Shown: positions 1-64,000 of the stretch, piece after piece
Numbering within the stretch: the first letter of the stretch is position 1
Layout: every line of letters begins with the position of its first letter
From: Pseudomonas sp. R5-89-07
GTDB taxonomy: Bacteria > Pseudomonadota > Gammaproteobacteria > Pseudomonadales > Pseudomonadaceae
Reading direction: 5' to 3'
DNA: 64,000 nucleotides
Assembly: GCF_003851685.1 (NCBI RefSeq)
Contig: NZ_CP027727.1
Span: 5,580,001-5,644,000, forward strand
Made by a program: the position numbers and the translations under genes
The notes under the pieces: model-generated
The model's input: only the letters and a program-made list of their open reading frames with translations
What the model was told of the DNA's origin: nothing
Databases searched by the model: none

Positions 1-2
1 CC

Positions 3-656
3 TACCTGCTGGAGCAGGCCGAACGCGCTGGCGTGTTGATCGTCAACAAGCCGCAGAGCCTGCGCGACTGCAACGAAAAACTGTTCGCTACGCTATTCCC
101 GCAGTGCACGCCGCCGACTGTGGTCAGCCGCCGCGCCGACGTTTTGCGTGAATTCGCCGCCAAACACGGTGATGTGATCCTCAAGCCGCTGGACGGCATG
201 GGCGGCACCTCGATCTTCCGTCACCGCGCCGGCGACCCCAACCTGTCGGTGATCCTGGAAACCCTGACCGCCCTGGGCACCCAGCAGATCATGGGCCAGG
301 CCTACCTGCCGGCGATCAAGGACGGCGACAAACGCATCCTGATGATCGACGGCGAGCCGGTGGATTATTGCCTGGCGCGTATTCCGGCGGCCGGCGAGAC
401 CCGTGGCAACCTGGCGGCCGGTGGTCGTGGTGAGGCGCGGCCGCTGTCGGATAAGGACCGTTGGATCGCCGCTCAAGTCGGCCCGACCCTTCGCGAAAAA
501 GGCCTGCTGTTCGTAGGACTTGACGTAATTGGCGAGAACCTCACCGAAATCAACGTCACCAGCCCAACCTGTATTCGCGAGATTGATAATGCATTTGGCA
601 CGAACATCGGCGAAATGCTGATGGCGGCCATTGAGCGCAAGCTACAAGCCAAGTGA
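3..656 (+). CDS. gshB: Glutathione synthetase, C-terminal part (5' end outside window)
   Basis: ATP-grasp ligase that joins gamma-glutamylcysteine and glycine to make glutathione in the cytosol. The reading frame is open from base 3, so the gene begins upstream of the window. The visible part starts in the conserved stretch around [15 protein letters not shown] and continues through [13 protein letters not shown] (nucleotide-binding loop), [14 protein letters not shown] and the C-terminal [13 protein letters not shown] motif, all typical of GshB. About 217 residues of an expected roughly 317 are present. It is followed 77 bp later by a TonB-family gene, the same order as gshB and tonB3 in P. 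aeruginosa. The identification is firm; only the start is missing. Confidence 0.97.
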
Positions 657-733
657 CATAGAACAGCCGGACACAAACCAACATTGCGTTATCATGCGCC
701 ACCTGTGAAACGCGCGATGTTGGTTTTCTTGTC

Positions 734-1639
734 ATGACGCTCCCGTCCGAACTGCCCCCCGAACTCTCCCACAGCGGCGTGCGCCCGGCTGATCGGCTCG
801 GATTTACTCTGTTTCTGGCGGCGCTGATTCACCTGGCACTGATCCTCGGCCTGGGCTTCACCCTGGTCGAACCCAAGCAGATCACCAAAACCCTGGAAAT
901 CACGCTGGCCACCTTCAAGAGCGATAAAAAGCCCGAGAAGGCCGACTTTCTCGCCCAGGAAAACCAGCAAGGCAGCGGCACCCTCGACAAGAAGGCCGTG
1001 CCCAAGACCACCGAAGTGGCGCCGTTCCAGGACAACAAGGTCAACAAAGTCACCCCGCCGCCGGCACCCAAGCCGCAAGTCAAACAGGCCACGCCCAAGG
1101 CTGCCGTGACCACGGTTGCGCCCAAACCGCAAAAAGCCCCGACCCAGCGCGAAAAGACCAAGACCGAACCCACACCCGAGCCCGTCAAGCCGGCGCCAAC
1201 GTTCGACAGCTCGACGCTGTCCGACGAAATTTCCAGCCTGGAAGCCGAACTGGCCCACGAACAACAGCTCTACGCGAAGCGCCCGCGCATCTACCGCTTG
1301 AACGCCGCCTCGACCATGCGCGACAAAGGCGCCTGGTATAAGGACGAATGGCGCAAGAAAGTCGAACGCATCGGCAACCTCAACTATCCGGAAGAGGCAC
1401 GCCGCCAGCAGATCTATGGCAATTTGCGCTTGCTGGTGTCGATCAACCGCGACGGTTCACTCTATGAAGTGCAGGTACTGGAATCGTCCGGCCAGCCGTT
1501 GCTGGACCAGGCCGCCCAGCGCATCGTGCGCCTGGCCGCGCCCTTTGCGCCGTTTACCGGCGACTTGAACGACGTGGACCGCCTGGAGATCATCCGCACC
1601 TGGAAATTTGCCAGGGGTGATCGGCTTTCCAGCAATTAA
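734..1639 (+). CDS. TonB-family energy transducer (TonB3-like)
   Basis: 301-residue TonB-like protein. A single membrane-spanning segment lies at about residues 23-45. It is followed by a Pro/Lys-rich periplasmic linker (about 105-200) and a C-terminal TonB domain (about 215-300) containing the usual NYPEEARR motif, which contacts TonB boxes of outer-membrane receptors. TonB proteins transmit proton-motive energy from ExbB/ExbD to outer-membrane transporters. No exbB/exbD genes are adjacent. The position next to gshB matches P. aeruginosa tonB3, which has been linked to twitching motility rather than iron uptake; transferring that role here is inference. A REP doublet follows 15 bp after the stop. 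Confidence 0.9.
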   Translation: MTLPSELPPELSHSGVRPADRLGFTLFLAALIHLALILGLGFTLVEPKQITKTLEITLATFKSDKKPEKADFLAQENQQGSGTLDKKAVPKTTEVAPFQDNKVNKVTPPPAPKPQVKQATPKAAVTTVAPKPQKAPTQREKTKTEPTPEPVKPAPTFDSSTLSDEISSLEAELAHEQQLYAKRPRIYRLNAASTMRDKGAWYKDEWRKKVERIGNLNYPEEARRQQIYGNLRLLVSINRDGSLYEVQVLESSGQPLLDQAAQRIVRLAAPFAPFTGDLNDVDRLEIIRTWKFARGDRLSSN

Positions 1640-1654
1640 ATTGCCTCGTCTCCT

Positions 1655-1752
1655 GTAGGAGCGAGCTTGCTCGCGAAAAACGCAAGGCCGACGCGTCCAT
1701 TCAGAACGAGCGCATAATCGTTGACGATCTTCGCGAGCAAGCTCGCTCCTAC
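1655..1752. repeat. REP doublet, GTAGGAGCGAGC class
   Basis: Inverted pair of REP sequences: GTAGGAGCGAGCTTGCTCGC at the left end and its reverse complement at the right end, separated by about 55 bp. Each half is itself a hairpin. It lies between the tonB-like gene and yqgE, which are co-directional. Confidence 0.9.
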
Positions 1753-1790
1753 ACTTGTCAGTTCGCCCCTCCAACGCCACACTAGTGGGC

Positions 1791-2360
1791 ATGAAAAATG
1801 TCAGCCCGACCTACCTCAAGCACCACTTCCTGATCGCCATGCCCCATATGGCCGACCCGAACTTTGCGCAGACCTTGACCTACATCGTCGAGCACACCGC
1901 CAATGGTGCCATGGGGTTGGTGGTGAACCGCCCGCAGGAGCTGAGCCTGGCCGATATCCTTGAGCAACTGCGCCCGGAAATCGACCCTCCCGCCAGCTGC
2001 GAGGGCGTGCCGATCTACATCGGCGGGCCGGTGCAGACCGATCGCGGTTTCGTGTTGCACCCCACCGGGCCGAAGTTCCAGGCCACGGTCGACCTTGAAG
2101 GTGTCTCACTGTCCACATCCCAGGACGTGTTGTTCGCGATTGCCGACGGCGTCGGCCCCGAGCAAAGCGTGATTACCCTGGGCTATGCCGGTTGGGAAGC
2201 CGGGCAACTGGAGGCTGAACTGGCCAGCAACGCCTGGCTGACGTGCCCTTTCGACGCCGACATTCTGTTCAACACCGCCAGCGAATTGCGCCTGGAAGCC
2301 GCCGCCGCCAAGCTGCGGGTCAACCTCAATCTGTTGACCAGCCAGGCGGGGCACGCCTGA
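1791..2360 (+). CDS. yqgE: YqgE/AlgH family protein (UPF0301)
   Basis: 189-residue member of the UPF0301 family, historically named AlgH in Pseudomonas because it was linked to alginate expression; its biochemical function is unknown. The conserved N-terminus KHHFLIAMPHM and the motifs NRPQ, YIGGPVQTDRGFVLH and GYAGWEAGQLE are all present. The frame is open upstream to 1755, but the ATG at 1791 gives the family length and places residue 1 just before the conserved block. Its stop codon overlaps the ATG of ruvX, so the two are translationally coupled and part of the run leading to pyrR-pyrB-pyrC'. Confidence 0.93.
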   Translation: MKNVSPTYLKHHFLIAMPHMADPNFAQTLTYIVEHTANGAMGLVVNRPQELSLADILEQLRPEIDPPASCEGVPIYIGGPVQTDRGFVLHPTGPKFQATVDLEGVSLSTSQDVLFAIADGVGPEQSVITLGYAGWEAGQLEAELASNAWLTCPFDADILFNTASELRLEAAAAKLRVNLNLLTSQAGHA

Positions 2361-2797
2361 TGGCCTTGCGTCTGATCCTGGGGTTTGACTACGGCACCAA
2401 GCAGATCGGCGTGGCGGTGGGCCAGGTGATTACCGGCCAGGCCCGCGAGCTGTGCACATTGAAGGCCCAGAACGGCGTGCCGGACTGGAACCAGGTCGAA
2501 GCACTGATCAAGGAGTGGAAGCCCGATGCGGTCGTGGTCGGCCTGCCCCTGAACATGGATGGCACGCCCAGCGATATGTGCCTGCGCGCGGAAAAGTTCG
2601 CGCGTCGCCTCAATGGCCGCTACAACCTGCCCTTCTATACCCACGACGAACGCCTGACCACCTTTGAAGCCAAGGGTGAGCGCCGTGACCGTGGCGGCCA
2701 GAAAGGCAGCTACCGCGACAACCCGGTGGACGCCATCGCCGCCGCCCTGTTGTTGCAGGGCTGGCTGGATGAAAACACCGCTTTATTTGAATCCTGA
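2360..2797 (+). CDS. ruvX: RuvX/YqgF family pre-16S rRNA nuclease
   Basis: 145-residue RNase H-fold nuclease (YqgF/RuvX). In other bacteria it is implicated in final maturation of the 16S rRNA 5' end. The catalytic signature GFDYGTKQIGVAV at the N-terminus, GLPLNMDG in the middle, DERLTT and the C-terminal aspartate motif DAIAAALLLQ are visible. The ATG at 2360 overlaps the stop of yqgE by one base, which sets the start even though the frame is open further upstream. Confidence 0.93.
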   Translation: MALRLILGFDYGTKQIGVAVGQVITGQARELCTLKAQNGVPDWNQVEALIKEWKPDAVVVGLPLNMDGTPSDMCLRAEKFARRLNGRYNLPFYTHDERLTTFEAKGERRDRGGQKGSYRDNPVDAIAAALLLQGWLDENTALFES

Positions 2798-2811
2798 CCC
2801 GCCGCGATCCT

Positions 2812-2909
2812 GTGGGAGCGGGCTTGCCCGCGAAGAACGTTAACGATACCGCGTGAAGGCTGGATGAACGCGGTGCCCATGAGTTTTTCGCGAGCAAGCT
2901 CGCTCCTAC
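2812..2909. repeat. REP doublet, chimeric arms
   Basis: Left arm reads GTGGGAGCGGGCTTGCCCGC, while the right arm is the reverse complement of the GTAGGAGCGAGC class. The two ends therefore do not belong to the same sequence class. It sits between ruvX and pyrR. Confidence 0.85.
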
Positions 2910-2929
2910 ACACTTAATAAGGAGCCACC

Positions 2930-3436
2930 ATGAGCTTGCCCAATCCCGCCGAACTGATCAGCCAGATGGCGATACGCCTCAAGGCGCACCTGGAACACCG
3001 TGGCATCAGCGAACCGCGCTTTATCGGCATCCGCACCGGCGGTGTGTGGGTGGCCCAGGCACTGCTGCAAGAGCTGGACAGCGATGCGCCCCTGGGCACG
3101 CTGGATGTGTCCTTCTACCGTGACGATTTCAGCCAGAACGGCTTGCATCCGCAAGTGCGCCCTTCAGAGCTGCCGTTCGAGATCGAGGGCCAGCACCTGG
3201 TGCTGATCGACGACGTGCTGATGAGCGGGCGCACCATCCGCGCGGCCATGAATGAGCTGTTCGACTACGGCCGCCCGGCCAGTATCTCCCTGGTGTGCCT
3301 GCTCGACCTGGATGCTGGCGAATTGCCGATCAGCCCGGATGTTGTCGGTGCGACACTGTCTTTGGAGGCCCACCAGCGGGTAAAATTGTCCGGTCCCACG
3401 CCGCTCGAACTCGAACTGCAAGACCTTGCCCTTTAA
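2930..3436 (+). CDS. pyrR: Bifunctional pyr operon regulator / uracil phosphoribosyltransferase
   Basis: 168-residue PyrR, a phosphoribosyltransferase-fold protein that converts uracil and PRPP to UMP and, in some bacteria, regulates pyr genes. The PRPP-binding motif [16 protein letters not shown] lies at residues 91-106, and FIGIRTGG near residue 31 forms the other substrate loop. A clear ribosome-binding site (AAGGAG) precedes the ATG. pyrB begins 24 bp downstream, so pyrR-pyrB-pyrC' form one transcription unit. In pseudomonads PyrR has been proposed to act at the DNA level; no attenuator-like structure was recognised here. Confidence 0.95.
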
Positions 3437-3460
3437 ACCGCCTTGTAAAGAGTCCCCGCG

Positions 3461-4465
3461 ATGACGCCTTTAGATGCCAAGCGCCCGCTGCAGCTCAATG
3501 CTCAGGGCCAGTTGCAACACTTTCTGTCCCTCGATGGTTTGCCCCGCGAACTGCTCACCGAAATCCTCGACACCGCCGACTCGTTCCTCGAAGTCGGCGG
3601 CCGGGCGGTGAAGAAAGTCCCGCTGCTGCGCGGCAAGACCATCTGCAATGTGTTCTTCGAGAACTCCACGCGCACCCGCACCACCTTTGAACTGGCGGCC
3701 CAGCGGCTGTCAGCCGACGTGATCACGCTGAACGTGTCCACCTCGTCGGCCAGCAAAGGCGAGACCCTGCTCGACACCCTGCGCAACCTGGAAGCCATGG
3801 CCGCCGACATGTTCGTGGTACGCCACGGCGACTCCGGCGCGGCGCATTTCATCGCCGAACATGTCTGCCCGAACGTGGCGATCATCAACGGCGGCGATGG
3901 CCGCCACGCCCACCCGACCCAAGGCATGCTCGACATGCTCACCATCCGTCGGCACAAGGGCAGCTTTGAAAACCTCTCGGTGGCCATCGTCGGCGACATC
4001 CTGCACTCGCGGGTTGCACGCTCGAACATGCTGGCCCTGAAGACCCTCGGCTGCCCGGACATTCGCGTGATCGCACCGAAAACCCTGCTGCCCATCGGTA
4101 TCGAGCAGTACGGCGTGAAGGTCTACACCGACATGGCCGAAGGCCTCAAGGGTGTCGACGTGGTGATCATGCTGCGCCTGCAACGCGAACGCATGGCCGG
4201 TGGCCTGCTGCCGAGCGAGGGCGAGTTCTACCGCCTGTTCGGCCTGACCACCGCACGCCTGGCCGGTGCCAAGCCGGATGCCATCGTGATGCATCCCGGC
4301 CCGATCAACCGCGGGGTGGAAATCGAGTCGGCGGTGGCCGACGGCGCGCAGTCGGTGATTCTCAACCAGGTGACCTACGGCATCGCCATCCGCATGGCCG
4401 TGCTGTCCATGGCCATGAGCGGGCAAACCGCGCAACGTCAATTCGAGCAGGAGAACGCCCAGTGA
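3461..4465 (+). CDS. pyrB: Aspartate carbamoyltransferase catalytic subunit
   Basis: 334-residue ATCase, which condenses carbamoyl phosphate and aspartate in pyrimidine synthesis. The carbamoyl-phosphate loop STRTRTTFE is at about residues 69-77. [12 protein letters not shown] and [12 protein letters not shown] supply further active-site residues. The N-terminal extension before the catalytic core is typical of pseudomonad PyrB, which carries the regulatory nucleotide site because there is no PyrI. It overlaps pyrC' by four bases (GTGA), consistent with the known PyrB-PyrC' dodecamer. Confidence 0.97.
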
Positions 4466-5733
4466 AGCTCAGCATTCTCGGCGCCCGAGTCATCGATCCG
4501 GCCAGCGGCCTGGATCACGTTACCGACCTTCACCTGGACGCCGGCAAGATCATCGCCATTGGCGCCGCGCCCGCAGGCTTCAGCGCCGTGGAGAGTATCG
4601 ACGCCAAAGGCCTGATCGCCGCGCCTGGGCTGGTGGACCTCAACGTCGCCCTGCGCGAGCCGGGCTACAGCCGCAAGGGCAACATCACCAGCGAAACCCG
4701 CGCCGCCGCCGCCGGCGGTGTGACCAGCCTGTGCTGCCCGCCGAACACCAAGCCGATCCTGGACACCTCGGCGGTCACCGAGCTGATCCTCGACCGCGCC
4801 CGTGAAGCGGGCAATTGCAAAGTGTTCCCTGTCGGCGCGCTGAGCAAAGGCCTGGAGGGCGAGCAACTGGCCGAACTGATCGCCTTGCGCGATGCCGGTT
4901 GCGTAGCGTTCAGCAACGGCCTGGAAAGCTTTCGCAGCACCCGCACCTTGTGCCGCGCCCTGGAATACGCGGCCACCTTCGACCTGACGGTGATCTTTCA
5001 CTCCCAGGACCGTGACCTGGCTGAAGGTGGCCTGGCGCATGAAGGCGCGGTGGCTAGCTTCCTCGGCTTGCCGGGCATCCCGGAAACCGCCGAAACCGTG
5101 GCCCTGGCCCGTGACCTGTTGCTGGCGGAGCAAAGCGGCGTACGCGCGCATTTCAGCCAGCTGACCAGTGCCCGTGGCGTCGCCCTGATCGCCCAGGCCC
5201 AGGCCCGCGGCTTGCCGGTGACGGCGGACGTGGCGCTGTATCAGTTGATCCTGACCGATGAGGCGCTGATCGACTTCTCCAGCCTGTATCACGTGCAGCC
5301 GCCGCTGCGCACCCTGGCCGATCGCGAGGGTTTACGCGCGGCAGTGAAATCGGGCGTGGTCTCGGCGATTTCCAGCCACCACCAGCCCCACGAGCGCGAT
5401 GCCAAGCTGGCGCCGTTTGGTGCCACCGAACCAGGCATCAGCAGCGTCGAACTGCTGCTGCCGCTGGCAATGACATTGGTGGAAGATGGCTTGCTGGACC
5501 TGCCGACCCTGTTGGCACGCCTGAGCACCGGCCCGGCCGAGGCCCTGCGCCTGCCGGCGGGTAAGCTGGCGGTGGGTTCGGCGGCGGATCTGGTGCTGTT
5601 TGATCCGGCCAGTTCAACGGTGGCCGGGGAACACTGGCTGTCCAAGGGCGAGAACTGCCCGTTCATCGGCCACAGCCTGCCGGCCACGGTGCGGTACACG
5701 CTGATGGATGGGCGGATCAGCTACCAGGCTTGA
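4462..5733 (+). CDS. pyrC': Dihydroorotase-like subunit PyrC', catalytically inactive
   Basis: 423-residue dihydroorotase homologue starting at a GTG that overlaps the pyrB stop, with AGGAG upstream. In active type I enzymes a D-x-H-x-H-x-R-E-P-G motif binds zinc; here it reads [10 protein letters not shown] (residues 59-68), so both histidines are lost (N61, A63). The later TDHAPH catalytic motif reads SSHHQPH, losing the aspartate. This matches the known pseudomonad arrangement in which PyrC' is structural and holds together the ATCase dodecamer. A separate active dihydroorotase is expected elsewhere in the genome. Confidence 0.95.
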
Positions 5734-5760
5734 AGCCGATCTGAAGCGAATACAAAAAAT

Positions 5761-5786
5761 GTGGGAGGGGGCAAGCCCCCTCCCAC
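5761..5786. terminator. Solitary 26-bp palindrome (minimal REP), possible bidirectional terminator
   Basis: Perfect hairpin with 12-bp arms GTGGGAGGGGGC / GCCCCCTCCCAC and a two-base loop. It is preceded by a run of A and followed by a T-rich stretch. It lies between the convergent pyrC' and TM2 genes and looks like two REP outer arms fused without the usual 60-bp interior. Terminator function is inferred from position and base composition. Confidence 0.6.
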
Positions 5787-5812
5787 ATTGGTTCTTTATT
5801 AGGCCTAAGCGA

Positions 5813-6241
5813 TCAACGCCCGTTATTGCGCTCGGCATTGCGGATCGAAATCTGGCTGTTCAACGTCCAGAAGTCATACAGCACCCCAATCAGGAACAAA
5901 CCACCGGTCAGCAGGTAGATCAGGCCGCTGATCCATTTGCCCTGGTACATCCGGTGCACACCGAACACACCCAAAAACGCCAACAGGATCCAGGCCACGT
6001 TGTATTCGATGGGCCCGGCGGTAAAACGCAGGTCGGCTTCGCGGTCCATGGCCGGGATCAGGAACAGGTCGATCAGCCAGCCAATACCCAGCAGGCCAAA
6101 GGTGAAAAACCAGATCGTTCCGGTGACCGGCTTGCCGTAATAGAAGCGATGGGCTCCGGTAAAACCAAAAATCCACAGCAGGTAACCGATCACCTTGCTG
6201 TGGGTGTCTTGCTGCGAACCAACCTGTTGATAGGTGTTCAT
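5813..6241 (-). CDS. TM2 domain-containing membrane protein (two TM2 repeats)
   Basis: 142-residue membrane protein with two TM2-like units. The first has GAHRFYYGK at about residue 29 followed by a hydrophobic pair; the second has GVHRMYQGK at about residue 94 followed by another hydrophobic pair ending in DFWTLN. About four membrane segments are expected. The function of bacterial TM2 proteins is unknown. It is convergent with pyrC' and replaces the genes found between pyrC' and pilT in P. aeruginosa. Confidence 0.8.
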   Translation of the reverse strand: MNTYQQVGSQQDTHSKVIGYLLWIFGFTGAHRFYYGKPVTGTIWFFTFGLLGIGWLIDLFLIPAMDREADLRFTAGPIEYNVAWILLAFLGVFGVHRMYQGKWISGLIYLLTGGLFLIGVLYDFWTLNSQISIRNAERNNGR

Positions 6242-6373
6242 GGAATACCTCTTTTCACTCGATAGATAAATTTGTTCATTTTTTTTGTGACTTTTTTACG
6301 GGCGCCCGACGCACGGTAAATGCTATCTTCCTCGCCTCAAAGCCTTATACCGCCTGGCTTGTGTAGGACAATT

Positions 6374-6394
6374 GCGACGAATCGTCGCGTTTTT
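6374..6394 (+). terminator. Hairpin followed by T run
   Basis: GCGACG-AAT-CGTCGC followed by GTTTTT lies in the 249-bp gap between the TM2 gene and the NlpC/P60 gene. It has the form of a short Rho-independent terminator or attenuator upstream of the peptidase gene. No full gene precedes it on this strand, so its role is uncertain. Confidence 0.4.
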
Positions 6395-6490
6395 CCTGAA
6401 TTTGACCCCCAGGTTCAGTCGACAAACGGCCTGGGAACGTCACAAAAACCTGTTATAAAGTTGCGCGCAAACCCATAAGAGCCACGCCTA

Positions 6491-7129
6491 ATGCGACCAT
6501 TTTTCAAGACATGGCTAACCATTTGCCTATTAATGCCACTGGCCGCCCACGCCACCAATCGTGAGCAACGTCTTCCAAACGTTAACGGTTTCACCCCTAA
6601 AGTTCATAGCACGCCCAGCACCGCAAAATCGGTAAAGCCGACCGTCAGCCGCCCGACTCAACTGAGCAAGGCCCACGGTAAAACGCCTTCCACCCAGCTG
6701 GCCGTCAATACCAAGCAAAGCAGCAACGTTTTAAGCCGTGCCGTGAATGTACTCGGTACTCCTTATCGTTGGGGCGGCAGCAGCCCAAGTAAAGGGTTCG
6801 ACTGCAGCGGTTTGGTGAAATATGCCTTCAACGACGTCAAGGCAGTGGATCTGCCACGCACGTCCAATGCCATGGCGGCCGGCCACGGCTTGAAAGTTGA
6901 TCGCAAAGACCTCAAGCCAGGCGACTTGCTGTTCTTCAAGCTCAAGAGCCGCCAGGTCAACCACGTTGCCATTTACCTGGGCAATGACCGCTTTATCCAC
7001 GCACCGCGTCGCGGCAAGTCGGTGAGCATCGACACGCTGAAAAAGCCGTTCTGGGACAAGAACTACGTGATCGCCAAGCGGGTGCTGCCAAAAGAGCAGA
7101 ACAACAACCTGCGGATCGTGCAGCGCTGA
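6491..7129 (+). CDS. Secreted NlpC/P60 (C40) peptidoglycan endopeptidase
   Basis: 212-residue exported cysteine peptidase. A signal peptide covers about residues 1-21, ending in AAHA. It is followed by a Lys/Thr/Ser-rich linker (25-78) and an NlpC/P60 domain from about 80. The catalytic triad is visible as C105 in DCSGLV, H158 in VNHVAIYLG and H170 in RFIHAP. Such enzymes cut stem peptides in peptidoglycan. The gene stands alone between a REP doublet downstream and a hairpin upstream. The precise bond cleaved cannot be told from sequence. Confidence 0.9.
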   Translation: MRPFFKTWLTICLLMPLAAHATNREQRLPNVNGFTPKVHSTPSTAKSVKPTVSRPTQLSKAHGKTPSTQLAVNTKQSSNVLSRAVNVLGTPYRWGGSSPSKGFDCSGLVKYAFNDVKAVDLPRTSNAMAAGHGLKVDRKDLKPGDLLFFKLKSRQVNHVAIYLGNDRFIHAPRRGKSVSIDTLKKPFWDKNYVIAKRVLPKEQNNNLRIVQR

Positions 7130-7154
7130 TTCCAAGCTCAATACGGTAAATAAT

Positions 7155-7242
7155 GTGGGAGGGGGCTTGCCCCCGATGGCAGAGTGTCAGTCAACAGATT
7201 TGTTGGCTGATCTACCGCTATCGGGGGCAAGCCCCCTCCCAC
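7155..7242. repeat. REP doublet, GTGGGAGGGGGC class, subtype with GGCAGAGTGTC inner arm
   Basis: Outer arms GTGGGAGGGGGCTTGCCCCC and reverse complement, 88 bp in total. It lies between the convergent NlpC/P60 and pilT genes. Its left inner arm (GGCAGAGTGTCAGTCAACA) is the exact reverse complement of the right inner arm of the element at 18264-18350. Confidence 0.9.
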
Positions 7243-7267
7243 ATTTGGTTTCATTGTTTGCTGAATC

Positions 7268-8302
7268 TCATATGTCTGCCGGCACCCTCGCCTTCCCCCG
7301 CGCCTCCTCTGCGCTGATCAACCCCTCGCTCACCAGCGCCTTCAAGCTCATATCCAGCGTCTTCATGCCCAACGCCCCGCCGGTCTGGATAGCCGAGACC
7401 ATCTGCGCCACCTTGTCTTCGCGGATCAGGTTGCGAATGGCCGGCGTGCCCAGCATGATTTCGTGGGCCGCTATACGGCCGCCGCCGACCTTCTTCACCA
7501 ACACCTGGGAAACCACCGCCTGCAGGGATTCCGCCAGCATCGACCGCACCATGGCCTTTTCCATGGCAGGGAACACGTCCACCAGCCTGTCTACCGTCTT
7601 TGCCGCCGAGGTGGTGTGCAAGGTGCCAAATACCAGATGCCCGGTCTCAGCGGCCGTCAGCGCTAAGCGGATGGTTTCCAGGTCACGCAGTTCACCCACC
7701 AGGATCACATCCGGGTCTTCGCGTAACGCCGAGCGCAGGGCAGCCGAGAAGCTGTGGGTATCGCGATGCACTTGGCGCTGGTTGATCAAGGCCAGTTTCG
7801 GCCGGTGGATAAATTCGATGGGGTCTTCCAGCGTGAGGATGTGTTGGCGTCGATGCTGATTCAGGTAATCGATCATCGCCGCCAACGTGGTGGACTTGCC
7901 GGAGCCGGTGGGCCCTGTCACCAGCACCAGACCACGCGGCAGCTGCGCGATACGCTGGAACACCTCGCCCAGGCCAAGGCTTTCCAGGCTTTGGATTTCG
8001 TTGGGGATGGTGCGAAATACCGCCCCTACGCCACGCTCCTGCTGGAACACATTGGCGCGAAAGCGAGCCAGGCCGGGCAGCTCGAATGAAAAATCCGTTT
8101 CAAGAGACGTTTCGAAATCCTTTTGTTGGTATTTATTGAGCAAAGGGCTCAATAAATCCGCTACCTGGGACCCGGCCAGTACCGGGCTTTCCAGCGGCCA
8201 GACCTCGCCGTCAATGCGCAGCATCGGTGCCAGGCCGGCCGACAGATGCAGGTCGGAGGCGCCGCGGCGCACGCTGGCGGTCAGTAATTCAGTGATATCC
8301 AT
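7268..8302 (-). CDS. pilT: Type IV pilus retraction ATPase PilT
   Basis: 344-residue hexameric ATPase that powers pilus retraction and twitching motility, located at the inner-membrane base of the pilus. Walker A GPTGSGKST is at about residues 132-140. The Asp box LEDPIEF, the Walker B region VILVGELRDLET, the His box GTLHTTSA and the AIRNLIRE retraction motif are all present. The ATG at 8302 has GGAAAG upstream and gives the family length; upstream in-frame codons are excluded on that basis. It is divergent from yggS. pilU, which follows pilT in P. aeruginosa, is absent here. Confidence 0.97.
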   Translation of the reverse strand: MDITELLTASVRRGASDLHLSAGLAPMLRIDGEVWPLESPVLAGSQVADLLSPLLNKYQQKDFETSLETDFSFELPGLARFRANVFQQERGVGAVFRTIPNEIQSLESLGLGEVFQRIAQLPRGLVLVTGPTGSGKSTTLAAMIDYLNQHRRQHILTLEDPIEFIHRPKLALINQRQVHRDTHSFSAALRSALREDPDVILVGELRDLETIRLALTAAETGHLVFGTLHTTSAAKTVDRLVDVFPAMEKAMVRSMLAESLQAVVSQVLVKKVGGGRIAAHEIMLGTPAIRNLIREDKVAQMVSAIQTGGALGMKTLDMSLKALVSEGLISAEEARGKARVPADI

Positions 8303-8359
8303 AGGGCTTTCCATTTCCAGTAGAATGCCGCGGACTCCATATCCACGGGCGCAACTTGA

Positions 8360-9046
8360 ATGTCGACGATAGCAGACAACATCGGCCTGGTTAGCCAGCG
8401 CATCCGCGCCGCCGCCGACGCCGTGCAGCGTGACGCAAGCGGCATCCACCTGCTGGCCGTGAGCAAGACCAAACCGGCGCAAGCCGTGCGCGAAGCGTTT
8501 GCCGCCGGCTTGCATGACTTTGGCGAAAACTACCTGCAGGAAGCCCTGGGCAAACAGGCCGAATTAACCGACCTGCCCTTGAGTTGGCACTTCATCGGCC
8601 CCATTCAATCGAACAAGACTCGCGCCATCGCCGAGAATTTCGCTTGGGTGCATTCCGTGGACCGCTTGAAAATCGCACAACGCCTGTCCGAACAACGCCC
8701 TGCCGACCTGCCTGCGCTGAATATCTGCATCCAGGTCAACGTCAGTGGCGAAGCCAGCAAGTCCGGCTGTACGCCCGCCGACCTGCCGGCCCTGGCCAAC
8801 GCCATCAGCGCCCTGCCGCGCCTGAAGCTGCGCGGTTTGATGGCGATCCCCGAGCCCACTGAAGACCGCGCGGCGCAGGATGCGGCGTTCGCCACGGTGC
8901 GCGAGCTGCAAGCCAGCCTGAACCTGCCACTGGACACACTTTCCATGGGCATGAGCCACGACCTCGAGTCGGCCATCGCTCAGGGTGCCACCTGGGTGCG
9001 GATCGGTACCGCGCTGTTTGGCGCCCGCGACTACAGCCAGCCGTGA
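8360..9046 (+). CDS. yggS: YggS family pyridoxal-phosphate homeostasis protein
   Basis: 228-residue PLP-binding protein of the PLPBP/YggS family. It has an alanine-racemase-like barrel but no known catalytic activity and acts in vitamin B6 and amino-acid homeostasis. The PLP lysine is in HLLAVSKTKP (K36). FGENYLQE, WHFIGPIQSNK and the C-terminal phosphate-binding SMGMSHDLESAI are present. It begins 57 bp from the divergent pilT start, and proC follows 33 bp downstream, the usual yggS-proC-yggT grouping. A TAGAAT box at 8321-8326 could be its -10 element, but no good -35 is visible. Confidence 0.95.
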   Translation: MSTIADNIGLVSQRIRAAADAVQRDASGIHLLAVSKTKPAQAVREAFAAGLHDFGENYLQEALGKQAELTDLPLSWHFIGPIQSNKTRAIAENFAWVHSVDRLKIAQRLSEQRPADLPALNICIQVNVSGEASKSGCTPADLPALANAISALPRLKLRGLMAIPEPTEDRAAQDAAFATVRELQASLNLPLDTLSMGMSHDLESAIAQGATWVRIGTALFGARDYSQP

Positions 9047-9079
9047 AATGGCTGACGTTCATTTAGCTAAGGACCTGTC

Positions 9080-9898
9080 ATGAAAGACACGCGTATTGCC
9101 TTTATCGGCGCCGGTAACATGGCGGCCAGCCTGATCGGAGGCCTGCGGGCCAAGGGCCTGGAAGCCACGCAGATCCGCGCCAGCGATCCGGGCGCCGAAA
9201 CCCGCGCCCGCGTCAGCGCCGAACACGGCATCGAGACCTTTGCCGACAACGCCGAGGCCATCCAGGGCGTCGATGTGATCGTACTCGCGGTCAAGCCTCA
9301 GGCGATGAAGGCGGTGTGCGAGAGCCTGCGCCCGAGCCTGCAGGCCCATCAACTAGTGGTGTCCATCGCCGCCGGCATCACCTGCGCCAGCATGAACAAC
9401 TGGCTCGGCGCCCAGCCAATCGTGCGCTGCATGCCCAATACCCCGTCCTTGCTGCGCCAGGGCGTGAGCGGTTTGTACGCCACCGCCGAAGTCAGCAGCG
9501 CACAGCGTGCGCAGGCTCAGCAATTGTTATCCGCCGTGGGCATCGCCCTGTGGCTGGAGCAGGAGTCGCAACTGGACGCGGTCACCGCCGTGTCCGGCAG
9601 TGGCCCGGCGTACTTCTTCCTGTTGATCGAAGCCATGACCGCCGCCGGCGTGAAACTGGGCCTGCCTGCCGACGTTGCCGAGCAGTTGGCCGAGCAAACC
9701 GCCCTGGGCGCCGCGAAGATGGCGGTGTCCAGCGATGTGGATGCGGCCGAGCTGCGCCGTCGCGTGACTTCTCCGGGCGGTACCACGCAAGCGGCCATCG
9801 AATCGTTCCAGGCCGGCGGCTTCGAAGCCCTGGTGGAAAAAGCACTGGGTGCCGCGGCACATCGTTCGGCCGAGATGGCCGAACAGCTGGGTAAATAG
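9080..9898 (+). CDS. proC: Pyrroline-5-carboxylate reductase
   Basis: 272-residue NAD(P)H-dependent enzyme that makes proline from pyrroline-5-carboxylate in the cytosol. The N-terminal Rossmann motif FIGAGNMAASLIGGL is at about residues 9-23, VKPQ follows in the cofactor domain, and the C-terminal signature RRRVTSPGGTTQAAIESF is present. It is preceded by AAGGACC. The length is normal. It is co-transcribed with yggS upstream and yggT 25 bp downstream. Confidence 0.97.
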   Translation: MKDTRIAFIGAGNMAASLIGGLRAKGLEATQIRASDPGAETRARVSAEHGIETFADNAEAIQGVDVIVLAVKPQAMKAVCESLRPSLQAHQLVVSIAAGITCASMNNWLGAQPIVRCMPNTPSLLRQGVSGLYATAEVSSAQRAQAQQLLSAVGIALWLEQESQLDAVTAVSGSGPAYFFLLIEAMTAAGVKLGLPADVAEQLAEQTALGAAKMAVSSDVDAAELRRRVTSPGGTTQAAIESFQAGGFEALVEKALGAAAHRSAEMAEQLGK

Positions 9899-9923
9899 TC
9901 GTCCCTTACCAAGGTAATCAAAC

Positions 9924-10511
9924 ATGCTCGGAATCAATGACGCTGCCGTCTTCATCATCCAGACCCTGGGCAGCCTGTACCTGCTGATCGTGCTGATGCG
10001 CTTTATCCTGCAACTGGTGCGGGCGAACTTCTACAACCCGCTGTGCCAGTTCGTGGTCAAGGCCACCCAACCGCTGCTCAAGCCGCTGCGTCGGGTGATC
10101 CCGAGCCTGTTCGGGCTGGACATGTCGTCGCTGGTACTGGCGCTGCTGCTGCAGATCCTGCTGTTTGTGGTGATCCTGATGCTCAACGGCTACCAGGCCT
10201 TCACGGTGCTGTTGTTGCCGTGGGCGCTGATCGGCATTTTCTCGCTGTTCTTGAAGATCATCTTCTGGTCGATGATCATCAGCGTGATCCTGTCGTGGGT
10301 CGCACCGGGTAGCCGTAGCCCCGGCGCCGAACTGGTCTACCAGATCACTGAACCGGTGCTGGCGCCGTTCCGTCGCCTGATCCCCAACCTGGGCGGCCTG
10401 GATATTTCGCCGATCTTCGCGTTTATCGCGATCCAGTTGCTCCAGAGCTGGGTGATCCCGCGCCTGGCGTTCTATGCATTCATGCCTAAAGAGCTGTTCG
10501 GCCTGATCTGA
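9924..10511 (+). CDS. yggT: YggT family integral membrane protein
   Basis: 195-residue membrane protein with two YGGT repeats, each with two hydrophobic helices and a PLLKPLRRVIPS- or PVLAPFRRLIPN-type motif. In other bacteria YggT-family proteins have been associated with osmotic tolerance or with cell-division and septum functions, but the molecular role is unresolved. It is the third gene of the yggS-proC-yggT unit, and a REP doublet lies 17 bp downstream. Confidence 0.92.
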   Translation: MLGINDAAVFIIQTLGSLYLLIVLMRFILQLVRANFYNPLCQFVVKATQPLLKPLRRVIPSLFGLDMSSLVLALLLQILLFVVILMLNGYQAFTVLLLPWALIGIFSLFLKIIFWSMIISVILSWVAPGSRSPGAELVYQITEPVLAPFRRLIPNLGGLDISPIFAFIAIQLLQSWVIPRLAFYAFMPKELFGLI

Positions 10512-10527
10512 CAATACGCTGGAAAAT

Positions 10528-10614
10528 GTGGGAGGGGGCTTGCTCCCGATAGCAGTGGATCAGTCAGCTTATTTATAACTGACCCACCGCAATCGGGGGC
10601 AAGCCCCCTCCCAC
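10528..10614. repeat. REP doublet, GTGGGAGGGGGC class
   Basis: Outer arms face each other across about 40 bp. The left arm carries a substitution (TTGCTCCCGAT). It lies between yggT and metX. Confidence 0.88.
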
Positions 10615-10715
10615 ATTTTACATCTGTGTATTGAATTGAATGTGCGCAGACCATTGCTTGCCGCTCGGTCCCCCGCTCTTTAGACTTACGCCTCATTTAA
10701 ACGAGAGCAGGGTCG

Positions 10716-11855
10716 ATGCCAACTGCCTTCCCCCCCGATTCCGTTGGACTGGTCGTGCCCCAAGTGGCGCACTTCGGCGAACCGCTGGCCCTGGCCTGCG
10801 GCCGTTCGCTGCCTGCCTACGACCTGATCTACGAAACCTACGGCCAACTGAACGCCACCGCGAGCAACGCCGTGCTGATTTGCCACGCCTTGTCCGGCCA
10901 CCATCACGCGGCAGGGTTCCACAGCGTTGACGAGCGCAAGCCCGGCTGGTGGGACAGCTGCATCGGCCCAGGCAAGCCCATCGACACCAACAAGTTCTTT
11001 GTGGTCAGCCTGAACAACCTCGGCGGCTGCAACGGTTCCACCGGCCCCAGCAGCCTCAACCCGGAAACCGGCAAGCCGTTCGGCGCGGACTTCCCGGTGT
11101 TGACCGTGGAAGACTGGGTGCACAGCCAGGCACGCCTCGCCGACCGCCTGGGCGTCGACCAATGGGCGGCCGTGATCGGTGGCAGCCTGGGCGGCATGCA
11201 GGCCCTGCAATGGACCATCACCTACCCGGACCGCGTGCGCCACTGCCTGGCCATCGCCTCGGCACCCAAGTTGTCTGCGCAAAACATTGCCTTCAACGAA
11301 GTGGCGCGCCAAGCCATCCTCACCGACCCCGAGTTCCACGGCGGTTCGTTCCAGGAAGCCGGCGTGATCCCCAAGCGTGGCCTGATGCTGGCGCGGATGG
11401 TCGGGCACATCACCTACCTGTCCGATGATTCCATGGGCGAAAAATTCGGCCGTGGCCTCAAGAGCGAGAAGCTCAACTACGACTTCCACAGCGTCGAGTT
11501 CCAGGTCGAAAGCTACCTGCGGTATCAGGGCGAGGAATTCTCCGGGCGTTTCGACGCCAACACCTACCTGCTGATGACCAAGGCGCTGGACTACTTCGAC
11601 CCGGCGGCGAACCACGACGACGACCTGGCGAAAACCTTCGAGCACGCCACGGCCAAGTTCTGCGTGATGTCGTTCACCACCGACTGGCGCTTCTCGCCGG
11701 CCCGCTCGCGCGAGCTGGTGGACGCACTGATGGCTGCGCGTAAAGACGTCTGCTACCTGGAGATCGATGCACCGCAAGGCCACGACGCCTTCCTGATTCC
11801 GATTCCCCGTTATCTGCAGGCGTTCAGTAACTACATGAACCGTATAGCACTGTGA
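10716..11855 (+). CDS. metX: Homoserine O-acyltransferase MetX (probably succinyltransferase)
   Basis: 379-residue alpha/beta-hydrolase-fold enzyme that activates homoserine at the start of methionine synthesis. The nucleophile serine is in [10 protein letters not shown] (S157), the oxyanion region is CHALSGHHH, and the C-terminal Asp/His pair lies in [10 protein letters not shown] and PQGHDAFL. Pseudomonad MetX proteins are established to use succinyl-CoA rather than acetyl-CoA; that specificity is transferred by family here. metW starts 7 bp later, the conserved metXW operon. Confidence 0.95.
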
Positions 11856-11862
11856 GAACGCC

Positions 11863-12483
11863 ATGAGAGCCGACCTGGAAATCATCCAAGACTGGATCCC
11901 CGCCGGCAGCCGCGTGCTCGACCTGGGCTGCGGCGATGGCGAGCTGCTGAGCTGGCTGCGCGACAACAAGCAAGTCACCGGCTATGGCCTGGAAAACGAC
12001 CCGGACAACATCGCCCAGTGCGTGGCCAAGGGCATCAACGTGATCGAGCAGGACCTGGACAAGGGCCTGGGCAACTTTGCCAGCAACAGCTTCGACATCG
12101 TGGTGATGACCCAGGCCCTGCAAGCGGTGCACTACCCGGACCGGATCCTCGACGAAATGCTGCGCGTCGGTCGCCAGTGCATCATCACCTTTCCCAACTT
12201 CGGGCACTGGCGCTGCCGCTGGTACCTGGCCACCAAGGGCCGCATGCCGGTGTCGGACTTCCTGCCGTACACCTGGTACAACACGCCGAACATCCACTTC
12301 TGCACCTTCGAAGACTTCGAAGCCCTGTGTGGCGAGCGTGAGGCCAAGGTGATCAACCGCCTTGCCGTCGATCAACAGCACCGCCACGGCTGGGCGAGTA
12401 AGCTATGGCCCAACCTGTTGGGCGAAATCGGTATCTACCGGGTCAGCAGCCCTGGCCTGACCGACCACAAGATTGCCGTCTAA
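11863..12483 (+). CDS. metW: Methionine biosynthesis protein MetW
   Basis: 206-residue class I SAM-methyltransferase-like protein. The binding motif RVLDLGCGDGELLSWL is at about residues 20-35 and FDIVVMTQALQAV in the middle. MetW is always coupled to metX in pseudomonads and is needed for or stimulates methionine synthesis; whether it methylates a substrate is not established. It lies 7 bp after metX. Confidence 0.95.
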   Translation: MRADLEIIQDWIPAGSRVLDLGCGDGELLSWLRDNKQVTGYGLENDPDNIAQCVAKGINVIEQDLDKGLGNFASNSFDIVVMTQALQAVHYPDRILDEMLRVGRQCIITFPNFGHWRCRWYLATKGRMPVSDFLPYTWYNTPNIHFCTFEDFEALCGEREAKVINRLAVDQQHRHGWASKLWPNLLGEIGIYRVSSPGLTDHKIAV

Positions 12484-12504
12484 TTATCTTCAAGAGGGAC
12501 GCTC

Positions 12505-12939
12505 ATGAGTCGTTTGGCTATTTTCCTATTGACCGCCTGCCTGGGCGCCAGCGCCATGGCCGCGGACGCTATCGACGCGAACCGCAAGAAAGACTTCGGC
12601 GATATCACCGTTCACTACAACACCTTCACCTCAAGCTTCCTGTCTCCGGAAACCGCCCAGAACGTCGGCGTGGTGCGCAGCAAGGAAAAGGGCTTGATCA
12701 ATGTGACCGTGATCAAGGGCGTAACCCCTGTCACGGCCCAAGTAACCGGCACCATCAAGGACTTGGGCGGCAAGAGCGAGATCCTGACGTTCAAGCAAAT
12801 CGAAGAGAAAGGCGGGGTCAGCTACCTCGCGCCCTACTCCGTGACCCAGCGCGAATACAAGACGTTTACCATCAACGTTGAAACCGGCGGCAAGGCCCAT
12901 GGTTTCCAATTCAACCAAGAACTGTTTCCGGCCGAATGA
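12505..12939 (+). CDS. DUF4426 exported protein
   Basis: 144-residue protein with a signal peptide (about 1-19, ending SAMA) followed by a single DUF4426 domain. The mature part is beta-rich in appearance ([22 protein letters not shown]-like stretches). The function is unknown. It sits between metW (21 bp upstream) and rdgB, whose ATG overlaps its stop codon, so it is probably co-transcribed with both. The conserved position suggests a housekeeping periplasmic role, but nothing more specific is supported. Confidence 0.88.
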
Positions 12940-13532
12940 TGAACCTGACTCAACTCGTACTGGCCAGCCATAACGCCGGCAAACTCAAAGAACTGCAGGC
13001 CATGCTCGGTGACGCCGTGCAACTGCGCTCGATCGGTGAGTTCAGCCAGGTCGAACCGGAAGAAACCGGCCTGTCATTCGTCGAGAACGCCATCCTCAAG
13101 GCACGCAACGCCGCACGCCTCTCCGGCCTGCCGGCCCTGGCGGACGACTCGGGCCTGGCGGTGGACTACCTCGGTGGCGCACCGGGCATCTATTCGGCAC
13201 GCTACGCCGACGGCAAGGGCGACGCGGCGAACAACGCCAAGCTGCTCGACGCACTCAAGGATGTACCGGACGCGATGCGCAGTGCGCAGTTCGTCTGCGT
13301 GCTGGCACTGGTGCGTCATGCGGACGACCCGCTGCCGATCCTCTGCGAAGGCTTGTGGCACGGGCGCATCCTGCATGCTGCCAGTGGTGAGCATGGCTTT
13401 GGCTACGATCCACTGTTCTGGGTGCCGGAGCGCAACGTCTCCAGCGCCGAACTGAGCCCGGCCGACAAGAACCAGATCAGCCACCGCGCCCGCGCAATGG
13501 ATTTGCTGCGCCAACGCCTGAGCCTGAAATGA
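12936..13532 (+). CDS. rdgB: RdgB/HAM1 family non-canonical purine NTP pyrophosphatase
   Basis: 198-residue pyrophosphatase that removes dITP, ITP and XTP from the nucleotide pool. The N-terminal [12 protein letters not shown] nucleotide motif, [14 protein letters not shown], the metal-binding [12 protein letters not shown] and [12 protein letters not shown] are all present. The ATG at 12936 overlaps the preceding stop, with a second ATG immediately after. hemW overlaps its 3' end by four bases (ATGA), indicating translational coupling. Confidence 0.96.
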
Positions 13533-14731
13533 CCCACGACACCCAGGCGCTGCCACTGATCCACGGTGGCGCGCAAACCCCTCGGGCGGCGCTGCCTGTG
13601 CTGCCGCCCCTGGCGCTGTACATCCATATCCCATGGTGCGTGCGCAAGTGCCCCTACTGCGACTTCAACTCCCACACCGCCAGCAAGGTGTTGCCGGAAG
13701 AAGAGTATGTGGACGCATTGCTGGCGGACCTGGACCGGGACCTGCACGCCGTCTATGGCCGGGCGCTGAGTTCGATCTTCTTTGGCGGCGGCACCCCGAG
13801 CCTGTTCAGTGCTGCGGCATTGGGGCGGCTGCTCAAAGGCGTGCAAGCGCGCATCCCGTTTGCCGACGATATCGAAATTACCCTGGAAGCCAATCCCGGC
13901 ACCTTTGAACAAGAGAAGTTCGTGGCGTATCGCGCGCTGGGAATCAACCGCCTGTCCATCGGCATCCAGAGTTTCCAGCAGCAAAAGCTCGAAGCCCTGG
14001 GCCGCATCCACAACGGCGATGAAGCCATACGCGCCGCAGATATGGCACGCCAGGCCGGGTTCGACAACTTCAACCTGGACCTGATGCACGGCTTGCCCGA
14101 TCAGTCCCTGGACGATGCCCTGGCCGACCTGCGCCAAGCCATTGCACTCAAGCCGACGCACTTGTCCTGGTACCAACTGACCCTGGAACCCAACACCGTG
14201 TTCTGGAACCAGCCACCTGCGCTGCCGGAAGACGACACCCTGTGGGACATCCAGGAAGCCGGCCAGGCGCTGCTCGCCGAGCACGGTTACGCGCAATATG
14301 AAGTGTCGGCCTACGCCCAACCGGGTCGCCCGGCGCGGCATAACCTCAATTACTGGAGCTTTGGCGACTTCATCGGTATCGGCGCGGGTGCCCACGGCAA
14401 GCTCAGCCATCCGGACGGGCGCATCGTTCGCACCTGGAAAACCCGTGCCCCGAAGGACTACCTCAACCCGGCCAAAAGCTTCCAGGCCGGAGCGAAAGAG
14501 CTGACCAATGAAGAGCTGCCGTTCGAGTTCCTGATGAACGCCCTGCGCCTCACCGAAGGCGTTGACGCCAAGCTGTACGCCGAGCGCACCGGCCTTGAGC
14601 TGGCGAGCCTCGACGAAGGCCGCCGCGAAGCAGAACAAAGTGGCTTAATGCAGGTCGAACCGTCACGCCTGGCGGCGACCGACCGCGGGCAACTCTTTCT
14701 CAATGACCTGCTGCAAAAGTTTTTGAGCTGA
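13529..14731 (+). CDS. hemW: Radical SAM heme chaperone HemW
   Basis: 400-residue radical SAM protein. The cluster-binding cysteines C37, C41 and C44 lie in CVRKCPYC; the next residues are DF, lacking the extra cysteine of true HemN, which fits HemW. HemW binds heme and is thought to deliver it to respiratory proteins rather than oxidise coproporphyrinogen. [10 protein letters not shown] and the C-terminal HemN_C region are visible. The start overlaps rdgB. Confidence 0.94.
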
Positions 14732-14750
14732 TCGCTCTTAAGGAAATCGA

Positions 14751-15074
14751 ATGGATTTGGTACTCGACCTGCTCGCCACCGTGTCCCGCTGGAGCCGCAG
14801 CAACCTGTCGGAAATCTCCCTGGCCCTGGTCGGTTGCTTGCTGGTGCTGTTCGGCGCCGACATCAAAGGCTGGGTCGAAGCGCGCCTGGGCAGCATCGCT
14901 GGCGCCCTGCGCGTACCGCTGATGGCGTTGGTGTGCATGATCGGCAGTGGTGCCGCGTTGATCTACGCCACGCCGTGGATTGTGCGCGGGTTGAGCCAGT
15001 TCAATAACTACAGCCTGGCGCCGGTGCTGGTGGTGGTACTGGTGTTGATTGGCGTCGTCGCCGACCGCCGCTGA
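14751..15074 (+). CDS. DUF3392 small membrane protein
   Basis: 107-residue protein with three hydrophobic segments (about residues 20-38, 55-78 and 85-104), separated by short charged loops including DIKGWVEARLG. It matches the DUF3392 family of unknown function. AAGGA precedes the ATG. It follows hemW by 19 bp and probably belongs to the same transcript; a REP doublet comes next. Confidence 0.85.
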   Translation: MDLVLDLLATVSRWSRSNLSEISLALVGCLLVLFGADIKGWVEARLGSIAGALRVPLMALVCMIGSGAALIYATPWIVRGLSQFNNYSLAPVLVVVLVLIGVVADRR

Positions 15075-15098
15075 CCTCAAACCCAACACAAAACCAAT

Positions 15099-15185
15099 GT
15101 GGGAGGGGGCTTGCCCCCGATGACGGTGGGCCAGCCAAGAATTACCAGGCTGATACACCGCTATCGGGGGCAAGCCCCCTCCCAC
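15099..15185. repeat. REP doublet, GTGGGAGGGGGC class
   Basis: Near-palindromic 87-bp element with intact outer arms, located between the convergent DUF3392 and trmB genes. Confidence 0.9.
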
Positions 15186-15216
15186 ATTTTTACTGCATTT
15201 CAACGGTGCAGGCGGG

Positions 15217-15942
15217 TTACGCCAGCTTTTCGAACTTCAAATCCCAGACCCCATGCCCCAACCGCTCGCCACGGCGTTCGAACTTGGTGATCGGACGCTC
15301 TGGAGGACGCGGCACGCATTTGCCGTCTTCAGCGATGTTGCGGTAGCCCGGCGCGACATTCATCACTTCCAGCATGTATTCGGCATACGGTTCCCAGTCG
15401 GTGGCCATGTGCAGGATGCCGCCCACCTTGAGCTTGCTGCGCACCAGTTCCGCGAAGGAGGCCTGGACGATGCGGCGCTTGTGGTGACGAGCCTTGTGCC
15501 ATGGGTCGGGGAAGAACAGCATCAGGCGGTCGAGGCTGTTGTCGGCGATGCAGCGGTTGAGCACTTCAATCGCGTCGCAGTCGTACACCCGCAGGTTGGT
15601 CAGGCCCTGGGTCAGCACGCCGTTAAGCAGCGCACCGACGCCTGGGCGGTGCACTTCCACACCGATGAAGTCCTGGTCCGGCGCGGCTGCCGCCATTTCC
15701 AGCAGGGAATGCCCCATGCCGAAGCCGATTTCCAGGGAACGCGGGGCCGAACGACCGAACACCTGGTCGTAGTCCACCGGGGCGTCGGCCAGGGGCAATA
15801 CGAACAGTGGCGTGCCCTGCTCCAGGCCCTTTTGCTGGCCTTCGGTCATGCGACCGGCGCGCATCACGAAGCTCTTGATGCGGCGGTGCTTGGACTCGTC
15901 GCCCGCTTCCAGGGTGTTCGGCGTTTCGTTTGATTCAGTCAT
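15217..15942 (-). CDS. trmB: tRNA (guanine-N7-)-methyltransferase
   Basis: 241-residue SAM-dependent enzyme that methylates G46 of tRNA. The SAM motif [26 protein letters not shown], the [14 protein letters not shown] signature and [11 protein letters not shown] are present. A TTG codon lies just upstream in frame, but the ATG at 15942 has AAGAG at good spacing and is preferred. It lies 9 bp downstream of thiG on the same strand, giving a thiS-thiG-trmB run. Confidence 0.96.
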
Positions 15943-15951
15943 CAATAGCTC

Positions 15952-16746
15952 TTACTTGATCAGGCCATCCAGCGGCGAAGAGGCGCTGGCATAGAGTTTT
16001 TTCGGCATGCGCCCGGCAAGGTAGGCCAGGCGGCCCGCGACGATCGCGTGTTGCATGGCTTGGGCCATCATGATCGGTTGCTGGGCATGGGCGATGGCCG
16101 AATTCATCAGCACCGCGTCGCAGCCCAGCTCCATGGCGATGGTTGCGTCGGAGGCCGTGCCCACGCCCGCATCCACCAGCACCGGGATCTTGGCTTCTTC
16201 AAGGATGATCTGCAGGTTGTAGGGGTTGCAGATACCCAGGCCGGAGCCGATCAGACCCGCCAGCGGCATCACCGCGATGCAGCCGATTTCCGCCAGCTGG
16301 CGAGCGATGATCGGGTCATCGCTGGTGTAGACCATCACGTCAAAGCCTTCCTTGACCAGGGTCTCGGCGGCCTTGAGGGTTTCGATCACGTTGGGGAACA
16401 GAGTTTTCTGGTCGGCCAGCACTTCCAGCTTCACCAGGTTGTGGCCGTCGAGCAGCTCACGGGCCAGGCGGCAGGTGCGCACAGCCTCGATGGCGTCATA
16501 GCAGCCGGCGGTGTTCGGCAGGAAGGTGTAGCGGTCCGGCGACAGCACTTCGAGCAGGTTCGGCTCGCCCTCGATCTGACCGAGGTTGGTACGACGTACG
16601 GCGAAGGTCACGATTTCGGCGCCCGAGGCTTCGATGGCCAGACGGGTTTCTTCCATGTCGCGGTATTTGCCAGTGCCGACCAGCAAACGGGACTGGTAGG
16701 TATGACCAGCCAGGACGAAGGGCTTGTCGCTACGAACAATGCTCAT
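15952..16746 (-). CDS. thiG: Thiazole synthase
   Basis: 264-residue TIM-barrel enzyme that forms the thiazole phosphate moiety of thiamine from deoxyxylulose phosphate, dehydroglycine and sulfur carried by ThiS. VKLEVLAD carries the Schiff-base lysine region; [32 protein letters not shown] and [13 protein letters not shown] are characteristic. It lies downstream of thiS with 51 bp between, so the sulfur carrier and its acceptor enzyme are co-expressed. No TPP riboswitch was recognised upstream. Confidence 0.97.
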
Positions 16747-16797
16747 GGGAATTCTCGCAATGGGTGAGGTTTCGCAGAATGCGTAAGGGCTGGGCGA

Positions 16798-16998
16798 CTA
16801 GCCACCGCCGATGGCGTGGACCACTTCGACTTGGTCACCTTCTTTGAGCGCGGTACTGGCATGCTGGCTGCGCGGGACGATATCCAGGTTGAGTTCCACT
16901 GCGACACGACGCCCGGTGAGGTCCAGGCGGGTCAGCAGGGCCGCAACGGTTTCACCGTCGGGCAATTCAAAGGGGTCGCCGTTCAACTGAATGCGCAT
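16798..16998 (-). CDS. thiS: Sulfur carrier protein ThiS
   Basis: 66-residue ubiquitin-fold protein ending in the Gly-Gly tail (AIGGG) that is adenylated and thiocarboxylated to give sulfur for thiazole synthesis. The start ATG at 16998 (MRIQLNGDPFEL) gives the normal family length; an upstream in-frame extension of about 25 residues has no family match. It is immediately followed by thiG. Confidence 0.95.
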   Translation of the reverse strand: MRIQLNGDPFELPDGETVAALLTRLDLTGRRVAVELNLDIVPRSQHASTALKEGDQVEVVHAIGGG

Positions 16999-17069
16999 GC
17001 CGCAGGCCGCCATCGTTTTTAGGGGCCGGCATTCTAACGCGATTGGAACCTGTAGGTCAGCTCCAAGCG

Positions 17070-17450
17070 TCAAGCGGTCAGTTGCAGGCGCCAGGCGAGC
17101 AAGCCGAGGAAGAACCAGCCGAGCAGGAACGCCAGGCCGCCAAACGGCGTGATGATGCCGAGCTTGCTGATCCCGGTCATCGTCAACACATACAGGCTGC
17201 CGGAGAACAACAGGATCCCGACCACAAATGAGATACCCGCCCAGGTGACCAGTCGGCCGGGAATGTGCGCGGCCAGCAGCGCCACGCCAAACAAAGCCAG
17301 GGTGTGCACCAGTTGATAAGTCACACCAGTGTGAAAGATCGCCAGGTATTCGGCGCTCAGGCGGTTCTTCAGGCCGTGGGCGGCGAAGGCGCCCAGGGCA
17401 ACGCCGGTGAAACCGAAAAAAGCAGCCAGCATCAGAAAGCTACGCAGCAT
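17070..17450 (-). CDS. DUF423 family membrane protein
   Basis: 126-residue protein with about four membrane helices and the conserved N-terminal signature FGFTGVALGAFAAHGLK followed by FHTGVTYQLVHTLAL. DUF423/YgdD proteins are small inner-membrane proteins of unknown function. It lies 71 bp upstream of thiS on the same strand and is divergent from mtgA, with 74 bp shared promoter space. Confidence 0.88.
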   Translation of the reverse strand: MLRSFLMLAAFFGFTGVALGAFAAHGLKNRLSAEYLAIFHTGVTYQLVHTLALFGVALLAAHIPGRLVTWAGISFVVGILLFSGSLYVLTMTGISKLGIITPFGGLAFLLGWFFLGLLAWRLQLTA

Positions 17451-17524
17451 CAGGAACTCCAGTCAGACTCATCGGGCAGGGTCTGTATAATGGCCCGCTC
17501 AACGGGTTCGGCCAAGCCATCTCT

Positions 17525-18247
17525 ATGCTGCGTATCCTCTTCAAACGCTTTCTCAACGTCGTCAAATGGTTCGCCATCGGCAGTGTGCTGCTGGTGCTGC
17601 TGTTTCGCGTCGTACCGCCGCCGTTCACCGCGCTGATGGTGGAGCGCAAGGTCGAATCCTGGATCGACGGCGAGCCTATCGACCTGCAGCGCAGCTGGGT
17701 GTCGTGGGACGAGATTTCCGGTGACCTCAAGGTGGCGGTGATGGCCGGTGAAGACCAGCGCTTCCCGCAGCACTGGGGTTTTGACTTTGGCGCGATCCAG
17801 GCAGCAATCGTGCATAACGAGCGCGGCGGTTCGATCCGGGGCGCCAGTACGTTGAGCCAGCAGGTGTCGAAGAACCTGTTCCTGTGGGCCGGCCGCAGTT
17901 ACCTGCGCAAGGGCCTGGAGGCCTGGTTTACCGGGTTGATCGAAGTACTGTGGCCCAAGCAGCGCATTCTTGAGGTGTACCTCAACAGCGTGGAATGGGA
18001 TGAGGGCGTATTCGGGGCAGAGGCAGCGGCGCGGCATCATTTCGGAGTGAGCGCCAAGGGGCTTTCGCGACAGCAGGCCAGCTACCTGGCGGCCGTGTTG
18101 CCGAATCCGCGAGTGTGGAGCGCCAGTCATCCGACCGCATACGTAGCGCGGCGCGCGGCGTGGATTCGCCAGCAGATGAGTCAGCTCGGCGGGGATGGCT
18201 ACCTGGCGGAGCTCAACAACTCCCGCAAGGCTCCCTGGTCCGACTGA
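17525..18247 (+). CDS. mtgA: Monofunctional peptidoglycan glycosyltransferase
   Basis: 240-residue inner-membrane enzyme that polymerises lipid II into glycan strands. An N-terminal transmembrane anchor spans about residues 15-36. The GT51 domain follows, with the catalytic glutamate region AGEDQRFPQHWGFD, GASTLSQQVSKNLFLW and RKGLEAWFTGLIE. No transpeptidase domain is present, as expected for MtgA. The Shine-Dalgarno sequence upstream of the ATG is weak. Confidence 0.95.
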   Translation: MLRILFKRFLNVVKWFAIGSVLLVLLFRVVPPPFTALMVERKVESWIDGEPIDLQRSWVSWDEISGDLKVAVMAGEDQRFPQHWGFDFGAIQAAIVHNERGGSIRGASTLSQQVSKNLFLWAGRSYLRKGLEAWFTGLIEVLWPKQRILEVYLNSVEWDEGVFGAEAAARHHFGVSAKGLSRQQASYLAAVLPNPRVWSASHPTAYVARRAAWIRQQMSQLGGDGYLAELNNSRKAPWSD

Positions 18248-18263
18248 CGCAACACAAAAAAAT

Positions 18264-18350
18264 GTGGGAGGGGGCTTGCCCCCGATAGCGGTGGATCAGT
18301 CACATTGGTGTTGACTGACACTCTGCCATCGGGGGCAAGCCCCCTCCCAC
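18264..18350. repeat. REP doublet, GTGGGAGGGGGC class, same subtype as 7155-7242 but inverted
   Basis: 87-bp element between the convergent mtgA and rpoH genes. Reverse-complemented, its left half (outer arm and GGCAGAGTGTC inner arm) matches the element at 7155-7242. Confidence 0.9.
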
Positions 18351-18354
18351 AATG

Positions 18355-19209
18355 TTAAGCGGCGATCGACAGCTTCAGCTTGTTCATCGCGCTTTTCTCA
18401 AGCTGACGAATCCGCTCGGCCGACACGTTGTACTTCTGCGCCAGGTCGTGCAGCGTGGCTTTTTCTTCTGCCAGCCAACGCTGGTAGAGAATGTCACGGC
18501 TGCGGTCGTCCAGCACTTCCAGCGCTTCGTGCAGGTTGTGATTGGAGTTGTCGCTCCAGTCGGCGTCTTCCAGCTGACGCGCCGGGTCGTACCGGTGGTC
18601 TTCCAGGTAGTTGGCCGGCGATTGGAAAGCGCTGTCGTCGTCTGCTTCGGCAGCCGGGTCGAAGGCCATGTCATGGCCGGTCAGGCGGCTTTCCATCTCG
18701 CGCACTTCACGGGGCTCCACACCGAGGCTTTCGGCCACACGGTGGACTTCCTCGTTGTTCAGCCACGCCAAGCGTTTCTTCTGGCTGCGCAGGTTGAAGA
18801 ACAGCTTGCGCTGGGCCTTGGTGGTCGCGACCTTCACGATGCGCCAGTTGCGCAGGATGAACTCGTGAATTTCCGCCTTGATCCAGTGCACAGCAAAAGA
18901 CACCAGGCGCACACCCATTTCCGGGTTGAAGCGCTTCACCGCCTTCATCAGGCCGACGTTGCCTTCCTGAATCAGGTCAGCCTGGGCCAGGCCGTAGCCG
19001 CTATAGCTACGGGCGATATGTACGACAAAACGCAGGTGGGCGAGCACCATCTGCCGAGCCGCCCCCAAATCCTGCTCATAGTAGAGACTCTCGGCCAGTT
19101 CACGCTCCTGCTCGGGCGTCAGCAATGGAATGCTGTTGACCGTGTGCACATAGGCTTCCAGGTTCGCACCCGGGACCAAGGCATAAGCAGGTTGCAAAGA
19201 AGTGGTCAT
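18355..19209 (-). CDS. rpoH: RNA polymerase sigma-32 (heat shock) factor
   Basis: 284-residue sigma factor directing transcription of heat-shock genes. Region 2 ([17 protein letters not shown]), the RpoH box QRKLFFNLR and the region 4 helix-turn-helix ([21 protein letters not shown]) are visible. The ATG at 19209 has GGAGG eight bases upstream and gives the known pseudomonad length; a longer frame upstream is rejected. An AlgU/RpoE-like promoter lies upstream. Confidence 0.97.
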
Positions 19210-19258
19210 ACGAAAAAACCTCCGACTCACATAACTCGTGCAGTTCAGCACTGCGAAA

Positions 19259-19286
19259 ATTGACCGGGAACCGTAGGACAAGTTCC
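19259..19286 (-). promoter_or_regulatory. AlgU/RpoE-type promoter of rpoH
   Basis: On the minus strand the sequence reads GGAACTT, 16 bases, TCAAT, close to the extracytoplasmic-stress sigma consensus (GAACTT-N16/17-TCAAA or TCTGA). It lies about 50 bp upstream of the rpoH ATG. AlgU control of rpoH is established in P. aeruginosa; applying it here rests on this motif. Confidence 0.65.
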
Positions 19287-19338
19287 CTAAACCACTGATA
19301 CGGTCAATACAAACGAAACCACATTACCCTGACATTAA

Positions 19339-20361
19339 CTACTTCGGTGCCAGCTCACGTAAATGCCGTGCGACCGCAATCCACGCACCGATATACCCCA
19401 ACAAGACCGCGCCGAGCAAGAGGCTCAGACCATCGGCTACCGGCACGCCGGCCAGGGCGAAATCGCTGCCGTACAAACCGGCAAGCCCGATAACCGCGTC
19501 GTTCAGCCAGTCGAGGCCAAAGGCCAGCACGCCCCAGGATAAAATCCCGGCACCAAAGCCATAAAGCGCGCCCATGTACAGAAAAGGACGACGCACATAG
19601 CTGTCCGTGCCGCCGACCAGTTTAATCACTTCTATCTCGGTGCGACGGTTTTCAATATGAAGACGAATGGTATTACCTATCACCAAAAGTAATGCAGACA
19701 CCAACAACACGGTCAACCCGAACACAAAGCGGTCACCCAGCTTGAGGATCGCGGCCAGGCGCTCTACCCAGACTAGATCAAGTTGAGCCTGTTGCACCTT
19801 GGGCATCTCTGCGAGTTTTTGTCGCAGGGCACCCAGGGCCGGCTTGTCCACTTCATTTGGCGTTACCAGCACCACGCCCGGTAGCGGGTTCTGCGGCAGC
19901 TCCTTGAGCGCCTCACCCAGGCCGGATTGCTGCTGGAACTCCTCAAGCGCCTGATCGCGGCTGATGTACTCGGCATCCGCTACGCCGGGCAGATTCTTGA
20001 TGTCGTCGCGCAGCCCCTCGCCTTCCTTGGTGCTGGCGTCGAGGTTGAGGTACAGCGAAATCTGCGCCGCGCGCTGCCAGGAACCGCCCAGGCGCTCCAC
20101 ATTATTGAGCAGCAACGACAAACCCATCGGCAGGCTCAGGGCCACGGCCATCACCAGGCAGGTGAAAAAGCTGCCGATCGGCTGCTTGCCCAGGCGGCGC
20201 AGGCTGTCGAGCAGGCTGGCGCGATGGCTTTCGATCCAGGCACGCAACAACGTGCCGAAGTCCGGGCCGTCGTCTTCGTCGTGTTTTTTCTTTTTCGGTT
20301 GCGGATCGGCCGGTTTCGGCGCTACGCGTTCGGATACTTTAGGACTGCGTGTCGCACTCAT
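19339..20361 (-). CDS. ftsX: Cell division ABC-type protein FtsX
   Basis: 340-residue inner-membrane subunit of the FtsEX complex, which activates septal peptidoglycan hydrolases. A charged N-terminal cytoplasmic region (about 1-60, with the run PKKKKHDEDD) precedes the first membrane helix near residue 65. A periplasmic domain follows, then three further helices at about 225-330. The start overlaps the end of ftsE by four bases. The order ftsY-ftsE-ftsX-(gap)-rpoH is the conserved one. Confidence 0.95.
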   Translation of the reverse strand: MSATRSPKVSERVAPKPADPQPKKKKHDEDDGPDFGTLLRAWIESHRASLLDSLRRLGKQPIGSFFTCLVMAVALSLPMGLSLLLNNVERLGGSWQRAAQISLYLNLDASTKEGEGLRDDIKNLPGVADAEYISRDQALEEFQQQSGLGEALKELPQNPLPGVVLVTPNEVDKPALGALRQKLAEMPKVQQAQLDLVWVERLAAILKLGDRFVFGLTVLLVSALLLVIGNTIRLHIENRRTEIEVIKLVGGTDSYVRRPFLYMGALYGFGAGILSWGVLAFGLDWLNDAVIGLAGLYGSDFALAGVPVADGLSLLLGAVLLGYIGAWIAVARHLRELAPK

Positions 20362-21025
20362 ACGCCAGCCTCCCCGTCACCAATCAGACGACCGCGTTGC
20401 AGGGTCAGCATGCGATGGCGCATGCGGGCAATCAGCGCCAGGTCATGGCTGGCGATCAACACGCTGGTGCCCAGCCGGTTGATGTCTTCGAACACCCCCA
20501 TGATCTCGGCCGCCAGGCGCGGGTCGAGGTTACCGGTGGGCTCATCCGCCAGCAGCAAGGCCGGGCGGTGGACAATGGCGCGAGCAATACCGACGCGCTG
20601 TTGCTGGCCGGTAGACAGGTCGCCGGGGTACAGGTCGGTCTTGTCCGACAGCGCCACGCGCTCCAGGGCCGAATCCACTCGCTTGATGATCTCGGCCTTG
20701 GACAGCCCGAGAATCTGCAGGGGCAAGGCAACGTTGTTGAACACCGTGCGATCGAACAGCAACTGGTGGTTCTGGAACACCACGCCGATCTGTCGGCGCA
20801 GGAACGGGATCTGCGCGTTGCTGATGGTGGCCAGGTCCTGCCCCGCCAGCAGCAGCTTGCCGGTGGTCGGGCGCTCCATGGCCAGCAACAGGCGCAACAA
20901 GGTGCTTTTACCGGCGCCGGAGTGGCCGGTGACGAACAAGAACTCGCCGCGCCGTACTCGAAAGCTCAGCTCATGCAAGCCCACATGCCCGTTGGCGTAG
21001 CGTTTACCGACCTGTTCGAATCGAA

Positions 21026-21029
<4 letters not shown>
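20358..21029 (-). CDS. ftsE: Cell division ATP-binding protein FtsE
   Basis: 223-residue ABC ATPase partner of FtsX. Walker A GHSGAGKST is at about residues 36-44, the signature LSTGQQQRVGIARA at about 137, and Walker B LLLADEPTGNLD at about 159. It overlaps both ftsY upstream (ATGA) and ftsX downstream, indicating tight translational coupling of the three genes. Confidence 0.96.
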
Positions 21030-22411
<1,382 letters not shown>

Positions 22412-22643
22412 GGAGACGGCTATCTCAAGGTAGCGACGCGCCAGCAGGCGCTTCGGTAAATAAAATTCGATGCGTAACAGACTGTTTTTTAGCCAGCTCG
22501 TTCATGCGCAACATTTTGTAAGGCCAAAATAGAGCCTTAACAAGACAGCCACAGTGGCCGTCCCTAGGTCGGATCAGTATCCTAGCACCTCCTCGCCCGC
22601 CGACGCTAAGACCAAGCGGGCAGTCCAACAGGTTTAAAAACGA

Positions 22644-23999
22644 ATGAATGCTCTAGCCCGCCGCGCCGCAGGCCTGCTGTTCGGTACAGTTTGTCTGCCT
22701 CTTTCAGCCCTGGCTGCCGATCCACAACCCACCCATGAGTTCACGCTGGACAACGGCCTCAAAGTTGTCGTGCGTGAAGATCATCGCGCGCCCGTGGTGG
22801 TTTCCCAGGTCTGGTACAAGGTGGGTTCGAGCTACGAAACCCCGGGCCAGACCGGCTTGTCCCATGCCCTGGAACACATGATGTTCAAGGGCAGCGCCAA
22901 GGTCGGCCCCGGCGAAGCCTCGCTGATCCTGCGCGACCTGGGCGCCGAAGAAAATGCCTTCACCAGTGACGACTACACCGCGTACTACCAGGTGCTGGCC
23001 CGCGACCGCCTGGGCGTGGCCTTTGAACTGGAAGCCGACCGCATGGCCAGCCTGCGCCTGCCGGCCGATGAGTTCAGCCGCGAAATCGAGGTAATCAAGG
23101 AAGAGCGCCGCCTGCGCACCGACGACAACCCGATGTCCAAGGCCTACGAGCGCTTCAAGGCCATGGCCTTCCCGGCCAGCGGCTATCACACGCCCACCAT
23201 CGGCTGGATGGCCGACCTGGAACGCATGAAGGTCGAGGAACTGCGCCACTGGTACCAGGCCTGGTACGTGCCGAACAACGCAACCCTGGTGGTGGTCGGC
23301 GACGTCACCCCAGACGAGGTGAAGACCCTCGCCCAGCGCTACTTCGGCCCGATCCCCAAGCGCGACGTACCGCCCGCCAAGGTCCCGATGGAGCTGGCCG
23401 AGCCCGGCGAGCGCCTGCTGACCCTGCACGTGCAAACCCAGCTGCCCAGCGTGTTCCTGGGTTTCAACGTGCCCGGCCTGGCCACGGCCGAAGACAAGCG
23501 CTCGGTACAGGCCCTGCGCCTGATCTCGGCCCTGCTCGACGGCGGTTACAGCGCGCGCATCTCCGAGCAGTTGGAGCGTGGTGAAGAACTGGTCTCGGCC
23601 GCTTCCACCGATTACGACGCCTATACCCGTGGCGACACCCTGTTCATGCTGACCGCCACGCCCAACCAGCAGAAGAAAAAGACCGTCGCCCAAGCCGAAG
23701 CCGGCCTGTGGCGCTTGCTGGAAGAACTCAAAGCCAAGCCGCCAACCGCCGAAGAGCTGGAGCGCATCCGAGCCCAGGTGATTGCCGGCGTGGTCTACCA
23801 GCGTGACTCCATCACCAGCCAGGCCACGTCCATCGGCTCGCTGGAGACCGTCGGCCTGTCCTGGAAGCTGATGGACACCGAGCTTGCCGACCTGCAAAGC
23901 GTGACCCCGGAAGACATCCAAAAGGCTGCGCGCACCTATTTCACCCGCGAACGTCTGAGCGTCGCCCATGTTTTGCCTGAGGAGACCGCTCATGAGTGA
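22644..23999 (+). CDS. M16 family zinc peptidase, catalytic subunit
   Basis: 451-residue exported peptidase. A signal peptide covers about residues 1-25. The inverted zinc motif HALEH is intact at residues 74-78, with the downstream glutamate in the FELEADRM/EVIKEERR region. The C-terminal M16 half follows. It overlaps the next gene by eight bases. Paired catalytic and non-catalytic M16 proteins form heterodimers in other bacteria; the physiological substrate is unknown. The gene is divergent from ftsY across 232 bp. Confidence 0.92.
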   Translation: MNALARRAAGLLFGTVCLPLSALAADPQPTHEFTLDNGLKVVVREDHRAPVVVSQVWYKVGSSYETPGQTGLSHALEHMMFKGSAKVGPGEASLILRDLGAEENAFTSDDYTAYYQVLARDRLGVAFELEADRMASLRLPADEFSREIEVIKEERRLRTDDNPMSKAYERFKAMAFPASGYHTPTIGWMADLERMKVEELRHWYQAWYVPNNATLVVVGDVTPDEVKTLAQRYFGPIPKRDVPPAKVPMELAEPGERLLTLHVQTQLPSVFLGFNVPGLATAEDKRSVQALRLISALLDGGYSARISEQLERGEELVSAASTDYDAYTRGDTLFMLTATPNQQKKKTVAQAEAGLWRLLEELKAKPPTAEELERIRAQVIAGVVYQRDSITSQATSIGSLETVGLSWKLMDTELADLQSVTPEDIQKAARTYFTRERLSVAHVLPEETAHE

Positions 24000-25482
24000 C
24001 CGCAAAAGCAATCGCCTGATTCTGCCCGGCCTGATCGCCGTGACCCTGGTCGCGGCCAGCGCCGTATACCTGTTGCGCCCCAGCGAGTCGGTCGCCAGCC
24101 AGGCCCTGGACAAGGCCCAATCGACCAGCAAGCTGCAATCGCTGGCGGAGCTGGACGGCAAGGCCCCCACCAACCGCAAGCTCGATGTGCAAACCTGGAC
24201 CACCGCTGAAGGCGCCAAGGTGCTGTTTGTCGAAGCACACGAGCTGCCGATGTTCGACGTGCGCATCCTGTTCGCCGCCGGCAGCAGCCAGGACGGCAAC
24301 GTACCGGGCCTGGCCTTGATGACCAACGCCATGCTCAACGAAGGTGTGCCGGGCAAGGACGTCAGCCAGATCGCCAGCGGCTTCGAAGGCCTGGGTGCCG
24401 ACTTTGGTAATGGCGCCTACCGCGATATGGCGCTGGTGTCCCTGCGCAGCCTGAGCGACAGCGACAAGCGCGATGCGGCACTCGCGCTGTTCGATGACGT
24501 GATCGGCAAGCCGACGTTCCCGGCCGACTCACTGGCACGCATCAAGAACCAGATCCTGGCCGGCTTCGAATACCAGAAGCAGAACCCCGCCAAGCTGGCG
24601 AGCATCGAGTTGTTCAAGCGCCTGTATGGCGACCACCCCTATGCCCACCCAAGCGAAGGCACGCCTGAAAGCGTTCCGGCCATTACCGTGCAACAGCTGC
24701 AGGCGTTCCACGCCAAGGCTTACGCAGCCGGCAATGCCGTGATCGCGGTGGTGGGCGACCTGACCCGCGCCGAAGCCGAAGCCATGACCGCCAAGGTCTC
24801 CGCCGCGCTGCCCAAGGGGCCGGCCCTGGCGAAGATTGCCCAGCCAACCGAGCCAAAGGCCGGCCTGAGCCGCATCGAGTTTCCCTCCAAGCAGACGCAC
24901 CTGCTGTTCGCCCAGTTGGGCATCGATCGCGCCGACCCGGACTACGCGGCACTGTCTCTGGGCAACCAGATTCTGGGCGGTGGCGGCTTCGGTACGCGGC
25001 TGATGAGCGAAGTGCGCGAAAAACGCGGCCTCACCTACGGCGTGTACTCCGGTTTCTCGCCGATGCAGGTACGTGGTCCGTTCATGATCAACCTGCAGAC
25101 CCGCGCCGAAATGAGCGGCGGTACGCTGCGCCTGGTCGAAGACGTCGTGGCAGACTACCTCAAGACCGGCCCCACCCAGAAAGAGCTGGATGACGCCAAG
25201 CGCGAACTGGCCGGCAGCTTCCCGCTGTCCACCGCCAGCAACGCCGATATCGTCGGGCAACTGGGCGCCATGGGTTTCTATAACCTGCCGCTGAGCTATC
25301 TGGAAGATTTCATGAAACAATCCCAGGCCCTGACCGTAGAGCAGGTCAAGGCGGCCATGAACAAACATTTGAGCGCCGACAAGATGGTCATCGTGACCGC
25401 CGGCCCGACGATTGCGCAGAAGCCACTACCGCCCCCCACTGATAAACCCGCCGAGCAGCCGCTCGGGGTTCCGGAGCATTAA
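23992..25482 (+). CDS. M16 family peptidase homologue, non-catalytic partner
   Basis: 496-residue M16 protein with an N-terminal membrane or signal segment (about residues 9-25) and no HxxEH motif. The equivalent position reads LMTNAMLNEG, so it cannot bind the catalytic zinc. The conserved GGGGFGTRLMSEVREKRGLTYG segment of the partner subunit is intact, which in such pairs contributes substrate-binding residues. The ATG at 23992 has GAGGAG upstream and overlaps the preceding stop; the frame is open a little further but that start is poorer. Confidence 0.92.
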   Translation: MSDRKSNRLILPGLIAVTLVAASAVYLLRPSESVASQALDKAQSTSKLQSLAELDGKAPTNRKLDVQTWTTAEGAKVLFVEAHELPMFDVRILFAAGSSQDGNVPGLALMTNAMLNEGVPGKDVSQIASGFEGLGADFGNGAYRDMALVSLRSLSDSDKRDAALALFDDVIGKPTFPADSLARIKNQILAGFEYQKQNPAKLASIELFKRLYGDHPYAHPSEGTPESVPAITVQQLQAFHAKAYAAGNAVIAVVGDLTRAEAEAMTAKVSAALPKGPALAKIAQPTEPKAGLSRIEFPSKQTHLLFAQLGIDRADPDYAALSLGNQILGGGGFGTRLMSEVREKRGLTYGVYSGFSPMQVRGPFMINLQTRAEMSGGTLRLVEDVVADYLKTGPTQKELDDAKRELAGSFPLSTASNADIVGQLGAMGFYNLPLSYLEDFMKQSQALTVEQVKAAMNKHLSADKMVIVTAGPTIAQKPLPPPTDKPAEQPLGVPEH

Positions 25483-26087
25483 TGGCCAGTTCATCTCGCC
25501 CGAAAAAACCCGTCCACAACGTGCATAACGGTGTGGGCCAACTGCGCATCATTGGCGGTGAATGGGGCAGCCGCAAGCTGAGCTTCCCCGATGTCGTGGG
25601 CCTGCGCCCGACGCCGGATCGCGTGCGCGAAACCTTGTTCAACTGGCTTGCGCCGTACATCGGCGGCGCCAAGGTGCTCGACCCGTTTGCGGGCAGTGGC
25701 GCGTTGTTCCTGGAGGCGCTGTCCCGTGGCGCGTCCCAGGCACAGGCGCTGGACGCGAGCAATGTGGCGGTGTCCAGCCTCAAGGAACACCTGGGCACGT
25801 TGCGCTGCACCAACGGCCAGGTGCAAACCGCCGACGCGTTGCGCTACCTGGAAACCCAGACGGCCAGCGAATACGACGTGGTGTTCCTCGACCCGCCGTT
25901 CAACCAGAACCTGCTGCCGACCGTGTGCGCGTTGCTGGAAGAACGCCAATGGCTGGCGCCGGATGCGTGGGTCTACACTGAAAGCGAGACGGCGCCTTCG
26001 ACGCTTGGCCTGCCGGGGAGCTGGCGCTTGCACCGTGAGCAGAAGTCCGGGCGGGTCTATTACGCGTTGTGGCACCGCACCCTGTAG
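25482..26087 (+). CDS. rsmD: 16S rRNA (guanine(966)-N2)-methyltransferase
   Basis: 201-residue SAM-dependent methyltransferase that modifies G966 of 16S rRNA. RIIGGEWGSRKLSFP, RPTPDRVRETLFNWL, LDPFAGSGALFLEALSRGA and the catalytic FLDPPFN are present. Its ATG overlaps the stop of the M16 gene by one base. The TAG stop codon at 26085-26087 is part of the REP element that begins at 26084, so the repeat defines the C-terminus. Confidence 0.95.
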   Translation: MASSSRPKKPVHNVHNGVGQLRIIGGEWGSRKLSFPDVVGLRPTPDRVRETLFNWLAPYIGGAKVLDPFAGSGALFLEALSRGASQAQALDASNVAVSSLKEHLGTLRCTNGQVQTADALRYLETQTASEYDVVFLDPPFNQNLLPTVCALLEERQWLAPDAWVYTESETAPSTLGLPGSWRLHREQKSGRVYYALWHRTL

Positions 26088-26182
26088 GAGCGAGCTTGCT
26101 CGCGAAGGTCGAACAGGCGGCACGGGCGGCCTGATAGCGCTGCGTTATCGTTAACGTTTTTCGCGAGCAAGCTCGCTCCTAC
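26084..26182. repeat. REP doublet, GTAGGAGCGAGC class, overlapping rsmD stop
   Basis: Outer arms GTAGGAGCGAGCTTGCTCGC and reverse complement, with the interior TGATAGCGCTGCGTTATCG shared with the elements at 36825 and 37486. The first four bases of the element (GTAG) contain the rsmD stop codon. Confidence 0.9.
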
Positions 26183-26219
26183 TGGAGCCAGGGCAGGCTC
26201 GTCCGGCAGCGAGTATTTC

Positions 26220-27215
26220 ATGACTGCACCTGTGGACCGCTTCAAACCCGCTTTCGGCCTGGGCAACCCCCATCTGCAAACGCTGTGGGGGCCGCTATGG
26301 CGCCCCACCACTCATATCGAGCGCCAGCGCGAACGCCTGTGGCTGGAAGACGGCGACTTTCTGGACCTCGACTGGCATGGCCCCCATGACGTGCAAGCGC
26401 CCCTGGTGCTGGTGCTGCACGGGCTGACCGGCTCACCCAATTCGCCCTACGTCGCCGGCCTGCAAAAAGTCCTCGGCGAACAGGGCTGGGCCAGCGTGGC
26501 GTTGAACTGGCGCGGCTGTTCGGGCGAGCCAAATTTATTGGCCCGCAGCTATCACTCAGGGGCCAGCGAAGATCTGGCCGAAACGATAGCCCATCTGCGT
26601 GCCAAGCGGCCGTTGGCGCCGCTGTATGCGGTGGGTTATTCCCTGGGCGGCAACGTGCTGCTCAAGCACCTGGGGGAAACCGGCGAAGCCTCCGGCCTGC
26701 ATGGCGCGGCGGCGGTGTCGGTACCGTTTCGCCTGGATCAATGTGCAGACCGTATCGGTCTGGGCTTTTCGCGGATCTATCAGAAGCACTTCATGCGCGA
26801 GATGCTGGCCTATATCCGCATCAAGCAGCGCCAGTTTTTGCAGGACGGCCGGCAAGACGGGCTCAACGCCTTGGAGGCGTTGGGTTCGCTGGAGAAAATG
26901 CGCACGTTCTGGGATTTCGATGGGCGTGTGACTGCGCCGCTGCACGGCTTCCTCAATGCCGAGGATTACTACCGCCGTGCTTCAAGTCGCTATTACCTGG
27001 GCGCTATTCGTACGCCAAGCCTGATTATCCAGGCGGCGGACGACCCGTTCGTGTTCGCCCATAGCCTGCCCGAAGCCAGTGAGTTATCAGACTGTACCGA
27101 GTTCGAGCTGACGGCCAAGGGCGGGCATGTCGGGTTTGTCGATGGTTCACTGAAGCGCCCAAGCTATTACCTGGAGCGGCGCATCCCCCAATGGCTACTG
27201 ACACAACACAGCTAA
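26220..27215 (+). CDS. YheT-like alpha/beta hydrolase
   Basis: 331-residue protein of the YheT/EMB8 alpha/beta-hydrolase family. The conserved N-terminus FKPAFGLGNPHLQTLWG, LVLHGLTGS (oxyanion region), the nucleophile elbow GYSLGGNVLLKHLGE and a C-terminal KGGHVGFVDG histidine are present. Substrates of this family are not known. It stands alone between two REP doublets. Confidence 0.9.
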   Translation: MTAPVDRFKPAFGLGNPHLQTLWGPLWRPTTHIERQRERLWLEDGDFLDLDWHGPHDVQAPLVLVLHGLTGSPNSPYVAGLQKVLGEQGWASVALNWRGCSGEPNLLARSYHSGASEDLAETIAHLRAKRPLAPLYAVGYSLGGNVLLKHLGETGEASGLHGAAAVSVPFRLDQCADRIGLGFSRIYQKHFMREMLAYIRIKQRQFLQDGRQDGLNALEALGSLEKMRTFWDFDGRVTAPLHGFLNAEDYYRRASSRYYLGAIRTPSLIIQAADDPFVFAHSLPEASELSDCTEFELTAKGGHVGFVDGSLKRPSYYLERRIPQWLLTQHS

Positions 27216-27221
27216 AAAAAT

Positions 27222-27309
27222 GTGGGAGGGGGCTTGCCCCCCGATTGCAGTGGGTCAGCTAAAGATAAGCCGACTGATCGACCGCTATCGGGGGCAAGCC
27301 CCCTCCCAC
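27222..27309. repeat. REP doublet, GTGGGAGGGGGC class
   Basis: 88-bp element between the convergent hydrolase and sulfurtransferase genes. The left arm carries one extra C in its run. Confidence 0.88.
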
Positions 27310-27338
27310 ATTTGGATTGGGTTTACATACCAAATCAT

Positions 27339-28193
27339 TTAGCCGCCAGTTGCAATTTCCCTCGCAGGATCGGTAATCCACTCACTCCACGACCCCGCAT
27401 ACAACTTACCCAACGGGTACCCCGCCAGACTCAGGGCGAACAAGTTGTGGCACGCCGTCACACCCGAACCGCAATACGCCACCAACTCATCCGGCGACCG
27501 CCCTTGCAACTGCGCGGCAAACCGCTGCTTGAGCTGCTCAGCCGGTAAAAAGCGGCCATCGCTGCCCAGGTTTTCATTGAACGCCGCGCACTGCGCACCG
27601 GGGATATGCCCGGCAACTGGATCGATTGGCTCCACATCGCCGCGAAAACGCGCCTGGGCACGCGCGTCGATCAAGGTCATGCCCGGTTCGCCCAGGCGCT
27701 TGTGCAACTGCTCGGCATCCAGTACCAAACAATCATCCGGTGTACCAGCAAACGTGCCGGGCTCGACCAACGGCGCATCCAGGCTCAACGGGAAGCCCGC
27801 CGCATGCCAGGCCTTGAGACCGCCGTCCAGGATGAACACGCCGTCGCGCTTGCCGAGCCAGGCCAGCAGCCACCATGCCCGAGCCGCAAAAGCCCCTGGC
27901 CCATCGTCATACAGCACCACGTCGGTGTCCGCGCTGATGCCCCACGCCTGCAATTGCTCAATCAGTGCATTCGCTGCCGGCAGCGGGTGACGGCCCGTCG
28001 TGCCCTTGATCACCGGGCCGCTCAGATGGCGTTCCAGGTCGGCATATTGCGCCCCTTCGATATGCCCTTCGGCATAGCTGCACAGCCCGTAATCCGGGTC
28101 TTCCAGGGCAAAGCGGCAATCGAGTATCACCAGCCCGGCCGCTTTCTGACGCTCGGCTAATGACTGGGGGGTGATCAGTTGGGCAAGCGGCAT
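27339..28193 (-). CDS. Sulfurtransferase, two rhodanese domains (SseA-like)
   Basis: 284-residue tandem rhodanese protein. The N-terminal domain (about 1-140) lacks a catalytic cysteine loop; the C-terminal domain carries CGSGVTA, the loop typical of 3-mercaptopyruvate sulfurtransferases rather than thiosulfate rhodaneses. It would move sulfane sulfur from mercaptopyruvate to cyanide or thiols. The ATG at 28193 (MPLAQLITPQSLAE) is preferred over a non-ATG codon further upstream. Located next to, and co-directional with, the TetR gene, with 33 bp between. Confidence 0.9.
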   Translation of the reverse strand: MPLAQLITPQSLAERQKAAGLVILDCRFALEDPDYGLCSYAEGHIEGAQYADLERHLSGPVIKGTTGRHPLPAANALIEQLQAWGISADTDVVLYDDGPGAFAARAWWLLAWLGKRDGVFILDGGLKAWHAAGFPLSLDAPLVEPGTFAGTPDDCLVLDAEQLHKRLGEPGMTLIDARAQARFRGDVEPIDPVAGHIPGAQCAAFNENLGSDGRFLPAEQLKQRFAAQLQGRSPDELVAYCGSGVTACHNLFALSLAGYPLGKLYAGSWSEWITDPAREIATGG

Positions 28194-28226
28194 GACTGAC
28201 TCCTGCAAATACAAAGGGGAAAGGTC

Positions 28227-28898
28227 CTACTTCACTTCTTCCAATGCCTGATTCAACGGCACGTAAAATTCTTTGAACAACGCATCCACCGCCACTTTTG
28301 CCTGAGGCGTGACAAACCCCGCCTCCAGTACCAGCACCTGATACACCCCACGCTTTATGGCTTCGGCACTCAAATGGGTGGAATTTTCGTTGGTGGTACA
28401 CAGGAAACGCACCCAGGAGGTGAGGATGATCCAGGCATTGAGGGTCAGGGCCTCGGTCTGCACCGGGTCCATGGTCAGAATGCCAGCATCGACAAAACCC
28501 TGGTAGATCGCCCCGCCCTGGGTCAGGCAGCGCTGGGAGAAGCGTCGGTAGCCCGTGGCCAGTTCCGGGTCGCTTTCCAATAAATGTTCGAGGTCGCGGT
28601 GCAGGAAGCGGTAGCGCCACATGCCGGCCAATACGGCCTGCAGGTAAAAGCGCTTGTCTTCGACCTTCATCGCTCGCCCTTGGGGCGGGCGCAGGAAACT
28701 GTCCACCAGCGCTTCGTATTCGCGGAACAGCACGGCGATAATCGCCTGCTTGTTGGGGAAGTGGTAGTAGAGGTTACCTGGGGAAATTTCCATGTGGGCG
28801 GCGATATGGTTGGTGCTCACACTGCGCTCGCCCTGCTGGTTAAAAAGCTCCAGGCTGGTTTGCACAATGCGCTCGCTGGTCTTTACTCGTGGTGCCAT
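28227..28898 (-). CDS. TetR/AcrR family transcriptional regulator
   Basis: 223-residue one-component regulator. An N-terminal TetR helix-turn-helix (about residues 8-55, VSTNHIAAHMEISPGNLYYHFPNK) is followed by a ligand-binding domain of unassigned specificity. It is divergent from the aldehyde dehydrogenase/GMC oxidoreductase genes, and two perfect palindromes lie in the 144-bp intergenic region. This suggests it controls that set, probably by repression relieved by an alcohol or aldehyde substrate; that is inference. Confidence 0.9.
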   Translation of the reverse strand: MAPRVKTSERIVQTSLELFNQQGERSVSTNHIAAHMEISPGNLYYHFPNKQAIIAVLFREYEALVDSFLRPPQGRAMKVEDKRFYLQAVLAGMWRYRFLHRDLEHLLESDPELATGYRRFSQRCLTQGGAIYQGFVDAGILTMDPVQTEALTLNAWIILTSWVRFLCTTNENSTHLSAEAIKRGVYQVLVLEAGFVTPQAKVAVDALFKEFYVPLNQALEEVK

Positions 28899-28939
28899 AG
28901 GGATCAGCTTCCAAACACGGGATGGGGCATCTTACGGCC

Positions 28940-28955
28940 TATCCGGGCCCGGATA
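28940..28955. promoter_or_regulatory. 16-bp perfect palindrome in the TetR-calB intergenic region
   Basis: TATCCGGG/CCCGGATA lies 42 bp upstream of the TetR start. It could be a regulator-binding site for the TetR promoter; only the symmetry supports this. Confidence 0.45.
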
Positions 28956-28980
28956 AATCTGCATATGACTGCGATGTTAT

Positions 28981-29009
28981 TTGACAATTTAGAGTAATGA
29001 CTCTAAAAA
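28981..29009 (+). promoter_or_regulatory. Promoter with palindromic operator for the aldehyde dehydrogenase operon
   Basis: A consensus -35 TTGACA (28981-28986) is separated by 17 bp from a -10-like TAAAAA (29004-29009). The spacer contains a perfect inverted repeat TTTAGAGT-AATG-ACTCTAAA (28988-29007). An operator inside the promoter is the usual layout for TetR repression. Confidence 0.65.
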
Positions 29010-29042
29010 TCCAGGCAGACCTATAACAACCGGGACCGCGCC

Positions 29043-30470
29043 ATGTCTGCCAACGTTGCCTACCTGCAAGAATCCCAGGCACTGGATCAACTCCAGGACC
29101 TGTTCGAAGCCCAACGTCGCGCCTATGCCGCCAACCCGATGCCGCCGGCCGCGCAACGCCTGCAATGGCTCAAGGCCCTGGGCGACCTGCTCAGCGCTGA
29201 ACGCCAGGCGCTGATCAACGCGATCAGCCAGGACTTCAGCCATCGCAGCGCGGACGAAACCCTGTTCGCCGAACTGATGCCCAGCCTGCATGGCATTCAC
29301 TACGCCAGCAAACACCTCAAAGGCTGGATGAAACCTTCCCGACGCGCTGTAGGCATTGCCTTTCAGCCCGCGTCGGCCAAAGTCATTTATCAACCGCTGG
29401 GTGTCGTCGGCGTGATCGTGCCGTGGAATTACCCACTGTACCTGGCCATCGGCCCGCTGGTCGGGGCCCTGGCCGCCGGCAACCGAGTGATGCTCAAGCT
29501 CAGTGAATCCACACCGGCCACCGGCGAGTTGCTCAAGGCATTGCTGGCGAAGATCTTTCCCGAGGATCTGGTATGTGTGGTACTCGGTGAAGCCGACGTC
29601 GGCATGGCGTTTTCCAAGTTGCGTTTCGATCATCTGCTGTTCACCGGGGCCACCAGCATCGGCAAGCATGTGATGCGGGCGGCCGCTGAACATCTCACGC
29701 CGGTCACCCTGGAGCTGGGCGGTAAATCGCCGGCCATTGTCTCCGCCGACGTGCCGCTCAAGGACGCCGCCGAACGCATCGCCTTCGGCAAGTCCTTGAA
29801 CGCCGGGCAGACCTGCGTGGCACCCGACTATGTGCTGGTGCCGGAAGACCGTGTGGACGGGTTTGTCGAGGCGTACTCCAACGCCATTCGCGGGTTTTAT
29901 CCGACCCTGGCCGACAACCCGGACTACACCGCCATCATCAACGAGCGCCAACTGGCCAGGCTCAATGCTTACGCCAAGGACGCCACCGACAAGGGCGCCA
30001 CCCTGATTCCGTTGTACGACCAAGGCCAGGCACGGCGCATGGCCCACAGCCTGCTGCTGAATGTGAACGACGACATGACGGTGATGCAGGATGAGATCTT
30101 TGGCCCGCTGTTACCCATCGTGCCCTATCGCGGCATCGACCAGGCGTTTGCCTACATCAATCAGCGCCCTCGCCCACTGGCGCTGTATTACTTCGGCTAC
30201 AACAAGCGTGAACAGAACCGTGTGCTGCACGAGACCCACTCCGGCGGCGTGTGCCTGAACGACACCCTGCTGCATGTGGCCCAGGACGACATGCCGTTTG
30301 GCGGCATCGGCCCCTCCGGCATGGGCCACTACCACGCTCACGAAGGCTTTCTGACCTTCAGCAAGGCCAAGGGGGTGCTGGTCAAACAGCGCCTGAACGC
30401 GGCGAAGCTGATCTACCCGCCCTACGGAAAAACCATCCAGACGTTGATCCAGAAGCTGTTTATCCGCTGA
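29043..30470 (+). CDS. calB: Coniferyl-aldehyde dehydrogenase family protein
   Basis: 475-residue NAD(P)-dependent aldehyde dehydrogenase of the coniferyl-aldehyde/fatty-aldehyde group. The general base E224 lies in VTLELGGKSP and the catalytic C258 in NAGQTCVAPDY; PWNYPLYLAIGPLVGALAAGN is the cofactor region. The C-terminus has a basic, hydrophobic tail (IQTLIQKLFIR), as in membrane-associated fatty-aldehyde dehydrogenases. It is followed 28 bp later by a Tat lipoprotein and then a GMC oxidoreductase, so it probably oxidises the aldehyde made by that oxidoreductase. The natural substrate is not known. Confidence 0.88.
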   Translation: MSANVAYLQESQALDQLQDLFEAQRRAYAANPMPPAAQRLQWLKALGDLLSAERQALINAISQDFSHRSADETLFAELMPSLHGIHYASKHLKGWMKPSRRAVGIAFQPASAKVIYQPLGVVGVIVPWNYPLYLAIGPLVGALAAGNRVMLKLSESTPATGELLKALLAKIFPEDLVCVVLGEADVGMAFSKLRFDHLLFTGATSIGKHVMRAAAEHLTPVTLELGGKSPAIVSADVPLKDAAERIAFGKSLNAGQTCVAPDYVLVPEDRVDGFVEAYSNAIRGFYPTLADNPDYTAIINERQLARLNAYAKDATDKGATLIPLYDQGQARRMAHSLLLNVNDDMTVMQDEIFGPLLPIVPYRGIDQAFAYINQRPRPLALYYFGYNKREQNRVLHETHSGGVCLNDTLLHVAQDDMPFGGIGPSGMGHYHAHEGFLTFSKAKGVLVKQRLNAAKLIYPPYGKTIQTLIQKLFIR

Positions 30471-30498
30471 TAACGCCACCTATGGGACCATAAAAACA

Positions 30499-31044
30499 AT
30501 GAACCCCAGCCTGACTGAAACACCTGCGCTGTCGCGGCGCGGCGTCTTGAAAATCGGCCTGTGCGCCAGCGCCTTCCTGGCGACCGCCGGGCTCGGCGCC
30601 AGCCTCAGCGGTTGCTCAAGCAGCACGCCGGCCAGCGGCTTTGCGCTGTTGCGAAGCAGTGACTTGCCATTCCTGCGCGCAGTTATCCCCGTACTGCTGG
30701 AAGGCGCGGCCAGCGCCCAGGCCGTGAGCGCCGGGATTGAAGACACCCTGAAAAAGCTCGACTACAGCCTGCAGCACCTGTCGCCGGAGATGTTCAAGCT
30801 CACCCAGCAATTGTTCGATGTGCTCGGCATGGGTATTACCCGAGGCCCATTGACCGGTATCTGGGGCAGTTGGGAAAACGCCAGCGCGGAGCAGGTCCGC
30901 AACTTCCTGCACCGCTGGGAGAACAGCTACCTGAACCTGCTGCGCATGGGCCAGGGCTCGCTGCTCAAGCTGGTGATCATGGCCTGGTACTTCCGGCCCG
31001 AGTCCTGGGCCCATTGCGGTTACCCCGGCCCGCCGAACATCTGA
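30499..31044 (+). CDS. Tat-exported lipoprotein, partner of GMC oxidoreductase
   Basis: 181-residue protein with a twin-arginine signal (SRRGVLKIG, Arg13-Arg14), a hydrophobic stretch and a lipobox LSGC with C39. It appears to be Tat-exported and then lipidated. The rest is helical in appearance with no cofactor motif. It resembles the small Tat subunits that accompany membrane-bound flavoprotein dehydrogenases. It lies 36 bp before the GMC gene, which has no signal of its own, so co-export of the pair is plausible but unproven. Confidence 0.8.
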   Translation: MNPSLTETPALSRRGVLKIGLCASAFLATAGLGASLSGCSSSTPASGFALLRSSDLPFLRAVIPVLLEGAASAQAVSAGIEDTLKKLDYSLQHLSPEMFKLTQQLFDVLGMGITRGPLTGIWGSWENASAEQVRNFLHRWENSYLNLLRMGQGSLLKLVIMAWYFRPESWAHCGYPGPPNI

Positions 31045-31080
31045 TTGCATCCCCGACAATAAAAACAAGAGACGAACCTG

Positions 31081-32676
31081 ATGCCCGTACCCGATCTGTT
31101 CCGCGATGGCCTGGCCCGTGGCTGGAAAACCCACAACGGTGCCGCCCTCGACAACGACCTGACCCTGGAAGCCGACGTGGCCATCATCGGCAGCGGCGCC
31201 GGTGGCGGCACCACGGCAGAAATCCTCAGCGCCGCGGGCTACAAGGTGCTGCTGATCGAAGAGGGCCCACTCAAGACCAGCAGCGACTTCAAGCTGCTGG
31301 AAGACGAAGCCTATGCCAGCCTGTACCAGGAAGGGATCGGGCGCATGAGCAAGGACGGTGCGATTACTATCCTGCAGGGCCGTGCGGTGGGCGGCACCAC
31401 GCTGATCAACTGGACCTCCAGCTTCCGCACGCCGGACGCCACCCTCGCCCACTGGGCCAGTGAATACGCGGTGAAGGGCCATAGCAGCGCCGAGATGGCG
31501 CCGTGGTTCGAGAGCATGGAACAACGCCTGGGCATCGCACCATGGGCCCTGCCACCGAATGCCAATAACGACGTGATCCGCAAAGGCTGCGAAAAGCTCG
31601 GCTACAGCTGGCACGTGATCCCGCGCAATGTGCGCGGTTGCTTCAACCTGGGCTATTGCGGCATGGGCTGCCCGGTCAACGCCAAGCAATCGATGCTGGT
31701 AACCACCATCCCCTCCACCCTGGAGAAAGGCGGCGAGTTGCTCTACCTGGCCCGTGCCGAGCGCCTCAACTACAGTGGCGATACGATCAGCAGCCTGGAA
31801 TGCGTGGCCATGGACGAGCGCTGCGTGGCGCCTACCGGGCGCAAGATCACCGTGAAGGCCAGGCATTACGTACTCGCGGGCGGCGGCATCAACAGCCCGG
31901 CACTGCTGATGCGCTCGGACGCGCCCGACCCGCACTCACGCCTGGGCAAGCGCACCTTCCTGCACCTGGTGAATTTCTCCGCGGGGTTGTTCGACGAGGT
32001 CATCAACCCGTTCTACGGGGCGCCGCAGTCGATCTATTCCGACCATTTCCAGTGGCAGGACGGCACCACCGGCAAAATGTCCTATAAGCTCGAAGCGCCG
32101 CCCTTGCATCCTGGGCTGGCAAGCACCCTGTTTGGCGGCTACGGCGCGCAGAACGCGCTGGACATGAGCCGATTGCCTCATACCCACGCCATGCTCGCGC
32201 TGTTGCGCGACGGCTTTCACCCCGACAGCCCTGGTGGCGCCGTGGAATTGCGCGGTGACGGTACGCCAGTGCTCGACTACCAGGTTTCGCCCTACGCCTG
32301 GGACGGCCTGCGCCGGGCCTTTCACAGCATGGCCGAGATCCAGTTCGCGGCGGGCGCCAAATCGGTCAAGCCGCTGCATCACGACGCTCGGTACGTGACT
32401 AGCCTGGCGGAGGCACGCAGTGTGATTGACGGTTTGAACCTCGAATTGCATCGAACCACCCTGGGCAGCGCCCACGTGATGGGCGGTTGCGCCATGGGTG
32501 AAGACCCGAAAAACGCCGTGACCGATAGCCTCGGCCGCCACCACCAACTGCACAATCTGTCGATACACGATGGCTCTTTGTTTCCCACCAGCATTGGGGC
32601 AAACCCCCAGTTGTCGGTGTATGGATTGACCGCGCAACTGGCGTCAGCTTTGTCCGAACGTCTGAAAACAGCGTGA
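31081..32676 (+). CDS. GMC family FAD-dependent oxidoreductase
   Basis: 531-residue flavoprotein of the glucose-methanol-choline superfamily. The FAD-binding motif IIGSGAGGGTTAEIL is at about residues 35-49, QGRAVGGTTLINW follows, and the C-terminal HVMGGCAMG and FPTSIGANPQLSVYGL motifs are intact. NVRGCFNLGYCGMGCPVNAKQ is a cysteine-rich segment typical of the long-chain or cyclic alcohol dehydrogenase branch. No signal peptide. It would oxidise an alcohol to an aldehyde, which the upstream dehydrogenase could take further. The acceptor and substrate are unknown. Confidence 0.88.
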   Translation: MPVPDLFRDGLARGWKTHNGAALDNDLTLEADVAIIGSGAGGGTTAEILSAAGYKVLLIEEGPLKTSSDFKLLEDEAYASLYQEGIGRMSKDGAITILQGRAVGGTTLINWTSSFRTPDATLAHWASEYAVKGHSSAEMAPWFESMEQRLGIAPWALPPNANNDVIRKGCEKLGYSWHVIPRNVRGCFNLGYCGMGCPVNAKQSMLVTTIPSTLEKGGELLYLARAERLNYSGDTISSLECVAMDERCVAPTGRKITVKARHYVLAGGGINSPALLMRSDAPDPHSRLGKRTFLHLVNFSAGLFDEVINPFYGAPQSIYSDHFQWQDGTTGKMSYKLEAPPLHPGLASTLFGGYGAQNALDMSRLPHTHAMLALLRDGFHPDSPGGAVELRGDGTPVLDYQVSPYAWDGLRRAFHSMAEIQFAAGAKSVKPLHHDARYVTSLAEARSVIDGLNLELHRTTLGSAHVMGGCAMGEDPKNAVTDSLGRHHQLHNLSIHDGSLFPTSIGANPQLSVYGLTAQLASALSERLKTA

Positions 32677-32710
32677 AAAAGCGTTCGATTCACGGCATCT
32701 ATCTACATAA

Positions 32711-33613
<903 letters not shown>

Positions 33614-33639
33614 GCTTCTTTAGTGCCTGTAAGGGCCTC

Positions 33640-33659
33640 ATCGGGGGCTTACCCCCGAT
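33640..33659. terminator. 20-bp palindrome between fdx and mutM
   Basis: ATCGGGGG-CTTA-CCCCCGAT lies between convergent genes. It resembles the inner half of the GTGGGAGGGGGC REP class without the GTGGGAG end. A bidirectional terminator role is possible. Confidence 0.45.
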
Positions 33660-33684
33660 GGCGCTATCAGCCATCACATAGCAA

Positions 33685-34497
33685 TCAGCTCTGGCACCTG
33701 GGGCAAAACACACTCGCCCGCTGCCCCAGCACCACATTGCGCAACTCGGTCCCGCACACCTTGCACGCCTGGCCCCCGCGGCCGTAGACGAACAGTTCCT
33801 GCTGGAAATACCCTGGCTGCCCATCGCCACCAATAAAGTCGCGCAACGTAGTACCGCCGCGCTCGATGGCAGCCGCCAGCACGCGCTTGATCTCGACCGA
33901 AAGCTTCAAATAGCGCGCACGGGAAATGCCGCCCGCCGCACGACGCGGATCGATCCCCGCCGCAAACAGCGCTTCCGTCGCATAGATATTGCCCACGCCC
34001 ACCACCACCGCGTTGTCCATGATGAACGGCTTGACCGCCATCGACCGGCCCCGCGACAGCTGAAACAGCCGCTCGCCATCGAACAGCTCGGTCAACGGCT
34101 CCGGCCCCAGGCGAATCAGCAGCTCGTGGTTGTGCGGGTCCTGGCTCCAGAGCATCGCACCAAAACGCCGAGGGTCGGTGTAGCGCAGGGCAAGGCCGGA
34201 CTCGAGCTCGATATCCACATGCTCATGCTTGGCCGCGGGCATGCCGACTTCCACCAGGCGCAGGTTGCCCGACATGCCCAGGTGGCTGATCAAGGTGCCC
34301 ACTTCGGCGTTGATCAGCAGGTACTTGGCGCGCCGCTCCACCAGCACGATGCGCTGCCCGGACAGGCGCACATCGAGGTCTTCCGGGATCGGCCAGCGCA
34401 GGCGGCGCTCACGCACCACCACACGGCTGACGCGCTGGCCCTCCAGGTGCGGGGCAATCCCGCGCCGGGTGGTTTCGACTTCTGGTAACTCAGGCAT
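33685..34497 (-). CDS. mutM: Formamidopyrimidine-DNA glycosylase
   Basis: 270-residue bifunctional DNA glycosylase/AP lyase that removes 8-oxoguanine. The N-terminal PELPEVETT supplies the catalytic Pro2 and Glu3. K58 lies in RRAKYLL, and the C-terminal zinc finger uses CKVCGT and CPRC. Normal length, start ATG immediately before PELPEV. The gene lies 21 bp downstream of the HDOD gene on the same strand. Confidence 0.97.
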
Positions 34498-34518
34498 GTA
34501 TACCTCGGGGAGAAAGGC

Positions 34519-35385
34519 TCAGTGCGCGCCCAGTTCACGGATCGACAACTTCATGCTTTCGAAGTCGTAGTCCGACAGGCCCACGTAATCCAGCACCAGG
34601 TGGCCGATCGCATCCCATTCACGGTCGACGCTCTGGTTGCCCAGCACCCGATAGGACGAACAGATGTGCTCGGCCATTTTCAGGATCGCCAGCAGGTTTT
34701 TAAGCACCGGGTTACGCGACGTCTCATCGCTGAAAATCGCCAGGGCATTGTGGTGGTTGGCTATGGCGTCGGTCACATGCTCCGGCAGGCGCCAGGACTT
34801 GGCGGTGTAGTAGCCCACCACCGCATGGTTGGTGTTGAACGCGTTGTTCTCGGTGTCGACCACCCGGCAATCCGCGCCGGCATTGGCGTAGGCCTGCTCC
34901 AGGACCGTCATGTAGTTCGGGAACCGCTTGAGCATCAGCGGCACGCCACAATCGTGGAACAGGCCCAAGGCATAGGCTTCGTCAACCGCCTGGGAGCCGG
35001 TGCGCTTGGCCAGGGTCAGGCAGGTCATGGCCACATCCTGGGCGGTATCCCAGAAGCGGTTGAGCGTAACGATGGTGTCGTCGCTCATCTCGCCCTTGAT
35101 CGACAAGGCATTGATCAGGTTGATCACCGAGCGGCTGCCCAGCAGGTTCACCGCGCGCTGGATCGAGGCGACCTTGTTGCTCAGGCCGTAATACGGCGAG
35201 TTGACGATTTTCAGCAACGCACCGGACAGGCCCGGGTCCTGGGCGATCAGCCGGGCGATCACTTCCAGGTCCGGGTCGGGCATGTACTGCTCCATCTGCA
35301 AATCCACCATGATTTGCGGCTGGGGCGGCACGCTGATGCCTTGCAGGACCTGCTGAATCTGCTCGGCGGAAAGCTCTTGGGACAT
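34519..35385 (-). CDS. HDOD domain-containing protein
   Basis: 288-residue protein with one HDOD domain (about residues 20-215), including IARLIAQDPGLSGALLKIVNSPYYGL and the GLFHDCGVPLML and NHHNALA segments. HDOD proteins are signalling scaffolds related to HD phosphohydrolases but usually lacking the metal site, and they often act with two-component or cyclic-di-GMP pathways. No output domain is attached. Its partner cannot be inferred from the neighbours. Confidence 0.88.
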   Translation of the reverse strand: MSQELSAEQIQQVLQGISVPPQPQIMVDLQMEQYMPDPDLEVIARLIAQDPGLSGALLKIVNSPYYGLSNKVASIQRAVNLLGSRSVINLINALSIKGEMSDDTIVTLNRFWDTAQDVAMTCLTLAKRTGSQAVDEAYALGLFHDCGVPLMLKRFPNYMTVLEQAYANAGADCRVVDTENNAFNTNHAVVGYYTAKSWRLPEHVTDAIANHHNALAIFSDETSRNPVLKNLLAILKMAEHICSSYRVLGNQSVDREWDAIGHLVLDYVGLSDYDFESMKLSIRELGAH

Positions 35386-35473
35386 AAGTACACACTCTGG
35401 GCTAGGCGGGAATTCTACCCCCTAAGCCAAGTTGACTGACACCTCAAAAGCCCGAATTGAAACGCGATCAAAG

Positions 35474-35558
35474 GTGGGAGCTGGCTTGCCTGCGATAGCA
35501 TCACCGCCGTACGTCAGATACACCGCGCCGTCTGCATCGCAGGCAAGCCAGCTCCCAC
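35474..35558. repeat. REP doublet, GTGGGAGCTGGC class
   Basis: Left end GTGGGAGCTGGCTTGCCTGC and right end its reverse complement, with about 45 bp between. This is the only element of this class in the window. It lies between the divergent HDOD and rlmI genes. Confidence 0.88.
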
Positions 35559-35610
35559 ATGAACGAGGGCGCAAAGGGTATACTCCCGCTCTTTTTTCCG
35601 GAGCGACGTC

Positions 35611-36807
35611 ATGTCCCTGCCAAGCCTGCGTCTCAAAGCCAACGCCGATCGTCGTTTGCGCAACGGCCACCTGTGGGTCTACAGCAACGAAATCGACGTG
35701 GCCGCCACCCCACTCCACGGCTTCCAGGCAGGTGACCAGGCTATCCTGGAAGCGGCCGGCGGCAAGACCCTGGGCATCGTGGCCATGAGCCCGAACAACC
35801 TGATCTGCGCCCGCCTGCTGTCGCGCGACATCAAGTTGCCGCTGGACAAGTCGCTGCTGGTGCACCGCATCAACGTGGCCCTGTCCCTGCGTGATCGCCT
35901 GTTCGACAAGCCGTTCTACCGCCTGGTCTACGGCGATTCCGACCTGCTGCCGGGCCTGGTGGTCGACCGTTTCGGCGACATCCTCGTCGTGCAGATCGCC
36001 TCGGCCACCATGGAAGCCCATAAGGAAGACGTGATCGCCGCGCTGACCCAAGTGCTCAAGCCGAGCGGCATCCTGTTCAAGAACGACTCCGCCGCGCGCG
36101 ACGCCGAAGGCCTCAACCGCTACGTCGAAACCGTGTTCGGCCTGGTGCCGGAGTGGGTAGCGCTGGAAGAAAACGGCGTGAAATTCGAAGCCCCGGTGAT
36201 CCAGGGCCAGAAAACCGGCTGGTTCTACGACCACCGCATGAACCGCGCCCGCCTGGCGCCGTATGCCAAGGGCAAGCGCGTCCTCGACCTGTACAGCTAC
36301 ATCGGCGGCTGGGGCGTGCAAGCCGCCGCATTCGGCGCCAGTGAAGTGTTCTGCGTCGACGCCTCCGCCTTCGCCCTCGATGGCGTCGAGCGCAACGCCG
36401 CGCTGAACGGCGTCGCCGAGAAAATGACCTGCATCGAAGGCGACGTGTTCGAAGCGCTCAAGGAACTCAAAGCCAGCGAAGAACGCTTCGACGTGATCGT
36501 CGCCGACCCACCGGCCTTCATCAAACGCAAGAAAGACATGAAGAACGGCGAAGGCGCCTACCGCCGCCTGAACGAGCAAGCCATGCGCCTGCTCAGCAAG
36601 GACGGCATCCTGGTCAGCGCCTCGTGCTCCATGCACCTGCCGGAAGACGACCTGCAAAACATCCTCCTGACCAGCGCCCGCCACCTGGACCGCAATATCC
36701 AGATGCTCGAACGCGGCGGCCAGGGCCCGGACCACCCGGTGCACCCGGCGATTGCCGAGACGCGGTATATCAAGAGCATTACGTGCCGGTTGTTGCCGAA
36801 CAGCTAA
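35611..36807 (+). CDS. rlmI: 23S rRNA (cytosine(1962)-C5)-methyltransferase RlmI
   Basis: 398-residue class I rRNA methyltransferase. An N-terminal PUA-like domain (about 1-75, RLRNGHLWVYSNEID) is followed by the EEHEH-type linker and a SAM-binding domain with VLDLYSYIGGWGVQAAAFGA, FCVDAS and the VADPPAF motif. The catalytic cysteine is probably in SASCSMHL. GGAGCGACGTC precedes the ATG. Confidence 0.94.
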   Translation: MSLPSLRLKANADRRLRNGHLWVYSNEIDVAATPLHGFQAGDQAILEAAGGKTLGIVAMSPNNLICARLLSRDIKLPLDKSLLVHRINVALSLRDRLFDKPFYRLVYGDSDLLPGLVVDRFGDILVVQIASATMEAHKEDVIAALTQVLKPSGILFKNDSAARDAEGLNRYVETVFGLVPEWVALEENGVKFEAPVIQGQKTGWFYDHRMNRARLAPYAKGKRVLDLYSYIGGWGVQAAAFGASEVFCVDASAFALDGVERNAALNGVAEKMTCIEGDVFEALKELKASEERFDVIVADPPAFIKRKKDMKNGEGAYRRLNEQAMRLLSKDGILVSASCSMHLPEDDLQNILLTSARHLDRNIQMLERGGQGPDHPVHPAIAETRYIKSITCRLLPNS

Positions 36808-36824
36808 GACTGGAACCTCCCCAT

Positions 36825-36923
36825 GTAGGAGCGAGCTTGCTCGCGAAAAACCAGCAGGCGACACGGGCTGCCTGATAGCACTGCGTTATCGTTGACGTTT
36901 TTCGCGAGCAAGCTCGCTCCTAC
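36825..36923. repeat. REP doublet, GTAGGAGCGAGC class, 3' side of RAYT
   Basis: Intact 99-bp element that begins 18 bp after rlmI and ends 12 bp before the RAYT stop codon. It has the same orientation and nearly the same interior as the element at 37486-37584. Confidence 0.92.
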
Positions 36924-36934
36924 AGGGACGACGA

Positions 36935-37393
36935 TCACAACCAAATGGCGTCCCATAGCGGGTACTGGCCGATATGTTCGACCAAACCTGCACGCAAGGG
37001 GTTGGCCACGATATAGCGGGCCATTGCCTTCAAGTCCTCTTCCCGACGTAGTGCCCGGTCGAAATAGCCTTTCTGCCAAAGCGTCCCGTAAGAGCATCTT
37101 GCACTGTTGATCGCGCGGGCACTTCGCGACTTGGTGATTCGCATCAGTCTGGGCAAGTCGCCATTGTGCAACTCCACCAGCCAGTGGAAGTGGTCAGGCA
37201 TGACCACCCAAGCCAGCGAAGTCGCCTCACCCTCTTCCTGAGCTTTCCTGAATTCGCTGACGAGCAGACGTCCTATGCGCCAGTCCTGAAAAATTGACTG
37301 CCGTTGGTGGGTAACCGCGGTAATCAGGTAAATACGACCCGATTCTGAATAGCGCCCAGTGCGCAGCCGATGAGCATTTTGCTGGGTGGACAT
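36935..37393 (-). CDS. REP-associated tyrosine transposase (RAYT)
   Basis: 152-residue Y1 HUH transposase of the IS200/IS605-related RAYT group. The HUH motif is HFH (H68, H70) in VMPDHFHWLVEL, and the catalytic tyrosine is probably Y127 in MARYIVANPLRAGLVEH, the RAYT signature. GRYSESGRIYLITAVTHQRQ at the N-terminus and LWQKGYFDRALR are also typical. RAYTs nick single-stranded REP sequences and are thought to mobilise REPINs in trans. The gene is intact and is bracketed by two same-class REP doublets. Confidence 0.93.
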   Translation of the reverse strand: MSTQQNAHRLRTGRYSESGRIYLITAVTHQRQSIFQDWRIGRLLVSEFRKAQEEGEATSLAWVVMPDHFHWLVELHNGDLPRLMRITKSRSARAINSARCSYGTLWQKGYFDRALRREEDLKAMARYIVANPLRAGLVEHIGQYPLWDAIWL

Positions 37394-37776
37394 TCCTTCG
37401 TCCTCTTGTGTGATTGGAAGAGAAACGGTAGGAGCCGAAGCGTCGACTAGCCTGTAAACAATGGTTCTGAATATGTCTTGCCCCTGTAGGAGCGAGCTTG
37501 CTCGCGAAAAACCAACAGGCGATGCGCGCTGCCTGATAGCGCTGCGTTATCGTTGACGTTTTTCGCGAGCAAGCTCGCTCCTACAGGAAGACGGTGTAGA
37601 ATCGGCCCTATTCATCGCCAGTCATCCCCGGCGGGTTTATGAGCTCGAGGCCCAAGCAAGCGGCGATCCCGCGACGCGAGTGGCAACTTCCGGACACACG
37701 GCCATTTTCTGAGTGTTCCAGACGTTAATAGAAGCTCACTTCCCTTAGTACCTGATTAGCCGCCCGGAGTGCTCCA
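37394..37776. other. Gap between RAYT and ilvD (383 bp)
   Basis: The left part upstream of the RAYT start has a GTAGGAGC octamer near 37428 that may be a REP remnant. A REP doublet occupies 37486-37584. The remaining 190 bp form the ilvD leader. A 29-codon open frame from an ATG at about 37639 has no branched-chain residue bias and is not taken as an attenuator peptide. No other structure was recognised. Confidence 0.6.
37486..37584. repeat. REP doublet, GTAGGAGCGAGC class, 5' side of RAYT
   Basis: 99-bp element, direct repeat of the one at 36825-36923, 93 bp upstream of the RAYT start. Confidence 0.92.
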
Positions 37777-39618
37777 ATGCCTGATTACCGCTCGAAAACA
37801 TCCACCCACGGCCGCAACATGGCCGGCGCGCGCGCATTGTGGCGTGCCACGGGGATGAAAGATGACGACTTCAAGAAGCCGATCATCGCGATTGCCAACT
37901 CGTTCACTCAGTTCGTTCCCGGCCACGTCCACCTCAAGGACCTGGGCCAACTGGTCGCCCGCGAGATCGAACGCGCTGGCGGCGTGGCAAAAGAATTCAA
38001 CACCATCGCCGTCGACGACGGCATCGCCATGGGCCATGACGGCATGCTGTATTCCCTGCCGAGCCGCGAGATCATCGCCGACTCCGTGGAATACATGGTC
38101 AACGCCCACTGCGCCGACGCTATCGTGTGCATTTCCAACTGCGACAAGATCACCCCCGGCATGCTGATGGCCGCCCTGCGCCTGAATATCCCGGTGATCT
38201 TCGTCTCTGGCGGCCCGATGGAAGCCGGCAAGACCAAGCTGGCCTCCCACGGCCTCGACCTGGTCGACGCCATGGTCATCGCCGCCGATTCCAGCGCTTC
38301 TGACGAGAAGGTCGCGGAATACGAGCGCAGCGCCTGCCCGACCTGCGGTTCGTGCTCCGGCATGTTCACCGCCAACTCGATGAACTGCCTGGTCGAAGCC
38401 CTGGGCCTGGCCTTGCCGGGCAATGGCTCGACGCTCGCCACCCACAGCGACCGCGAGCAGCTGTTCCTGCAGGCCGGCCGCACCATCGTCGAGCTGTGCA
38501 AGCGTTACTACGGCGAGAACGATGAGTCGGTGTTGCCGCGCAACATCGCCAACTTCAAGGCGTTCGAGAACGCCATGACCCTGGACATCGCCATGGGCGG
38601 TTCCACCAACACCATCCTGCACTTGCTGGCTGCCGCCCAGGAAGCCGAGATCGATTTCGACCTGCGCGACATCGACCGCCTGTCCCGTCACGTGCCGCAA
38701 CTGTGCAAGGTCGCGCCAAACATCCAGAAGTACCACATGGAAGATGTGCACCGCGCCGGCGGGATCTTCTCGATCCTCGGTTCCCTGGCCCGTGGCGGCC
38801 TGCTGCACACCGACCTGCCGACCGTGCACAGCACGTCCATCGCCGAAGGCATCGCCAAGTGGGACATTACCCAGACTGACGACGAAGCCGTGCACACCTT
38901 CTTCAAGGCAGGCCCGGCCGGCATCCCGACGCAAACCGCGTTCAGCCAGTCGACCCGTTGGGACACCCTGGACGACGACCGTGAAAACGGCTGCATCCGC
39001 AGTGTCGAGCACGCCTATTCGCAAGAAGGCGGCCTGGCCGTGCTGTACGGCAACATCGCCCTCGACGGTTGCGTGGTGAAGACTGCCGGCGTGGACGAGT
39101 CCATCCACGTCTTCGAAGGCCGCGCCAAGATCTACGAGAGCCAGGACAGCTCGGTGCGCGGCATCCTGGCTGACGAAGTCAAGGAAGGCGACATCGTGAT
39201 CATTCGCTACGAAGGCCCCAAGGGCGGCCCGGGTATGCAAGAGATGCTCTACCCGACGTCGTACCTCAAATCCAAGGGCCTGGGCAAAGCCTGCGCCTTG
39301 CTTACCGATGGTCGCTTCTCCGGCGGCACCTCGGGCCTGTCCATCGGCCACGCTTCGCCGGAAGCCGCTGCCGGTGGCGCGATTGGTCTGGTGCAGGATG
39401 GCGACAAGGTGCTGATCGACATCCCGAACCGCTCGATCAACCTGTTGATCAGCGATGAAGAACTGGCCGCGCGCCGGGTCGAGCAGGACAAGAAAGGCTG
39501 GAAGCCGGTAGAGAAGCGTCCACGTAAAGTGACCACCGCGCTGAAAGCCTACGCCTTGCTGGCCACCAGCGCCGACAAGGGCGCCGTTCGCAACAAGGCC
39601 ATGCTCGACGGCCTGTAA
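37777..39618 (+). CDS. ilvD: Dihydroxy-acid dehydratase
   Basis: 613-residue iron-sulfur enzyme of isoleucine and valine synthesis that dehydrates dihydroxyacids to 2-keto acids. The N-terminus [25 protein letters not shown], the cluster cysteines in [11 protein letters not shown] and [20 protein letters not shown], and the C-terminal [25 protein letters not shown] are present. GGAG lies eight bases before the ATG. A strong terminator follows. Confidence 0.97.
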
Positions 39619-39629
39619 GCCCGCCCATG

Positions 39630-39663
39630 AAAATGCCCCCGCACTTGGCGGGGGCATTTTTTT
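39630..39663 (+). terminator. Rho-independent terminator of ilvD
   Basis: Thirteen-base stem AAAATGCCCCCGC / GCGGGGGCATTTT with a five-base loop ACTTG, followed by further T residues, starting 12 bp after the ilvD stop. Confidence 0.92.
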
Positions 39664-39698
39664 GCCTCGCGATAACCCCAAGACAATGAAGATCCAAT

Positions 39699-39785
39699 GT
39701 GGGAGGGGGCTTGCCCCCGATATCGGTGTGTCAGCTAAAGATGAGCTGACTGAACGACCGCTATCGGGGGCAAGCCCCCTCCCAC
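39699..39785. repeat. REP doublet, GTGGGAGGGGGC class
   Basis: 87-bp element between the ilvD terminator and the convergent phosphatase gene. The inner arms (GTCAGCTAAAGATGAGCTGAC) add further pairing. Confidence 0.9.
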
Positions 39786-39807
39786 ATTTTTAACCGCGTT
39801 CAGCCTG

Positions 39808-40866
39808 TTACTGGATTTCATCCGGCTTGACGATCACCCAGTTCTTGTCCGCCGTTACCGGCAAGCCTTCCTTGGCCTGCGCCGCCGCATGCTTGGCCAT
39901 CATGCCGTTGAGCTGGGTCATGTATTTGTCCTTGCGGTTGATCCACAGGTGGATGCCGCCCTTGGCCACGTCCACGTCATGAAACAGCATGTAGCCATCG
40001 CTGGTCGGGGTGTCGCCGCCGACGATCACCGGTTTTTTCCATTCGTCGATGTAGGTGAGGATCGCCGCGTGCTTGCCGGCCATCCAGGTGGCTGGGGTCC
40101 ACAGGTAGGGGGTGAGTTCCAGGCCGAGGTTGGCCTTCTCGTCATATTTGCCGGCGGCGATCTGTTTGCGCGCGGTGGTCAGCTCGCCGGTTTTGCGGTC
40201 CTTGAGCAACGTACTCACGCCGATGACGTTCTCGGGTTTGACGTTGTAGCCGTACTTCGGATCGGCGGCGACCATGCGCACCAGTTCTTCCGAGGCGGCC
40301 GTCATCACATACACCTCGATGCCGTTTTCCATCAACTTGTTGTACAACTCGGCTTGGCCGGTGAAGACTTTTGGTGGCTGCACTTCGGACTGTTTCACCG
40401 TGTCGCCTTCAAAATAGCTGACCGGAACGGGTTTGCCCGAAGCCATCAACTCGTCGACCTGGACCTTGAGCTCCTTGAGGGTGAAACCGGAAAAAACCTG
40501 GGCCACCCACGGGTAACACACCATGTCGTCCACTTCGCAGAGGCGATAGTAGTAGCTGAACAGGCTTTCCTTGTGCTCGGCGGTGTCTTTGAACGGCATC
40601 AGCTTGAGCGAAGGGTCGAGGCTGTCGCGGGTGATCAGGCCCTTGTTTTCCATGTAGGGCAGCAAGGACTCTTCAAGGTCGTAGCGGTAGCTGGTGTTGT
40701 CCATGTCGAACACCGCGAAATTGCCCTTGTTGGCGTTGGCGGCGATCATTTCGTTCAGTTGTTTGGCGGCCGGCGCCGGCCAGTGTTTCAACTCGGTGGC
40801 GGCAAACGCCTGGCTGGCAAGTCCCAGGCACAGAGCGGCGGCAAGCAATTTCGGCGCGAGCTTCAT
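39808..40866 (-). CDS. Phosphorylcholine phosphatase (PchP-like), periplasmic HAD enzyme
   Basis: 352-residue exported HAD phosphatase with a signal peptide (about 1-22, ending QAFA). Motif I is DMDNT (residues 54-58), motif II lies in VMTAASEEL, and motif III/IV is GGDTPTSDG. This set is characteristic of Pseudomonas PchP, which releases phosphate from phosphorylcholine in the periplasm during choline and betaine use. It is divergent from a cystine transporter and is not next to other choline genes, so assignment rests on the motifs. Confidence 0.85.
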   Translation of the reverse strand: MKLAPKLLAAALCLGLASQAFAATELKHWPAPAAKQLNEMIAANANKGNFAVFDMDNTSYRYDLEESLLPYMENKGLITRDSLDPSLKLMPFKDTAEHKESLFSYYYRLCEVDDMVCYPWVAQVFSGFTLKELKVQVDELMASGKPVPVSYFEGDTVKQSEVQPPKVFTGQAELYNKLMENGIEVYVMTAASEELVRMVAADPKYGYNVKPENVIGVSTLLKDRKTGELTTARKQIAAGKYDEKANLGLELTPYLWTPATWMAGKHAAILTYIDEWKKPVIVGGDTPTSDGYMLFHDVDVAKGGIHLWINRKDKYMTQLNGMMAKHAAAQAKEGLPVTADKNWVIVKPDEIQ

Positions 40867-41108
40867 AAGCGTTTACTTCCTGAGTGAAAGACACCGACGC
40901 TAACAAATCTGTGTGACAGTCCCCGCGTTGAGCGCGACCGCCTGCATCCTGATTCCGCCACGACCATACGCCAGAGCGTCAAACCCTTATTCCAAAAACG
41001 ACAGTCGACATTCCATATCGGTATTAAATCATTATATTTCAAGCTGTTAGGCTTCCCGGTTCGCAATCGCAGGCTCACGCGATTGGCTGCCTTCTCAACG
41101 GAGCTTCA

Positions 41109-42500
41109 ATGAATCTTCCACTGATTCTCAACTTACTGGTGTTCGTGGCCCTGTTGCTGGGCCTGGCACAAACAGGCCGTACCCACTGGAGCCTCGCCAA
41201 GAAGGTGCTGTTCGCCCTGGTGCTGGGCGTGGTGTTCGGTGTGGTGCTGCACGCTATCTATGGCGCCGGCCACCCGGTGCTCAAGGCCTCCATCGGCTGG
41301 TTCGACCTGGTCGGCAACGGTTATGTGCAGTTGCTGCAAATGATCGTGATCCCGCTGGTGTTCGCCTCGATCCTCAGTGCCGTGGCGCGCCTGCACAACG
41401 CCTCGTCCCTGGGCAAGATCAGCTTCCTGACCATCGGCACCCTGCTGTTCACCACCGCGATTGCCGCGCTGATCGGTATCGGCCTGACCAACCTGTTCGG
41501 CCTCACCGCCGAAGGCCTGGTCGCCGGCACTCAGGAAATGGCGCGCCTGCAAGTCATCCAGAACGACTACGCAGGCAAGGTCGCCGACCTGAATATCCCG
41601 CAGTTGCTGCTGTCGTTCGTGCCGGCCAACCCGTTCGCCGACCTGGCCCGGGCCAAACCGACGTCGATCATCAGCGTGGTGATTTTTGCTGCGTTCCTGG
41701 GGGTTGCCGCCTTGCAACTGCTCAAGGATGACGTGGAAAAAGGCCAGAAAGTGCTCAACGCCATCGACACCCTGCAAGCCTGGGTGATGCGCCTGGTGCG
41801 CCTGGTCATGAAGCTGACCCCGTACGGCGTACTGGCGCTGATGACCAAGGTGGTCGCCAGCTCCAACCTGCAGGACATCATCAAGCTCGGCAGTTTCGTG
41901 GTGGTGTCGTACCTGGCCCTGGGCCTGATGTTCGTGGTGCACGGCCTGTTGCTGTCGCTGGCCGGGGTCAACCCGCTGCGCTTCTTCCGCAAGGTGTGGC
42001 CGGTGCTGACGTTTGCCTTCACCAGCCGCTCCAGCGCCGCCTCGATCCCCTTGAGCATCGAAGCGCAGACCCGCCGCCTGGGCATCCCGCAGTCCATTGC
42101 CGGTTTTGCCGCTTCGTTTGGTGCGACCATCGGCCAGAACGGCTGTGCCGGGCTCTATCCTGCGATGTTGGCAGTGATGGTTGCGCCGACCGTCGGCATC
42201 AATCCACTGGACCCGCTGTGGATCGCGACGCTGGTGGCGATTGTGACCCTGAGTTCGGCCGGTGTGGCGGGCGTGGGCGGTGGGGCGACGTTCGCCGCAT
42301 TGATCGTGCTCCCGGCCATGGGGCTGCCGGTGTCGCTGGTGGCGCTGCTGATTTCCGTGGAGCCGCTGATTGATATGGGCCGCACGGCGTTGAACGTGAA
42401 TGGTTCGATGACGGCGGGGGCAATTACCAGCCAGATCATGGGGCAGACGGACAAGGCGCTGCTCGATGCCGATGAGCATGCTGAGTTAGCTCAGGTCTGA
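41109..42500 (+). CDS. L-cystine symporter, TcyP/YdjN type
   Basis: 463-residue inner-membrane transporter of the dicarboxylate/amino acid:cation symporter family. Multiple hydrophobic segments begin at residue 4. [18 protein letters not shown] and the [24 protein letters not shown] serine-rich hairpin with [24 protein letters not shown] are typical of the TcyP/YdjN cystine-uptake branch. It stands alone, with GGAG eight bases before the ATG. Substrate is assigned by family similarity. Confidence 0.85.
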
Positions 42501-42509
42501 TAGACCGCT

Positions 42510-42596
42510 ATCGGGGGCAAGTCGAATCGTCGAACCGCCCCTCCCACATTTTGATGTGTGAATACATTCAAGTGTGGGAGGGGGCTTGCCCCCGAT
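42510..42596. repeat. REP pair in inside-out arrangement, left copy interrupted
   Basis: The left copy reads ATCGGGGGCAAG then TCGAATCGTCGAACCG then CCCCTCCCAC, so about 16 bases interrupt the hairpin at its loop. The right copy GTGGGAGGGGGCTTGCCCCC is intact. The outer ends face inward, opposite to the common doublets. Located between the convergent cystine transporter and folA. Confidence 0.85.
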
Positions 42597-42600
42597 GCTT

Positions 42601-43113
42601 TTAAGCTTTCTCCCAGACTTCGAAGTTGTAAGCGGGTTTATCGCCTTCGGCCGGGTTCTCCACATTCGACACCAGCTTCCACTGGCTCGCATCGAACTGC
42701 GGAAACCACGCATCCCCTTCCGGGCTCAACGCCACCCGCGTCAGATACAGACGATCCGCATGCTCCAGCCCCTGCGCATACAACTGCGCGCCGCCGATCA
42801 GCATCAGCTCGTCGACGCCCTGCTCCAGCGCCCACGCCTCGGCGCGTTCGACCGCAGCCTCCAATGACGCAAACACTTGCGCACCTTCAAGCACCAAGTC
42901 GGCCTGACGGCTGACCACGATGTTCAGGCGCCCCGGCAACGGTCGGCCCAGGGAATCCCAGGTCTTGCGCCCCATGATGATCGGCTTGCCAAGGGTGGTG
43001 GCCTTGAAATATTTGAAATCCCCCGGCAAGTGCCAGGGCATGCTGTTGTCGACGCCGATCACACGGTTTTCACCGAGGGCTGCGATCAGGCTTAAAGGGA
43101 GAGTCTTTTTCAT
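42601..43113 (-). CDS. folA: Dihydrofolate reductase
   Basis: 170-residue NADPH-dependent enzyme producing tetrahydrofolate. LIAALGENRVIGVDNSMPWHLPGDFKYFKATT supplies the substrate loop with the active-site Asp, PIIMGRKTWDSLGRPLPGR the cofactor motif, and MLIGGAQLYAQ the second nucleotide segment. Slightly longer than the E. coli enzyme at the C-terminus. It is divergent from the DUF2868 gene. Confidence 0.96.
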   Translation of the reverse strand: MKKTLPLSLIAALGENRVIGVDNSMPWHLPGDFKYFKATTLGKPIIMGRKTWDSLGRPLPGRLNIVVSRQADLVLEGAQVFASLEAAVERAEAWALEQGVDELMLIGGAQLYAQGLEHADRLYLTRVALSPEGDAWFPQFDASQWKLVSNVENPAEGDKPAYNFEVWEKA

Positions 43114-43182
43114 GGCGACGAGAATACCAGAGCTGCGAGTCAGCGGTTATGCTCCAACCTCACGAACACAACAGGATGGCGC

Positions 43183-44562
43183 GTGACTGCACTGAACCCG
43201 CTGCACACACTTTGGCTGACCGAAACCGTGCGCCTGCGCGAAGAACACGCCGGCCCCCTGGAAGACCTCGAAGCCAACCGCCTGGCCCGTGCGGCCGGTG
43301 GCGACCTGCCAACGCGCATCGCACAGCGTGCCCTGCACCTGGCCGAACGCGATGGCCTGACCGGCGCCCTCAGTCGCTGGCTGCAAGGCGCGCGCCTGGC
43401 TGTGGTGCTGCTGGCGATCGTCGCGGTGGTCAGCGGCGCCGGCCTGGCGTTTGCCGCGCTGGGCAATGGCCTGACGCCGGTGAATGTGTTCTGGGCCCTG
43501 GGCAGTTTGCTCGGCCTGAACCTGATCCTGCTGCTCAGTTGGGCCCTGGGCCTGCTGTTTGCCGGCGAACACAGTGCCAGCCTCGGTCGCCTGTGGCTGT
43601 GGCTCAGCGAAAAACTCGCGCGCGATGCCAAGGCCGCGCAGCTGGCACCGGCCCTGCTGCTGTTGCTGCAGCGCCAGAAACTCAACCGCTGGGCCGTCGG
43701 TGTGCTGGTAAACAGCCTGTGGTTGCTGGCGTTGTTCAGCGCCCTGCTGGTTCTGCTGATGCTGCTCGCCACCCGGCGTTACGGCTTTGTGTGGGAAACC
43801 ACCATCCTCGGTGCGGACACCTTCATCGCCGTCACCCAGGCCCTCGGCACCCTGCCCGCCCTGCTCGGCTTCAGTGTACCGACGGTGGAGATGATCCGCG
43901 CCAGTGGCGATTCCGCGCTGAATATCGAAAGCGCCCGCCAGGCCTGGGCCGCGTGGCTGATGGGGGTGTTGCTGGTGTACGGCCTGCTGCCGCGGCTGAT
44001 ATTCGCGCTGCTGTGCCTGTGGCGCTGGAAACGCGGGCGCGCGGCCTTGCGCCTGGACCTCAACCTGCCCGGCTACGCCCAGTTGCGCGAGCGCCTGATG
44101 CCGAGCAGCGAACGGCTGGGGGTCAACGATGCGGCGCCGGAACAATTGCACCAGGTGGCGGGCGGCGTCAGTGAACTGCAAAGCGACGGCGCACTGCTGG
44201 TGGCCATCGAACTGGACGACCAACGCCCCTGGCCGCCCAAACTGCCCGGCACGGTCAAGGATGCCGGCATCCTCGACAGCCGGGAGTCGCGCCACAAACT
44301 GCTGGAGCAGCTCACACGCTTCCCGCCTGCACGCCTGGCCATTGCCTGCGACCCGCGTCGCTCGCCCGACCGTGGCAGCCTGGCGCTGATCGCCGAGCTG
44401 GCGCGCAGTGCGGCGGCGACGCGGGTATGGCTGCTGCAAGCGCCGCCCGGCCAGGCGCTGGACGCCGAACGCCTGGGCGACTGGCACAGCGCGCTGCAGC
44501 AGCTTGAGCTGCCCTTCGCCGACTGTGCGCCGTTGAACTGGCTGGAGAGCGGTCATGACTAA
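43183..44562 (+). CDS. DUF2868 membrane protein
   Basis: 459-residue protein starting at GTG, with AGGA upstream. An N-terminal soluble stretch precedes membrane pairs at about residues 70-95 and 103-125, with further helices at about 168-195 and 245-275. A soluble C-terminal half (about 290-459) includes the ELDDQRPWPP segment. The family function is unknown. It overlaps the following DUF3482 GTPase gene by eight bases, an arrangement implying that membrane protein and GTPase work together. Confidence 0.85.
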   Translation: MTALNPLHTLWLTETVRLREEHAGPLEDLEANRLARAAGGDLPTRIAQRALHLAERDGLTGALSRWLQGARLAVVLLAIVAVVSGAGLAFAALGNGLTPVNVFWALGSLLGLNLILLLSWALGLLFAGEHSASLGRLWLWLSEKLARDAKAAQLAPALLLLLQRQKLNRWAVGVLVNSLWLLALFSALLVLLMLLATRRYGFVWETTILGADTFIAVTQALGTLPALLGFSVPTVEMIRASGDSALNIESARQAWAAWLMGVLLVYGLLPRLIFALLCLWRWKRGRAALRLDLNLPGYAQLRERLMPSSERLGVNDAAPEQLHQVAGGVSELQSDGALLVAIELDDQRPWPPKLPGTVKDAGILDSRESRHKLLEQLTRFPPARLAIACDPRRSPDRGSLALIAELARSAAATRVWLLQAPPGQALDAERLGDWHSALQQLELPFADCAPLNWLESGHD

Positions 44563-45922
44563 ACCCCTCAAGCTCGCCGTGGTCGGCCATACCAATGTGG
44601 GCAAGACCTCATTGCTGCGCACCCTGACCCGCGATGTCGGTTTTGGCGAAGTGTCCCATCGCCCCAGCACCACGCGGCATGTGGAAGGGGCGCGCCTATC
44701 GGTGGACGGCGAAGCCTTGCTGGAGCTGTACGACACCCCCGGCCTGGAAGATGCCATCGCCCTGCTCGATTACCTGGAACGCCTGGACCGCCCCGGCGAA
44801 CGCCTGGATGGCCCGGCACGCCTGACGCGCTTTCTGGAAGGCAGCGAGGCGCGTCAACGCTTCGAACAGGAAGCCAAGGTGCTGCGCCAACTGCTGGCCT
44901 CGGATGCCGGCCTGTACGTGATCGATGCCCGCGAGCCGGTGCTGGCCAAGTACCGCGACGAGCTGCAAGTGCTGGCCAGCTGCGGCAAGCCCTTGCTGCC
45001 GGTGCTCAATTTCGTCAGCAGCAACGACCACCGCGAACCCGACTGGCGCGAGGCCCTGGCTCGCCTTGGCCTGCATGCGCTGGTGCGTTTTGACAGCGTG
45101 GCGCCGCCGGAAGATGGCGAGCGTCGGCTGTATGAAAGCCTGGCCCTGTTGCTGGAAAACGCGCGGCCGCAGCTGGAGCGGCTGATCCTCGATCAGCAAG
45201 CCCAACGCCAGGCCCGCCAGCAGAGCGCTGCGCGTTTGATCGCCGAATTGTTGATCGACTGTGCCGCGTGCCGACGCAGCGTGGTGACCGAGGATGAGCC
45301 ACAGGCCGTCAGCGACTTGCGCAAGGCCGTGCGCCAGCGCGAACAAAAGTGCGTGGAAGCCCTGCTCAAGCTGTTCGGCTTCCGACCCCAGGACGCCGCC
45401 GCCAGCGACTTGCCGCTGCTGGACGGGCGCTGGGGTGACGACCTGTTCAATCCTGAAACCCTCAAGCAACTTGGCGTGCGCGTGGGTGGCGGGATTGCCG
45501 CGGGCGCGGCGGCCGGGGCCGGTGTCGACCTGCTGGTGGGCGGTTTAACCCTGGGCGCTGCCGCGCTGGCCGGCGCGATTGCCGGCGGCGCCCTGCAAAC
45601 CGCGCGCAGCTATGGCAGCCGCCTGATGGGCAAGATCAAGGGCCAGCGCGAACTGACCGTGGACGACAGCGTGCTGCGCCTGCTCGCCCTGCGCCAACGT
45701 CAGTTGCTCAAAGCCTTGAACCTGCGCGGGCACGCGGCGATGCACAGCATCAAGGTCGACACGCCCCAGGATAAAACCTGGCGCGAAGGCAAGCTGCCAG
45801 ACGCGCTGAACAAGGCCCGCGCCTACCCGCAATGGTCGTCCCTCAACCCGCACCCCAAGTTGAGCCAGGCCGAGCGCCAGGAGCAAGTCGAGGCGCTGGC
45901 TCAACGGCTGGACGACGCCTGA
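44555..45922 (+). CDS. DUF3482 GTPase (Era/TrmE-like G domain with hydrophobic C-terminal region)
   Basis: 455-residue P-loop GTPase. G1 is GHTNVGKTS (residues 9-17), the G3 region is LYDTPGLEDA, and the DARE/LNFVSS segments suit the following G motifs. The middle is helical; residues 305-345 form a glycine- and alanine-rich hydrophobic stretch (GIAAGAAAGAGVDLLVGG) that could insert into a membrane. It is translationally coupled to the DUF2868 gene. Its 3' end overlaps the end of the convergent HD oxygenase gene by 22 bp. The process served is unknown. Confidence 0.85.
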   Translation: MTKPLKLAVVGHTNVGKTSLLRTLTRDVGFGEVSHRPSTTRHVEGARLSVDGEALLELYDTPGLEDAIALLDYLERLDRPGERLDGPARLTRFLEGSEARQRFEQEAKVLRQLLASDAGLYVIDAREPVLAKYRDELQVLASCGKPLLPVLNFVSSNDHREPDWREALARLGLHALVRFDSVAPPEDGERRLYESLALLLENARPQLERLILDQQAQRQARQQSAARLIAELLIDCAACRRSVVTEDEPQAVSDLRKAVRQREQKCVEALLKLFGFRPQDAAASDLPLLDGRWGDDLFNPETLKQLGVRVGGGIAAGAAAGAGVDLLVGGLTLGAAALAGAIAGGALQTARSYGSRLMGKIKGQRELTVDDSVLRLLALRQRQLLKALNLRGHAAMHSIKVDTPQDKTWREGKLPDALNKARAYPQWSSLNPHPKLSQAERQEQVEALAQRLDDA

Positions 45923-46473
45923 TCGGCCAGTAGCTGCAGGGCCTTGGCCTTGAGTATTTCAAGGTCGAGCAACGAGACGTGCAGGTCTTTGGCTTGCTCA
46001 TCCCAGTGACGCAGGCGCAGGCTGATGTCACAAAGCGGATGCTGCTCGAAGGCCTGCGCTTCCTGCGCGCTCATCACGCCCCCCTGGTACTCCAACGTAC
46101 GCCGGCTGGCCTCGCTCAACCGGGCGAAATAGTCCGGCTGGGCGAAGGTGAGGTAACGCTTGGCCTGCACGTGGTACTCCACCAACGTCGCCATGCGTTC
46201 GCCAAAGCCCGCACGACGCAGGTAATCGGCGCCCAGCCGCTCGTGACTGACCACGCCATAACCGCCCATGTTCGCTTCGCCCTGGCCACACAGGTGGCCG
46301 ATATCGTGGAAAAACGCCGCCAGCACCACTTCATCGTCAAAGCCTTCGGCCATCGCCTGCTGTGCGGCCTGGGACATGTGCTCGACCTGCGACACCGGCT
46401 CGCCGATGTAATCTGCCGTGCCATGCCGCTCGTACAGGCCGAACACTTCGGCAATCACGCGCTCGCGACTCAT
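45901..46473 (-). CDS. PhnZ-like HD-domain mixed-valent diiron oxygenase (phosphonate degradation)
   Basis: 190-residue HD-domain protein of the phosphonate-degradation-associated family. All iron ligands known for PhnZ are in place: H32, H56-D57, H77, H101 and D158, with the substrate-gating Y22 and E25 in DYIGEP. PhnZ cleaves the C-P bond of (R)-1-hydroxy-2-aminoethylphosphonate with O2 to give glycine and phosphate. Its ATG overlaps the stop of the FAD oxidoreductase gene. No PhnY hydroxylase, which normally makes the hydroxylated substrate, is nearby. Residue correspondence is from memory of the family. Confidence 0.88.
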   Translation of the reverse strand: MSRERVIAEVFGLYERHGTADYIGEPVSQVEHMSQAAQQAMAEGFDDEVVLAAFFHDIGHLCGQGEANMGGYGVVSHERLGADYLRRAGFGERMATLVEYHVQAKRYLTFAQPDYFARLSEASRRTLEYQGGVMSAQEAQAFEQHPLCDISLRLRHWDEQAKDLHVSLLDLEILKAKALQLLADQASSSR

Positions 46474-47606
46474 GACGCCGGCCCCCACAATGCCGTGATG
46501 TTTCGCTCGGCCATCGCCGGCCCCACGCTCATGCCTACACCAGTGTGCATCAGCGCAATGCTCATCCCCGCAGCCACCTGCACAAACGAAAACGGCCCGG
46601 GCCCACGCGAGCCATACACGCCCTGCCAACGCTCCACCACCTGGATCGGGCAGCCCAGGGTCTGCTCGGCCAGGTGTATCAGCCAGTCGTCGACCTGCTC
46701 GGCATTGAATGGCGAAGCATCGCTGCCGTAGTCGTGGGAGTCGCCGATGATCAAGTCGCCGTGGGGCGTGGGGCTGATCAGCAGGTGAATACCGTGGGCA
46801 TGCAGGTGTGGTGCTTCGCGCAGGATCTGCGCCTGTACCGGTGCGGCTTGCGGCAGGTCGGCAAACGCGCCGTAATGCACGCAACTCAGGCCCGTCAGCA
46901 AGGCGTGCTGCAGGTTCAGCGCCCGCGCGGGCCGCGCACGCAGCATTTGCAGGCGGCAGATCTGCGGGTTGAGCGGGGCGATGGATTCGGCCAGCAGGGT
47001 TTGGTAGTCGTGCCCGGAGCAGACGAGGATCTGCTCAGCGCGAAAGCTGCCCGCCGTGCTGTGCAAGCGGCCTGGTTCGACGTCGCGCACCAGGGTGGAA
47101 AAATGAAACTCCACGCCCAGTTCCTGGGCCAGGTAGTTGATCAGCGCCGGGATCGCTTCTCGCGAATACAGTTGCTGGTCGTCCTTGCCATGCAGCGCGG
47201 CACGGTGATGGCGGAACTGGCCGCCGTACAGGTCGTTCAACGCCGCGCCTTGCAGCAGCTCGACGTTGTAGCCGTGCTCACGGGCACGCCCGGCGCAGAA
47301 GGCTTCGAGCAGGTGCTCTTCGGCTTCGGTGCGCGCGAACAGGTAGGAGCCATTGCGCTTGAGCTCAAGGCCGGCGACCTGCGCCCAGTGCGCCCAGATA
47401 TCGCGGCTTTGCCGTGCCAGGTCGAGCATCGGCCCCGGCGGCTGACCGGTGACCAGCGCCTGGCCGAAGTTGCGCACCGAGGCGCCCAGCGGGGTGGCGC
47501 TGCGCTCGAAGACCTTGACCTTCAGTCCGCGCCTGGCGGCGGCGTAGGCGTGGGAGAGGCCGAGGATGCCCGCGCCGATGATCAGCAGATCGGTGTGGTG
47601 TGTCAT
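46470..47606 (-). CDS. FAD-dependent oxidoreductase, aminophosphonate-associated (TIGR03364-like)
   Basis: 378-residue DAO-fold flavoenzyme. The dinucleotide-binding motif LLIIGAGILGLSHAYAAARRG is at its N-terminus, and a FAD-contact motif GVYGSRGPGPF with TGVGMSVGPAMAE at the C-terminus. The family occurs with phosphonate genes and has been proposed to oxidatively deaminate an aminophosphonate. The ATG at 47606 replaces a longer frame whose extra codons run into a REP element. It is coupled to the HD oxygenase gene and follows the transporter. Confidence 0.85.
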   Translation of the reverse strand: MTHHTDLLIIGAGILGLSHAYAAARRGLKVKVFERSATPLGASVRNFGQALVTGQPPGPMLDLARQSRDIWAHWAQVAGLELKRNGSYLFARTEAEEHLLEAFCAGRAREHGYNVELLQGAALNDLYGGQFRHHRAALHGKDDQQLYSREAIPALINYLAQELGVEFHFSTLVRDVEPGRLHSTAGSFRAEQILVCSGHDYQTLLAESIAPLNPQICRLQMLRARPARALNLQHALLTGLSCVHYGAFADLPQAAPVQAQILREAPHLHAHGIHLLISPTPHGDLIIGDSHDYGSDASPFNAEQVDDWLIHLAEQTLGCPIQVVERWQGVYGSRGPGPFSFVQVAAGMSIALMHTGVGMSVGPAMAERNITALWGPAS

Positions 47607-47634
47607 TTGGTGATGTCCTGTTTTCGAGACCGCT

Positions 47635-47704
47635 ATCGGGGGCAAGCCTCCTCCCACATTTGACTGTGTTCGCTATCAAATTGTGGGAGGGGCTTGCCCC
47701 CGAT
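47635..47704. repeat. REP pair, inside-out arrangement
   Basis: ATCGGGGGCAAGCCTCCTCCCAC and, about 28 bp later, GTGGGAGGGGCTTGCCCCCGAT (written in two halves of the same class). Both copies carry small changes. It lies between the binding-protein gene and the FAD oxidoreductase gene, inside the aminophosphonate cluster. Confidence 0.8.
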
Positions 47705-47730
47705 AAGGCCATCAGCCCTAACGGAAAAGC

Positions 47731-48753
47731 CTACTGACCCGCCACCTTCTCCGACTTGCCGTCATAGCGCTTGCGCCATTCAGTCAGGATGCTGTCGCGG
47801 TTCTTCGACGCCCAGGCAAAGTCATTCTTGATCAGCCGCTGCTCATAATCGGCGGGTAACTCGGTCTGCGGCTTGGCAATCCCTGGCTGGGCCAGCACCG
47901 CGAAGTTGTCCTTGTACAGTTCCATCGCCGCCGGGCTGGCGGAAAAGTCTGCGAGTTTTCTGGCGGCATCGGCGTGGCTTGTGCCCTTGATCACCGCCGT
48001 GGCTTCGATGTCCCAGCCCAGGCCTTCCTTCGGCAAGATGATGTCCAGCGGAGCCCCCTGACGCTTCAACTGCACGGCTGGGTATTCAAACGAAATACCA
48101 ATCGGAAACTCCCCGGACGCCGCCAGCTTGCACGGCTTGGAGCCGGAGTGAACGTACTGCCCGATGTTCTGGTGCAGGTCGTCCATGTACCGCCAGCCTT
48201 GTTTCTCGCCGAAGGTTTGCAACCAGGCGCTCACGTCCAGAAAGCCGGTGCCCGAGGACGCCGGGTTGGGCATGACGATCTTGCCTTTGTATTCAGGCTT
48301 GGTCAGGTCCTGCCAACTCACCGGCTTGCTCAGGCCCTGTTTCTCGGCTTCGACGGTGTTGAAGCAAATGGTCGCGGCCCACACGTCCATGCCGACCCAG
48401 GCCGGTGGGTTGGCGGCGTCGCGGTAGTTCTTGCCGATCTTGTCCAGGTCTTTCGGGGCATAGCTGTCGAGCATGCCTTGTTGATCGAGAATCGCCAAGC
48501 TGGAGGCGGCCAGGCCCCACACCACATCGGCCTGCGGGCGGTCTTTTTCGGCCAGCAGCTTGGCGGTGATGATGCCGGTGGAATCGCGCACCCACTTGAT
48601 CTCGACGTCCGGGTTGGCCTGCTCGAAGGCCTTTTTGTAGGTTTTCAATTGCTCGGCTTCAAGGGCCGTGTACACAGTCAGTTCGGTTTTGGCGAACGCA
48701 TTCAGGCTGAATGCAGTGAGTACGGCAGCGACCAGCGCCAGTGGCTTGAACAT
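47731..48753 (-). CDS. 2-aminoethylphosphonate ABC transporter, substrate-binding protein (PhnS2-like)
   Basis: 340-residue periplasmic binding protein of the iron/spermidine/AEP type. A signal peptide (about 1-22, ending NAFA) precedes the mature start KTELTVYTALEAEQ. AASGEFPIGISFEYPAVQLKRQG is typical of the AEP-associated branch. The ATG at 48753 is chosen because it begins the signal peptide. It follows the permease by 20 bp. Substrate is assigned from family and from the adjacent catabolic genes. Confidence 0.85.
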   Translation of the reverse strand: MFKPLALVAAVLTAFSLNAFAKTELTVYTALEAEQLKTYKKAFEQANPDVEIKWVRDSTGIITAKLLAEKDRPQADVVWGLAASSLAILDQQGMLDSYAPKDLDKIGKNYRDAANPPAWVGMDVWAATICFNTVEAEKQGLSKPVSWQDLTKPEYKGKIVMPNPASSGTGFLDVSAWLQTFGEKQGWRYMDDLHQNIGQYVHSGSKPCKLAASGEFPIGISFEYPAVQLKRQGAPLDIILPKEGLGWDIEATAVIKGTSHADAARKLADFSASPAAMELYKDNFAVLAQPGIAKPQTELPADYEQRLIKNDFAWASKNRDSILTEWRKRYDGKSEKVAGQ

Positions 48754-48773
48754 CGAATACCTCCTTTGAAGAG

Positions 48774-50486
48774 TCATTGCCCGGGCGCGGTTTGGCGCCA
48801 GGCTTGGGAGCGGCGCAAGGCGCCACGTGAGGCCCACGCCAGCAACAGCGAGACGCTGCCTGAGGTGAACAGAATCAGAGTCGACATGGCCGCCGCGCCG
48901 CCCACATTGCCGGCGTCATCCATGTTCAACACGGCGACGGCGGCGAGGATGGTGTCGGGGCTGTAGAGGAAGATCGCGGCAGAGACGGTGGTCATAGCCG
49001 ACACGAACAGGTACCGCAGGATGTCCAGCAGCGCGGGCAGGCAGATCGGCACCGTCACTTTCAGGTAATGGCGGTAGAGCGGCGCCTTGAGGGACAGTGC
49101 GGCGGCTTCGAACTCGACGTCCAGCTGGCGCAGCGCGGTGGTGGCGGTCATCTGCGCAGTGGTCAAATAATGCGCAATGGTGCACACCACCAGCAGCGCC
49201 ATGCTGCCGTAGAACACGTGCAGCGGGTTGCCGCCGAGGTTGAAAAAGAACACGTAGCCCAGGCCCAACACCAGGCCAGGCACAGCCATCGGCACAAAGC
49301 TGAGCAGGCGCAGGGCCAGGTTCAGGCCCTGTTGGCCCCTGGTTTTTTCCATCAGGTAGGCGCCGGTGAAAATCAGCACACTGCCAATCAGCGCCGTGCA
49401 CAGCGCCAGGGTCAGGCTGTTGCGGTAGGCCAGCCAGCCGCCGCCGGCGGTGTCTTCGAACTGGTAGTGGTTCAACGACAGCGACAGGTTGTAGGGCCAG
49501 AATTTGACCAGCGAGGAGTACACGGCCATGCCGAACACCAACAGCAGTGCCGCGCAGATCAGCAGCACGACCGCCAGGTAGCAGCCGTCCCTTGAACGCG
49601 ACGGCAGCGGTTGGAACACCTGCGCGCGGCCGCTCATGGCATCACCCTGACGGCGCCGCAACCACGCATCCACGCCAAAGCTGAACAGCGCCGGCAATAG
49701 CAGCACCATGCCGATCAAGGCGCCACGACCGAACTGTTGCTGGCCGACCACCGCTTTGTAGGCCTCCAGCGCCAGCACCTGATAGTCCCCGCCTACCACC
49801 ACGGGCACGCCGAAGTCGGTGATGGTCAGGGTGAACACCAGGCAGAACGCCGCGAACACCGCCTGGCGCGTGGCCGGCCAGGTGATGCTGCGAAACGCCC
49901 GGGCGGGGCTGGCGCCCATGCTGGAGGCGGCGTCGAACAAGCGCGCATCCGCCAGCGACAAGGCAGACAGCAGAATCATCAGGGCATGTGGGAAGGTGTA
50001 AATCACTTCGCCCAGCACAATGCCCCAGAAGCCGTAGATATTGTCCGAGAGCAGACCGCGCAACAGCCCCTGGTTGCCGAACAGATACACCAGCGCGATG
50101 CCCGGCAACATCGAAGGCGCCATCAACGGCAGCAGCGACACGCCGCGCCAGATCACCTTGCCCGGAATCAACGTGCGCTGCAGCGCGTAGGCAAACAGAT
50201 AGGCCAGCGGTACGACGAAGGCCGCGACGCTCAGGGAGACTTTCAGGCTGTTGCCCAGTAACCAGTGGAAGTTGGCACTGCTCAGCAGTTCCCGTGCGGC
50301 CACCAGGCCGCCGCCCTGCCCGGCTTCGCTGCTGAAGCCGCGCCAGAAGATCGCCAGCAGCGGCAGCAGCACCGCCACGACCAACAGGCCCAGCCAGAGT
50401 ACTTTGCCGCCGACCACGAACAGGCGGTCGCCCATTTCAGCGCGGGAGACCGTGCGCGGTAGCGTCAATGCGCTGTCCACGGCCAT
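48774..50486 (-). CDS. 2-aminoethylphosphonate ABC transporter, fused permease (PhnU2-like)
   Basis: 570-residue permease carrying two six-helix halves, each with an ABC EAA-type loop (DAASSMGASPARAFRSITWP and EAAALSLKAPLYRHYLKVTVP). The fused form matches the AEP-type importers, where a single polypeptide makes both membrane halves. The ATG at 50486 lies one base after the ATPase stop; a TTG nine bases upstream is the alternative. Confidence 0.88.
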   Translation of the reverse strand: MAVDSALTLPRTVSRAEMGDRLFVVGGKVLWLGLLVVAVLLPLLAIFWRGFSSEAGQGGGLVAARELLSSANFHWLLGNSLKVSLSVAAFVVPLAYLFAYALQRTLIPGKVIWRGVSLLPLMAPSMLPGIALVYLFGNQGLLRGLLSDNIYGFWGIVLGEVIYTFPHALMILLSALSLADARLFDAASSMGASPARAFRSITWPATRQAVFAAFCLVFTLTITDFGVPVVVGGDYQVLALEAYKAVVGQQQFGRGALIGMVLLLPALFSFGVDAWLRRRQGDAMSGRAQVFQPLPSRSRDGCYLAVVLLICAALLLVFGMAVYSSLVKFWPYNLSLSLNHYQFEDTAGGGWLAYRNSLTLALCTALIGSVLIFTGAYLMEKTRGQQGLNLALRLLSFVPMAVPGLVLGLGYVFFFNLGGNPLHVFYGSMALLVVCTIAHYLTTAQMTATTALRQLDVEFEAAALSLKAPLYRHYLKVTVPICLPALLDILRYLFVSAMTTVSAAIFLYSPDTILAAVAVLNMDDAGNVGGAAAMSTLILFTSGSVSLLLAWASRGALRRSQAWRQTAPGQ

Positions 50487-50487
50487 C

Positions 50488-51552
50488 TCAGGCAAACACC
50501 TGCAAGCTGCGCGGCGGCAAGGCCACCAGAATGTTCTGGGCGCCCAGACGCGGCATGGCTTCCGGTGCCAGCTCGGCCAGCAGCGGGTGGCCCGGCAACT
50601 GCTCCAGCTCGAAACTCATGCGGCAGCGGTTGCCCAGAAAGGTAATCTCGCGGACTTTGGCCGGGAACAGATTTTCTTCATGCACCGGCGGGTTCACGCT
50701 GATCGCTTCCGGGCGGCAGAACAGGCGACCGGAGGCGGCCTGGCCGGCGTCGTCGGCCAGGCGCATATTCATGCCGCCGACCTGGGCATGGCTGGCGCTG
50801 TTGCGACTGAACGGCAGCCAGTTGCCCTGGCCGACGAACTCGGCCACGAACGGCGTGGCCGGGCGGTCGTAAATTTCCTGCGGTGTGGCGTACTGCTCGA
50901 CCTTGCCGTTGTTCATTACCGCGATGCGGTCGGCCATCAACATGGCCTCGTCCTGATTGTGGGTGACCATCAGCGTGGTGATGCCCAGGCGGCGTTGGAG
51001 TTGGCGCAGCTCGGTACACAGGTGCTCGCGAACCCGCGCGTCGAGGGCCGACATGGGTTCATCGAGCAGCAATAACGACGGCGCAGGCGCCAGGGCCCGC
51101 GCCAGGGCGACACGTTGTTGCTGGCCACCGGAGAGTTGGCCGGGGTATTTCTTTTCGCTGCCGAGCAGGCCCACCAGTTCGAGCATTTGCCCGACGCGCG
51201 TGCGCACTTCATCACGACCACAGCCGGTGAGGCCGTAGCCGATGTTCGCTTCAACGGTCAGGTTGGGAAACAGCGCGTAGGACTGAAACAAAATGCCGTA
51301 GTCCCGCGCCTGGGGTGGCAGCGCGGAAACATCGCGCTCGCCCAGGTAAAGCTCGCCGCTATCCTGGCGCTCAAGGCCGGCGATGCAACGCAGCAAGGTG
51401 GTCTTGCCGCAGCCGGACGGGCCCAGCAGGCACACCAGTTCGCCAGCGGAAACGTCCAGGGACACATTGTCCAAGGCGGTAAAGGCGCCGAAGCGTTTCT
51501 GGATACCGCGCACCTTCATCGGCGCGCCGGGCTGGGTCAGGGCTGTGTTCAT
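50488..51552 (-). CDS. 2-aminoethylphosphonate ABC transporter, ATP-binding protein (PhnT2-like)
   Basis: 354-residue ABC ATPase. Walker A GPSGCGKTT is at about residues 45-53, the signature LSGGQQQRVALARA at about 141, and Walker B LLLLDEPMSALD at about 162. A C-terminal TOBE-like regulatory domain (about 240-354) is present. First of the transporter genes; the permease follows after one base. The ATG at 51552 is preferred over a GTG nine bases upstream. Confidence 0.88.
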   Translation of the reverse strand: MNTALTQPGAPMKVRGIQKRFGAFTALDNVSLDVSAGELVCLLGPSGCGKTTLLRCIAGLERQDSGELYLGERDVSALPPQARDYGILFQSYALFPNLTVEANIGYGLTGCGRDEVRTRVGQMLELVGLLGSEKKYPGQLSGGQQQRVALARALAPAPSLLLLDEPMSALDARVREHLCTELRQLQRRLGITTLMVTHNQDEAMLMADRIAVMNNGKVEQYATPQEIYDRPATPFVAEFVGQGNWLPFSRNSASHAQVGGMNMRLADDAGQAASGRLFCRPEAISVNPPVHEENLFPAKVREITFLGNRCRMSFELEQLPGHPLLAELAPEAMPRLGAQNILVALPPRSLQVFA

Positions 51553-51691
51553 GCTAGGCACCTCATCGAACGGATGAAGGCCATGCTAGGGAGGGAATGC
51601 GTCGCGGATGTGGCAGGAAGGCAAAAGGGAGTGATAGGGGTATTGGTGGATTTGGGTAGGGCTCACAGACTGAGGTGCCTGGCCTACTGCT

Positions 51692-51763
51692 ATCGGGGGC
51701 AAGCCCTCTCCCACATTTCGATTTGTGAATGCAGTCGAGTGTGGGAGGGGGCTTGCCCCCGAT
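51692..51763. repeat. REP pair, inside-out arrangement
   Basis: ATCGGGGGCAAG...CTCCCAC followed after about 27 bp by GTGGGAGGGGGCTTGCCCCC. It lies between the LysR gene and the transporter ATPase gene, in the presumed promoter region of the transporter operon. Confidence 0.85.
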
Positions 51764-51788
51764 TGGCCTTCAAGTCAGCCACAAGCCT

Positions 51789-52652
51789 CTAGATGGGCGA
51801 CATTTCCTGCGCCAGCCCCAGAAACGCCGCCGGCAGGCGTGCGGCTTTTCGCTCTTTGAGGCAGTACAGGTACTCCGGAATCTGCGGCGCGTTCTCGAGG
51901 GTCAGCACCCGCAACTGCGGATCATGGGGCACCTCCTGGCGCGCAATGATGCTGATGCCGATATTACGCAGCACCGCCTCGCGGATCGACTCACGACTGC
52001 CAATCTCCAGCAGCGGCCCATAACTGACGCCCGCGCCCTGCAGCATCTCTTCCGTCAGCCGGCGGGTGGTGGAGCCCGCTTCACGCATCAACAGCGTGTG
52101 CCCGGCCAGCGCCGTCAACGGCACATGGTCGAGCTTGGCCAGTGGATGGTTGCGATGCACCGCCAGCACCAGAGGATCAGTGCCCAGCACGCGGCGGACC
52201 AGACGGGTGTCTTCCAGCAATTGCGACGAGGCGGCGACGTCGACGCGGTAGTCGTCCAGCGCTTCGAGCACCTGCTGGGAATTGCCGATTTCCACCGACA
52301 CCTCCACCTGCGGCAGGCGTTCGCGAAAGGCTTTGACCAGATCCAGGATGTAATACGGCGCGGTGGCGGCAATCCGCAAGGCGCCTTGGACCTGCCCGTT
52401 GTTGCGCAGGAAAAACTCGATATCCGCTTCCTGCTGCAGCAGCGTCTTGACCATCGGCAACAGCCGCGCGCCTTCATCGCTGACGGTGAGGCGGCGGCCG
52501 CCACGGTAGAACAGTTCAACGCCGTATTGGCTTTCCAGGTTGCGGATCTGGGTGGTGACCGTAGGCTGGCTCAGGCCGAGTTTCTTCGCCGCCTGGGTAA
52601 TGCTGCCCAGGCGGGCAACCATGAAAAACGCCTTCAGCTCAGCACTCAGCAC
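51789..52652 (-). CDS. LysR family regulator, aminophosphonate-associated
   Basis: 287-residue LysR-type regulator. The N-terminal winged helix-turn-helix (AELKAFFMVARLGSITQAAKKLGLSQPTVTTQIRNLE) is followed by a substrate-binding effector domain. The start is GTG at 52652, supported by GAGAGGG just upstream and an in-frame stop before it. The family is associated with AEP catabolism. It is on the same strand as and upstream of the transporter genes, so it likely regulates them in response to an aminophosphonate. Confidence 0.88.
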   Translation of the reverse strand: MLSAELKAFFMVARLGSITQAAKKLGLSQPTVTTQIRNLESQYGVELFYRGGRRLTVSDEGARLLPMVKTLLQQEADIEFFLRNNGQVQGALRIAATAPYYILDLVKAFRERLPQVEVSVEIGNSQQVLEALDDYRVDVAASSQLLEDTRLVRRVLGTDPLVLAVHRNHPLAKLDHVPLTALAGHTLLMREAGSTTRRLTEEMLQGAGVSYGPLLEIGSRESIREAVLRNIGISIIARQEVPHDPQLRVLTLENAPQIPEYLYCLKERKAARLPAAFLGLAQEMSPI

Positions 52653-52668
52653 ACCACCCTCTCATCGT

Positions 52669-54909
52669 CTATTTGCGCAACAGGCGCAGGCCATTGAACA
52701 CCACCAGCAGGCTGACGCCCATGTCAGCGAACACCGCCATCCACATGGTCGCCATGCCCAGGAAGGTGACAGCCAGGAAGATGGCCTTGATCACCAGCGC
52801 CAGGGCGATGTTCTGCTTGAGGATACTCGACGTTTGCCTGGAGAGCCGAATGAATGCCGGAATCTTGCGCAGGTCATCGTCCATCAGCGCCACGTCGGCG
52901 GTTTCGATGGCGGTGTCGGTGCCTGCCGCGGCCATGGCAAAGCCGATTTCGGCGCGAGCCAGGGCCGGGGCGTCGTTGATGCCGTCGCCGACCATGCCGA
53001 CGCGGCGGCCTTGGCCGTAGAGCGTTTCGATCGCTTGCAGTTTATCGGTGGGCAGCAAGTCACCCTGGGCCTGGTCGATACCGACCTGAGCGGCAATCGC
53101 CTGGGCGGTGTGGGTGTTGTCGCCGGTAAGCATCAGGGTCTTGACGCCCAGGTCATGCAGTTGCTGGATGGCTTCGCGGCTGCTGTCCTTGACGGTGTCA
53201 GCCACCGCGAACAGTGCCAGCGGGCCCGACTTGTCCAGCAGCAACACCACGGACTTGCCCTGCTTTTCCAGGGCGAAGAGTTTTTCTTCCAGCGCAGGCG
53301 AGCACAGCCCCAGGTCTTCCACCAGACGGTGGTTGCCCAGGTGGTAGGTTTCGCCGTTTATGTCACCGCGCACACCACGACCGGCCAACGCCGCGAAGTT
53401 ATCCACAACGTGGGACGGCAGGTTTTTATCCGCCGCCGCGTTGGCGATTGCCAGGGACACCGGGTGGTCGGAGCGGCCCGCCAAGCTCGCCGCCAGGGCC
53501 GGCGCGCTGTCCTGCACGGTGGCGAACAGCGGCAAGTAGTCGGTTTGCACCGGCTTGCCGTGGGTGATGGTGCCGGTCTTGTCCAGGGCGAGGTAGTCCA
53601 GCTTGTAACCGCCCTCCAAGTACACGCCGCCCTTGATCAAAATGCCCTTGCGCGCCGCCGCCGCGAGGCCGCTGACAATGGTCACCGGGGTGGAAATCAC
53701 CAGGGCGCACGGGCAGGCCACCACCAGCAACACCAGGGCGCGGTAGATCCAGTCGAACCAGACCCCTGCCATGAACAACGGCGGTATGAGCGCCACGCCC
53801 AGGGCAAACACAAACACAGCGGGCGTATAGACCTTGGAGAAGCTGTCGACAAAACGCTGGGTCGGTGCCCGGGCGCCCTGGGCCTGCTCCACCGCATGGA
53901 TGATCCGTGCCAGGGTGGAATTGTTGGCCGCAGCCGTCACCTTGTATTCCAGGGAACCGGCCTGATTGATCGTACCGGCGAAGACTTTATCGCCCACGGT
54001 CTTTTCGATCGGCAGGCTTTCACCGGTGATCGGCGCCTGGTCGATGGTGGATTGCCCAGCTGTGACTTCGCCGTCCAGGCCGATGCGCTCGCCGGGTTTT
54101 ACCCGCACGATGGCGCCCAGATCGATACTTTTAACTTCCTGTTCCGACCAGGAACCATCGGCCTGCCGCACCGTGGCCTGCTCCGGGGTCATTTGCATCA
54201 GGCCGCTGATGGCATTGCGCGCCCGGTCCAGGGACTTGGCTTCGATCAGCTCGGCCACAGTAAACAGAAACATCACCATCGCCGCTTCCGGCCATTGGCC
54301 AATCAGCACGGCGCCGGTCACCGCGATGCTCATCAGCGCGTTGATGTTCAGGTTCAGGTTTTTCAGGGCAATCCAGCCCTTTTTGTAGGTGGTGAGGCCG
54401 CCGCTGAGGATCGACACCAGCGCCACCAGGGCGATCACCCAGGTCGGTGCCACGCCGCTGAAATGCAGGACTTCGGCGCCCAACGCACCCACGCCCGACA
54501 CGGCCAGCGGCCACCAATGCTTCTTGGCGGGCGGCGCGGCGGCGGGGGCGCCTTCTTCGATGGGGTCGGCCTGCATGCCGATGGATTTGATCGCCTCGAT
54601 GATCGGCGCCGTGCTCGGCAAGTCATGGGTGACGCCGAGGATGCGGTTGATCAGGTTGAATTCCAGCTGCTGCACCCCGGCGAGCTTGCCCAGCTTGTTC
54701 TGGATCAGCGTCTGTTCGGTGGGGCAATCCATCGCTTCGATGCGAAAGGTGCTCAGGCGCGAACCGGCGGTGGGGGCCTCGCTCAGCTTTACCGTTGCCG
54801 GCGCCGGGGTGCCGGAGCAGCAGGCGCCGCCATGGTCATGCACCGGTTTGAGCTTGTGCTCGCCGTGATCGTGGTCGTGCTTGTGCGGGGTGTGGAGGGA
54901 ATCGCTCAT
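52669..54909 (-). CDS. cadA: Cadmium/zinc-translocating P1B-type ATPase
   Basis: 746-residue heavy-metal efflux ATPase in the inner membrane. A histidine-rich N-terminus (about residues 6-26, repeated His with Asp/Lys) and GGACC precede an HMA-like domain in which the usual CxxC is replaced by C62-PTE. Transmembrane CPC lies in VACPCALVIST. Phosphorylation motif DKTGTITHG, the TGDN loop and GDGINDAP are present. It is divergent from cadR across a MerR-type promoter. Cd/Zn/Pb export is expected. Confidence 0.95.
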   Translation of the reverse strand: MSDSLHTPHKHDHDHGEHKLKPVHDHGGACCSGTPAPATVKLSEAPTAGSRLSTFRIEAMDCPTEQTLIQNKLGKLAGVQQLEFNLINRILGVTHDLPSTAPIIEAIKSIGMQADPIEEGAPAAAPPAKKHWWPLAVSGVGALGAEVLHFSGVAPTWVIALVALVSILSGGLTTYKKGWIALKNLNLNINALMSIAVTGAVLIGQWPEAAMVMFLFTVAELIEAKSLDRARNAISGLMQMTPEQATVRQADGSWSEQEVKSIDLGAIVRVKPGERIGLDGEVTAGQSTIDQAPITGESLPIEKTVGDKVFAGTINQAGSLEYKVTAAANNSTLARIIHAVEQAQGARAPTQRFVDSFSKVYTPAVFVFALGVALIPPLFMAGVWFDWIYRALVLLVVACPCALVISTPVTIVSGLAAAARKGILIKGGVYLEGGYKLDYLALDKTGTITHGKPVQTDYLPLFATVQDSAPALAASLAGRSDHPVSLAIANAAADKNLPSHVVDNFAALAGRGVRGDINGETYHLGNHRLVEDLGLCSPALEEKLFALEKQGKSVVLLLDKSGPLALFAVADTVKDSSREAIQQLHDLGVKTLMLTGDNTHTAQAIAAQVGIDQAQGDLLPTDKLQAIETLYGQGRRVGMVGDGINDAPALARAEIGFAMAAAGTDTAIETADVALMDDDLRKIPAFIRLSRQTSSILKQNIALALVIKAIFLAVTFLGMATMWMAVFADMGVSLLVVFNGLRLLRK

Positions 54910-54940
54910 GGTGTCGCGTCCGAAGAAGTGCCTGTTGCCA

Positions 54941-54971
54941 AGTAAAGACCCTGTAGCCACTATAGGGTCAA
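54941..54971 (-). promoter_or_regulatory. CadR-controlled cadA promoter
   Basis: On the minus strand, -35 TTGACC and -10 TTTACT are separated by 19 bp, the long spacer typical of MerR-family control. The spacer holds an inverted repeat ACCCTATAG-TGG-CTACAGGGT (54947-54969). This matches the CadR operator known in P. putida. Confidence 0.9.
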
Positions 54972-54994
54972 GCACCCATTTGGAGATTGCTGCG

Positions 54995-55435
54995 ATGAAG
55001 ATCGGCGAACTGGCCAAACTGACCGACTGCCCCGTGGAAACCATCCGCTATTACGAGAAGGAAGGCCTGCTGCCACCCCCGGCGCGCACCGATGGCAACT
55101 ATCGGGTGTACACCCAGGTGCACACCGAGCGGCTGATCTTTATCCGCAACTGCCGCAGCCTGGACATGACCCTGGAAGAAATCCGCAGCCTGCTCAGCCT
55201 GCGTGACAGCCCCCAGGACCAATGCGAAAGCGTGAATGCGTTGATCGACGAGCATATCCACCACGTGAAAGCGCGCATCGATGGGCTGCTGGGGTTGCAG
55301 GCGCAATTGCTGGACTTGCGACAGCGCTGTGGCGGTGGGGAGCAGTGCGGGATCTTGCAGCGGCTGGAAGTCAGCGGGAGTGTGCAGGCCAGCGAGGCGC
55401 AGCCCTCACACGTAGGCAGAAGCCACGGGCATTAA
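54995..55435 (+). CDS. cadR: CadR, MerR-family cadmium-responsive regulator
   Basis: 146-residue MerR regulator. The N-terminal helix-turn-helix (MKIGELAKLTDCPVETIRYYE) is followed by the dimerisation helix and a C-terminal metal site. C77, C112 and C118 match the CadR metal cysteines, and the tail SHVGRSHGH supplies histidines. The start at 54995 is chosen by family length; upstream frame sequence overlaps the promoter. It activates cadA by distorting the 19-bp spacer promoter when Cd is bound. Confidence 0.94.
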   Translation: MKIGELAKLTDCPVETIRYYEKEGLLPPPARTDGNYRVYTQVHTERLIFIRNCRSLDMTLEEIRSLLSLRDSPQDQCESVNALIDEHIHHVKARIDGLLGLQAQLLDLRQRCGGGEQCGILQRLEVSGSVQASEAQPSHVGRSHGH

Positions 55436-55436
55436 T

Positions 55437-55523
55437 GTGGGAGGGGGCTTGCCCCCGATTACGGTGTGTCAGTCATGGAAATGCTGGCTGACACACCGCT
55501 ATCGGGGGCAAGCCCCCTCCCAC
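55437..55523. repeat. REP doublet, GTGGGAGGGGGC class, highly self-complementary
   Basis: 87-bp element starting one base after the cadR stop. Outer arms and inner arms (ACGGTGTGTCAG / CTGACACACCG) both pair, so the whole element could form one long hairpin. Located between convergent cadR and thyA. Confidence 0.9.
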
Positions 55524-55543
55524 ATTTGGCTCAGGGCAGTCTG

Positions 55544-56377
55544 TCAGATCGCGACGTCGGCCTTGATGCTTGGGTCTGCGTCGTAGCCCACGATTTCGAA
55601 GTCTTCGAACTTATAGTCGTAGATCGACGCCGGCTTGCGCTTGATCACCAGCTCCGGCAGCTTCTTCGGCGTGCGCGCCAGCTGGGTCTGGATCTGTTCC
55701 ATGTGGTTGCTGTAGGCGTGAGTGTCACCGGTGGTGACGATGATCTCGTGAGGGATCAGGTCGCATTGCTGCGCCAGCATATGGGTGAGCAACGCCAGGG
55801 CGGCGGTGTTGTAGGGCAGGCCGAGGAACACATCGGAGCTGCGGATGTATAACTGCATCGACAGGTGACCATCGTGCACGAAGGCCTGGTACAACAGGTG
55901 GCACGGTGGCAAGGCCTGCTTGCCGTTGCGCGCGTTTTCCTGGGGGCTCTTGGTTTCGTCCGGCAGGTATTCGACGTTCCAGCCGTGGAACAGGATGCGG
56001 CGGCTGTTGGGGTTGGTCTTCAACGTCTCGACCATGTAGTCGATCTGGTTGATCTTGCCGCCGTCCTTGGTCGGCCAGGCGGTCCACTGTTCGCCGTACA
56101 CCGGGCCCAGGTCGCCGTCTTCGGTGGCCCATTCATCCCAGATGCGCACGCCGTTTTCGTTGAGCCACTTGATGTTGGTGTTGCCGCTCAACATCCAGAT
56201 CAGCTCATTGGCGATGCTTTTGAAATGCAGCTTCTTGGTGGTCAGCAGCGGGAAGCCGTCGGCCAGGTTGTGCCGATACTGGCGGGCGAACACGGCCTTG
56301 GTGCCGGTGCCGGTACGATCGCCCTTGGTCAGGCCATTGGTCACGACGTCGTGCAGGAGTTCGAGGTATTGCTTCAT
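55544..56377 (-). CDS. thyA: Thymidylate synthase
   Basis: 277-residue enzyme that methylates dUMP to dTMP with methylene-tetrahydrofolate. The catalytic cysteine is C159 in [39 protein letters not shown] and the C-terminal KADVAI are present. Relative to E. coli ThyA there is an insertion of about 13 residues (around 139-152) just before the catalytic loop. The ATG at 56377 begins the family sequence. It lies 51 bp downstream of lgt. Confidence 0.96.
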
Positions 56378-56398
56378 GTGATTACCCGTATCGTTGAA

Positions 56399-56420
56399 GC
56401 CAAGACCTCCTGGTCTTGGC
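56399..56420 (-). terminator. Hairpin between lgt and thyA
   Basis: Perfect 9-bp stem GCCAAGACC / GGTCTTGGC with a 4-base loop. No T run follows on the minus strand, so it is more likely a processing or attenuation element within the lgt-thyA transcript than a full terminator. Confidence 0.4.
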
Positions 56421-56428
56421 ATTCGAAT

Positions 56429-57241
56429 TTAAAGCGTGGCGTTCTTCAGCGGTTGCGGACGGTTGTATGCCCACCACAACAGGCCCAGGCCCGCCAGGAT
56501 CATCGGGATGCTGAGGACCTGCCCCATGGTCAGCCAGCCCCACGCCAGGTAGCCCAGCTGCGCATCCGGCACCCGCACGAACTCGACGATGAAGCGGAAG
56601 ATGCCGTAGAACAGCGCGAACATCCCGGACACCGCCATGGTCGGCCGTGGTTTGCGCGAGAACAGATAAAGGATGAGGAACAATGCCACACCTTCCAGGG
56701 CGAACTGGTACAGCTGCGACGGATGGCGCGGCAGCTGCGCCGGGTCGCTGAACGGCGGGAACACCATGGCCCACGGCACGTCAGTGGGCTTGCCCCACAA
56801 TTCAGCGTTGATGAAGTTACCGATGCGCCCGGCGCCCAGGCCGATGGGCACGAACGGGGCGACGAAGTCCATCAACTGGAAGAACGACTTGCCGTTGCGC
56901 CGGCCGAACCACCAGGCGGCAATCATCACGCCGACAAAGCCGCCGTGGAACGCCATGCCGCCCTTCCACACCTCGAAGATCAGCGTCGGGTTGGCGATAT
57001 ACGCCGGCAGATCGTAAAACAGCACATACCCCAGGCGTCCACCGACGATCACCCCCATCGACATCCAGAACACCATGTCGGAGAGCTTCTCCTTGGTCCA
57101 AGTCGGGTCGAAACGATTCAGGCGCCGGGAAGCCAGCAGCCAGGCACCGCCGATGCCGATCAGGTACATCAACCCGTACCAATGGATTTTCAGCGGACCG
57201 ACGGCCAGGGCCACCGGGTCGATCTGCGGGTAAGGCAGCAT
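56429..57241 (-). CDS. lgt: Prolipoprotein diacylglyceryl transferase
   Basis: 270-residue inner-membrane enzyme that adds diacylglycerol to the lipobox cysteine of prolipoproteins. Seven hydrophobic segments are visible. The Lgt signature [17 protein letters not shown] and the essential histidine/glycine region [13 protein letters not shown] are intact. It is followed by thyA on the same strand, the usual lgt-thyA pair. Confidence 0.97.
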
Positions 57242-57458
57242 TGCGACTCCTCGTTAAAACATTTAGTCATGACGCACCGGACCATGCCGATGCGCGATTA
57301 AGCCTGCGTTACAGCTGCGAGATCAAATTAAGAAGTTCACATACACACCAAACAGCCCGGCATGTTAACGGATGGAAGGTGCGCGGCCCAACTTCGTTAC
57401 GATGGAACGCCTGCGTTTGTGTGGGTAGAGTGAGGAAAAACACACAAGGGATCGCCCG

Positions 57459-58205
57459 ATGTGCCTGATTGTCTTTGCCTGGCGGCCGGGCCATGCCCAA
57501 CCGCTGATCGTCGCGGCCAACCGCGATGAGTTCTACGCCCGGCCCAGCCTGCCGCTGGCTCAGTGGCCGGATGCGCCGCAGGTCTACGCGGGCCGCGATC
57601 AGGAAGCGGGCGGCACCTGGCTTGGGGTTAACGCCGATGGACGTTTTGCCGCGCTGACCAACATCCGCGACCCGCACCAGCCACCGTCACGCAAGTCCCG
57701 TGGCGAGCTGGTGGCGCGCTTTCTCAGTGGTTCGCTGCCGATTGACGAATATCTGGCGGACGTTAACGGACGTTCGATTGAATATGCCGGGTTTAACCTG
57801 TTAGTGGGCACGCCGGACGAGCTTTGGCATTACAACGCCAACGAGACCGCGCCGACGCGGTTGAAGCCGGGTGTCTATGGCTTGTCCAATGCCGGGCTGG
57901 ATACGCCGTGGCCGAAGTTGCTCAAGGCCAAAGCGGCACTGGCTGAAATCCTCGACGATCCGCAGCCGCAAGCGTTGCTGGGGATGTTGAATGACCCGCA
58001 GACCGCACCGTTCGCTGAACTGCCGGACACCGGCGTCGGCCTGGCGACCGAGAGTTTGCTGTCGAGTGTGTTTATCGCCAGCCCCAGTTACGGAACGCGG
58101 GCGAGCACGGCGTTAATCGTCAATGCCGACGGCACGCGGCGGATGGTGGAGCGCAGTTTCGGCCCGCAGGGTGGCAGGCTGGGCGAGGTCGAACTCAATC
58201 TCTAA
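57459..58205 (+). CDS. NRDE/TANGO2-family protein
   Basis: 248-residue protein of the NRDE (TANGO2-like) family with an Ntn-hydrolase-like N-terminus. C2 follows the start Met, and AANRDEFYARPS is the family signature. GGTWLGVNADGRFAALTNIRDP comes next. The eukaryotic TANGO2 has been linked to heme or lipid metabolism; no bacterial function is settled. It is divergent from lgt across 217 bp. Confidence 0.9.
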   Translation: MCLIVFAWRPGHAQPLIVAANRDEFYARPSLPLAQWPDAPQVYAGRDQEAGGTWLGVNADGRFAALTNIRDPHQPPSRKSRGELVARFLSGSLPIDEYLADVNGRSIEYAGFNLLVGTPDELWHYNANETAPTRLKPGVYGLSNAGLDTPWPKLLKAKAALAEILDDPQPQALLGMLNDPQTAPFAELPDTGVGLATESLLSSVFIASPSYGTRASTALIVNADGTRRMVERSFGPQGGRLGEVELNL

Positions 58206-58223
58206 CCCCACCAAAAATCAAAT

Positions 58224-58310
58224 GTGGGAGGGGGCTTGCCCCCGATTACGGTATGTCAGTCAGAATATCGGGTACTGATACACCGCTATCGGGAGCAAGC
58301 CCCCTCCCAC
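58224..58310. repeat. REP doublet, GTGGGAGGGGGC class
   Basis: 87-bp element with a one-base change in the right arm (ATCGGGAGCAAG), between convergent NRDE and ptsP genes. Confidence 0.88.
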
Positions 58311-58332
58311 AGTTGGATGTTCATTGGCAGGT

Positions 58333-60612
58333 CTAAAGGGTTTTGGCGGAAGCCGGGTTGATCATCCGCGTCAGCCCCAGGTTCTTCAGCGCCAATTGCA
58401 GCGAGCTGTGGATAACTTGCGGGTTGTCGATGGTCATCAGCTCGGCCAGCAGATCCTTGGCCATGCTCAATTCAACCTGGCGCAGCATCCACTTCACTTT
58501 AGGCAGGTTGGTGGCGTTCATCGACAGGCTGTCAAAGCCCATCGCCATCAACAGCACCGCCGCCGCCGGGTCGCCGGCCATTTCACCGCAGATACTCACC
58601 GGCTTGCCTTCGGCATGGGCGTCGCGCACCACGTGCTGCAGCGCTTGCAGCACCGCCGGGTGCAGGTAGTCGTAAAGGTCGGCTACCCGTGGGTTGTTGC
58701 GGTCCACGGCCAGCAGGTACTGGGTCAGGTCGTTGGAACCTACCGACAGGAAGTCCACCTGGCGCGCCAGTTCCTTGGCCTGGTACACCGCCGCCGGGAT
58801 TTCGATCATCACGCCAATCGGCGGCATCGGCACGTCGGCGCCTTCGTCGCGCACTTCACCCCAGGCACGGTGGATCAGGTGCAAGGCTTCTTCCAGCTCA
58901 TGGGTGCCGGAGATCATCGGCAGCAGGATGCGCAGGTTGTTCAAGCCTTCGCTGGCCTTGAGCATGGCACGGGTCTGTACCAGGAAAATTTCAGGATGGT
59001 CGAGGGTGACGCGAATGCCGCGCCAGCCGAGGAAGGGGTTGTCTTCCTTGATCGGGAAATACGACAGTGACTTGTCGCCGCCGATATCCAGGCTGCGCAT
59101 GGTCACCGGCAACGGGTGGAAGGCCTGCAGTTGCTCGCGATAAATCGCCAGCTGCTCCTTCTCGCTCGGGAAACGCTGGTTGATCATGAACGGCACTTCG
59201 GTGCGGTACAGCCCTACCCCTTCGGCGCCGCGCTGTTGCGCACGGGCCACATCGGCCAGCAGGCCGGTGTTCACCAGCAACGGCACGCGGTGACCATCGA
59301 GGGTTACGCATGGCAGTTCGCGCAACGAGTCGAGGCCCAGCGCCAGCTGTTTCTCTTCCTCAACCACTTCAGCGTACTGCTTGCGCAGTAATTCGCTGGG
59401 GTTAGTGAAGACTTCGCCGCGATGGCCATCGACGATCATGTCGATGCCGTCCACCTTGGAGTACGGCAGGTCCACCAGGCCCATCACCGTCGGAATGCCC
59501 ATGGCCCGCGCCAGGATCGCCACGTGGGAGTTACCCGAGCCCAATACCGAGACCAGGCCCACCAGCTTGCCCTCAGGCACTTCGCCGAGCATGGTGGCGG
59601 TCAGTTCTTCGCTGATCAGGATGGTATTGTCGGGGTAGACCAGGTTGGTGCTGCGGTCTTCCTGCAGATAGGCCAGCAGGCGGCGACCGAGGTCACGCAC
59701 ATCCGAGGCACGCTCGCGCAGATAGGCGTCGTCCATCATCTCGAAACGGTTGACGTGATCGGTGACCACCTGGCGCAGCGCGCCCTGGGCCCACTGGCCG
59801 GTCTTGATCACGGTTTTGACTTCGTTACCGAGGGACGCGTCATCCAGCATCATCTGGTACACGTCGAACAGCGCACGCTCTTCGGGGCGCAACTGGGTGG
59901 CAAGCTTGGTCGACAGGTTGCGCATGTCGGCGCGCACGCCTTCGAGGGCGGTCTTGAACAGTTTGATTTCAGCGTCGATGTCATCGACGCTCTTGTCGGG
60001 CACCACATCGAGGTCGGCCGGTGGCAGCATGACCACGGCAGTACCGACGGCGGCACCCGGCGAACCCGGCACGCCGACGAACTTGGCTTCCTGGATGCCC
60101 TTGCCCTGGCGACCCAGGCCGCGAATCGAGCCCGTGGCTTCGGCGTGGGCGATAACCCCGGCGAGCTGCGCGCTCATGGTCACCAGGAAGGCTTCTTCGC
60201 CTTCGTCGAACTGGCGGCGCTCTTTCTGCTGGATGACCAGTACGCCGACGACGCGGCGGTGGTGAATGATCGGTGCGCCGAGAAACGAGGCGTAACGCTC
60301 TTCGCCGGTTTCGGCAAAGTAGCGATAACGCGGGTGATCGGCCGCGTTTTCAAGGTTCAGGGGTTCTTCACGCGTCCCCACCAGGCCCACCAGACCTTCA
60401 TTGGGCGCCATGCTGACCTTGCCGATGGAGCGCTTGTTCAAGCCCTCGGTGGCCATCAGCACAAAACGGTTGGTCTCGGGGTCCAGCAGGTAAACCGAGC
60501 AGACCTGGCTGCCCATGGCTTCCTTGACGCGCAACACAATAATCCCCAACGCCGCCTTGAGATCCTTGGCGGAGTTAACTTCCTGGACGATCTTGCGCAG
60601 CGTATTGAGCAT
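58333..60612 (-). CDS. ptsP: Phosphoenolpyruvate-protein phosphotransferase, nitrogen branch (EI-Ntr)
   Basis: 759-residue first component of the nitrogen-related PTS. An N-terminal GAF domain (about 1-160) senses nitrogen status through glutamine and 2-oxoglutarate in relatives. The PEP-utiliser domains follow, with the phosphorylated histidine at about H363 in GSGNSHVAILARAMGIPTVMG and the PEP-binding barrel with SVGSNDLTQY and SICGEMAGDP. The phosphate passes to NPr and EIIA-Ntr. rppH lies 22 bp upstream on the same strand. Confidence 0.96.
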   Translation of the reverse strand: MLNTLRKIVQEVNSAKDLKAALGIIVLRVKEAMGSQVCSVYLLDPETNRFVLMATEGLNKRSIGKVSMAPNEGLVGLVGTREEPLNLENAADHPRYRYFAETGEERYASFLGAPIIHHRRVVGVLVIQQKERRQFDEGEEAFLVTMSAQLAGVIAHAEATGSIRGLGRQGKGIQEAKFVGVPGSPGAAVGTAVVMLPPADLDVVPDKSVDDIDAEIKLFKTALEGVRADMRNLSTKLATQLRPEERALFDVYQMMLDDASLGNEVKTVIKTGQWAQGALRQVVTDHVNRFEMMDDAYLRERASDVRDLGRRLLAYLQEDRSTNLVYPDNTILISEELTATMLGEVPEGKLVGLVSVLGSGNSHVAILARAMGIPTVMGLVDLPYSKVDGIDMIVDGHRGEVFTNPSELLRKQYAEVVEEEKQLALGLDSLRELPCVTLDGHRVPLLVNTGLLADVARAQQRGAEGVGLYRTEVPFMINQRFPSEKEQLAIYREQLQAFHPLPVTMRSLDIGGDKSLSYFPIKEDNPFLGWRGIRVTLDHPEIFLVQTRAMLKASEGLNNLRILLPMISGTHELEEALHLIHRAWGEVRDEGADVPMPPIGVMIEIPAAVYQAKELARQVDFLSVGSNDLTQYLLAVDRNNPRVADLYDYLHPAVLQALQHVVRDAHAEGKPVSICGEMAGDPAAAVLLMAMGFDSLSMNATNLPKVKWMLRQVELSMAKDLLAELMTIDNPQVIHSSLQLALKNLGLTRMINPASAKTL

Positions 60613-60634
60613 GGCTCGGGGTCGAACTCCGTCG

Positions 60635-61114
60635 TCAGTCGCGCGCTAAAAGGCGCGGGGCAAGCTCTTTGAGAGCGCGACGATAAACCTCGCGCTTGAA
60701 TGTCACCACCTGGCCCAACGGATACCAATAACTGACCCAGCGCCAGCCATCGAACTCCGGTTTACCGGTCAAATCCATCCGCACCCGCTGCTCATTGGAG
60801 ATCAGGCGCAGGAGAAACCATTTCTGCTTCTGGCCGATACACAGCGGTTGGCTGTGGGTACGCACCAGGCGTTGCGGCAAACGATAGCGCAACCAGCCAC
60901 GGGTGCAGGCCAGAATTTGCACATCTTCGCGCTCAAGGCCGACTTCTTCGTTCAACTCACGGTACAAGGCGTCTTCAGGGGTTTCGTCGGGGTTGATCCC
61001 ACCTTGAGGAAACTGCCAGGCATCTTGGTTGATTCGGCGAGCCCATAGCACCTGTCCGGCATCATTCGTAAGAATAATCCCGACATTAGGACGGAAACCA
61101 TCGGGGTCGATCAC
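60635..61114 (-). CDS. rppH: RNA 5'-pyrophosphohydrolase
   Basis: 159-residue Nudix hydrolase that removes pyrophosphate from mRNA 5' ends and triggers decay. The Nudix box [23 protein letters not shown] is intact. The start is GTG at 61114 ([12 protein letters not shown]), with GAGG eight bases upstream and the exact family length; the longer frame extending to 61174 has no family match. It is upstream of and co-directional with ptsP. Confidence 0.95.
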
Positions 61115-61257
61115 GGCAACAACCTCGCAAACGCATGTCACCGCATTGTTCCACAAAGCTTCATCCAGCGGCAACGAGGCTTCTTACCTTATGTGCACTC
61201 TTGTGAAAAGACCGTATTCTGGACGCCTTTTTACAGACTTTTCAGCGAGTAACTGCA

Positions 61258-61914
61258 ATGCGCCTGGCTTTATTCGACTTGGACAATACCCTCCTGGGCG
61301 GTGACAGCGATCACGCCTGGGGCGATTACCTGTGTGAACGCAAGATTCTCGACCCGGTCGCCTACAAGGCGCGCAACGACGAGTTCTATCAGGACTACCT
61401 GGCCGGCAAGCTGGACAACGCCGCCTACCTGAACTTCTGCCTGGAAATCCTCGGCCGCACCGAGATGGCTCAATTGGATGAATGGCACAGCGACTATATG
61501 CGCGACTGCATCGAGCCGATCATGCTGCCCAAGGCCGTGGAACTGCTGGCCAAGCACCGCGCTGCCGGCGACAAGCTGGTGATCATCACCGCCACCAACC
61601 GTTTCGTCACCGCGCCGATTGCCGCACGCCTGGGCGTGGAAACCCTGATCGCCACCGAATGCGAGATGGAAAATGGCCGCTACACCGGGCGCAGCACCGA
61701 TGTGCCGTGCTTTCGTGAAGGCAAGGTGACGCGTTTGAACCGTTGGCTGGAAGAGACTGGGCATAGCCTGGAAGACAGTTACTTTTATAGCGACTCGATG
61801 AATGACTTGCCGCTGCTGGAGCAGGTGACTCATCCGGTGGCGGTGGATCCGGACACGAATCTGCGGGCTGAAGCCGAGAAGCGTGGCTGGCCGGTGATTA
61901 CGCTGCGCGGCTGA
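61258..61914 (+). CDS. HAD-superfamily IB phosphatase, possible histidinol-phosphate phosphatase
   Basis: 218-residue HAD hydrolase. Motif [15 protein letters not shown], motif [12 protein letters not shown], motif III lysine REGKVTRL and motif [14 protein letters not shown] are all present. In P. aeruginosa the orthologue in this position (PA0335) has been reported as a histidinol-phosphate phosphatase; the same role here is inferred from synteny. A phosphoserine-phosphatase-like activity is the alternative. It is divergent from rppH. Confidence 0.82.
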
Positions 61915-61921
61915 TATAGCT

Positions 61922-61987
61922 ATCGGGGGCAAGCCCCCTCCCACATTTGAATGCATTCCAAGTGTAGGAGGGGGCTTGCCCCCCGAT
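61922..61987. repeat. REP pair, inside-out arrangement, short spacer
   Basis: ATCGGGGGCAAGCCCCCTCC and, after 19 bp, GTAGGAGGGGGCTTGCCCCC. The second copy begins GTAGG instead of GTGGG and has one extra C. Located between the convergent HAD and DUF2269 genes. Confidence 0.85.
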
Positions 61988-62009
61988 GAAGTCAACTCGG
62001 TTTAAAGCC

Positions 62010-62423
62010 CTAAACCGGTTTAGCCCCCATCAACCCAGCAATCGCGACAAACCCCACCAGGCTGACCACCGCCAGCACCAGGGTAAAATTCACGCTACCG
62101 CCCTCGCCCTTGCGCAGCCGATTGAGCCGCGCCACCAGCCAGAACCAGGCCAACGCCGCGACGGTGTAGAGAATGCTGGAGCCCAGAATCCAGGTCTGCC
62201 CCAGCGGCCAGCCCACCAGGTGCACCATCCACCAGCCGGTAAACGGCATGCTCACCAGGCAAACCCCCATCAGCAGCCAAACGAATGCCCACGGGCGTTG
62301 CACGGTTACCGCAGGCCCGGTGCTGCGCTTGCGCCAGGCCAATATCGCCAGGCCGAGGCCGCTGAGCAGCAGCAACACCGTGGCGATGACGTGGATGACT
62401 TTGAGGGTGGTCAGCGTTTCCAT
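62010..62423 (-). CDS. DUF2269 family membrane protein
   Basis: 137-residue protein with four hydrophobic helices (about residues 6-28, 43-66, 78-97 and 111-132). The N-terminal TLKVIHVIATVLLLLSG with an early histidine is typical of DUF2269. Function unknown. It follows ilvA by 40 bp on the same strand. Confidence 0.85.
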   Translation of the reverse strand: METLTTLKVIHVIATVLLLLSGLGLAILAWRKRSTGPAVTVQRPWAFVWLLMGVCLVSMPFTGWWMVHLVGWPLGQTWILGSSILYTVAALAWFWLVARLNRLRKGEGGSVNFTLVLAVVSLVGFVAIAGLMGAKPV

Positions 62424-62463
62424 GATTTCGATTCCTTGAAGGCCGCTCAGTCAGCGTAGTCGC

Positions 62464-63978
62464 TCAACCGAGGAACAACTGGTAGGCCGGGTTTTCGCTT
62501 TCATCCCAATACGGGTAGCCGATCTCGGCCAGCGCAGCCGGGACCAGGTGGCGCTCGTCGGCAGGCACTTGCAGGCCAGCGACCACGCGGCCGTCGGCTG
62601 CACCGTGGTTGCGGTAGTGGAACATCGAGATATTCCAGCGCCCGCCCAGCTTGTTGAGGAAGTTGAACAGTGCCCCCGGCCGTTCCGGGAATTCAAATCG
62701 AAATACCAGCTCGTCGCTGACCTTGGCCGCATGCCCGCCCACCATATGGCGGATGTGCAACTTGGCCAATTCGTTTTCGGTCAGGTCCAGCACCGGGAAA
62801 CCCTGCTCGGTGAGGCTGGCGATCAACGCACTGCGCGGGTCGCTTTCCGGGTGGGTCTGCACACCGACGAAGATGTGCGCTTCGCTGCCGGTGTGATAGC
62901 GGTAGTTGAATTCGGTGATCTGGCGCTTGCCCACCGCCTCGCAGAATGCCTTGAAGCTGCCCGGCTTCTCGGGAATGGTCACGGCGATGATGGCTTCGCG
63001 GCCCTCGCCCAGCTCGGCACGTTCGGCCACGTGGCGCAGGCGGTCGAAGTTGACGTTGGCGCCAGAGTCGATGGCGACGAAGGTCTGGCCGCTCACGCCA
63101 CGGGTCTCGACGTACTTCTTGATCCCGGCCACGCCCAACGCGCCCGCCGGCTCGGTGATCGAGCGCGTGTCGTCGTAGATATCCTTGATCGCCGCACAGA
63201 TTTCATCGGTGCTGACGGTGATCACTTCGTCCACGTAGTCCTTGCAGATCTCGAAGGTGTAATGGCCGATCTGCGCCACCGCCACGCCGTCGGCGAAGAT
63301 GCCAACGGTCGGCAGCACCACGCGCTCACCCGCCGCCATCGCAGCCTGCAGGCAGTTGGAGTCGTCCGGCTCGACGCCGATGATCTTGGTCTCCGGACGC
63401 AGGTATTTCACGTATGCCGCAATACCGGCGATCAGCCCGCCGCCGCCCACCGGTACGAAGATCGCGTCCAGGGGCCCAGGATGCTGGCGCAGAATCTCCA
63501 TCGCCACGGTACCCTGCCCGGCAATGGTGTGCGGATCATCGTAGGGGTGAATGTAGACGTAGCCTTTTTCATCGACCAGCTTCAGCGAGTAGGCCAGGGC
63601 TTCCGGGAAAGAATCACCGTGCAGCACCACTTTGCCGCCACGCGAGCGCACGCCTTCGACCTTGATCTCCGGGGTGGTCTTGGGCATCACGATCGTTGCC
63701 TTGACCCCCAGCACCTTGGCCGCCAGGGCCAGGCCCTGGGCATGGTTGCCCGCCGAGGCAGTGACCACGCCGCACGCGCGCTCCTCAGCGCTGAGCTGGC
63801 ACAGTTTGTTGTAGGCGCCGCGAATCTTGAACGAAAACACCGGCTGCAAGTCTTCGCGCTTGAGCCAAATCTGGTTGCCCAGCCGTTCGGAAAGCTGGCG
63901 GGCAGTCTGCAGGGGTGTTTCTACGGCAACGTCGTAAACGCGCGAGGTGAGGATCTTTTTGACGTAGTGTTCAAGCAT
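62464..63978 (-). CDS. ilvA: Threonine ammonia-lyase, biosynthetic (long form)
   Basis: 504-residue PLP enzyme that deaminates threonine to 2-ketobutyrate, the first step of isoleucine synthesis. The PLP lysine is in FSFKIRGAYNKL (about residue 51). SAGNHAQGLALAA and VPVGGGGLIAGIA are typical. Two C-terminal ACT-like regulatory domains (about 325-504) with KPGSFKAFCEAVG and RPGALFNFLNKLGG give the long, isoleucine-inhibited form. It ends the window together with a short non-coding stretch. Confidence 0.96.
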   Translation of the reverse strand: MLEHYVKKILTSRVYDVAVETPLQTARQLSERLGNQIWLKREDLQPVFSFKIRGAYNKLCQLSAEERACGVVTASAGNHAQGLALAAKVLGVKATIVMPKTTPEIKVEGVRSRGGKVVLHGDSFPEALAYSLKLVDEKGYVYIHPYDDPHTIAGQGTVAMEILRQHPGPLDAIFVPVGGGGLIAGIAAYVKYLRPETKIIGVEPDDSNCLQAAMAAGERVVLPTVGIFADGVAVAQIGHYTFEICKDYVDEVITVSTDEICAAIKDIYDDTRSITEPAGALGVAGIKKYVETRGVSGQTFVAIDSGANVNFDRLRHVAERAELGEGREAIIAVTIPEKPGSFKAFCEAVGKRQITEFNYRYHTGSEAHIFVGVQTHPESDPRSALIASLTEQGFPVLDLTENELAKLHIRHMVGGHAAKVSDELVFRFEFPERPGALFNFLNKLGGRWNISMFHYRNHGAADGRVVAGLQVPADERHLVPAALAEIGYPYWDESENPAYQLFLG

Positions 63979-64000
63979 CGGCAGGCATCTACTTCAGGGG

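Follow-up and report, generated by a model that had tools for sequence, protein, structure and literature searches.

An aminophosphonate gene cluster in a soil-type Pseudomonas encodes one importer together with a PbfD-family flavoenzyme and a PhnZ-type oxygenase

Results

The window analyzed here, a stretch of 64,000 nucleotides from the chromosome of Pseudomonas sp. R5-89-07, contains six co-directional genes on the minus strand that encode a LysR-type regulator, an ABC importer, a flavoenzyme of family TIGR03364 (FAD), and an HD-domain oxygenase of family TIGR03276 (HD) (Table 1). An earlier note on this DNA had described the same co-directional run, with a three-gene importer of the aminoethylphosphonate (AEP) type, and this description was borne out by profile searches, in which all six genes scored above the curated NCBIfam cut-offs. 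By family, the binding protein, fused permease, and ATPase are predicted to form an AEP ABC importer. The HD start codon overlaps the flavoenzyme stop codon as ATGA. The open reading frame list had placed the HD start at a TTG at 46884, which we rejected in favor of the ATG given in Table 1. A sequence scan returned two promoter-like sites (0.8 expected), none of them in the gap between lysR and the ATPase gene, and 11 terminator-like sites (6.1 expected); these were not used as evidence.

Table 1. Genes of the aminophosphonate cluster, in window coordinates
Gene	Coordinates	Strand	Family match
HD-domain oxygenase, PhnZ-type by sequence; 190 aa, ATG at 46473	45901..46473	-	TIGR03276, 226.6 bits (cut-off 214.6)
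FAD-dependent amine oxidoreductase, PbfD/HpnW family; 378 aa	46470..47606	-	TIGR03364, 452.3 bits (cut-off 285.1)
Periplasmic binding protein of the aminoethylphosphonate ABC importer	47731..48753	-	TIGR03261 phnS2, 538.3 bits (cut-off 392.75)
Fused permease of the importer	48774..50495	-	TIGR03262 PhnU2, 739.7 bits (cut-off 593.25)
Importer ATPase; alternative ATG start at 51552 possible	50488..51561	-	TIGR03265 PhnT2, 516.9 bits (cut-off 457.7)
LysR-type regulator of aminoethylphosphonate catabolism	51789..52652	-	TIGR03339 phn_lysR, 423.1 bits (cut-off 341.1)

When the flavoenzyme was compared with 23 relatives, 36 positions were invariant, including those of the RNFG, GDSHxY, and WxGxY motifs. 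Its second-best family match was ThiO glycine oxidase, at 79 bits against a ThiO cut-off of 250.8, and its closest solved relatives by sequence were sarcosine and glycine oxidases; because the scores lie far under the cut-offs, we rejected its assignment as ThiO or as a sarcosine oxidase. Previously studied PbfD enzymes oxidize N-methyl-AEP and AEP to phosphonoacetaldehyde, and neither PbfC nor PbfD1 nor PbfD2 reacted with sarcosine (PMC10590968). Since PbfD1 and PbfD2 share only some 30% identity (PMC10590968), membership in TIGR03364 leaves the substrate unfixed.

The HD protein is 47% identical to PhnZ of bacterium HF130_AEPn_1 (PDB 4MLM/4N6W), and it scored 155 bits to PhnZ (4mlm) versus 110 bits to TmpB (6npa). 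Comparison with PhnZ located all six diiron ligands (H...HD...H...H...D), as the earlier note had claimed, along with the YxxE substrate gate (Y24 and E27 in PhnZ), which appears as DYIGE, and the GGYGV loop. In a phylogenetic tree, the protein grouped with PhnZ among 30 rows that formed a clade with 100/99 support, although PhnZ itself drew a long-branch warning; TmpB occupied a separate clade. Judged by its sequence, then, the HD protein is PhnZ-type and not TmpB-type. We rejected identification as TmpB, given a score of 131.5 bits to NF049941 (cut-off 300), a missing TmpB loop, and no TmpA in the window, and also as a plain HD phosphohydrolase, since the diiron set, the YxxE pair, and the loop shared with PhnZ favor an oxygenase. 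Across the HD proteins that we compared, the ligands were conserved in 122 of 122 and the YxxE pair in 120 of 122 (exceptions, L044 and L132). A protein search for HD homologues told us little about function, as the organism names among the listed matches (120 of 6243) were Pseudomonas.

We searched the window by tblastn (E 0.001) with PhnW, PhnX, PhnY*-like, and TmpA queries and with one of the genome's own PhyH proteins and found no match. The statement of the earlier note that PhnW and PhnX are lacking thus holds for the cluster and the window but fails for the genome: a family search that targeted PhnX found its gene on the same chromosome at about 3.681 to 3.683 Mb, 1.94 Mb from the cluster, with phnW as its neighbor (L049:8707-10685; PhnW, 600.8 bits to NF010006; PhnX, 331.9 bits to TIGR01422). 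Both enzymes of the hydrolytic PhnWX pathway for AEP are therefore present. The earlier note had proposed searching the genome for phnY as well as phnWX, and phnY* was not detected: a search with the L235 PhnY query, which had no positive control in this genome, was empty, and a survey of the PhyH family (the TauD family lay outside it) returned two proteins encoded in unrelated clusters. One lies among genes for an SHMT-like protein, an aldo-keto reductase, and an asparagine synthetase, and the other lies with an SDR and a sugar-binding protein. The best four matches between these proteins and four PhnY*-like proteins encoded next to HD genes had E values of 0.0002 to 0.017, with 18 to 22% identity or over a 31-residue piece. 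Given these unrelated contexts and this marginal similarity, we rejected both proteins as PhnY*. A PhnY* hydroxylase was thus found neither beside the HD gene, by tblastn of the window, nor in the genome, by the PhyH and PhnY searches.

We then asked which genomes carry which gene, in a genus sample of 199 Pseudomonas genomes and a class sample of 350 genomes, scoring presence at E values of 1e-30 for HD, 1e-60 for FAD, 1e-50 for PhnX, and 1e-5 for PhyH. Of the 117 HD genomes, 108 exceeded the curated HD cut-off, and damaged genes were scored as present (a frameshifted HD in L044 of genome G019, an HD match covering only profile positions 67 to 175 in G190, and split matches in three importer genes in L054). 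All 108 Pseudomonas FAD genomes carried PhnX; among the 91 genomes lacking FAD, only 26 did. HD accompanied FAD in 96 of the 108, an association with a Fisher p of 3e-22 that is inflated, as are all our Fisher p-values, by the relatedness of the genomes. One gene occurred without the other in 33 of the 129 genomes having either (among these 33, two involve distant HDs and one lies at a contig edge), with HD alone in 21 of 117 HD genomes and FAD alone in 12 of 108 FAD genomes. All 21 HD-only surroundings were read: 15 contained importer and HD only, every one with all six ligands and both YxxE residues intact; of the others, 3 had an HD of the same type but no importer in the stretch, 2 were distant HDs, and 1 lay at a contig edge. 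The 12 FAD-only loci all consisted of importer and FAD. In some loci (L046, L047, L048, L141, L147, L148, and L149), PhnX was part of the cluster, placed between the genes for the permease and the binding protein. In a tree built from 80 importer loci, we counted at least 5 changes in the presence of FAD and 10 in that of HD; 2 of 82 rows had been dropped as duplicates, some kept rows represent the same or nearly the same strain from two collections, and L144 was scored PhnX-positive with PhnX about 8 kb away on the opposite strand. Because each gene occurs without the other and their presence changes repeatedly on this tree, we regard HD and FAD as separable modules.

The absence of phnY that the earlier note had reported also extended to the genus sample and its neighborhoods, as neither 88 Pseudomonas loci, 76 of which carry HD, nor 44 Bacteroidota loci contained a match to PhnY*-like, TmpA, or PhyH proteins. 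As a positive control, of 7 other HD loci from gammaproteobacteria, 6 had a 2-oxoglutarate hydroxylase directly adjoining HD (4 TmpA and 2 PhyH). The PhyH family was absent (E 1e-5) from 46 of the 117 HD genomes and showed no association with HD (p=0.77). A 357-aa reading frame that precedes HD in L126 was set aside as a partner enzyme, having no Pfam match and occurring at a single locus.

Discussion

The cluster is a slightly unusual mix of already known parts, and we consider it likely that it is an aminophosphonate scavenging unit, in which one importer serves two enzymes that work in parallel on different compounds. After import, N-methyl-AEP, and perhaps also AEP, is probably oxidized by the PbfD-type flavoenzyme to phosphonoacetaldehyde, and the distantly encoded PhnX would then cleave this product in trans to acetaldehyde and phosphate. 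The PhnZ-type HD enzyme probably takes imported (R)-1-hydroxy-2-aminoethylphosphonate (hydroxy-AEP) directly and would cleave it with O2 at a mixed-valent diiron site, releasing glycine and phosphate. No PhnY* would then be needed, and the HD enzyme may in addition shield the cell from hydroxy-AEP entering via the AEP importer. We infer that the cluster importer takes up hydroxy-AEP and that the LysR protein regulates the genes. Of the two options raised in the earlier note, we prefer the one in which the enzymes act directly on hydroxy- and N-methyl-aminophosphonates that have been imported. Several observations weigh against the parallel arrangement. The ATGA overlap and the 96 shared genomes indicate that the two enzymes are generally retained as a pair, a pattern also compatible with a shared chain of substrates. 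Within HD genomes, leaving out the two distant HDs, the link between FAD and PhnX has a p of only 0.026, and outside Pseudomonas, the class sample contains two FAD genomes, one of which (G384) has no true PhnX and carries instead a PhnX-like TIGR03351 hydrolase that scores under the TIGR03351 cut-off.

Alternatively, the two enzymes could act in sequence, the flavoenzyme deaminating or demethylating hydroxy-AEP or N-methyl-hydroxy-AEP and the HD enzyme cleaving the product to phosphate and either glyoxylate or glycine. Such a branch, the second option of the earlier note, would suit the gene overlap and the shared genomes, as well as the joint occurrence of HD and FAD in Bacteroidota (where one or two representatives served to name each gene family); hydroxy-AEP was the guess made in the TIGR03364 description, as PMC10590968 quotes it, and a study of Achromobacter left it possible that HpnW supplies the substrate of PhnHD (PMC11203657). 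However, the PbfD enzymes assayed yield phosphonoacetaldehyde from N-methyl-AEP and AEP (PMC10590968), and HD and FAD come and go independently, although most genomes with one have both. Because the genes vary independently and FAD follows PhnX (108/108) more strictly than it follows HD (96/108), we think a joint branch unlikely.

It is similarly improbable that the HD enzyme serves chiefly to detoxify hydroxy-AEP leaking in through the AEP importer, rather than to supply nutrients. HD was mostly placed with the importer in the loci that we read, and growth inhibition of Escherichia coli by racemic hydroxy-AEP has been cited in suggesting such a role for PbfA (PMC8154272), but three HD genes of the same type (L121, L124, and L126) have no adjoining importer, and 12 importer-FAD clusters do without HD. 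We give a still smaller chance to a dedicated route through importer, FAD, and HD, in which the flavoenzyme would act on N-methylated hydroxy-AEP to yield the HD substrate and strains with importer and HD would use the non-methylated form only; if true, this route would use a phosphonate so far unrecognized as a nutrient.

A classical PhnY*-PhnZ pathway, with another 2-oxoglutarate oxygenase making hydroxy-AEP from AEP in trans, seems to us just as doubtful. The two PhyH-family proteins, and the TauD family beyond our survey, offer candidates, yet both PhyH genes sit in unrelated clusters and their products barely resemble the PhnY*-like proteins adjoining HDs, the genome search with PhnY was empty, many HD genomes have no PhyH, and PhnWX is already present for AEP. 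Finally, oxidation of the HD product glycine (or sarcosine) by a ThiO- or sarcosine-oxidase-like flavoenzyme, as its second-best family match and its best solved relatives might suggest, is very unlikely given the low ThiO score, the 12 genomes with FAD and no HD against 0 of 108 with FAD and no PhnX, and the inertness of PbfC, PbfD1, and PbfD2 toward sarcosine.

Natural Pseudomonas strains with a single module (importer and HD, or importer and FAD) make directly testable what a 2024 Achromobacter paper calls a conundrum, the roles of HpnW and PhnHD (PMC11203657). Strains with importer and HD, among them P. soli LMG 27941 (L182) and P. taiwanensis DSM 21245 (L176), point to a very small complete route, predicted to run from hydroxy-AEP to phosphate and glycine with one importer and one enzyme. 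Moreover, since no PhnY*-like or TmpA match lay nearby in any of the 88 Pseudomonas loci, 76 of them with HD, a phnZ match in this genus should not be read as AEP oxidation.

The earlier note had called the pathway incompletely described, which is fair for the combination, although each half has been described: an orphan PhnZ beside AEP clusters (PMC8154272) and PbfD (PMC10590968). The HD enzyme resembles PhnZ of the PhnY*-PhnZ pathway in identity, metal ligands, gate, loop, and clade, but it has no adjoining or genome-detected PhnY*, and its neighbors are an importer and a PbfD-family enzyme. With the TmpA-TmpB pathway (PDB 6NPA) it shares the HD diiron oxygenase family and its ligands, and it differs in its score below the TmpB cut-off, its lack of the TmpB loop, and the lack of TmpA in the window. 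PhnZ homologues beside phnWX or phnWAY clusters, which co-occur with the hydroxy-AEP lyase PbfA in 0 of 39 cases, were interpreted by their authors as indicating that hydroxy-AEP has to be processed separately (PMC8154272, Table 1); our cluster likewise places a PhnZ homologue in a hydrolytic AEP setting, although in this genome phnWX lies far from the cluster and the neighbor of HD encodes a PbfD-family enzyme. The Achromobacter hpnW-phnSXUT-lysR-phnHD cluster also combines LysR, importer, HpnW, and PhnHD with no phnW, but it includes phnX, and its PhnHD is 30% identical to PhnZ (PMC11203657) versus 47% here. The flavoenzyme, like PbfD1 of Acinetobacter baumannii and PbfD2 of M. fucicola, belongs to the PbfD/HpnW family, a likeness that rests on the family profile, and members of this family are accompanied by PhnX throughout our Pseudomonas sample; unlike in clusters that include PhnX, the gene here lies elsewhere, beside PhnW. 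The AepXVW and AepSTU importers of Pseudomonas putida BIRD-1 (PMC8316502) are likewise three-gene AEP ABC importers, and AepR regulators (PMC9311074) are likewise encoded by LysR-type genes beside AEP operons.

Cluster and genomic context

The cluster consists of six co-directional genes encoding a LysR regulator, the ATPase, fused permease and binding protein of an aminoethylphosphonate (AEP) importer, a flavoenzyme and an HD-domain protein, and all six products passed the curated NCBIfam cut-offs in a family profile comparison. The HD gene starts at an ATG (46473) whose last two bases, together with the next base, form the flavoenzyme stop codon, and given this ATGA overlap the two genes are probably translated together. 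The source contig is a single sequence of 5,997,145 bases, with the window at 5,580,001-5,644,000. Among the loci kept from our named-genome scan, Pseudomonas sp. W4I3 is the closest named record, its six cluster proteins being 97-99% identical to those of the window. Of three inverted pairs in the window, all of which we take to be REPIN-like, one precedes the flavoenzyme gene and another the ATPase gene, each in the intergenic gap.

Locations of features (window coordinates unless a locus or genome is named)
Feature	Location	Remark
Aminophosphonate cluster	45901-52652	minus strand
HD gene	45901-46473	190 aa
Flavoenzyme gene	46470-47606	378 aa
Dihydrofolate reductase-like	42601-43113	cluster neighbor; by eye from translation
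Metal-transporting P-type ATPase-like	52669-55044	cluster neighbor; by eye from translation
MerR-type regulator-like	54881-55435	cluster neighbor; by eye from translation
Thymidylate synthase-like	55544-56422	cluster neighbor; by eye from translation
Inverted pair	47629-47705	
Inverted pair	51692-51763	
Inverted pair	55434-55526	
Adjacent phnW and phnX	L049:8707-10685	window genome, ~3.681-3.683 Mb
HD gene frameshifted near start	L044, about 8200-8420	G019, one-contig genome
HD match lacking N-terminal part	G190:C36:442823-443152	

Enzymes and their expected partners

The flavoenzyme scored 452 bits against TIGR03364 and 79 bits against the next family, ThiO glycine oxidase, far below the ThiO cut-off. 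According to PMC10590968, PbfD1 (annotated as TIGR03364) and PbfD2 convert N-methyl-AEP to phosphonoacetaldehyde, which PhnX then cleaves, and oxidize AEP likewise but less well; our likening of the window flavoenzyme to them runs through the TIGR03364 family. The earlier note had reported no PhnW or PhnX, which holds for the cluster but not for the genome, where PhnX (331.9 bits) and PhnW (600.8 bits) are encoded side by side. A LysR gene faces away beside this pair, and the surrounding 20-kb stretch contained no ABC importer match.

The best solved relatives of the HD protein are PhnZ (4mlm, 155 bits) and then TmpB (6npa, 110 bits), with 47% and 38% identity, respectively, over the aligned parts. 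In the alignment all six diiron ligands are conserved, as is the YxxE gate, a substrate-responsive Tyr/Glu pair (PMC8177086). A GGYGV loop is common to this protein and PhnZ but absent from TmpB and from the HD proteins encoded at L043 and L045, two phnW-phnX loci. A 39-protein tree placed it in a clade (support 100/99) with PhnZ, Bacteroidota proteins and two HD proteins paired with PhnY*-like hydroxylases, outside of which fell TmpB and the TmpA-paired HD proteins; since the program flags PhnZ as a long branch, its exact position inside the clade is unsure. By these sequence criteria, the window HD protein is PhnZ-type. Elsewhere in the genus, the HD genes of G019 and G190 may be broken, or may reflect assembly errors.

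PhnZ acts on a hydroxylated substrate that the 2-oxoglutarate enzyme PhnY* normally supplies. The window genome encodes two PhyH-family proteins (the family of PhnY*-like proteins adjoining HD genes), both in gene neighborhoods unrelated to the cluster. A PhnY*-like query (L235, adjoining an HD gene in another gammaproteobacterium) gave no match at E 0.01 in the window genome, in a search without a positive control there, and a four-protein comparison of the L235 and L233 PhnY*-like proteins with the two PhyH proteins gave marginal matches (E 0.0002 to 0.017). Across the genus sample, PhyH (E 1e-5) was present in 71 of 117 HD genomes versus 52 of 82 others, showing no association (p=0.77), and was not found in the remaining 46 HD genomes. 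PhnY*-like, TmpA and PhyH queries found nothing at E 1e-4 in 88 Pseudomonas loci (HD is present in 76) or in 44 Bacteroidota loci. As a positive control, we used a class sample of 350 gammaproteobacterial genomes, of which eight, including the window's own, carry the HD family: a 2-oxoglutarate hydroxylase (four TmpA, one under the family cut-off, and two PhyH) directly adjoins the HD gene in six of the other seven, and the seventh locus (L238) lies close to where its contig stops, the readable side bearing a polyphosphate kinase gene. Existing hydroxylase partners are therefore easy to see, and none was seen in the Pseudomonas loci.

Co-occurrence in Pseudomonas

Among 199 genus genomes, we detected the HD family in 117 (E 1e-30; 108 over the cut-off), the flavoenzyme in 108 (E 1e-60) and PhnX in 134 (E 1e-50). 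PhnX was present in 108/108 flavoenzyme genomes versus 26/91 others. Of the HD genomes, four are without PhnX, and two of these (G063, G167) encode only distant HD proteins (36-38% identity); once both are left out, HD genomes show a weak association between flavoenzyme and PhnX (p=0.026).

One published option is that an HpnW-type flavoenzyme supplies the HD substrate. Its best argument is the 96 genomes with both enzymes, together with the overlapping start codon; however, presence and absence counts in Pseudomonas speak against it as a general rule, as 21 genomes have HD only, 12 flavoenzyme only and 70 neither. We read the surroundings in all 33 single-enzyme genomes. Where the flavoenzyme is missing, the importer is followed directly by HD in 15 of 21 (binding-protein-to-HD match gap of 89-359 bases), three have a same-type HD with no importer in the fetched stretch, two have distant HDs and one lies at a contig edge. 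All 12 flavoenzyme genomes without HD have importer plus flavoenzyme, with PhnX inside the cluster in four and ~8 kb off in one. Importer plus HD without flavoenzyme also occurs in 9 of 35 named Pseudomonas-type loci, a set that includes two labelled Pantoea (L181 and L177; record names Pantoea sp. Ap-967 and Cy-639), each with the Pseudomonas importer and HD cluster.

On an importer tree of 80 loci (permease, binding protein and ATPase), the minimum number of changes was 5 for flavoenzyme presence, 10 for HD presence and 1 for PhnX in or near the cluster, counts that do not separate loss from gain and come from a quick tree with 27/77 weak inner branches and three long rows. Among the window's nearest rows is L145, with importer and flavoenzyme and no HD gene. 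In G058, a lone HD gene (L121) has genes for a P-type ATPase and a thymidylate synthase in its vicinity, as does the window cluster; this stretch had no importer, LysR or flavoenzyme match.

Beyond Pseudomonas

The named-genome scan kept 80 of >521 loci (35 Pseudomonas-cluster, 44 Bacteroidota and one gammaproteobacterial MAG). The Bacteroidota loci, whose families were named from one or two representatives each and some of whose contigs are short, carry alongside HD a PhnX-like hydrolase in 33/44, a TIGR03364 flavoenzyme in 32/44, a DUF5690 protein in 33/44 and SusC- and SusD-like proteins in 26 and 27. The tested PhnX-like protein scored 188.2 bits, below the family cut-off of 218.9. In G384, the sole other flavoenzyme genome of the class sample, a PhnX-like hydrolase scored 208.8 bits, and neither a true PhnX nor an HD gene was found. 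The strict flavoenzyme-PhnX rule is thus a Pseudomonas result, and the Bacteroidota and G384 data agree with a flavoenzyme-phosphonatase pair to which HD is added, the phosphonatase role of the PhnX-like family being putative. DUF5690 (PF18943) recurs with the hydrolase and flavoenzyme among L183-L231 (Bacteroidota) and at L232:5447-9007; it is a candidate aminophosphonate permease, the two examined proteins having 8-9 hydrophobic segments.

Proposed routes and comparison with known systems

The best reading is of two parallel routes with one importer common to both. In the first, the flavoenzyme would yield phosphonoacetaldehyde for PhnX acting in trans; in the second, the HD enzyme would convert (R)-hydroxy-AEP to glycine and phosphate. 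According to PMC8154272, PhnW-PhnX does not properly process hydroxy-AEP, and racemic hydroxy-AEP inhibits E. coli growth (cited therein). In the same paper, phnZ homologues adjoin 15 of 1186 phnWX and 24 of 75 phnWAY clusters, none of them in a cluster that also encodes PbfA, the other enzyme for hydroxy-AEP. The role we infer for the window HD protein is that proposed there for orphan PhnZ, so this idea is already published.

In the literature covered, outside which most subscription papers lie, we found no published survey of independent HD and flavoenzyme presence in Pseudomonas. The nearest described cluster is that of Achromobacter (PMC11203657). That paper also notes that some pseudomonads lacking PhnY* carry TIGR03276 proteins along with PhnW and PhnX, and it does not settle the HpnW and PhnHD roles, counting supply of the PhnHD substrate by HpnW among the options. 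The parts of the window cluster are known, the Achromobacter cluster combines them in a similar way, and our interpretation of the HD protein follows a published proposal.
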